Shown in pieces: positions 1-26,229 of a stretch of DNA of 26,229 nucleotides. The first letter of the stretch is position 1; every line of letters starts with the position of its first letter. The notes beneath the pieces are model-generated. The model was not told the DNA's origin, searched no databases, and saw only the letters and a program-made list of their open reading frames with translations. Position numbers and translations under genes: made by a program. Source of the DNA: a virus; the IMG/VR virus record IMGVR_UViG_3300032293_000457, positions 1 to 26,229 of that record; one strand, given 5' to 3'.

Positions 1-33
1 ACTGCCATGGTCTTGCGGCATGAAAGTCGTTAA
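1..33 (+). CDS. C-terminal end of an upstream tail gene (partial; gpK-like position)
   Basis: Frame 1 is open from the window edge and encodes TAMVLRHESR before TAA at 31-33, overlapping the next gene by 14 bases. In lambda-like tail modules the gene before tail assembly protein I is gpK, an NlpC/P60-type tail protein, and an ending rich in L-R-H is compatible with that. The identity rests on gene order only. A second frame ending in TGA at 21-23 (ATGA overlap with the next start) is also open, so the frame choice is uncertain. Confidence 0.35.
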   Translation, partial: TAMVLRHESR

Positions 34-670
34 GGTCTACGGCGCCCTACGCAAACGGCTAGGGCAATGCCGCTTCCAGTTCGAGGCTGATACGCCTGCT
101 CAGGCCATCAAGGCATTGTGCGCAAACTTCCCCGGCCTGGACAAGTGGCTGATTGATAGCGAGCAGGATGGCGTCGGCTATCGGGTCACGATCGGCAAGG
201 AGCGGATCGGTGAAGCTGAAGCTGGCGCCTTGCTGCTGCCATGGAGTGAGCGCGACGTGTTCAGCATCACGCCCGTGATCGCGGGTGCTGGCGAGGGTGC
301 GGGACAAATTATTGCTGGCATTGCATTGGTTGCGTTGTCGTTTGTTAGCTTTGGCGGTACGGCTTTTGCTGGTGCTGCTGGCGCCGGAGGGTTGGCTGTT
401 TTTGGTGGTGCTGCCACAGCATGGGGATCCGCTGCATTATTTGGAGTTGGTTCATTTCTTCTGCTGGGCGGCGTCGCGCAGATGCTGTCACCTACCCCAA
501 CATTTTCCAGCTTTGAACGCGGCAAAGAAGCGGCACGGCTTGAGTCGTTTACGTTCTCTGGGATCACCAATACGGTGCAGCAGGGGATGCCAGTTCCGAT
601 TTGCTATGGTCGGTGCTACATCGGATCTGCTGTTATCAGCAGTGGCCTTGACGTGGATCAACTCGTATGA
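20..670 (+). CDS. I: Tail assembly protein, lambda gpI-like
   Basis: This 216-residue protein matches the lambda tail assembly protein I family. The N-terminal ~85 residues form a small beta-rich domain (MKVVKVYGALRKRLG, then a WSERDVFSITPV segment). A long Gly/Ala-rich hydrophobic stretch follows (about residues 88-155), and a short C-terminal part ends near the next gene. In lambda, gpI is needed for assembly of the tail tip initiator around gpJ and is not kept in the mature tail. The stop overlaps the ATG of the J-like gene by four bases (ATGA), so the two are probably translationally coupled. The I-then-J order supports the call. Length and hydrophobic pattern are normal for the family. 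Family identity is from my recognition of the sequence, not a search. Confidence 0.85.
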   Translation: MKVVKVYGALRKRLGQCRFQFEADTPAQAIKALCANFPGLDKWLIDSEQDGVGYRVTIGKERIGEAEAGALLLPWSERDVFSITPVIAGAGEGAGQIIAGIALVALSFVSFGGTAFAGAAGAGGLAVFGGAATAWGSAALFGVGSFLLLGGVAQMLSPTPTFSSFERGKEAARLESFTFSGITNTVQQGMPVPICYGRCYIGSAVISSGLDVDQLV

Positions 671-3600
671 CATACATCCAGGGTTCTGGCGGCGGTGGCG
701 GCGGCGGCGGCGGTAAAGGCGGCGGCGGCGGTAGTGGCCAGTCGTATATTGCAACGGAATCCGATGATTCGCTCCAGTCAGTCCAATATGGCAGTGTGCT
801 GGATTTGCTCAGTGAAGGCGAAATAGAAGGCATTGAAGGCGGCGCCAAGGGTATCTACCTTGACGGGACACCAATTCAAAGCGCATCTGGAACTGATAAC
901 TTCACTGGTTACACAGTCGTCACACGCAACGGTACGCAAGCGCAAGCGTACATTCCGAACACAAATGGAACTGAACTAGAGAAAGGCGTCAATGTAGAGG
1001 CATCATATACGGCAGCAGTTACCAGGACGGTCACTGATGTTGATGTCGATCGCGTGCGCGTTACGGTGCAGATGCCAGCGTGCCGGACTATTGAAACCAA
1101 CGGTGACATCACGGGCAACAGCGTCCAGATTGAAATCCAGGTTCAATACAACGGCGGCGGATTTACAACCGTAATCGCAGATACGATCAGTGGCAAGACA
1201 ACCAACAGCTATCAGCGTGATTACATGCTCACGCTAAGCGGTGCGTTCCCGGTTGACATCCGACTGAAGCGGATCTCGGCTGATGCAATCAGCGCACGCA
1301 GTCAGAATAAGACTTACTTCTACAGCTACACAGAAATCATTGACGAGAAGCTGCGTTATCCCAACAGCGCACTATCGTTCCTGCGATTTGACAGCCGCCA
1401 ATTCAGTAGTATCCCATCCCGTAAATACTTGGTGCGTGGCATCAAGGTACAGTTGCCAAGTAATGCCACGGTAGATACCACAACCTATCTTGGCCGCGTC
1501 ACCTATGCAGGTGTCTGGGATGGTACGTTTGGTGCCGCTACATGGTGCGCTGATCCAGCTTGGTGCCTATGGGATCTGCTGACCAATACGCGCTACGGGG
1601 CAGCTATCCCAGCCAGCAGTCTTGATCGTTACGACTTTTATACGATCAGTCAATACTGCAACACTTTGGTCAGTGATGGCAAAGGCGCCCAGGAGCCACG
1701 GTTCCTTTGCAACCTGCTGCTCAATAGCCGCGATGAGGTTTACAACGTCATCCAGGAGTTCACGGCGCTGTTCCGTGGGATTGTTTACTACGGTGCTGGC
1801 ACGTTGGTGGTTAGCCAGGACAAGCCATCTGATCCGCAGTACGTCATCACGGCAGCCAACGTGATTGATGGTATCTTCAACTACTCGGGCACATCACAGA
1901 AGGCACGCGCCAGTACAGCAACCATCGGCTACCAGACCTATGAAGGCCTAGGCGAGGTTGAGTTTGAGTACGTCGAGGATGCTGCGGCGATCGCTAAGTA
2001 CGGCATCATCAACCGTGATGTGAAGCTGCTCGGTTGCTACAGCCAAGGGCAAGCCGCTCGCGCTGGGAAGTGGATGCTGCTGAGCGAGCAGAACCTCACG
2101 GAGACGGTCACCTTTGCCGTCTCAATCGACAGCGGGATCGTGCTGCGCCCTGGCATGGTCATCAATGTTGCAGACCCCTTGAAGGCCGGCTCACGACGCG
2201 GTGGCAGGATCAGCAGTGCAACAGCATCAATCATCACGATCGACAGCACCGAAAACTTAAGCATCACCGCTGGCACTTTCCCATTCCTTAAGGTGATGAT
2301 GCCAACCGGATTGGTTGAAACTAGGGCGATCCTCGGCATCTCAGGCGCTGTGATCACAGTCTCACCTCCGTTCAGTGAAGCGCCCAATTCGCAATCAATA
2401 TGGTTGATCGAAACAACAGATGTAGAGCTGCAAACATTCCGCGTCATTACAGTTTCAGAATCTGAACCGGGCGTCTTTGGTGTAACCGCACTGGCATATA
2501 ACGAGACCATCTATAGCGCAATCGAAAGCAACCTTCAAGTCACACCGCGTGACATCACAAGTCTTGGCACTCATCCACAACCAGTTGGCGACATCAATGG
2601 CGTTGAGTTTCTCTATGAAAGCGGCCAAAGCGTATTGACTGGTTTCGACCTTAGCTGGATCAGCCCGGTTGAATATGTCGCGGGATTCCGCGTTCAGCAT
2701 CGCTTAGATAACAACAACTGGATTACAGAAGAAACTACATCGCCGTCATTGCGTATTGGCAACCTCCAGGCTGGTACATTGCAGGTGCAGATCGAGGCAT
2801 TAAACAGCCTTGGCAATGCCAGTGTCATATCACCGGCCAGCTTTAACTTGGTTGGCAAGACCGCTGTCCCAGGTAACGTACAAAACCTAAGCATTGAAAC
2901 AATCAGCGCCAACAGCGCACGGTTGCGTTGGGATAAAACGCGGGATCTTGATGTTAGGACGGGCGGCCTTATCAAGATTAGGCACAGCTCAAAAACTGAT
3001 GGCTCGGCAGACTGGAGCGATTCTATTGACTTGATCCCGGCTAAGTCTGGCACGCAAACTGAAGCAATCGTGCCGCTGCTGGAAGGCGAGATCCTGGTCA
3101 AGTTCCAGGATGATGGCGGCAGGCAGTCAACTGATGCTACGAGCGTCATCGTTGACCTGCCGGAAACGCTAGGCTCATTGCCAATTGTAAGCCGCCGTGA
3201 AGATCAGGACAGCCCGCCATTTCAAGGCACCAAAACCAATGTGTTCTATAACGAAGACTTTGATGCTTTAACGCTGCATGGGATGAGCACGTTGGATCTA
3301 ATCACTGATTTTGATCTGATCCCATCGTTTGATTTTCTTGGTGCTACATGGCCGCAAGGTGATTATGTCTTTGCAAATACGCTTGATCTTGGCGCGGTCT
3401 ATAGCATTGACCTAAGCCGTTATTTTGTTACCCGTGGTTTCTTTCCCAGCGACTTGGTTGATAGCCGGACTGGCGAAGTTGACTTCTGGTCTGATTGGGA
3501 TGGTGCCGTCAACGACTCGGTGAACTCCGTTCTGTATTTACGGCGCACGAATGACAACCCATCTGGCACACCGACGTGGAGTGAATACCAACCCTTTGTG

Positions 3601-3987
3601 ACTGGTACGTTCCTGGGTCGAGGGTTCCAATTTAAGGCTGTCCTGCAATCAGGTGATGCAGCAGAAAACATTCTGATTGATGAACTTGGCTATGATGCCA
3701 CGTTCCAGCGCCGCACTGAGCAAAGCAATGGCGCCGTCGCCAGTGGCGCAGGCACCAAAACCATAACCTTTGACAAGGCATTCTTTACCGGTACAGCAGC
3801 GATCGGCGGGGTCAATGCCTACCTGCCAAGCATCGGCATCACAGCGCAGAACATGGCAACAGGCGACTACTTCACGCTTGGCACCGTGACCGGCACCAAC
3901 TTCCAGGTCACCTTCCGCAATAGTGCCGGCACGGCCATCGACCGTAACTTCACCTACACCGCAGTCGGTTATGGACGTGGGGTGTAG
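667..3987 (+). CDS. J: Tail tip / host specificity protein, lambda gpJ-like
   Basis: At 1106 residues this is close to lambda gpJ (1132), the central tail tip protein that contacts the host receptor. Residues ~27-60 carry the typical J start (SYIATESDDSLQSVQYGSVLDLLSEGEIEG). The middle holds the conserved tip block with YLVRGIKVQLPSN and AGVWDGTFGAATWCADPAW. Residues ~640-810 look like two fibronectin type III-like domains. The C-terminus ends in a compact beta-rich module (FTYTAVGYGRGV), which by analogy would be the receptor-facing part. An unusual run of glycines lies at residues 6-25, encoded by GGC/GGT repeats. The gene starts inside the stop of gene I (ATGA). The tip-protein call is strong; receptor and domain borders are inferred. 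Confidence 0.9.
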   Translation: MTYIQGSGGGGGGGGGKGGGGGSGQSYIATESDDSLQSVQYGSVLDLLSEGEIEGIEGGAKGIYLDGTPIQSASGTDNFTGYTVVTRNGTQAQAYIPNTNGTELEKGVNVEASYTAAVTRTVTDVDVDRVRVTVQMPACRTIETNGDITGNSVQIEIQVQYNGGGFTTVIADTISGKTTNSYQRDYMLTLSGAFPVDIRLKRISADAISARSQNKTYFYSYTEIIDEKLRYPNSALSFLRFDSRQFSSIPSRKYLVRGIKVQLPSNATVDTTTYLGRVTYAGVWDGTFGAATWCADPAWCLWDLLTNTRYGAAIPASSLDRYDFYTISQYCNTLVSDGKGAQEPRFLCNLLLNSRDEVYNVIQEFTALFRGIVYYGAGTLVVSQDKPSDPQYVITAANVIDGIFNYSGTSQKARASTATIGYQTYEGLGEVEFEYVEDAAAIAKYGIINRDVKLLGCYSQGQAARAGKWMLLSEQNLTETVTFAVSIDSGIVLRPGMVINVADPLKAGSRRGGRISSATASIITIDSTENLSITAGTFPFLKVMMPTGLVETRAILGISGAVITVSPPFSEAPNSQSIWLIETTDVELQTFRVITVSESEPGVFGVTALAYNETIYSAIESNLQVTPRDITSLGTHPQPVGDINGVEFLYESGQSVLTGFDLSWISPVEYVAGFRVQHRLDNNNWITEETTSPSLRIGNLQAGTLQVQIEALNSLGNASVISPASFNLVGKTAVPGNVQNLSIETISANSARLRWDKTRDLDVRTGGLIKIRHSSKTDGSADWSDSIDLIPAKSGTQTEAIVPLLEGEILVKFQDDGGRQSTDATSVIVDLPETLGSLPIVSRREDQDSPPFQGTKTNVFYNEDFDALTLHGMSTLDLITDFDLIPSFDFLGATWPQGDYVFANTLDLGAVYSIDLSRYFVTRGFFPSDLVDSRTGEVDFWSDWDGAVNDSVNSVLYLRRTNDNPSGTPTWSEYQPFVTGTFLGRGFQFKAVLQSGDAAENILIDELGYDATFQRRTEQSNGAVASGAGTKTITFDKAFFTGTAAIGGVNAYLPSIGITAQNMATGDYFTLGTVTGTNFQVTFRNSAGTAIDRNFTYTAVGYGRGV
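672..744 (+). repeat. GGC/GGT triplet-repeat tract encoding poly-glycine
   Basis: Near the start of the J-like gene there is a run of glycine codons, nine in a row, a lysine, then five more glycines and Ser-Gly. The DNA is almost pure GGC and GGT triplets. In the protein it would be a flexible linker ahead of the first folded domain. Triplet runs of this kind can change length by slippage without shifting the frame. Confidence 0.85.
1987..1994. other. HIP1 octamer GCGATCGC
   Basis: One of three copies seen of the palindrome GCGATCGC, which is heavily over-represented in many cyanobacterial genomes (HIP1). This copy lies inside the J-like gene. It is used here as host-range evidence only. Confidence 0.8.
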
Positions 3988-3988
3988 A

Positions 3989-4012
3989 ATGGCAACACAA
4001 TCACAGGCTTAA
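3989..4012 (+). other. Seven-codon mini-ORF in frame with the tail fibre gene
   Basis: ATG at 3989 opens MATQSQA, then TAA at 4010-4012. Two codons further, in the same frame, the fibre gene begins at GTG 4016. The mini-ORF begins just after the stop of J and has a purine-rich GGACGTGGGG upstream, whereas the GTG has no clear ribosome site. It could be a leader that re-initiates translation, or a lost N-terminal start of the fibre. Confidence 0.4.
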
Positions 4013-4015
4013 CTT

Positions 4016-5533
4016 GTGGCTACTCACGACTATGTGATCTCGAACGGAACCGGGAGCGCGGTACGTAGCGACATAAACGGTGCACTGGCCGCAATCGTCA
4101 GCCAGAACAGCAACGCATCAGCACCGGCAACGACCTATGCCTACATGAGCTGGGCGGACACCTCTGCTGGTGTGATGAAGATGCGGAACGGCGCCAACAG
4201 CGCGTGGATTTCGCTATACGAGTTGGATGGTACGTTCCTAGCGTCTGACATTTCGCTTGCTGCTGGTAGTGCCGCTGCGCCATCGTTGTTCTTCACTGGC
4301 GACACCAATACCGGCCTGTTTTCACCCGGTGCTGATACGGTTGCACTTGCAACAGCGGGTCAAAATAGACTTCACGTCAGCTCTGGCGGCCTTGTAGGGA
4401 TTGGCACTACTGGGCCTGCTGCGACATTAGATGTAACCGGTCCCGTTAACTCGTTACAAGCCCGGTTCGGAAACGTAGCCGGTCGCGGGCTTGAAATATC
4501 AACAGCTATAGCGGCAGGTACTAACGACGCAGCAACAATTTTAAATGTAAAAGGCGCAACTTCGGGTACTCTTATTGTTCAAACAGACTCCACCGAACGC
4601 GCCCGCATCGACAGCTCGGGACGCCTTTTAGTTGGCACGTCTAGTGCCACTAACAACTTTTTGACTTCTTCACAAAAAGTAATTGTTGCCGGCTCGGGAG
4701 ATAACACATACCCAGGATTAAGTGTTATTGGGCACACTGGAACAAGCTTTGCAAGTGCTGCACCAATTATCTCAATTCACAGGTCGCGTGGAACATCTGA
4801 CGGTTCATATACAGAAGTAGCCAACGGCGATGCGCTTGGATATTTAATCTGGGCAGGTGCAGACGGTGCGGCATGGTCTGAAGCTGCCTCAATCAGGGCA
4901 GAAGCAGATGGGGATTGGACAACTTCCGGGGATACAACTGACAGCCCAGGCCGTTTAGTGTTCTCCACTACGGCAGATGGCGCGGCTAGTCCTACGGAGG
5001 CGCTCCGCATTATTAACTCAGGTCGGCACGAGATTGGATCAACTCAGCAAGGAATACTCTGTGGCGTAACTAGCGCAGCCGGAACAGCGACTGCGGTATT
5101 CGTTGCTAAGCACAGCATTACGCGAGGCGATGTCCCAGGGACGGGTACCGACGCACTAATTATTTGGAGCAATGGCAACGTTGTTAACATCAACAACAGC
5201 TACGGTGCCATCTCCGACATCAAGCTAAAAGAAAACATTGTTGATGCCAACTCCCAATGGGATGACCTGAAGGCTTTGCAGGTCCGTAACTACAACTTCA
5301 AAGAAGGCCAGACCCACACCCAGATCGGCCTTGTCGCCCAAGAAGTTGAACTAGTTTCGCCTGGTTTAGTCGGCGAATCACCTGACCGCGACGCAGAAGG
5401 CAACGACCTTGGCACCGTCACCAAGAGCGTCAATTATTCGGTGCTCTACATGAAAGCAGTAAAGGCCCTGCAAGAAGCAATGGAGCGCATCGAAACCCTG
5501 GAGGCTGATGTAGCTGCCCTCAAGGGCGCGTAG
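4016..5533 (+). CDS. Tail fibre with C-terminal S74 self-cleaving chaperone domain
   Basis: This 505-residue protein begins VATHDYVISNGTGSAVRSD, a start shared by many fibre proteins of cyanophages and marine phages. The middle is Gly/Ala/Thr-rich and repetitive (GLFSPGADTVALATAGQNRL, then GRLLVGTSSATN), as in beta-helical trimeric fibres. From about residue 400 comes the peptidase S74 / intramolecular chaperone domain, with SDIKLKENI carrying the Ser and Lys used for self-cleavage. GLVAQEVELV and a C-terminal coiled coil (residues ~475-503) follow. In this family the chaperone domain drives trimerisation and is then cut off near the serine. GTG at 4016 is the chosen start because an in-frame TAA lies two codons upstream. 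Its place after J fits a side or tip fibre that binds the host surface. Confidence 0.88.
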   Translation: MATHDYVISNGTGSAVRSDINGALAAIVSQNSNASAPATTYAYMSWADTSAGVMKMRNGANSAWISLYELDGTFLASDISLAAGSAAAPSLFFTGDTNTGLFSPGADTVALATAGQNRLHVSSGGLVGIGTTGPAATLDVTGPVNSLQARFGNVAGRGLEISTAIAAGTNDAATILNVKGATSGTLIVQTDSTERARIDSSGRLLVGTSSATNNFLTSSQKVIVAGSGDNTYPGLSVIGHTGTSFASAAPIISIHRSRGTSDGSYTEVANGDALGYLIWAGADGAAWSEAASIRAEADGDWTTSGDTTDSPGRLVFSTTADGAASPTEALRIINSGRHEIGSTQQGILCGVTSAAGTATAVFVAKHSITRGDVPGTGTDALIIWSNGNVVNINNSYGAISDIKLKENIVDANSQWDDLKALQVRNYNFKEGQTHTQIGLVAQEVELVSPGLVGESPDRDAEGNDLGTVTKSVNYSVLYMKAVKALQEAMERIETLEADVAALKGA

Positions 5534-5562
5534 TCAACGCCACTACCCACCACCACACCACC

Positions 5563-5859
5563 ATGACCACCTACACCTGGGCCATCGCCAACCTGGAACG
5601 CCACACGGCTGACGGGATCGTCTACACCGTCCACTGGACCCTTGCCGCCAATGATGGCACCTACAGCAGCTCCGCCTACGGCTCCATCGGCCTGGAGCAG
5701 CCTGAGGGCGACGTGATCCCATACGCCGACCTGACACCTGAGCTGGTGATCGGCTGGGTGCAGGACAAGCTGGACGTCCCCGCGATCGAAGCTGCCCTCC
5801 AATCCCAACTGGATGAGCAGGCGGCTCCTACCAAGGCGGCTGGTGTCCCCTGGGCGTAG
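5563..5859 (+). CDS. Small conserved cyanophage-type protein downstream of the tail fibre
   Basis: This 98-residue protein starts MTTYTWAIANLER, has a predicted beta-rich N-terminus (TYTWAIANL, YTVHWTLAAND, AYGSIGLEQ) and an acidic helical C-terminus (PAIEAALQSQLDEQ). I recognise the pattern of a short protein opening MTTYTW that recurs next to fibre genes in marine and freshwater cyanophages. No function is known to me. It begins 29 bases after the fibre stop in the same direction, so co-expression with the fibre is likely. It could be a fibre accessory or chaperone, but only position suggests that. The reading frame itself is convincing: ATG start, normal codon use and good length. Confidence 0.75.
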   Translation: MTTYTWAIANLERHTADGIVYTVHWTLAANDGTYSSSAYGSIGLEQPEGDVIPYADLTPELVIGWVQDKLDVPAIEAALQSQLDEQAAPTKAAGVPWA

Positions 5860-5969
5860 GGTGTGGCGGCTTTGGTGCCTAGCCATCGGTGAGAAGGCTG
5901 GGCGCCATGACCGTGAAGCAGACGCTATAGCGGGAATCAGAACGCTGATCCTACTGAGTTATATCAGCA

Positions 5970-6007
5970 CCAATGCCTGCATTGTTGCTGGCGTGTTAAG
6001 GCATTGG
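5970..6007. other. Perfect 8-bp inverted repeat in the gap before the phosphoesterase
   Basis: CCAATGCC at 5970-5977 and GGCATTGG at 6000-6007 are perfect inverted copies separated by 22 bases. They lie in the 166-base gap between 5859 and 6026, which holds no convincing gene. No T-run follows, so it is not a standard intrinsic terminator. An operator or an mRNA structure just ahead of the next start is possible. Nothing else stands out in this gap. Confidence 0.45.
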
Positions 6008-6025
6008 AACAATTAAACTAATGGC

Positions 6026-7171
6026 ATGGAAGCATCCAGCGAGCTTTACTCCTGTCGTCGTTTTCGGAGGTGCCGCGAGAAGTTGCCGCTCGCTGATTTG
6101 CTACGCGATGAAAGCGGGCAATTGTTCTGCAAGCCGGGCATGTGCCCCAACGGCAAGAATCAAAATACAACCGATATAATCAATCTTCAAGTTGAAATAC
6201 GCAAGTTGCGCGGTGAAATAAAAACGCAATCAACAGAAAGGGAACGATTACTAACGCATGTCGAGAGCCTCCAGGAACGCCTTGCAGTTGCGCTTGATAT
6301 CAAGGCCATTGAAACGCCCGCTGTTATTGAACGATCCAGCAACATTGATCGCAATGAAGCCGTGCCGGTATTGCTTTGCACTGATTGGCATTGCGGCGCC
6401 GTAGTAAAACCTGAAACGGTAAATGACCTTAATTCCTATGACGTAGATACATTCCACAGCCGGACAGTAGCTCTATTTAGAAATGCACTTAAGGTAATCA
6501 CCATGCTGCGATCAACCAGCAGCATTGACAAGATGGTGGTGTTTCTGGGCGGTGACTTAATTGACAATTGGCTTCATCCTGAACAGATCCAGTTGCAGGA
6601 GTTATCGCCTACGCAGCAGATCATTGAATGCGAGAAGGCCATTGTTCGCGGCATTGATTACCTGCTAGCCAATGGTGGCTTCAGTAAGATACTGGTTCCA
6701 TGCTGCTACGGCAACCATGGCAGAACAACCATAAAGATGCAGGCTGATAATGCACATGCAACCAGCTACGAATGGTTGATGTATCAAAGTCTGCGGCGTC
6801 ATTACAGTGGCAACTCGCAAGTAGAGTTCATCATTTCAAATGGCAATACGCTATATCTGGATGTACTAGGCAAAAAGCTAAGGTTTATGCACGGAGATGC
6901 AATCAAATATGCCGGTGGTGTTGGCGGTATCACAGTACCGCTCACCAAATACATCTATCGCCAGGATGTAGGTATCAGGGCAGACCACACCTTCCTAGGT
7001 CACTTCCATACGCTTACGCATGGTTCTAGCTGGACGGTAAACGGTAGCTTGATTGGTCCTACTGCCTATGGCCTGAAGCTGGGCTTTCCGCCAGAACGCC
7101 CGCAGCAGGGCCTAGAGGTAATCGACAGCAAGCGCGGCTTTACGATCAGCGCACCGATCCTAACCGATTAG
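6026..7171 (+). CDS. Calcineurin-like metallophosphoesterase with Cys motif and coiled coil
   Basis: All five classic metallophosphoesterase motifs are present in order: D120-x-H122, GGD177-x-x-DN181, GN230-H231, H289-G-D291 and GH326-x-H328. These bind two metal ions and cut phosphoester bonds. Residues ~48-95 form a charged coiled coil (NLQVEIRKLRGEIK and onward), and the N-terminus has four cysteines (C10, C16, C35, C40) that could bind zinc, although the C-x5-C spacing is not a standard finger. Related phage proteins are usually labelled DNA polymerase small subunit-like or just phosphoesterase. Its substrate is unknown; nuclease activity is one option. It lies alone between the tail fibre block and the lysis genes, with a 166-base gap in front, so it may have its own promoter. 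ATG at 6026 is chosen; no strong ribosome site was found. Confidence 0.82.
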   Translation: MEASSELYSCRRFRRCREKLPLADLLRDESGQLFCKPGMCPNGKNQNTTDIINLQVEIRKLRGEIKTQSTERERLLTHVESLQERLAVALDIKAIETPAVIERSSNIDRNEAVPVLLCTDWHCGAVVKPETVNDLNSYDVDTFHSRTVALFRNALKVITMLRSTSSIDKMVVFLGGDLIDNWLHPEQIQLQELSPTQQIIECEKAIVRGIDYLLANGGFSKILVPCCYGNHGRTTIKMQADNAHATSYEWLMYQSLRRHYSGNSQVEFIISNGNTLYLDVLGKKLRFMHGDAIKYAGGVGGITVPLTKYIYRQDVGIRADHTFLGHFHTLTHGSSWTVNGSLIGPTAYGLKLGFPPERPQQGLEVIDSKRGFTISAPILTD

Positions 7172-7208
7172 CTACACTGGATACAAGACGCAATGCACCG
7201 CCAGGACC

Positions 7209-7472
7209 GTGATCGAGAATCTGATCGTTGGTCTTGCCTGCCTGGTCTTAGGTGGTGTTGGTGGTAGTGCCTCCCGCTGGGTTGCATCACGCAGCCAAGA
7301 GGATGAAAAAGCAAATATCGCCATCGTCAAGCTTAGTGCTGGTGTCGAGCACATCGCCGCTGAACTCACAGCGATCCGCGAGGACATGCGCACCGACCGA
7401 CGCGAACTGTTTGGCCGCCTTGGTACAGCAGAGCAGCGCATTGCTAAACTAGAGGCACACCGTCAGATCTAA
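7209..7472 (+). CDS. Small membrane-anchored coiled-coil protein, possible spanin/holin partner
   Basis: GTG at 7209 starts an 87-residue protein. Residues 3-25 (ENLIVGLACLVLGGVGGSAS) form one transmembrane helix, and residues ~30-85 form a charged helix with heptad character (AIREDMRTDRRELFGRLGTAEQ). This one-anchor-plus-coiled-coil build is shared by inner-membrane spanins and some small phage lysis proteins, but I see no lipoprotein partner and no specific motif. It sits 37 bases after the phosphoesterase and directly before a tiny hydrophobic protein and a cysteine peptidase, a plausible lysis cassette. Function is inferred from position and shape only. Confidence 0.6.
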   Translation: MIENLIVGLACLVLGGVGGSASRWVASRSQEDEKANIAIVKLSAGVEHIAAELTAIREDMRTDRRELFGRLGTAEQRIAKLEAHRQI

Positions 7473-7473
7473 G

Positions 7474-7617
7474 ATGGACGCCCAAACTGCTGCTGCAATT
7501 GCAATTGGAGTCGCCGCATCAAGTGAGCTGATTGCTCTAAGCCCCATGCGGGCCAATAGCAACATCCAACTGATCCTGCAAGTGCTGACGCTTGTGTTCC
7601 CGAAGCGTCGCAAGTGA
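7474..7617 (+). CDS. 47-residue hydrophobic protein, holin candidate
   Basis: ATG at 7474 lies one base after the previous stop and encodes 47 residues with two short hydrophobic stretches (TAAAIAIGVAASSELIAL and IQLILQVLTLVF) and a basic tail (FPKRRK). Small size, paired hydrophobic helices, positive C-terminus and position just before a peptidase gene are what one expects of a small holin. The first stretch is short and alanine-rich, so membrane insertion is not certain. The stop overlaps the GTG start of the peptidase (GTGA), so the two are probably coupled. The gene is easy to miss because of its length. Confidence 0.6.
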   Translation: MDAQTAAAIAIGVAASSELIALSPMRANSNIQLILQVLTLVFPKRRK

Positions 7618-8303
7618 CGAATACAAGCCCGATCAGCCTTGATCAGCTTTTTCGCAACAACAAAAACCTGCCGCATCAGCTTGCGGCGATCACAGAACTG
7701 GAGCAGGACATCCGGCTGAATGGCTATGACGTTGCCATGCGTCGCAGCCGTCCATGGTTCAGCGTTTGGAGTCAAGCCGGCAAGCAATCAAATCCACTGG
7801 CGACGCCATACCAGTCGCAGCGGGACAATTACCGCGATGCAAATCGCACTTGCTTTAGCTCCAGTTGCGCCATGCTGCTGATGACGCTGAAACCAGGCGC
7901 CATCCATTCAGATGATGATTACATCAAAACCGTCTTCAGCATTGGCGATACCACCGATGCATCAGTGCAAATCAAGGCATTGGCCAAATACGGCATCAAA
8001 GCCCGCTTCGAGACTGGCGGCAACCGTGATCTAGTCAAACGGCAGATCGATGCCGGCAAGCCTGTCCCCGCTGGTTTCCTGCATCACGGACCGGTCACGG
8101 CGCCCAGCGGCGGCGGCCACTGGCTGTGCATCATCGGTTATGACGCCAAAGGCTACTGGGTCAATGATCCATGGGGTGAAATGAATTTAAGCGCCGGAAC
8201 CTACGGCAGTACCGTAGGATCCAAACTCCACTACAGTTATGCCAACTGGGAACCTCGTTGGATGGTTGATGGTCCGTCAACAGGTTGGTGTATTATCGCA
8301 TGA
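7614..8303 (+). CDS. C39-like (papain-fold) cysteine peptidase, candidate lysis enzyme
   Basis: The 229-residue protein has the catalytic signature of C39-like peptidases: a cysteine in a CFSSSCAM segment (C80 or C85, with C85 the better fit), H169 in GGGHWLCIIGYD, and N184-D185 in WVNDPWG. These enzymes cut peptide bonds, and phage versions near holin genes are often proposed to cleave the peptide bridges of the cell wall. There is no signal peptide, so export would need a holin. The ~75 residues before the cysteine are unassigned. GTG 7614 overlaps the stop of the holin candidate, and the stop overlaps the next ATG. No other muramidase or amidase is visible nearby, which makes this the best endolysin candidate, though it could also be a processing peptidase. 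Confidence 0.72.
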   Translation: MTNTSPISLDQLFRNNKNLPHQLAAITELEQDIRLNGYDVAMRRSRPWFSVWSQAGKQSNPLATPYQSQRDNYRDANRTCFSSSCAMLLMTLKPGAIHSDDDYIKTVFSIGDTTDASVQIKALAKYGIKARFETGGNRDLVKRQIDAGKPVPAGFLHHGPVTAPSGGGHWLCIIGYDAKGYWVNDPWGEMNLSAGTYGSTVGSKLHYSYANWEPRWMVDGPSTGWCIIA

Positions 8304-8527
8304 GGCAATACGTCCTTGAAATTGATTACACAATAGTCATTGAAAGCACGGATGATGATCCTGGAGAGGTTAGCGATAATTTTATAGCACGCTTAACAGA
8401 ATTAGCAGCATCAAACGATCACATTCTGGGTCTTTCAGTTCAAGTCCTACCAATCCCGGAATTGCGTGGATCATCAAATCGACGAAACGCAACTGATCCC
8501 GAAGCGGAGTGCGAAGAACCAGTTTAG
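8300..8527 (+). CDS. Small acidic protein of unknown function
   Basis: The 75-residue frame starting at ATG 8300 (ATGA overlap with the peptidase stop) reads MRQYVLEIDYTIVIESTDDD and ends acidic (DPEAECEEPV). It begins with alternating hydrophobic residues typical of a beta strand, followed by a helix (FIARLTELAASN) and another strand (LGLSVQVLPI), a small alpha-beta fold. I do not recognise a family. A longer version from TTG 8285 is possible but less likely given the tight ATGA overlaps used by this phage. The 3' end overlaps the HNH gene by 62 bases in a different frame. Confidence 0.6.
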   Translation: MRQYVLEIDYTIVIESTDDDPGEVSDNFIARLTELAASNDHILGLSVQVLPIPELRGSSNRRNATDPEAECEEPV

Positions 8528-8765
8528 GCAAGAAATCTTTGAGGCATGGTGCTTCATCTGCGCCTATTGCGGTAACTCCGCTGATACGTTAGATCACGTC
8601 AAGCCACGCCATAAAGGTGGCACAACAACTACATTTAACCTGATACCAGCCTGCAAACGTTGCAATCGCGGTAAAGGCAGCACTAATTGGTTGGAATGGT
8701 ATTCGCTACAGCAATTTCATACAATCGAACGGCAGCAATTAATTGACAATTGGATCAAGCATTAG
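8466..8765 (+). CDS. HNH endonuclease
   Basis: The 99-residue protein contains a compact HNH domain: C32-x2-C35 and C63-x2-C66 form the structural zinc site, D43-H44 (LDHVKPRHKGG) supplies the first catalytic histidine, N58 (FNLIPAC) the asparagine, and the segment KRCNRGKGSTNW completes the fold. HNH proteins nick or cut DNA. In phages they act as homing nucleases or assist terminase in packaging. This one is far from the terminase genes at the right of the window but could be near them on a circular map. GTG 8466 is the only good start upstream of the domain and lies inside the previous gene. The 3' end overlaps the opposing sigma factor gene by 27 bases. Confidence 0.85.
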   Translation: MDHQIDETQLIPKRSAKNQFRQEIFEAWCFICAYCGNSADTLDHVKPRHKGGTTTTFNLIPACKRCNRGKGSTNWLEWYSLQQFHTIERQQLIDNWIKH

Positions 8766-9623
8766 TCGCAACCTGCTAAGCCCGCTTGCGTGCATTGATT
8801 GCAACTTTGCAATACTATAGCCAGTATTTTCTTGCAATTCAAGCCATGACGTAGGTTTATCATGTAGTCTACACTCAATGATGTAGCGCGTTGTTTGGTC
8901 GATGTATTGACCATAAATCTCAAACATTTTATCAATTGCATCGTTATTTTCTATTGCATCTAACGCACCGGACTGGGTTTCATCAGCAATAAAATCAATA
9001 ATAGCTGATCGATCCAGTTCAGCGCCAGTTGCATCAAGGCTAGATGTTGATTGGTTGCGCTGGATTGCTGTTACCATTTCATCTATTGTTATTCCTAATT
9101 CATCTGCAATCTCCCGCTGGCTTGGTAATCGCCCAAGCTGCTGCATTAGCATAGTTTGAACCTTGACGATTTTAATTATCTTTTCATGCAACGATGATGG
9201 TATGCGGATCATGTTATCGTTATTGGCAATAGCGCGATGTATTGCCTGCTTAATCCACCAATAAGCATAAGTTGTAAACCGATACCCCCTGCTGGGATCA
9301 AACATATCAACAGCACGCGCTAAACCTATATTGCCTTCCTGTATCAAATCCATCAGCATCATTGCTTTGCGTTGCCTGCCATCATATTTCTTGGCGATAT
9401 TAACGACCAGCTTAAGATTTGATTGGATGAACTTATCCCTAGCGCGTCGCCCCTGCCGTTGCTCACGATCAGTGCAATCAGGTTGCTGCATCTTTACTAC
9501 CTGCCGCCCAAGCTGGATTTCCTGCTCAGGCGACAGCAGCGGATAACGCGCAATCTCGCGCAGGTATTCCCTTAGCGAAGAATCATTTGGGGACATGACT
9601 GGCGGTTGGTGATAGGTGGCCAT
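8739..9623 (-). CDS. Sigma-70 family RNA polymerase sigma factor
   Basis: Region 1.2 (SLREYLREIARYPLLSPEQE), region 2 (NLKLVVNIAKKY, MDLIQEGNIGLARAVDMFDP, GYRFTTYAYWWIKQAIHRAI) and region 3 (LPSQREIADELGI) are well conserved and look like cyanobacterial group 1/2 sigma factors. These recruit RNA polymerase and melt the -10 element. Region 4, which reads the -35 box, is present only in weak form (SWLELQENTGYSIAKLQSMH), so promoter choice may differ from the host's. ATG 9623 is chosen; the frame extends to 9665, and ATG 9596 is also possible; none has a clear ribosome site. It is the last gene of the long leftward operon, overlapping dCTP deaminase, so it should appear after the early genes. 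A late-gene switch is the natural inference. Confidence 0.9.
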   Translation of the reverse strand: MATYHQPPVMSPNDSSLREYLREIARYPLLSPEQEIQLGRQVVKMQQPDCTDREQRQGRRARDKFIQSNLKLVVNIAKKYDGRQRKAMMLMDLIQEGNIGLARAVDMFDPSRGYRFTTYAYWWIKQAIHRAIANNDNMIRIPSSLHEKIIKIVKVQTMLMQQLGRLPSQREIADELGITIDEMVTAIQRNQSTSSLDATGAELDRSAIIDFIADETQSGALDAIENNDAIDKMFEIYGQYIDQTTRYIIECRLHDKPTSWLELQENTGYSIAKLQSMHASGLSRLRLMLDPIVN

Positions 9624-10101
9624 TGTAATGACCAACAACCGCATAGCTGGTTGCAGGAATGGCACTCATCTTGAAGAATACCATCTGCCCAATCTTAAGG
9701 CCAGGCCATATCGGCAGTCTTTGCAACTGACGGCTGTTCTTTAGTTCAAGCGTTAAGGTGCTACCATGCCAGCCGGGATCGGCATAGCCAGCGTGCAGGT
9801 TTTCGTAGCCTTCGCGTGCGCGGCTTGACTTAAGGAAAAACAAGCCGGCAATATCTTCCGGCATGTTGAATGATTCCATCGTATCAGCAAGGATAAATTG
9901 CCCCGGCACCAACTCATAAGGTTGATCTTTGCTGCTTTTACTGATGTCAACTGGGATCATGTCATGGCTGGCCGCTGATTCGATCATGATGATATTGCCG
10001 AGTCTCAAGTCAAGACTGGCGGGATTGATCAGCTCTGGCAGATGGTTTTCAACCATGCCGCTTTGGATTAGTTGCGCGATCTCGAAGTCTGAAAGGATCA
10101 T
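9583..10101 (-). CDS. dcd: dCTP deaminase / dUTPase-family enzyme
   Basis: The 172-residue protein has the dCTP deaminase signatures: INPASLDLRLG near residue 27, the SSRAREG loop near 92 that holds phosphate-binding residues, and AGYADPGWHGSTLTLELKN around 104-122 with the expected catalytic glutamate, then IGQMVFF. The family turns dCTP into dUTP (some also make dUMP), feeding dTTP synthesis for phage replication. Length is slightly under the usual 190 residues, the difference being at the C-terminus. It starts at ATG 10101, overlapping the DUF3310 gene stop by four bases, and its 3' end runs into the sigma factor gene. Deaminase versus dUTPase cannot be settled by eye. Confidence 0.87.
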   Translation of the reverse strand: MILSDFEIAQLIQSGMVENHLPELINPASLDLRLGNIIMIESAASHDMIPVDISKSSKDQPYELVPGQFILADTMESFNMPEDIAGLFFLKSSRAREGYENLHAGYADPGWHGSTLTLELKNSRQLQRLPIWPGLKIGQMVFFKMSAIPATSYAVVGHYNGHLSPTASHVPK

Positions 10102-10304
10102 GGCTTGTCAAAAAGACGGTTTACATACCAGCGGGCTTTGGCAAGTGATTCCCTGCCGCCCTTATGATTCATGCGCCAGATGTACTTGATCGCGTTCCCC
10201 TTGCAGTAGCCGCGGAACTCCTCTGGCGTGAGCGCGGCTTCAATCGCATCGATGCACTCGATCTCGCCTTGGCAGTAGTGCGGCGGCTGGTTGACCAAAT
10301 CCAT
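10098..10304 (-). CDS. DUF3310 (SaV-like) small nucleotide-kinase-associated protein
   Basis: ATG at 10304 gives 68 residues: VNQPPHYCQGEIECIDAIEA, then GYCKGNAIKYIWR and KGGRESLAKARWYV. This is the DUF3310 pattern (PxHY, E-x-I-D-x-I, F-x-G-N-x-x-K-Y-x-x-R, K-A-x-W-Y). The family is widespread in phages and cyanophages; its biochemical role is not established. A longer frame extends upstream but overlaps the previous gene fully, so the short start, one base after that gene's stop, is preferred. It sits directly before dCTP deaminase in the same operon, agreeing with a link to nucleotide or DNA metabolism. Confidence 0.85.
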   Translation of the reverse strand: MDLVNQPPHYCQGEIECIDAIEAALTPEEFRGYCKGNAIKYIWRMNHKGGRESLAKARWYVNRLFDKP

Positions 10305-10305
10305 G

Positions 10306-10593
10306 TCAGATAACAGTGCGGGTCTGGTAGTTGGGATCCTCAGGATCAGGGCCGAAGCCGCTGGGGGCTGCTGTGAGTGCCTCGGGCAACGGCTCGGCAG
10401 GTTTGACCTTGAGCCATTCGCGCAAGGCTTCACCCGTTGGTGTCTTGGCGGGCCATGCAATGAAGCGCAGCAGCTCCTTGGTGTCGGTGAACAGCATCGA
10501 GACATGTGGCCGCCAGGCCATGTAGCTGGTGCCATTCCACCGGTCATGGCGGCGCTCGATGCGCAGGCCGCCGGCGGTAAAGAGGTCAGGCAC
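10306..10593 (-). CDS. Hypothetical early protein (95 residues)
   Basis: GTG at 10593 begins VPDLFTAGGLRIERRHDRWN and is preceded on the leftward strand by AGAGGTGGGG at a good ribosome-site distance; it overlaps the end of the previous gene by eight bases. The protein has a basic N-terminal half with aromatic residues (SYMAWRPHVSMLF) and a proline-rich C-terminus (EPLPEALTAAP, PDPEDPN). I do not recognise a family. A longer start at 10671 would overlap the previous gene heavily and is not preferred. Tight packing in the operon supports that it is expressed. Confidence 0.6.
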   Translation of the reverse strand: MPDLFTAGGLRIERRHDRWNGTSYMAWRPHVSMLFTDTKELLRFIAWPAKTPTGEALREWLKVKPAEPLPEALTAAPSGFGPDPEDPNYQTRTVI

Positions 10594-10828
10594 TGCCCCA
10601 CCTCTTAAGCGCAGCACGAACAAGGTCGATCTGGCCAAGTCCGGCATCCTCGATCTCACCCGAAAGGTCAAGGATCTGCATGACGGTCGGCGGCTCCGGC
10701 GGTGGGGTGGCTAGGGCGGCATCAGCTCGATGCCGCAGCTCGTAGCACAAACCAGTGCCTTCATATTCGCCTTCGATAACTTCGAGCAGCTCCGCGCACA
10801 ATGCGCGAAAGTCGGGGGCTGGGGTCAT
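10586..10828 (-). CDS. Hypothetical early protein (80 residues)
   Basis: ATG 10828 overlaps the preceding stop (ATGA) and starts MTPAPDFRALCAELLEVIEG. Two helices (residues ~6-38 and ~52-78) are joined by a proline-rich linker (ATPPPEPPT). The N-terminal pattern of a helix with L-C-A-E-L-L and later R-H-R-A-D-x-A-L is common in small proteins of cyanobacterial phages and cyanobacteria. I know no function. It is one of a string of small coupled genes between RlpA-like and DUF3310. Confidence 0.6.
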   Translation of the reverse strand: MTPAPDFRALCAELLEVIEGEYEGTGLCYELRHRADAALATPPPEPPTVMQILDLSGEIEDAGLGQIDLVRAALKRWGSA

Positions 10829-11109
10829 TGGTGGTTCTCCAGTTCGATGGCGATCGCGCGTTGCGCTGCTAAGGCCTGGTTGTAACCCCACTCAGCAGCG
10901 GCATAGAAACTGGCGCAGGTGCCAGGAATGGCTTCCCAATCTGTAATCACATTGAATGGAATCTCAAGTTCCTTGGGTAGATCCGCAACGGCACGAAAGG
11001 CGGCGGCAATGCATTGCTCCTGCCAGTCGTCTTCCAATGGCCCCAGCAGTTCGTAACGGTCGTCAAAAGCCTGGACAATAGCCTGCGCGGCGGGTGATAG
11101 GTCAGTCAT
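10825..11109 (-). CDS. Hypothetical early protein (94 residues) of a cyanobacterial small-protein type
   Basis: The protein starts MTDLSPAAQAIVQAFDDRYE and continues IAAAFRAVADLPKE. Small proteins with LSPAAQAV...AFND and A-x-A-L-R-A-x-A-D are frequent in Synechococcus and its phages, so host-lineage ancestry is likely, but no function is known to me. Sequence after residue 45 (FNVITDWEAIPGTCASFYAA) is not familiar. Both ends overlap neighbours by the ATGA pattern. A HIP1 octamer lies near its 3' end. Confidence 0.65.
   Translation of the reverse strand: MTDLSPAAQAIVQAFDDRYELLGPLEDDWQEQCIAAAFRAVADLPKELEIPFNVITDWEAIPGTCASFYAAAEWGYNQALAAQRAIAIELENHQ
10850..10857. other. HIP1 octamer GCGATCGC
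   Basis: Second of three perfect HIP1 copies seen, inside the 94-residue hypothetical gene. It supports a cyanobacterial host or long residence in one. Confidence 0.8.
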
Positions 11110-11423
11110 CAGTATTCAATCCCCACGCGAGCAATACCATCCAGCGGCACACCAAGCCGATAGGCAGCACCTGCTGACAGGTCGATGCTGTTGCAGTCGC
11201 AGCGGTCAGTGATCGGCACTATCAGCGATCGGCCCCTGTGCGTGACCGTCACCAGCGTGCCGCAACGGATCCATGGGTGGGCTGCGGACAAGCCCCAGTG
11301 GCGATAGGTGCCACCGCAAGCATTAGCGCGTCCGTTGTACCAAGCGTCATAGACCGTGGCCGTGACGGTCCTGGCCTGGGCCGGTGCGGTGAGTATGGCC
11401 AGCAGTAGCAGAAGTGTCCTCAT
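11109..11423 (-). CDS. Exported RlpA-like double-psi beta-barrel protein
   Basis: ATG 11423 (ATGA overlap with the previous stop) gives 104 residues. The first ~18 form a signal peptide: MRTLLLLLAILTAPAQA, with an A-x-A cleavage site. The mature part reads VTATVYDAWYNGRANACGG, then CGTLVTVTHRGRSLIVPITD and RCDCNSIDLSAGAAYRLG. This matches the RlpA/DPBB fold: the T-D-R and I-D-L-S motifs correspond to RlpA N-D-R and I-D-L-S, with the active-site aspartate retained. RlpA proteins are periplasmic glycan-strand cutters. This copy lacks a SPOR domain and has four cysteines that could pair. It lies in the early operon rather than with the lysis genes, so remodelling of the wall or superinfection control are alternatives to lysis. 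Confidence 0.8.
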   Translation of the reverse strand: MRTLLLLLAILTAPAQARTVTATVYDAWYNGRANACGGTYRHWGLSAAHPWIRCGTLVTVTHRGRSLIVPITDRCDCNSIDLSAGAAYRLGVPLDGIARVGIEY

Positions 11424-11683
11424 GCCCACTTCCCCAGCAGGTGGCGGCGGCAGGTGGCGATCGCCTGATGCGCTTGCTTGGCGGTCATCACTGAACCGGT
11501 GTCATCCATCGCCTGGCACACGTCAGCATGGAGCTGCTCGTAGTCGGCATCACGGAAGTTGGGACCGATGTCAGAGCAGAACTCCTGCCACAGTCCGGTG
11601 TAAGTGCTGCATGTACGGCCACTTTTGGCGTACAGCGCATCCATCATGATGGAGCGTTGCTGGTCAAGTTGATGGGGTTTCAT
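11420..11683 (-). CDS. Hypothetical early protein (87 residues)
   Basis: The protein starts MKPHQLDQQRSIMMDALYAK and reads SGRTCSTYTGLWQEFCSDIG, with a predicted helical fold and three cysteines (near residues 25, 36 and 56). The pattern GRT-x-x-x-Y-T-G-L-W-x-x-F recalls small proteins found in several cyanophages, but I cannot name a function. ATG 11683 lies inside the end of the zinc-ribbon gene (20-base overlap), and the 3' end overlaps the RlpA-like start. Confidence 0.6.
   Translation of the reverse strand: MKPHQLDQQRSIMMDALYAKSGRTCSTYTGLWQEFCSDIGPNFRDADYEQLHADVCQAMDDTGSVMTAKQAHQAIATCRRHLLGKWA
11457..11464. other. HIP1 octamer GCGATCGC
   Basis: Third perfect HIP1 copy seen, inside the 87-residue hypothetical gene. 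Other near-matches containing CGATCG are scattered through the window. Confidence 0.8.
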
Positions 11684-11888
11684 TGATGGTGTAGGTACGG
11701 GTGAGCTTCGACCATTGAAGCGTGTGGCCTTCGATTAGCGTTTCTGCTGTTTGCAGCGTGTACCATCGATGGCCGCAATCCAAACAATGACGGCGACGAA
11801 TAAAATCACCGTCAGTTGTTGGCTTGCGCAAGATTACTTCGTTGTATCTTGTTTTACACTTTGGGCATTCCGGGCATCCGATAAGCAT
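11664..11888 (-). CDS. Zinc-ribbon protein resembling the NrdR N-terminal domain
   Basis: The 74-residue protein has C8-x2-C11 and C35-x2-C38 flanking a basic strand (DFIRRRHCLDCGHRWYTLQT). That layout resembles the zinc ribbon of NrdR, the repressor of ribonucleotide reductase genes, whose motif is R-R-R-R-x-C-x-x-C. The ATP-cone domain of NrdR is absent, so it is a stand-alone ribbon, probably DNA-binding. A further cysteine (C5) could be an alternative ligand. The start overlaps the preceding small gene by 55 bases. Role in control of nucleotide or phage genes is inferred. Confidence 0.65.
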   Translation of the reverse strand: MLIGCPECPKCKTRYNEVILRKPTTDGDFIRRRHCLDCGHRWYTLQTAETLIEGHTLQWSKLTRTYTINETPST

Positions 11889-11992
11889 AAGACGTATTTA
11901 GCGAATGCCGTATGCGTCATTATTGCATGGGCGCCAGGGTTGAACGGATAGGATTGCTTCCACCATTCAATAAAAATAGATTCGTAATCCAT
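11834..11992 (-). CDS. Small protein of 52 residues after SSB
   Basis: ATG 11992 overlaps the SSB stop (TAATG) and encodes MDYESIFIEWWKQSYPFNPG, then AHAIMTHTAFAKYVL. The aromatic-rich N-terminus followed by P-G-x-H-A-x-x-T-H-x-A-F/W resembles a recurring class of very small cyanophage proteins. No function is known to me. It ends 55 bases into the next gene in another frame. The strong N-terminal pattern and coupling make it credible despite its size. Confidence 0.6.
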   Translation of the reverse strand: MDYESIFIEWWKQSYPFNPGAHAIMTHTAFAKYVLCLSDARNAQSVKQDTTK

Positions 11993-12339
11993 TAGAACGC
12001 ATCGTGTGCCTCATCCATTTTAGGACGCGGCAGGAACTCAAACCGCGCAACTGACATGGAATGCTTGCTGCGTTTTGTACCGCTGTCCTTATCCATCCAT
12101 TCATTACGGCGAATGTTGCCGGTAACAAATAAGCTGTCACCTTTCTTGAGTTTGTCATAAACAATCTCGGCGCTTTTACCCCAGATTTCTACATCAATGG
12201 CATTGTTGATATAGTTGCCATCTTTATCCTTACCTTCGGTTATACCACCAGCAAAGTTGACGACAACATTACCGCTGTCGAATGATTTCAGTTGTGGGTC
12301 GCTGATGATGCGAACAACACCGGATGCGTAAAGGCTCAT
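11992..12339 (-). CDS. ssb: Single-stranded DNA-binding protein
   Basis: The 115-residue protein has an OB-fold pattern of SSB type: VRIISDPQLKSFDSGNVVVN, then FAGGITEG and VEIWGKSAEIVYDKLKKGDS, LFVTGNIRRNEW. It is short compared with bacterial SSB (about 170-180) because the linker is almost missing, but it keeps an acidic, phenylalanine-ended tip (DEAHDAF) like the partner-binding tail of SSB. It coats single-stranded DNA at the fork and during annealing. It follows Bet by three bases, so exonuclease, annealase and SSB form one recombination unit. Confidence 0.9.
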   Translation of the reverse strand: MSLYASGVVRIISDPQLKSFDSGNVVVNFAGGITEGKDKDGNYINNAIDVEIWGKSAEIVYDKLKKGDSLFVTGNIRRNEWMDKDSGTKRSKHSMSVARFEFLPRPKMDEAHDAF

Positions 12340-12342
12340 GGA

Positions 12343-13101
12343 TCAATCCTCAAAAAGGTCGGTGATGGCAGACTCGCGTTCCACCATTAGGGCTAGCAGT
12401 TGATCGTGTTGGTCTTGGGTGATGTCACCCGCAGCCAAACGAGCCTGCATCTTAGCTGGTATCGCAGCCAACTCGTCCAACGTCTGAGCCTTCGCTATGG
12501 CGGCCTTGCCGGCGGTAAACGTGGCGCTAGTGCCTTTAGGCGCAGCGGCAGGCAGAGCAGCCTTAGGGGCGGCCACGGGTGTCACTGTGACCTCTTCCGC
12601 CTGCTCCATTTCGTCGGTGGTGTAGACGCCCGAAAGGTTGGCGGGGAATGCCTTACGCAGCGCCAGTGCTTCGGAGCATTTGGCGATCATCGCGGCTGGC
12701 ATCTTGGACCATAGGCCTTGGCCGGCGTTGTAATCCGCAAACCGTGCCACACCGATGAACGCATGGCTGCTGCCTTTGCGGTAGATGATGGTCTTAGCGG
12801 CAGCCGGCGGTTTATCAGCAAGCCATACATCCTGCCATGCGCCATCAGCGCCACACCAGTACGTCTCAGAGCCATCAAGCTGACCGGTGCGTTCCGCGAT
12901 AGCACGCAGGCCGTCGATGCCGGCTTGGATGGTCATCTTTCCAGCACGCTTGATGGCGTAGATCTGCTTGCTGAACGGATCTAAGCCAGTGCGTTGGCAG
13001 GCATAGGCAAATAGCTTCAGCTCATCACCGCTGCAACCCGGTGCAATGGTGCTGCTGATCAGTTGCGTTTGCTCTGGTGTCCAGGTGGTTAGGTTGCTCA
13101 T
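12343..13101 (-). CDS. bet: Single-strand annealing recombinase, Bet/RecT family
   Basis: The N-terminal ~150 residues match the Bet family: [58 protein letters not shown] and [20 protein letters not shown]. After residue ~170 an Ala/Pro-rich linker leads to a small helical tail ([19 protein letters not shown]). Bet proteins anneal complementary single strands and work with a processive exonuclease. At 252 residues it is the usual size (lambda Bet 261). The start overlaps the exonuclease stop (TAATG), and SSB follows. Such pairs support replication-coupled repair and genome mosaicism. Confidence 0.93.
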
Positions 13102-13895
13102 TAGAAGTCATCTGGCGACAAGGCCAGCTCGGGTGTGTGTTGCGCCCAGCGGGGAAGGCTAAGCGTTTGGATCTGGTCGGTGTAACCGGGCCAGGCTTGT
13201 GCATCCTTGCAGTTAGCAATTGCTTGCAGGTTGCTTTGTCGCAACTGTTCACCAACTGCAACAGCATCAGCATCAAGCTCGTACGTGGCAACGCAATAGG
13301 GATAGGTCTTCTCTACCGCAAGGAAGATAAACCGATCCGCAATATGCGATTGCAAGTAATGCGCCTGCTGCACGTGGTAGCGGTACTGCGCAACGGATCG
13401 CGCAAAACCATCAGGGCTGGCGTCTGTTGTGGTCTTTAGGTCAACGATCGTTAACCCATTGATCCAATCCGGGCGGCACTTACACCGCAAGCCGGTTACA
13501 GAATCATCCCACCAAACGCTTTGTTCGGCAAGACCAACAGATAGCAGTTCAGCGGCAACCGGATGGCTGCGAACTGATACGGCCATTGCTAGCGCCAGAT
13601 CCATATCGGATCCCGTGACTGCCTCGATGCCCTTTGCATCAAGCTCCAGCGCCATCTCTTTGCCTGCTTTGGTATTACGCGGCAGGCAGACGGCATAACG
13701 CTTATGCAGTTCATCAGGTTCCAGCACAGCGCAATGCACCAAACTACCGAGACGCATTGCAGCGGTAGGTTCTACCGGCTGGCGTTGCGGGTCAAGGTAA
13801 CGGCTCCAGTAATGTTGCGGGCTTTTTGCAATAGCGTGCAGGTGACTGGCACTTACTGCTGGGTCGGCGTGGTATTCCTCGTTGGATAGGGTCAT
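13101..13895 (-). CDS. RecE-like PD-(D/E)XK exonuclease
   Basis: ATG 13895 (ATGA overlap) gives 264 residues. The PD-(D/E)XK core is visible: GSLVH54, E124 (AEQSVWW), R-P-D143-W, and V-D152-L-K154-T-T, then [10 protein letters not shown] with the conserved glutamines. This arrangement is that of RecE C-terminal / DUF3799 exonucleases that degrade one strand of linear DNA from the 5' end. It directly precedes Bet, the standard exonuclease-annealase pairing. An in-frame extension to 13922 adds nine residues and is less likely because of the ATGA overlap at 13895. Confidence 0.9.
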
Positions 13896-14083
13896 GACCT
13901 TGCCTCCCATTCGCCGCACCAACCTTCACCCCAAGTCATCGGCCATTTAATGTCATTGCAATCGGTAACGGTTTGGGGGCGCGGCGCATACCTAAGGCAG
14001 GAAGCCCATGACTTTTCGGTAATGGAACTACGATCGCTCCAATACTTGCAATTAAAACATGCGGATGTGGCAAGTTGTTTCAT
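13892..14083 (-). CDS. Small cysteine-rich protein (63 residues)
   Basis: ATG 14083 overlaps the stop of the previous tiny gene (ATGA). The protein reads MKQLATSACFNCKYWSDRSS and ends [13 protein letters not shown], with C9-x2-C12, C29, C42 and C56. The pattern C-x2-C-K-x-W ... C-x-R-Y-x-P ... W-P-x-T ... W-C-G-E-W is a known type of small phage and bacterial protein that could hold a metal or iron-sulfur site; no function is established to my knowledge. It directly precedes the exonuclease gene. Confidence 0.65.
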   Translation of the reverse strand: MKQLATSACFNCKYWSDRSSITEKSWASCLRYAPRPQTVTDCNDIKWPMTWGEGWCGEWEARS

Positions 14084-14202
14084 CGCTGGCACGCTGCGAT
14101 GATGCCAGCCTTGCAATCTGTTTCGGTCATTTGAGACAGTGTTTTGTTTGTTGTGATGTAGAACAGACCAGTTGCAACAAAGATAAAGACGAGTGTTTTC
14201 AT
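14080..14202 (-). CDS. 40-residue single-span membrane peptide
   Basis: ATG 14202 opens MKTLVFIFVATGLFYITTNK and continues TLSQMTETDCKAGIIAACQR. The first ~18 residues are a membrane or signal segment; the remaining part is short, polar and carries two cysteines, so it would lie in the periplasm. The stop overlaps the next ATG (ATGA), matching the coupling used throughout this operon. Similar tiny proteins with this start occur in cyanophage early regions as far as I recall. Function unknown. Confidence 0.55.
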   Translation of the reverse strand: MKTLVFIFVATGLFYITTNKTLSQMTETDCKAGIIAACQR

Positions 14203-14212
14203 GGTGATTAGT

Positions 14213-14232
14213 TGAGGGTTGACACGCCCTCA
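14213..14232. other. 6-bp stem hairpin between two small genes
   Basis: TGAGGG at 14213-14218 and CCCTCA at 14227-14232 pair perfectly around an 8-base loop, in the 36-base gap between the two small membrane genes. No U-run follows on the leftward strand. It may shape the mRNA. Confidence 0.35.
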
Positions 14233-14238
14233 GTTGTA

Positions 14239-14397
14239 TCAGCCGAGTAGGTTGATGATGCTGAGCAATGCAACCAATCCAAATAGGATCACTTGCCGTT
14301 GCTGTAGCTGGTCGATCTTGGCCTGTTGGCTGTCGGTAATCTCCATGGCTGCCGTGATGATGTCGGCTTTGGTGCTGGCGGCGGTGATGTTGGTCAT
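14239..14397 (-). CDS. Small C-terminally anchored membrane protein (52 residues)
   Basis: ATG 14397 starts MTNITAASTKADIITAAMEI, followed by a helix DSQQAKIDQLQQRQ with heptad character and a transmembrane segment to the end (VILFGLVALLSIINLLG). It is an amphipathic helix tethered by a C-terminal anchor, the build seen in many small phage proteins of unknown role. The start is favoured over the longer frame (to 14565) because it is preceded by a 19-bp leader, with a GAGAG ribosome site, that is repeated in front of the next upstream gene. Confidence 0.6.
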   Translation of the reverse strand: MTNITAASTKADIITAAMEITDSQQAKIDQLQQRQVILFGLVALLSIINLLG

Positions 14398-14416
14398 TTG
14401 CTCTCGGTGTGGGGTG
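14398..14416 (-). repeat. 19-bp leader repeat, copy 1 (ribosome-site cassette)
   Basis: The plus-strand sequence TTGCTCTCGGTGTGGGGTG lies immediately before the ATG at 14397 (leftward strand). The identical 19 bases occur at 14650-14668, also just before an ATG. On the coding strand it ends in CGAGAGCAA, supplying a GAGAG ribosome site. Confidence 0.85.
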
Positions 14417-14455
14417 AATTGCCAGATTGGGTGCGGCTCTGGCGGGCCGCGTGGA

Positions 14456-14647
14456 TCACCAGCACTGAGCGCAGGAAACGTTGACGATGGCGTTCTCGAT
14501 GCCGGTGAGGGATGATGCGAGGCGCATGGCATCGCGCTCGGCGTAGTCACCGTTGAAGCGTTCAATCACGATTGTGTCCCAAGCGCGGTCGGCGGGTGCC
14601 ATGGTCACTTTGTATTCGATGAAAGCGTGGGCGCGTGTCAGTGCCAT
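14456..14647 (-). CDS. Hypothetical early protein (63 residues)
   Basis: ATG 14647 opens MALTRAHAFIEYKVTMAPAD, then TIVIERFNGDYAERDAMRLA and IVNVSCAQCW. It looks like a small alpha-beta protein with a C-terminal C-x2-C. I know no family. The start is set by the 19-bp leader repeat two bases upstream. It is the first gene after a 69-base gap and may be transcribed from its own promoter. Confidence 0.58.
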   Translation of the reverse strand: MALTRAHAFIEYKVTMAPADRAWDTIVIERFNGDYAERDAMRLASSLTGIENAIVNVSCAQCW

Positions 14648-14649
14648 GG

Positions 14650-14668
14650 TTGCTCTCGGTGTGGGGTG
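14650..14668 (-). repeat. 19-bp leader repeat, copy 2 (ribosome-site cassette)
   Basis: Identical to 14398-14416 and placed two bases before the ATG at 14647. The two genes that follow the copies are unrelated in sequence, so it is the leader that was duplicated, not the genes. Confidence 0.85.
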
Positions 14669-14692
14669 GAAGTTCTCGCCTCCTGTCCCCAT

Positions 14693-14720
14693 ATCCTACA
14701 GGCACTGCTCCCAGTATCAA
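14693..14720 (-). promoter_or_regulatory. Candidate leftward promoter
   Basis: On the leftward strand TTGATA (14720-14715) and TAGGAT (14698-14693) are separated by 16 bases, a fair match to sigma-70 -35 and -10 boxes. It lies in the only sizeable gap of the leftward operon, ahead of the small genes and recombination genes. Prediction by eye. Confidence 0.4.
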
Positions 14721-15073
14721 AGGGTGGCTGTGACATTTCGTAGCAATCCCTCGGCATCAGCCACAGACCGCGCCACACCAGCGATGCCGCCTGCGGTCTC
14801 GACTGCTGCCAGCCACTGCCGCTGCTCTGGTGTCAGGCGGCCAGTAGGCGTCTTGACCTCAATGCTGGTAAACACCGCAACCTGCTGGCCGACCATATCG
14901 GCGGTGATCGTGCGCGTTGTCCAGCCGATCAGATCCGCGCTGCCCTTGCAAAGGCCAAAGCTGACCGGGCGGCCATGCTGGTCCTTGAGCACTCCGGTGT
15001 TATTGCGGAACAAGCGCACCGGGCCGGTCGAGCAGGCTAGGCGAATGTGCTGTTGGATGTGCTGCTCAGACAT
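14717..15073 (-). CDS. VRR-NUC domain nuclease
   Basis: The 118-residue protein is a stand-alone VRR-NUC domain: E3 and the helix HIQQHIRLACS, LFRNNTGVLKD, FGLCKGSADLIGW with the catalytic aspartate, then FTSIEVKTPTGRLTPEQRQW with the E-V-K motif, and GGIAGVARSVADAE. VRR-NUC enzymes are PD-(D/E)XK nucleases found in phages and in FAN1-type repair proteins, where they process branched or flapped DNA. It lies in the DNA metabolism operon just after the split methyltransferase-like gene, overlapping its 3' end by 37 bases. A Holliday-junction or flap role fits with the recombination genes downstream. Confidence 0.9.
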   Translation of the reverse strand: MSEQHIQQHIRLACSTGPVRLFRNNTGVLKDQHGRPVSFGLCKGSADLIGWTTRTITADMVGQQVAVFTSIEVKTPTGRLTPEQRQWLAAVETAGGIAGVARSVADAEGLLRNVTATL

Positions 15074-15273
15074 AGCTGCTCGACTACTGGCGGCAGCTTA
15101 CTGCTGCCCCATTGCAGCCCCATGGCATCAGCAATGCCTTGATAGGTGCGGCTGCGATCCTTCCAGCGATTAGGCCCAGGTGGCATCCGATGCACCTTGG
15201 CTTCACGGCCTTCCACCACCTGCGTTGGTTTGAGTGATGGCAGATTCTTGAGCCAAAGGCAAGTGGCCTTCAC
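15037..15273 (-). CDS. Cytosine-methyltransferase-like protein, C-terminal fragment
   Basis: Residues KATCLWLKNLPSLKPTQVVE and RMPPGPNRWKDRSRTYQGIA are the C-terminal half of the family to which the preceding gene (15270-15650) belongs. GTG 15273 overlaps the TGA of that gene (GTGA), so it could be made by re-initiation. However, conserved residues continue upstream in this frame (QQIIQPWQFGHGEVKATC) to a run of eight Gs at 15312-15319 (C8 on the coding strand). One more C, or a -1 ribosomal slip, would join both parts into a ~204-residue protein of normal layout. Either a frameshift (real or from sequencing) or a deliberate split. Confidence 0.7.
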   Translation of the reverse strand: MKATCLWLKNLPSLKPTQVVEGREAKVHRMPPGPNRWKDRSRTYQGIADAMGLQWGSSKLPPVVEQLCLSSTSNSTFA

Positions 15274-15650
15274 TTCACCATGGCCAAATTGCCAAGGCTG
15301 AATAATCTGTTGGGGGGGGTAATGGCTGAGCTGATGACGCTGACGGGATTTTCAATGCACCAACGCTCAATTGGTGCTGCCATGAGGAGTCGAACAAAAT
15401 CTAAAGCTTCGGCTTGTTCGCGTTGCTTGCGATGGAAGTGCCTGCTTCCGCTGACGGCAAGGTGAGTGCAGGGCGGGTGCGCGATCATTAGATCCCAGCC
15501 ATTAGCCAGCAGATCCTCCACAGGTGCCTGATAGTGCCAGCGCGGGTCGGATTCGCATTCCAGCAGGTCGCAACTCCATGCGTCATGTCCGTGACGGCGA
15601 AAGGCATCGCGTACTCTGCCGCTGTATTCGCAAGCAACCAGCACACGCAC
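15270..15650 (-). CDS. Cytosine-methyltransferase-like protein, N-terminal fragment (frameshifted)
   Basis: GTG 15650 begins MRVLVACEYSGRVRDAFRRH, a Rossmann-type nucleotide or SAM-binding start. It goes on to SCDLLECESDPRWHYQ, LMIAHPPCTHLAVSG with the P-P-C catalytic-type motif, and ENPVSVISS with the E-N-P motif. These are the hallmarks of phage C5-cytosine methyltransferase-like proteins. After ISSAITPP the frame leaves the family consensus at a C8 run and stops 14 codons later, while the family sequence continues in the next frame. The target site cannot be told. Its start overlaps the stop of the DEAH helicase by one base. If intact it would mark phage DNA against restriction. Confidence 0.78.
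   Translation of the reverse strand: MRVLVACEYSGRVRDAFRRHGHDAWSCDLLECESDPRWHYQAPVEDLLANGWDLMIAHPPCTHLAVSGSRHFHRKQREQAEALDFVRLLMAAPIERWCIENPVSVISSAITPPNRLFSLGNLAMVK
15312..15319 (-). other. C8 homopolymer at the methyltransferase frame break
   Basis: Eight consecutive G on the plus strand (C on the coding strand). Family-like sequence is in one frame before the run and in the -1 frame after it. Nine Cs would restore a single reading frame of family-like length. Confidence 0.85.
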
Positions 15651-17008
15651 TAGCCCACCCTCCTAGCTTGCCGTGCAGCCATAATATGCTTTGCCCAGCC
15701 TGGTTTGTAGCCGCGTTGCCGTTCGAGGCGCAGCAGATCCTCCATGCTGCGGGCGCCGCCTACCTCAGCGCGTTTACGGCGCAGCTCCGCGGTGATCTCC
15801 ACCAACTCACCGCTGGCCTCCTCTAGCTCCCGTGCCTCAGTGGTGAACTCATGGCCGCATTCGCCGCACTGCTTTGCGGTGGTTGCATTTGCAGCAAAGC
15901 ACCTTGGGCACATGCGCACGCTTGGTGCTGCATCGCGTTTGCGTTTATCGCGGCCTTCTAGCGTCCAGTTGCGTTCCTCAGTCGGTAGGCCGTGACGTTC
16001 TACGTTGCCGACGTGATCGAGAATAATTGCCGCCGAGCCATCAGCCTTTGGCCTGAGGCACCGGCCGACCTGCTGTAGGTACATCGTCACTGATGCTGTA
16101 GGTCGCAGCAGGATTGCTGCATTGATGCTCGGTACATCAACGCCTTCGCTCAGCATTTCGCAGTAGGTCACTACCTTGATGATCCCCTTGCCAAGGTCGC
16201 TAAAGATCTGTTCTTGGTCATCCTCACCGCAACCGCCAGTGATCGCCCGTGCCGAAATGCCTGCTGCATTGAACCGCGCCGCCATCGCATCAGCAAACTC
16301 AACGCTTACGCATGACACCAATGCCGTACCTGGCGCCACGATCTTCAAGTAGTGCTCAACTGCATCGCCATGAATCTTGGCTTGCTCTAATGCTGCTGCC
16401 GCCTCGCGCATGTCAAACTCACCGCGCACCTTACGCAGCTTGCTTGCATCCATTGTGGTAGGCGGGCAAAAGATCCGCGCCTTAGCCAAGAAGCCTTCAT
16501 CCGTCAACCACTGCGGCGTAGGCCCGATCACCAAGTCATCAAACACCTCGCCTAGGCCGCGGCCATCAAGACGTTGCGGGCTGGCGGTCTTGCCGATCAG
16601 GTACGCATCAGGCCAGTGACCTACCACCTGCCCCCACTGGTTATCGCGGGTTAGGTGATGCGCTTCGTCGATGATGATCAGATCCGGCGGCTGCAACTTA
16701 TCTAGCCGCCGAACGACCGTCTGCACGCTGCCTACGGCAACACCATGGCCACGTTGGTGCCGGCCTGGCACAATCACGTCATGCTCAATGCCCCAACTGT
16801 CTACCGTACGGCTTAGCTGGTTGATCAGCCGCCGACGATGCGCCAGCAGCAGCACACGGCGACCTTTAGCAGCCGCTGCATGGATGATCGCAGCGATCAC
16901 AACAGACTTACCGGCACCTGTCGGCATTACGGCGCACACCCTACGGTGACGCCGCATTGACTGGCGGATCTGGTCTAAAAGCTGGGTTTGGTATGGGCGG
17001 AGGTTCAT
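15650..17008 (-). CDS. DEAH-box superfamily 2 helicase with C-terminal zinc ribbon
   Basis: The 452-residue protein has superfamily 2 motifs in order: LRPYQ at residues 3-7, Walker A PTGAGKS at 29-35, LLLAHRRRLINQL (Ia), DEAH at 114-117, GKTASP (III), a C-terminal RecA fold with VVTYCEMLSEGVDVPS, and motif VI QQVGRCLRP. A zinc ribbon follows (CPRC...CGECG, near residue 370) and then a charged helical tail. Such Res/UvrB-like helicases are common in phage replication operons and may unwind branched DNA or open the origin. It is flanked by two methyltransferase-type genes. The stop overlaps the next GTG. A restriction-enzyme R subunit is an alternative, but no nuclease domain is seen. Confidence 0.9.
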   Translation of the reverse strand: MNLRPYQTQLLDQIRQSMRRHRRVCAVMPTGAGKSVVIAAIIHAAAAKGRRVLLLAHRRRLINQLSRTVDSWGIEHDVIVPGRHQRGHGVAVGSVQTVVRRLDKLQPPDLIIIDEAHHLTRDNQWGQVVGHWPDAYLIGKTASPQRLDGRGLGEVFDDLVIGPTPQWLTDEGFLAKARIFCPPTTMDASKLRKVRGEFDMREAAAALEQAKIHGDAVEHYLKIVAPGTALVSCVSVEFADAMAARFNAAGISARAITGGCGEDDQEQIFSDLGKGIIKVVTYCEMLSEGVDVPSINAAILLRPTASVTMYLQQVGRCLRPKADGSAAIILDHVGNVERHGLPTEERNWTLEGRDKRKRDAAPSVRMCPRCFAANATTAKQCGECGHEFTTEARELEEASGELVEITAELRRKRAEVGGARSMEDLLRLERQRGYKPGWAKHIMAARQARRVG

Positions 17009-17973
17009 CAGTCCATACCCTCAACATCAAACAATTCAGTCTGATCAGGCGCTCGGGTGTCTTCTACTGCTATTTCCATATTTTTTATCGCTTGCTTGTA
17101 ATACGATTCCTTCAACTCAATACCAATACCACGGCGGCCTAATTGCACCGCACCATAAACCTCACTGCCAACGCCCATGAATGGAGTCAACACCGTTTCG
17201 CCAGGGTTGGAGCGCAAGCATATGGCACGGTCGATCACATCAAGTTGTAACGGATGCACATGCTTTTCATCGTCAGGATCTTTGCCATCGCGAAAAGGAA
17301 GCACCCGGCCCATATTGATGTCGTCCCAAATGGATGACGCATACCGCCGCCAAATCCAATGGCTGAAACGGTTTTCTGTTTGCTTACCAGTCCACCCTTT
17401 ATATTTGTGCAATTCGCTTGGGATCGGGCATTCGCCAGCGTAATGATCTAGCCCAGTAGGGTGTGCAACTGGAATAGTATTTTCTCCACTGCGCCTAAAA
17501 ATCAACAAGTAATCAGCAGATGCCACACCAGCGTAGGCGCCATCATCAACAATTGTTTTATGGGCTAAGCTCTTTACCATTGTCCGGTTGCGAACCCATA
17601 GAGGCTCTTTCCATATCGTATGACGTGCTACAAAATGCCAGCCATGTTGCTGATGTAATTCAATAATCTTGCCCGGCAAATCAATCAATGAATCCTTGCC
17701 GCTGTTGCCGCTTGAAATGTCGGTACAATGAACAGCAGTCAACCGGCCTGGTAGTGTTAACCGATGCAAGTCTTTTACAACAAAGCCATAATGATTCATA
17801 AACTGATCGTAGTCTTTGCAGTTGCTGATGTCACGCTCATTTGAGCTGTAGACATACAATCCAGCAAAAGGCGGTGAGTAGATTGAGAAATGCACGGAAG
17901 CTGTAGGCAGGCTTTGCATTACCTCAATGCAGTCGCCGTTGTAAATTGCGTAGCGGTCGGTGATCATAGCCAT
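17008..17973 (-). CDS. DNA methyltransferase, beta-class (N4-cytosine or N6-adenine type)
   Basis: Motif IV comes first (YSPPF, residues 32-36) and the SAM-binding motif I last (TPFMGVGSEVYGAV, ~263-276), followed by G-I-E-L (motif II). This order defines beta-class amino-methyltransferases of the N6_N4_Mtase family; S-P-P-F is more usual for N4-cytosine enzymes but N6-adenine is not excluded. The region between (residues ~140-250) is the expected target-recognition part. It is a lone methylase with no cognate endonuclease nearby, which suggests protection of phage DNA or gene control. ATG 17973 is chosen because GAGGTT lies at a good distance upstream; ATG 17967 would overlap the SNF2-like gene stop (ATGA). 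Confidence 0.92.
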   Translation of the reverse strand: MAMITDRYAIYNGDCIEVMQSLPTASVHFSIYSPPFAGLYVYSSNERDISNCKDYDQFMNHYGFVVKDLHRLTLPGRLTAVHCTDISSGNSGKDSLIDLPGKIIELHQQHGWHFVARHTIWKEPLWVRNRTMVKSLAHKTIVDDGAYAGVASADYLLIFRRSGENTIPVAHPTGLDHYAGECPIPSELHKYKGWTGKQTENRFSHWIWRRYASSIWDDINMGRVLPFRDGKDPDDEKHVHPLQLDVIDRAICLRSNPGETVLTPFMGVGSEVYGAVQLGRRGIGIELKESYYKQAIKNMEIAVEDTRAPDQTELFDVEGMD

Positions 17974-19334
17974 GAGGGAACCTCGATTGGTGTGGTGTTG
18001 TACTCTTTGCGCTGGATGTCCAGCGAGTGATTCATTTCGGCAACAAGATTGCCAAACATTTGTTCAGCCTGCCCGCGTTTGCGTTGCAGGTTTTCCATAA
18101 TGCGACGTTCACCTTCGGTCAAGATGATGTCAACAGTTACGGGTCGCTTCTGCCCAAATCGCCAGCAACGCCGAACCGATTGATAATACTGCTCAAAGCT
18201 ATGGGATGGAAAATATGTAATGTGGCTGCATACTTGAAAGTTCAACCCCCATGCACCGATCTTAGGCTTTGTAATCAAAACTCTTGACCGGCCTTCCGCA
18301 AAGTCAATCAATCGGCGCTCCTTGGTTTCGTCTTTGTCTTTGCCTGATACTTGAATGGCATCAGGAATTAACTGTTGAAGTAGGTCGCCTTCCTCATTAA
18401 GGTGGCACCATACAAGCGCAGGCTGGCCGGTATCGGCAACCATGCTGGCAACTTGCTCGCAGCGTTCTTTTACGGTGCGCTTCTTTTCGGCGCGTTGCTC
18501 GCGCAAATCAGTTGCAGGCAACGCAAAAAGCATTCCTTCTGGGATGGTGCTGGTTTTGATCAGATGGTCGATCTCGTTCAGCGGCGGCAATGTAAATCGG
18601 CCATCATCAAAGCCCAGATCTGACGGCTGCCGACAAGCTCTAGCCCAGCTAGTAACCCACCGCCAAAACGGTTGCTCAGCGTGACCCTTGAATCGCCATT
18701 TGGGAGCCTCGCCATACATACGGCGGCTGGTCAGGTTGTTCTGGTCGTTTTTGAAGAAACGCGCCAGCATATCCATGTGGCCCATGTAGCCAAGGGCCTC
18801 GGAGCTAGTGCCAAGCTCGATAAAGTCATTTGGTGCAGCGGTAGCAGTAGCTAGCAACCGGTACGGCACCTTACGCATGAAATCGGTAATCTCATTTCGG
18901 CGGGCACCGTCAAATGACTTGAGGATGCTTGACTCATCGCACACTACGCCGGCAAAGTCTGCTGGATTAAAATGTTCCAGCCGTTCGTAATTGGTAATTA
19001 CGATCCGACCCTTGACCGTTCCATCGCTGGAGCGGTGACACTCGATGCCAAACTTTTCACCCTCGCGAATGGTCTGAGCTGCCACTGCTAATGGCGTCAG
19101 AATTAAGACCGGCTTGCCAGAGTGTCGCGCTACGTTTTCAGCCCATGTAAGCTGCATAGCAGTTTTACCTAATCCGCAATCCGCAAAAATTGCGGCTCGA
19201 CCTTTACGGATCGCCCACGTTACAAGCGATTGCTGAAAATCAAATAACTGCGGCGGCAGCCAAATAGGCTCAAAACCATGGGCTGCGCCAGTGTGCAGCT
19301 TCTGGTCTAGGAAATCTTGGTAACTGTCATCCAT
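17964..19334 (-). CDS. SNF2-like superfamily 2 helicase
   Basis: The 456-residue protein shows Walker A D-C-G-L-G-K-T (52-58), LILTPLAVAAQT (Ia), VVCDESSILK (motif II, D-E-S-S in place of DEAH, 133-136), LLATATAAPNDF (III), ITKPKIGAWGLNFQ (V) and YYQSVRRCWRFGQ (VI, the SNF2-type R-x-x-R-x-G-Q). Such proteins translocate on double-stranded DNA and can displace bound proteins. Phage versions are often encoded beside a methyltransferase, as here (overlap of 10 bases). ATG 19334 is preferred over TTG 19340. It is the first gene of the leftward operon. A role in replication, or clearing host proteins from phage DNA, is inferred. Confidence 0.88.
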   Translation of the reverse strand: MDDSYQDFLDQKLHTGAAHGFEPIWLPPQLFDFQQSLVTWAIRKGRAAIFADCGLGKTAMQLTWAENVARHSGKPVLILTPLAVAAQTIREGEKFGIECHRSSDGTVKGRIVITNYERLEHFNPADFAGVVCDESSILKSFDGARRNEITDFMRKVPYRLLATATAAPNDFIELGTSSEALGYMGHMDMLARFFKNDQNNLTSRRMYGEAPKWRFKGHAEQPFWRWVTSWARACRQPSDLGFDDGRFTLPPLNEIDHLIKTSTIPEGMLFALPATDLREQRAEKKRTVKERCEQVASMVADTGQPALVWCHLNEEGDLLQQLIPDAIQVSGKDKDETKERRLIDFAEGRSRVLITKPKIGAWGLNFQVCSHITYFPSHSFEQYYQSVRRCWRFGQKRPVTVDIILTEGERRIMENLQRKRGQAEQMFGNLVAEMNHSLDIQRKEYNTTPIEVPSWL

Positions 19335-19376
19335 AAGCAAGGTGTCGTACGTCTGCCGCCAGGTAGCGGCTCGCCC

Positions 19377-19406
19377 AAGCTAGCAGACCCTGCTAGGATC
19401 TGGCAA
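19377..19406 (-). promoter_or_regulatory. Candidate promoter for the leftward operon
   Basis: Leftward strand: TTGCCA at 19406-19401, an 18-base spacer and TAGCTT at 19382-19377, about 43 bases upstream of ATG 19334. The -35 is a 5/6 match, the -10 is weak. It lies in the gap between the divergent operons, and the spacer contains the perfect dyad at 19380-19396. Confidence 0.45.
19380..19396. promoter_or_regulatory. Perfect dyad operator candidate between divergent operons
   Basis: CTAGCAG-ACC-CTGCTAG is a perfect 7-bp inverted repeat with a 3-base centre, midway between the leftward helicase and the rightward RHH gene. It overlaps the predicted leftward -10 and touches a TAGGAT box (19394-19399) that could serve the rightward gene. 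A dimeric repressor such as the adjacent RHH protein could bind it and control both operons. Confidence 0.6.
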
Positions 19407-19424
19407 CCCCCTCCAGTGGAGCGC

Positions 19425-19568
19425 ATGGCGCCGACGCGATCGACCAGTATCACCATCCCGCCAGACCTCAGGCGTTGGCTTGAGTCTCAGGTGAGATACG
19501 GCTACGGCATTGGTGCCGTGATCCGTGACCATTTACTGCGTGCCATGGAATCTGATGCAAAGCGTTGA
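19425..19568 (+). CDS. Ribbon-helix-helix DNA-binding protein (47 residues)
   Basis: ATG 19425, preceded by GGAG four bases upstream, encodes MAPTRSTSITIPPDLRRWLE and SQVRYGYGIGAVIRDHLLRA. The short strand STSITIP followed by two helices is the RHH (CopG/Arc) fold, which binds DNA as a dimer of strand pairs. It is the first gene of the rightward operon and lies 29 bases from the perfect dyad at 19380-19396, so self-regulation and control of both divergent operons are plausible. A longer frame from 19317 would run through the promoter region and is rejected. It overlaps the primase start by 14 bases. Confidence 0.75.
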   Translation: MAPTRSTSITIPPDLRRWLESQVRYGYGIGAVIRDHLLRAMESDAKR

Positions 19569-21921
19569 CTTCACAGAGGCGCAGCGGTTCCTTTCCCTAC
19601 TAGGCAAACCCCCCGGCACCATCAGGCTGCGTGCCTTCTACCATGCCAAGAACCCCAAGAAAGCAGGTGATGCAGGCCGTAAAGGTGGCCCATCACGGTC
19701 AGCGATCGAGCAATGGCAGTCCGATGGCCGCGGCGTTTATGTCGTCATCAACGACGGCGGCGACACTGATGCCACCATCACCGCCTGCCGTGCGTTCTTT
19801 GTTGAATGGGATGACCGCCCCCGTGAATGGCAGCTAACCGCATGGCAAGATCTCGGGCTGCCCGAGCCATCGATCCAAGTTGATACCGGCGGCAAGTCGA
19901 TACATACCTACTGGCTCCTGACTGATCTGATCACACCATCCCATTGGGCGATCGTCCAGCAGCGGTTGATTGATTTCTGCGATTCCGATCGCACCATCAA
20001 GAATCCATCTCGCGTCATGCGGTTGCCAGGTACTTACCACGCCAACGGCGCTGGTGAGCTCGGCGCCTTGTGCTCAGTCGTCACCGCATCAGGCATCCGC
20101 TACTCAATTGCCGACATCGAAGCCTGCCTGCCAGATGAAGAGCATTACCACCATCAGCAGCAGGCAGCGCGTCATACCGAACACGCGCCGCGCACCATCG
20201 ACGACATCCGCGATGCGCTTGATGCCATACCATCAGCCATCCCAAACCAAAAGCAATATCCGTTTTACCGCAACCTGCTGTGGAGCCTAATCAAGGTCGT
20301 CGGTGATCCAGATCAAGCCGTTGCAATGATGCAGCGGCATAGCCCGCTATTTGCCGAGGCGCCGCAGGTAGCACGCTCAGGTGGTGACCAAATCACCGAA
20401 GGAACCTTCTGGTATTGGGCGAAGCATCACGGTTGGCGGCCACCGCAACTGGCGCCGCGGCCTGCTGCTGTTGCTGTCAGTGGTGGTGTAGGCGTGGAGG
20501 TGGAAGCCCTCAACTGCCGGCTGGTCAGCAAGACCGATACCGAATGGCTTGACCTGACCCTGCGGCACCTGTTCAAATACCCAGCCGATCGCTGGATCGA
20601 AGTCGAAGGCGTGCTCCATCATTGGTGCGGCACGCATTACGAAGCACGCACCGACCAAGAACTTGCGCCATTAGTGGCCGCCTTCCTGTCGCAGTTATTT
20701 GTTGAAGACCAGCACGGCAACCGCTCCCATCCATGGCGCCGGCCTAGATACGTCGATGAAGCCCTCTCCTGGATACGCCGCAACCTATCGCCTGTTGACG
20801 TCAACCCTCGCAACGCCATCAACTGCCGCAATGGCATCGTCTCATGGGAATGGAGTGGCAGGGACATCCATACCAGATTCGAGCCGCACTCACCAGACCT
20901 GTTTTTTACCTATATCACAGAGTACGACTATGACCCTGAAGCAAATCCCGAACACATGTGGCGGCTGCTAGAGGCCGTAGACAGCACTGACCTTGACACG
21001 ATCCAACGCATCCTTGGTAGTGGTCTTGACCTTGCCCATTACCGCGCCACACGTGGTAGACCTCGCGCCGTTCTGATGATCGGTGAAGGCAGCAATGGTA
21101 AGGACACCATCCGTACCGCATTGCGCGATACACTCGGCGCCCGTAATTTTACGTCCTGTTCATTAGCAGACTTCCGCCAATACGATCAAGGCCGTAAGTT
21201 TCCTATCGCACCGTTGCGCGGTGCATCCGTTAACTGGTCGAGTGAAAATTCACAGTTTGTTCACATCGACAACCTGCAATCACTGAAGGCCGCCATATCA
21301 GGAGAAGAGTTATCTTACGAACTTAAAGGCGTGCAGGAGTCGCAATTTGTACCGTCCTCATTGTTTGTTTTTAACCTCAACAAAGACCCATCGCTATCGG
21401 GTGAACAGGTAGCAATCGAGACCCGTTTTCATGTATTTAAGTTTCGTAAAACCTTCCTGCCAAAACCTACAAAACCAACCCATCTTCAAGCTGACCCACG
21501 TTTAAAAGATGATCCTGATTTCATCCGGCGTTACATATGCCCTGCCTTCCTGAATTGGTTGCTGGAAGGTATGCAACTTGCCGTTGGTTACGGCATCGAC
21601 TACAGCACCGGCCATGCCGCCATGGATGCCGTACGCCGCTCCAGTTGCCACCTATGGGAGTTCTGTGATGCCGCTGAGCTGCAATGGGCTGGCGATGGTC
21701 ACAGCGTGCCGCTCAAGGCCGTATGGGAGCGGCTCCAGGGGTGGTACGAGGCCGAAGGCTATCTAGTGGATGGTCGTTGGGTGCTGTCCCCAGTCAATGA
21801 TCCACCGGTCAAGGCGGCTCGGTTGCTGGTCGGCAGGCTCCAATCCCTATGGCCTGAACTCACCGTTCAGATGGACCCGATCCTGCGCGTAAAGCGGCTC
21901 TCAGGGCTGTCCATGGCCTGA
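19555..21921 (+). CDS. Fused primase-helicase (RepB/AEP primase + D5/P4-type helicase)
   Basis: ATG 19555 gives 788 residues. The N-terminal ~210 residues carry archaeo-eukaryotic-type primase motifs: F-F-V-E84-W-D86-D87 (metal-binding), GGKSIH117TYW (s-x-H), and KNPSRVMRLPGTYH. A helical linker follows (residues ~215-300), then a D5_N-like part and a superfamily 3 helicase: Walker A G-E-G-S-N-G-K-D-T at 510-518, a Walker B/C segment (SSLFVFNLNKDPSLSG) and an arginine-finger region (AIETRFHVFKFRK). Such proteins both unwind the origin and lay down primers. The stop lies one base before the first of six iterons, which is the usual gene-then-origin order in plasmids and phages of this kind. A GTG at 19525 is an alternative start. 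Confidence 0.9.
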   Translation: MQSVDFTEAQRFLSLLGKPPGTIRLRAFYHAKNPKKAGDAGRKGGPSRSAIEQWQSDGRGVYVVINDGGDTDATITACRAFFVEWDDRPREWQLTAWQDLGLPEPSIQVDTGGKSIHTYWLLTDLITPSHWAIVQQRLIDFCDSDRTIKNPSRVMRLPGTYHANGAGELGALCSVVTASGIRYSIADIEACLPDEEHYHHQQQAARHTEHAPRTIDDIRDALDAIPSAIPNQKQYPFYRNLLWSLIKVVGDPDQAVAMMQRHSPLFAEAPQVARSGGDQITEGTFWYWAKHHGWRPPQLAPRPAAVAVSGGVGVEVEALNCRLVSKTDTEWLDLTLRHLFKYPADRWIEVEGVLHHWCGTHYEARTDQELAPLVAAFLSQLFVEDQHGNRSHPWRRPRYVDEALSWIRRNLSPVDVNPRNAINCRNGIVSWEWSGRDIHTRFEPHSPDLFFTYITEYDYDPEANPEHMWRLLEAVDSTDLDTIQRILGSGLDLAHYRATRGRPRAVLMIGEGSNGKDTIRTALRDTLGARNFTSCSLADFRQYDQGRKFPIAPLRGASVNWSSENSQFVHIDNLQSLKAAISGEELSYELKGVQESQFVPSSLFVFNLNKDPSLSGEQVAIETRFHVFKFRKTFLPKPTKPTHLQADPRLKDDPDFIRRYICPAFLNWLLEGMQLAVGYGIDYSTGHAAMDAVRRSSCHLWEFCDAAELQWAGDGHSVPLKAVWERLQGWYEAEGYLVDGRWVLSPVNDPPVKAARLLVGRLQSLWPELTVQMDPILRVKRLSGLSMA

Positions 21922-21922
21922 C

Positions 21923-21976
21923 CGAAGGCAAATCGAAGGCAAATCGAAGGCAAATGCAGCCAAATCGAAGGCAAAA
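21923..21976 (+). repeat. Four direct 11-bp iterons CGAAGGCAAAT/A
   Basis: Copies at 21923-21933, 21934-21944 and 21945-21955 are perfect and head to tail; a fourth (ending in A) is at 21966-21976, with a degenerate 10-base unit (GCAGCCAAAT) between. The 11-base spacing places each copy on the same face of the helix. The period is not a multiple of three and the array starts just after the primase stop, so it is not coding. Confidence 0.92.
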
Positions 21977-22005
21977 AACATCCCAAACCCCTTGCTATTA
22001 CTCAT

Positions 22006-22049
22006 TTTCTCTTTTTTCTCTCAAGTCAAGTCAAGTAAGAAAAGAGAAA
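22006..22049. other. 10-bp inverted repeat in the origin, with TCAAG x3 in the loop
   Basis: TTTCTCTTTT (22006-22015) and AAAAGAGAAA (22040-22049) are perfect inverted copies; the 24-base loop holds three tandem TCAAG units (22021-22035). The sequence is strand-biased, pyrimidine-rich on one side and purine-rich on the other, which suits strand opening. An outer 7-bp dyad (21988-21994 with 22056-22062) surrounds it. Confidence 0.75.
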
Positions 22050-22101
22050 CGGTATCAAGGGGATACATAATGCATATAAGGAAGAGTAGGGCATTTGGGT
22101 G

Positions 22102-22153
22102 TTTTGCCTTCGTTTGAGTCATACCAAGGGATCTGGGCTGCAATTTGCCTTCG
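22102..22153 (-). repeat. Two inverted iterons
   Basis: TTTTGCCTTCG at 22102-22112 is the exact reverse complement of the fourth left iteron, and ATTTGCCTTCG at 22143-22153 is the exact reverse complement of the first three. The six copies therefore flank the A+T-rich centre in opposite orientations. Confidence 0.9.
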
Positions 22154-22169
22154 GGGTAGATGTATTTGC

Positions 22170-22514
22170 ATGTTGGGACTCGATGAGATACACTGGTATG
22201 ACTGGCACGCATCCAAATTGGTTGAGATCAAAGTGAGACTGGAGAGACAGGATCTGGACCTGATCGACCGGCAGGCGGCAGCGGCAGGTACCAACCGCTC
22301 GGCATTGATCCGGCAGCGGGCAATTGTTGCGGATTATGAACAGGGGCTTTATGGGTTGACACCAACCGCATACCATGCCCTTGTCTCTGATGCCGCTGCC
22401 TTCATGGGTGGTGTTGTCCCGAGGCAGCATGTTGAGTTATTAACCGCGTATGTCATCACCAGACTTGATTCGCATCACAGCCAGGCAGTCGCCCGTCATC
22501 AACCGTCTTCATGA
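22170..22514 (+). CDS. RHH-domain protein next to the origin
   Basis: From ATG 22170 the frame gives 114 residues; the recognisable part starts at about residue 18: VEIKVRLERQDLDLIDRQAA, then GTNRSALIRQRAI, a ribbon-helix-helix fold (strand, helix, turn, helix), and a C-terminal helical domain (YHALVSDAAAFM, ELLTAYVITRLD). The start is uncertain: the frame extends to 22095 through both inverted iterons, and TTG 22218 or GTG 22233 would begin right at the RHH strand. RHH proteins bind repeated sites cooperatively, and CopG-type ones govern replication in plasmids. Adjacency to the iterons suggests an origin-binding or copy-control role, which is inference. Confidence 0.65.
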   Translation: MLGLDEIHWYDWHASKLVEIKVRLERQDLDLIDRQAAAAGTNRSALIRQRAIVADYEQGLYGLTPTAYHALVSDAAAFMGGVVPRQHVELLTAYVITRLDSHHSQAVARHQPSS

Positions 22515-22659
22515 CGCCATGACCTTGGCGCTGGCAACCGCTAACGCCATCCGTGATAACGCACAGGACGAAGGCATCCCCATTCCCGCCGAACTGGTCG
22601 CCAGCTTCGACGCCGATTACAGCGCCATCATCACCGCCCTAACCGAAGCCGCATCATGA
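22450..22659 (+). CDS. Hypothetical protein (69 residues)
   Basis: The frame starts MSSPDLIRITARQSPVINRL and continues as a helical protein (DAMTLALATANAIRDNAQDE, SFDADYSAIITALTEAAS). It overlaps the RHH gene by 65 bases in another frame and its stop overlaps the clamp ATG (ATGA). I do not recognise a family. The coupling to dnaN suggests it is expressed with the replication genes, perhaps as an accessory protein. Confidence 0.6.
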   Translation: MSSPDLIRITARQSPVINRLHDAMTLALATANAIRDNAQDEGIPIPAELVASFDADYSAIITALTEAAS

Positions 22660-23717
22660 AATTCATCACCGCTCAGTCCGATCTCAACCACGCGCTTAAG
22701 GTCGTCGGTCGCGCTGTATCCAATGGCAAGACCCATCCGATTCTTGCCAATGTCCTGATCGACGCCATGGCTGATGGCCATCTGCGCGTTTCAGCCTTCG
22801 ACCTAGAGCTCGGCATCTCAACCACAACTCTCGCGTCAGTTGAAACCGCAGGATCCATCGCCGTCCCATACCGCGTCCTATCTGAGATCGTTGGTCGCTT
22901 AGACAACGATGCCGCCTTGCTCTTGACCGCTGATGGCACTGCCGTCAGCCTGTCAAGCGCAACAGGCTCCTACCAGCTCGCTGGGCATGATGCAGACGAC
23001 TTCCCCGCCCTTCCGGTCGTCGATACCGCTGGAGCGGTCTCCGTGGCCCTTGTGGAGCCCATGCGTGCCGCTTTGGCTGCTGCATCCACCGACGAGGCCA
23101 AAGGCGTCATCTGCGGCCTGCACGTTGCCGTAGAAGCCGGCACCATGCGCATCGAGGCAACCGACGGTCATCGCATGGTCACCCGCACCCAGCCAGCCGA
23201 TGGTGCCATCGACATCATCCTGCCGACACGTAGCATCTCCGCTATCCAGCGTCTTGATGCTCCTACGGTCACGCTTGCCGCATCCAGCAGCCAGGCGATC
23301 ATCATTGCCGATGGCGTCACCATCACCTCACGTACCCTCGCAGGTGCGTACCCAGCCGTAGCAAAGCTGGTGCCTGACACCTTCAAGCACACCATCACCG
23401 CTGATCGCATCGCACTGATCGCAGCCCTAGAGCGTATTGCCATCATTAACTCCGATGTGGTAAGGCTTTGGGTCAAAAACAAAACCCTATCGATCGTCGC
23501 TTATTCAGAAGCCAGCAGCGGTGCTGAAAAACTTACGTGCTCCGGCTCATTCCCTGATGCTGGCTTCAATGTCCGTTACCTGGTCGATGGCCTCAAGCAT
23601 CTAGACGGCGCCAAGGTTCAAATCCAAGCCAACACGCCTACAACACCTGTCATCATGTCGCCAGTAGGTATCGACGGTCAGCTTTACCTTGTCATGCCCG
23701 TACAGGTTCGTGTATGA
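22656..23717 (+). CDS. dnaN: DNA polymerase III beta subunit (sliding clamp)
   Basis: All three clamp domains can be followed over 353 residues: MKFITAQSDLNHALKVVGRA with the T-H-P-I-L-A-N motif, FDLELGISTTTLASVETAGS, YQLAGHDADDFPALP closing domain 1, EATDGHRMVTR in domain 2, and the C-terminal YLVMPVQVR (M-P-x-x-x motif) that faces polymerase. The wording of domain 1 (T-H-P-I-L-A-N, D-L-x-L-G-I, I-V-x-R-L) is close to cyanobacterial DnaN, pointing to capture from a host. The ring tethers DNA polymerase III to the template. No phage DNA polymerase is seen in this window, so the clamp probably recruits the host's. It is coupled by ATGA overlaps on both sides. Confidence 0.95.
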   Translation: MKFITAQSDLNHALKVVGRAVSNGKTHPILANVLIDAMADGHLRVSAFDLELGISTTTLASVETAGSIAVPYRVLSEIVGRLDNDAALLLTADGTAVSLSSATGSYQLAGHDADDFPALPVVDTAGAVSVALVEPMRAALAAASTDEAKGVICGLHVAVEAGTMRIEATDGHRMVTRTQPADGAIDIILPTRSISAIQRLDAPTVTLAASSSQAIIIADGVTITSRTLAGAYPAVAKLVPDTFKHTITADRIALIAALERIAIINSDVVRLWVKNKTLSIVAYSEASSGAEKLTCSGSFPDAGFNVRYLVDGLKHLDGAKVQIQANTPTTPVIMSPVGIDGQLYLVMPVQVRV

Positions 23718-24070
23718 TTCCAACGGTCACAACCACATACATGGCACTCACAGGCTCTGAACTGCTCGCACAAGTCAAAATCCTTGGCGAAGTATCTGAA
23801 CCCGAACTGGCAGCAGCAACCGGGTACGTCACCGCAGAAGGCAAACCTAAAATTGCCGCACTGCGTTCTGGACTTCTTGAGGCCTATGGCCTTAAAGTCG
23901 TCAAAGCACCGAAATCTGGCCGTGCCCTCTCCTACGAAGGCACCATCCAGAAAAACGGTAACGCCATCCTGTCCGGTGGTTACACCAGTCAGCTTGGCCT
24001 AGCACCTGGCGATAAGTTCGCTGTTGAGGTCGATGCCGAGGAAGGCATCGTGGCAATCAGTAAACTCTGA
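23714..24070 (+). CDS. cyAbrB-family transcription regulator
   Basis: The protein starts LTGSELLAQVKILGEVSEPE, then ATGYVTAEGKPKIAALRSGL and a C-terminal strand-rich part YEGTIQKNGNAILSGGYTSQ, LGLAPGDKFAVEVD. This is the layout of cyAbrB, a DNA-binding family almost confined to cyanobacteria in which an N-terminal helical region precedes an AbrB-like swapped-hairpin domain (G-x-x-Y-x-x-x-L-G-L-x-P-G-D). Host cyAbrB proteins regulate nitrogen, carbon and redox genes. ATG 23714 overlaps the clamp stop; ATG 23741 is an alternative. It is the last gene before a terminator. It could control the phage's own operon or retune host genes. Confidence 0.85.
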   Translation: MIPTVTTTYMALTGSELLAQVKILGEVSEPELAAATGYVTAEGKPKIAALRSGLLEAYGLKVVKAPKSGRALSYEGTIQKNGNAILSGGYTSQLGLAPGDKFAVEVDAEEGIVAISKL

Positions 24071-24078
24071 TACCATCG

Positions 24079-24104
24079 GCCCCTGACATTTGTTGGGGGC
24101 TTTT
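24079..24104 (+). terminator. Intrinsic terminator after cyAbrB
   Basis: GCCCC (24079-24083) pairs with GGGGC (24096-24100) over a 12-base loop and is followed at once by TTTT (24101-24104). It lies nine bases after the cyAbrB stop and just before the terminase genes, so it would separate early replication transcripts from packaging transcripts. Confidence 0.7.
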
Positions 24105-24118
24105 GCTAGCATCTATTT

Positions 24119-24442
24119 ATGGCAGCACCCCGAGGCACCAAACAGGAAACGATTGAACGCGCAAATCAGCTTGCGCGGATCATCGCTAATGGTGGCCGTA
24201 GATCAGACTGCATTCAATATGCTTCGGAACACTGGGGGGTTGGTGCGCGTAGTTGCGATCAATACTTAGTTGTTGCGCGTGAAATGCTCAAAGCAGATTG
24301 GGACTTAGAACGCCCGCAAATGGTGGCTGATTTGCTTAGTCAATGTGCAACGCTACAGCAAGAAGCTAGAGCCGCTGGCCAGTTGCATATTGCATTGGGT
24401 GCGATCAATACTGCTGCAAAGCTAGCGCAGATTTGTTCGTGA
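24119..24442 (+). CDS. terS: Terminase small subunit
   Basis: The 107-residue protein is helical: an N-terminal helix-turn-helix (TIERANQLARIIANGGRRSD, then EHWGVGARSCDQYLVVAR) typical of DNA-recognising small terminases, and a C-terminal oligomerising helix (LLSQCATLQQEARAAGQLHI). It binds the packaging site on concatemeric DNA and hands it to the large subunit. Position directly before terL with a GTGA overlap supports the call; sequence alone is weak, as usual for this family. The packaging site often lies within or near this gene. The terminator just upstream means it likely has a separate promoter, which I cannot identify. Confidence 0.8.
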   Translation: MAAPRGTKQETIERANQLARIIANGGRRSDCIQYASEHWGVGARSCDQYLVVAREMLKADWDLERPQMVADLLSQCATLQQEARAAGQLHIALGAINTAAKLAQICS

Positions 24443-25788
24443 GTATTCTTGCTACTGCAAGGGCAGGCAATGTATTACAGCAGTTTGGCCACAGTGATGA
24501 AAGCATCGACGTAAGTAGCCTGTTGGCACGTATCCGCGAGGATTTGCATCCTGGCCAGCTTGCTTTCGTTGATGACCAAACATCAAGCATACTTGGCGTT
24601 AGTGCTGGTTATGGCGCAGGTAAAACACGCGCCTTATGCGCTAAGGCCGTCCATCTTGCTGCTGTTAATCAGGGGTTTATTGGCGTTGTAATGGAGCCTA
24701 CAGGCCCATTGATTCGTGATATTTGGCAAAGCGACTTTGATGATTTCCTAGAAGCATACGACATACCATATACGTTTAGGGCATCGCCATTACCTGAATA
24801 CATGCTGCATCTGCCTGGCGGTGATACTAAGATCCTTTGCCGCAGCTTTGAGAATTGGCAGAGGATTATTGGCATCAATGCTGCATGGATACTTACTGAT
24901 GAAATAGACACCGTTGCGCCTGCAATTGCAAACAAAGCATTTCCAAAGATCCTTGGTCGTTTACGTGCCGGTAACATACGCCAGTTTGCTGCTGCATCAA
25001 CACCAGAAGGTTTTAGGTGGATGTGGCAAACATTTGCCAGTGAAGATGGCAAAGGCCGCAATGATCGGCGGCTTATCAGGATGCGCACGCAAGATAATCC
25101 ATACCTGCCGGCAGACTTCATCGAACGCCTTGAAGCAAACTATGACCCGCAACTACTCAAGGCATATCTTGATGGTGAATTTGTCAACCTCACCACAGGC
25201 CAAGTATATGATCGCTTCGATCGCGCAAAGCATGTAACTGCAATCGAGGCGCCATCATATCGTGAACCGCTCCGTATCGGCGTTGACTTTAACGTAGGCA
25301 ATATGTCTGCCGTGATCGCTTACCGTAATGGCAAGACGCTACATGTATTTGATGAGATCAGCGGTGCGCATGATACTGATGCCTTAGCTCAAACGATCAA
25401 GGCACGTTACCCCGACCATCGTATTTACATGTACCCAGACGCAAGCGGCGGCAATCGTAGTACCAACGCAAGCCAAACCGATATTGCAATCCTAGAGTCC
25501 TACGGCATGTCGAACCAATCACCACGCGCTAACCCGCCCGTGCGTGATCGTGTGGCAGCAATGCAAGCATTGATGGAAAATGGTAAAGGTGAGATCCGTC
25601 TACACATTGACCACAGTTGCCGTAAGTTGATCGAATGCCTGGAGCTTCAAAGCTACAGCGAACGCGGTGAACCCGATAAAGATGGCGGTTATGACCACAT
25701 GAACGACGCTATCGGATACTTGGTATGGCGTGAGTTCAACCCGCTGCACGCTGGGGCTGGACGGGGCACTGGCGTTAGGGTATACTGA
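24439..25788 (+). CDS. terL: Terminase large subunit (ATPase/nuclease)
   Basis: GTG 24439 overlaps the small-subunit stop (GTGA) and gives 449 residues. The ATPase part has the Walker A-like S-A-G-Y-G-A-G-K-T (about residues 55-63) and Walker B AWILTDEID. The nuclease part has the RNase H-like acidic residues in IGVDFNVGNMSAV, MYPDASG and GGYDHMNDAIGYLV. This enzyme pumps DNA into the capsid and makes the cuts at each end. Length and domain order are usual. Whether it packs by headful or cohesive ends cannot be told from the sequence. It is followed with a TGATG overlap by a small acidic protein and the portal gene. Confidence 0.95.
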   Translation: MSILATARAGNVLQQFGHSDESIDVSSLLARIREDLHPGQLAFVDDQTSSILGVSAGYGAGKTRALCAKAVHLAAVNQGFIGVVMEPTGPLIRDIWQSDFDDFLEAYDIPYTFRASPLPEYMLHLPGGDTKILCRSFENWQRIIGINAAWILTDEIDTVAPAIANKAFPKILGRLRAGNIRQFAAASTPEGFRWMWQTFASEDGKGRNDRRLIRMRTQDNPYLPADFIERLEANYDPQLLKAYLDGEFVNLTTGQVYDRFDRAKHVTAIEAPSYREPLRIGVDFNVGNMSAVIAYRNGKTLHVFDEISGAHDTDALAQTIKARYPDHRIYMYPDASGGNRSTNASQTDIAILESYGMSNQSPRANPPVRDRVAAMQALMENGKGEIRLHIDHSCRKLIECLELQSYSERGEPDKDGGYDHMNDAIGYLVWREFNPLHAGAGRGTGVRVY

Positions 25789-25958
25789 TGCCGTCTACAT
25801 CCAAACCCATGGAAGACTTCCTGACTGCACTTGATGATCTGATCGGTAGCCTTGAAGATGTTACCGCCATTGAGGTTCTTGGTGCCCTGGAGCTGGTAAA
25901 GCAGCGCCTGGCCTTTGATATGCTGGCTGACGAAGAAGAGGAAGAGGATGCAGAATGA
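25788..25958 (+). CDS. Small acidic protein (56 residues) between terminase and portal
   Basis: ATG 25788 overlaps the terL stop (TGATG). The protein MPSTSKPMEDFLTALDDLIG continues as a helix (LEDVTAIEVLGALELVKQRL) and ends with a strongly acidic tail (DEEEEEDAE). No motif is recognised. Small acidic helical proteins between terminase and portal genes occur in several phages; a packaging or portal accessory role is only a guess. The internal ATG at codon 8 is an alternative start. Confidence 0.65.
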   Translation: MPSTSKPMEDFLTALDDLIGSLEDVTAIEVLGALELVKQRLAFDMLADEEEEEDAE

Positions 25959-25988
25959 CCCTAAAGTAAAGACACTGATTAACCGCTG

Positions 25989-26229
25989 ATGTATAGCACC
26001 CCAGCCGCCTACGATCGCAAAGTCACCGAACGGCGCGTTGCGCAGGTTGGGGATCCTAATTCCGCGTGGTATGCGCAGGAGCCGCATTGGATCCTGATTG
26101 AGGATCTACTGCAAGGCACTTATGGTATGCGGCGGAAGCATCGCCGCTACCTGCCGCAGGAGCCACGCGAGCTGGACGAAAGCTACGATAACCGCTTAGC
26201 GCGTAGTGTTGTGCCACCTTATTACCAGC
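25989..26229 (+). CDS. Portal protein, DUF4055-type (5' part, runs off the window)
   Basis: ATG 25989 opens MYSTPAAYDRKVTERRVAQV, then WILIEDLLQGTYGMRRKHRR and YLPQEPRELDESYDNRLARS, continuing to the window edge. The pattern D-L-L-x-G-T-x-x-M-R ... Y-L-P-x-E-P ... Y-x-x-R-L-x-R-S-V matches the start of DUF4055 proteins, which act as portals in several siphophages. The portal is the dodecameric ring through which DNA enters the head. Position right after terL supports this. About 80 residues are visible of an expected 400 or more. Confidence 0.8.
   Translation, partial: MYSTPAAYDRKVTERRVAQVGDPNSAWYAQEPHWILIEDLLQGTYGMRRKHRRYLPQEPRELDESYDNRLARSVVPPYYQ

Follow-up and report, generated by a model that had tools for sequence, protein, structure and literature searches.

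The virus record IMGVR_UViG_3300032293_000457 carries, directly behind a primase-helicase gene, a 231-bp segment (21923-22153) in which short perfect repeats surround an A+T-rich stretch. The question is what these repeats serve: replication, a neighboring DNA-binding protein, or DNA packaging. The window analyzed is the whole IMG/VR entry, 26,229 bp in length. The virus is probably cyanobacterial; a picocyanobacterial host is suggested by its cyAbrB gene and by relatives in Synechococcus and Cyanobium genomes. We give a probability of about 0.83 to the reading that this segment acts in cis as the phage's replication origin and is read by the initiator encoded just upstream, hereinafter designated Rep.

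The repeat CGAAGGCAAA(T/A) occurs in four direct and two inverted copies, all perfect, as the first-pass annotation had described (Table 1). The first copy starts 2 bp past the stop codon of the primase-helicase gene, with one base between, so the array indeed abuts that gene. A search of the rest of the 26,229-bp record for the 11-mer, which had been proposed as a check, found no further exact copy, and six copies of one 10-mer within 250 bp compare with a maximum of two to three in 100 shuffles. Copy starts in the window are spaced by 11, 11, 21, 136, and 41 bp. The strand-biased, A+T-rich core is also confirmed: A+T content is 67% at 21990-22050 compared with 46% window-wide, with pyrimidines prevailing on the left and purines on the right.

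Table 1. Coordinates of the features discussed. Positions are those of the window, except in the last line.
Feature	Position	Strand	Description
Initiator gene rep	19525..21921	+	AEP PrimPol at residues ~1-205, middle region, D5_N/SF3 helicase at ~369-690, C-terminal winged helix at 691-798
Winged-helix domain, residues 691-798	21595..21918	+	proposed iteron reader; structure model and structural matches
Left array	21923..21976	+	direct iterons 21923-21933, 21934-21944, 21945-21955, 21966-21976
Core	21977..22101	.	62% A+T; 10-bp dyad 22006-22015/22040-22049; GTATC-N5-GATAC element 22052-22066
Right array	22102..22153	-	inverted iterons 22102-22112, 22143-22153
Ribbon-helix-helix (RHH) gene	22173..22514	+	Pfam RHH_1 3e-5; listed ORF start 22095 probably too early, ATG near 22173 likelier
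Sliding-clamp-like gene (DNA polymerase III beta)	22656..23717	+	Pfam 8e-21
TerL	24433-25788		terminase large-subunit gene, ~2.3 kb past the array
Swapped module region	L087 4840-7560		Zn-ribbon primase and CGTAACA iterons on a related phage backbone

The finer elements of the core are less constant. Both dyads pointed out in the first-pass annotation exist in the window, namely the inner 10-bp dyad TTTCTCTTTT/AAAAGAGAAA and the outer dyad CCCCTTG/CAAGGGG, but as shared features the dyads and the threefold TCAAG fail, since they are not conserved in relatives. Among close relatives, L007, L009, and L088 have a broken outer dyad, and in some loci of group B, e.g., L028, the inner dyad is weak. 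The window core folds better than its shuffles (z -2.7), while the L028 core does not (z +0.9). A stem-loop was therefore rejected as the conserved core. Likewise, the 11-base period that had been taken to place the copies on one face of the DNA is seen in the window spacings of 11 and 11, but strict phasing is not kept, group B having 11 and 13. The dyads, the TCAAG repeats, and the strict phasing are details of particular lineages.

At the GTATC-N5-GATAC site, the window reads GTATCAAGGGGATAC and relatives read TAACRGGGTGAWAC or TGTAACGGGGTGAACA, with much of group B having TGTAACGGGGTGAACA or a word near it. The core word GTAACAGGGTGATAC is common to the window-clade relative L007 and the distant cyanophage S-2L.

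No DnaA box (TTWTNCACA, one mismatch allowed) was found at 21923-22153, which speaks only against DnaA-dependent plasmid types. On the + strand, no sigma-70 promoter or terminator scored above shuffles, and searches for Rfam families and tRNAs gave no match. The window encodes a phage sigma-70 factor with regions 1.2, 2, and 3 (8739-9665, - strand), so late or origin-adjacent promoters may not resemble host promoters. Cumulative GC skew, calculated for six 40-kb records, has no consistent turning point at the array; the skew switch that had been proposed as support for an origin is thus missing.

The initiator is a PrimPol-SF3 protein. Its helicase part is of the SF3 (D5-like) type, with Pfam matches above cut-offs to D5_N (2e-7) and DUF5906 (1e-7), and profile comparison matches Rep to the solved AEP domain of S-2L PrimPol (6zp9, 1e-38) and to 7ola (0.0014), an entry titled just 'DNA primase' that is a SaPI primase-helicase. 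Rep_3/RepA initiators of theta plasmids have two winged helices and no helicase, and Rep is not of that type.

The SF3 part of a full-length AlphaFold model had pLDDT below 50, and that model was not used. The C-terminal domain (108 residues) was modeled alone from 37 relatives and is a confident winged helix, with pLDDT of about 90 over the last 90 residues. In VIA-align, the best matches of the model are the RFX DNA-binding domain (8zjr, Z 9.7) and the origin-binding domain of phage P4 (1ka8), with C-terminal parts of AsfvPrimPol structures coming after these two. The P4 domain aligns with Z 7.1 and rmsd 2.6 over 75 residues, a moderate score below the level that excludes a common arrangement. 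Because the best Foldseek E-value of the model is just 0.07, the resemblance of the modeled domain to the P4 origin-binding domain is suggestive and not proof. We propose CGAAGGCAAAT as the candidate target word of this winged helix.

Between repeat types A and B, the C-terminal domain is 46% identical, the SF3 domain 87%, and the region 206-330 47%. Because region 206-330 diverges equally, the iteron reader cannot be identified from the divergence of the C-terminal domain. We also looked for a clean co-varying specificity residue. Within the winged helix just residue 760 separates the types (P in groups A, C, D, and E; R in B) and, with region 206-330 equally divergent, we make no such claim. 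We likewise claim no domain shuffling, as the tree of the C-terminal domain is not in conflict with the rest of Rep.

We compared 80 viral loci that have this primase-helicase gene. Nearly all of them have facing arrays and an A+T-rich core behind the rep stop, with an iteron word specific to the lineage: CGAAGGC, CGGACGC, CGGAGGC, and a weak CGGACCC. Specifically, CGAAGGCAAA is the word of the window clade and also of the distant clade L075/L079-L081, CGGACGCAA is the word in 61 loci and CGGAGGCAA that in L076, while the weak CGGACCC occurs in L083/L084. Within one phage all iteron copies change in concert, and repeats are degenerate in group E. When repeat types are placed on the Rep clades, four changes are needed, which is the minimum, compared with 13.4 for shuffled labels. 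CGAAGGC marks two separate Rep clades, so this word is ancestral or has arisen twice.

Left copies mostly point in one direction and right copies in the opposite one, ++++-- in the window clade and +-++++----- (facing pair first) in many others. All window-clade relatives keep the left array, with three or four copies beginning one base after the rep stop, and both inverted copies of the right array. In nearly all other loci of groups A-D the array lies at most about 13 bp from the rep stop. In group B (e.g., L019 and L028), all 60 loci examined carry an extra inverted iteron core, TTGCGTCC, within rep some 70 bp ahead of its stop codon, in the sequence that encodes the end of the winged helix (K-L-A-S).

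The window clade has 62 copies in arrays and none elsewhere in the 135 kb of sequence compared, and in larger relatives' records (up to 46 kb) all exact 11-mer matches fall in one cluster. This distribution bears on the possibility that the repeats are true Rep sites with a main role in copy-number control or exclusion, as for P4 crr or handcuffing iterons, with strand opening elsewhere. Control by pairing is possible with bipartite arrays, P4 has its ori and crr at separate sites, and both the unconserved core dyads and the GC skew without an origin signal would fit such a role. With one cluster per record, however, there is no second candidate with the same word in the sequences examined, and the stretch between the arrays is A+T-rich; we consider this explanation improbable.

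The origin reading gains from phages in which the module has been exchanged. In L087, L089, L094, and L097, which are closely related to the window phage, an unrelated Zn-ribbon primase of about 820 aa (BLASTP E 0.16) and CGTAACA arrays with a similar facing layout take the place of everything between the start of rep and the RHH gene. Just upstream of rep, three of the four have about 78% DNA identity to the window, and downstream of window position 22251 identity is 92-94% in L087 and L089 and 78-88% in L094 and L097. The right crossover lies at about 22251, inside the RHH gene just past its DNA-reading strand. The clamp-like gene is kept across the swap: whichever module is present, its identity is 91-98% in most relatives, with lower values of 73-74% in L095 and L097. 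Because the repeats swap with the initiator, it is the initiator that they accompany, rather than the clamp, the RHH body, or the terminase. In the Zn-ribbon primase family as a whole, arrays above shuffles lie behind the rep stop in 41 of 44 loci, at about 0-290 bp and mostly within 260 bp. The first-pass annotation had reasoned that relatives keeping the genes while losing the repeats would count against an origin; the relatives without these repeats are also without this primase-helicase, which favors an origin.

The array is indeed followed by an RHH gene, as had been noted, and its product is a second candidate to read the repeats. CopG and ParR recognize short direct repeats that precede their own genes, and 11-bp repeats on both sides of the promoter region are typical of parC of plasmid R1. 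By analogy, the repeats, which lie upstream of the RHH gene with two inverted iterons just before its probable start, could serve regulation as its operator, or partition as a parC-like centromere, instead of being an origin. The RHH protein does not follow the repeats, however. Its DNA-facing strand, E-x-K-x-R, is unchanged with CGAAGGC, CGGACGC, and CGTAACA repeats, and conversely varies (EIKIN, EIKLH) among phages that have the same CGGACGC word. In 23 of the 80 initiator loci no RHH was detected, two of them on contigs that stop too soon for a verdict, and full arrays are present in most of the 23; a comparison of the main downstream reading frames of six of the 23 with Pfam gave no RHH. 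One such locus, L044, passes from the array straight to the clamp reading frame with no RHH gene between (10503-11921). The swap crossover parts the repeats from the RHH body. Among partition genes, a ParA-type gene is absent from 10 records, and a search of ten records for ParM gave nothing convincing, with no control match in that search. A site of the RHH protein is thus an unlikely identity for the array. Because the DNA-facing strand does not track the repeats and 23 of 80 loci have no detected RHH, the RHH protein is an unlikely reader, and the primase-helicase is the best candidate; the RHH protein is probably a regulator outside the origin module.

Other genes nearby and elsewhere in the window complete the setting. 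The clamp-like gene is followed by a cyAbrB-type regulator (22656-24070), an operon beside the putative origin. Two DNA methyltransferase genes (15270-15650 and 17008-17973) lie beside helicase genes at 15270-17973 on the - strand. No convincing integrase was found in ten records, the one weak match, in G010, being below threshold.

Similar arrangements are present in cyanobacterial plasmids. Among complete plasmids the closest relative is pAL20115e of Cyanobacterium aponinum (4,586 bp), which codes for a Rep of this type (open frame of 989 codons), a CopG-type RHH protein, and one small protein. Its iterons, GACTCAC, are arranged as six direct and then seven inverted copies, starting 6 bp past the end of the winged-helix match, inside the reading-frame tail. 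In Synechocystis salina, the array starts 10 bp past the end of that match. The plasmid pAL20115e suggests that Rep and origin may suffice for autonomous replication. The same plasmid bears on the idea that the segment is a packaging (pac/cos) site, which would suit its place about 2.3 kb before TerL and the repeated sites of some cos/pac regions and is nonetheless very improbable, because the array follows the primase gene and not the terminase, the terminase-less 4.6-kb plasmid has a like arrangement behind the same Rep type, and L089, with a near-identical terminase region and a swapped primase, has different repeats.

Among 49 cyanobacterial genome loci, about 20 have arrays above shuffles some 2.4-3.4 kb past the AEP start, each lineage with its own word. 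A stricter test, limited to 350 bp before and 650 bp after the first in-frame stop, found arrays in 13 of 34 cyanobacterial loci, a count lowered because Nostoc-type arrays lie further inside the reading frame. Many Nostoc-type loci have arrays inside the rep frame, or none seen. In L108 (2056-2399), L136, L138, and L148, which are plasmid and Nostoc-type relatives, the array lies within the 3' portion of the rep reading frame, which means that its DNA sites are translated as well.

Taken with the arrays behind rep, the concerted change of their letters, and their joint exchange with the initiator, the plasmid arrangement lends good support to the iteron-flanked origin of the first-pass annotation. 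Its further description, iteron-plasmid-like, holds in that cyanobacterial plasmids have like arrays, but is to be narrowed to SaPI/P4-type replicons, with a self-loading helicase and iterons behind its own gene. On the sequence evidence, the locus is best read as a self-contained initiator-origin module that would work like SaPI and P4 replicons with a lineage-specific iteron code.

In SaPI and SCCmec Cch2, the C-terminal domain recognizes iterons directly downstream of the helicase gene, and SaPI Rep is thought to act as two hexamers (PMC7581432). The locus shares with SaPI Rep and Cch2 a D5/SF3-type or other self-loading helicase, a C-terminal domain that in Rep is putatively DNA-binding, and iterons directly downstream of the helicase gene, here flanking an A+T-rich core. 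It differs from SaPI in that an AEP PrimPol is fused, the arrays are facing and lineage-specific, and the relatives are cyanobacterial, not staphylococcal. The P4 alpha protein unites a primase, an SF3 helicase, and a winged-helix origin-binding domain at its C terminus; Rep likewise joins a primase and an SF3 helicase to a winged helix, here modeled and matching 1ka8. The P4 primase is of the DnaG/Toprim type, not AEP, and P4 crr is a separate site, whereas here just one array is seen.

The Sulfolobus plasmid pRN1 has an essential element with a stem-loop in its core within 166 bp downstream of the PrimPol-SF3 gene ORF904, its operon holds the copy-control protein ORF56, and no origin iterons were found by the authors in pRN1 or BIP-1 (PMC4234260). 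As in pRN1 ORF904 and Bordetella phage BIP-1/BPP-1, AEP, SF3, and winged helix are here joined in one protein with a cis element just downstream. Unlike in those systems, the core lies between perfect iterons, which are better conserved than the stem-loop, no large conserved stem-loop being found as an essential element.

Cyanophage S-2L (L111) has a homologous AEP domain (42% identity over 282 residues), and about 360 bp of non-coding DNA follow its PrimPol. This gap contains GGCACA/TGTGCC repeats as well as the core word AGTAACAGGGTGATAC, which recurs in L007 (GGTAACAGGGTGATAC); the S-2L repeats are imperfect and were read by eye, not picked by the shuffle-tested scan. The S-2L paper describes no origin. 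CyRepA1 and CyRepA2 are likewise cyanobacterial plasmid Rep proteins with primase-like and helicase domains, in their case DUF3854 and DEXDc, and have a required sequence upstream of rep and no iterons described (PMC10079941).

Based on the SaPI/Cch2 work (PMC7581432) and the downstream cis element of pRN1 (PMC4234260), we propose a mechanism for initiation at this segment. Winged helices of several Rep subunits would bind the iterons of the facing left and right arrays. SF3 domains would then assemble a ring at each of the two arrays and melt the A+T-rich core with its dyads. The helicases would run outward in opposite directions, while the N-terminal PrimPol would lay primers on the exposed strands, and the phage clamp and a polymerase (that of the host, or PrimPol itself as proposed for S-2L) would extend them. 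We thus infer Rep as the binder, melting and priming at this site, and bidirectional replication. If each iteron is read by its own Rep alone, initiator and origin would travel as one exchangeable module with a private code.

A self-loading helicase with downstream iterons is known already. As far as the literature found shows, what is new is an initiator fused to AEP and accompanied by facing arrays, a word private to each lineage, exchange of the whole module with an unrelated initiator, and sharing between phages and plasmids. A literature search on cyanophage iterons found no relevant paper, and one on phage-encoded resistance found none. More broadly, one replicon design may extend across cyanobacterial phages and plasmids, comprising a PrimPol-SF3-winged-helix or Zn-ribbon initiator, facing arrays at the 3' end of its gene, and a private word that co-evolves with the winged helix, the module being swapped whole and setting coexistence or exclusion in one cell. 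We advance this generalization tentatively, at slightly less than even odds.

If the origin reading is true, it pins down the origin of a widespread group of probable cyanophages, for which none is described in the papers found, and links these probable cyanophages to cyanobacterial plasmids. It would also provide a natural initiator-iteron series, with at least three PrimPol spellings and an unrelated-initiator swap, for decoding the DNA-reading code of PrimPol-SF3 proteins, and it points to minireplicons ready for use in cyanobacterial genetics and to origin titration as a simple way of testing phage exclusion.
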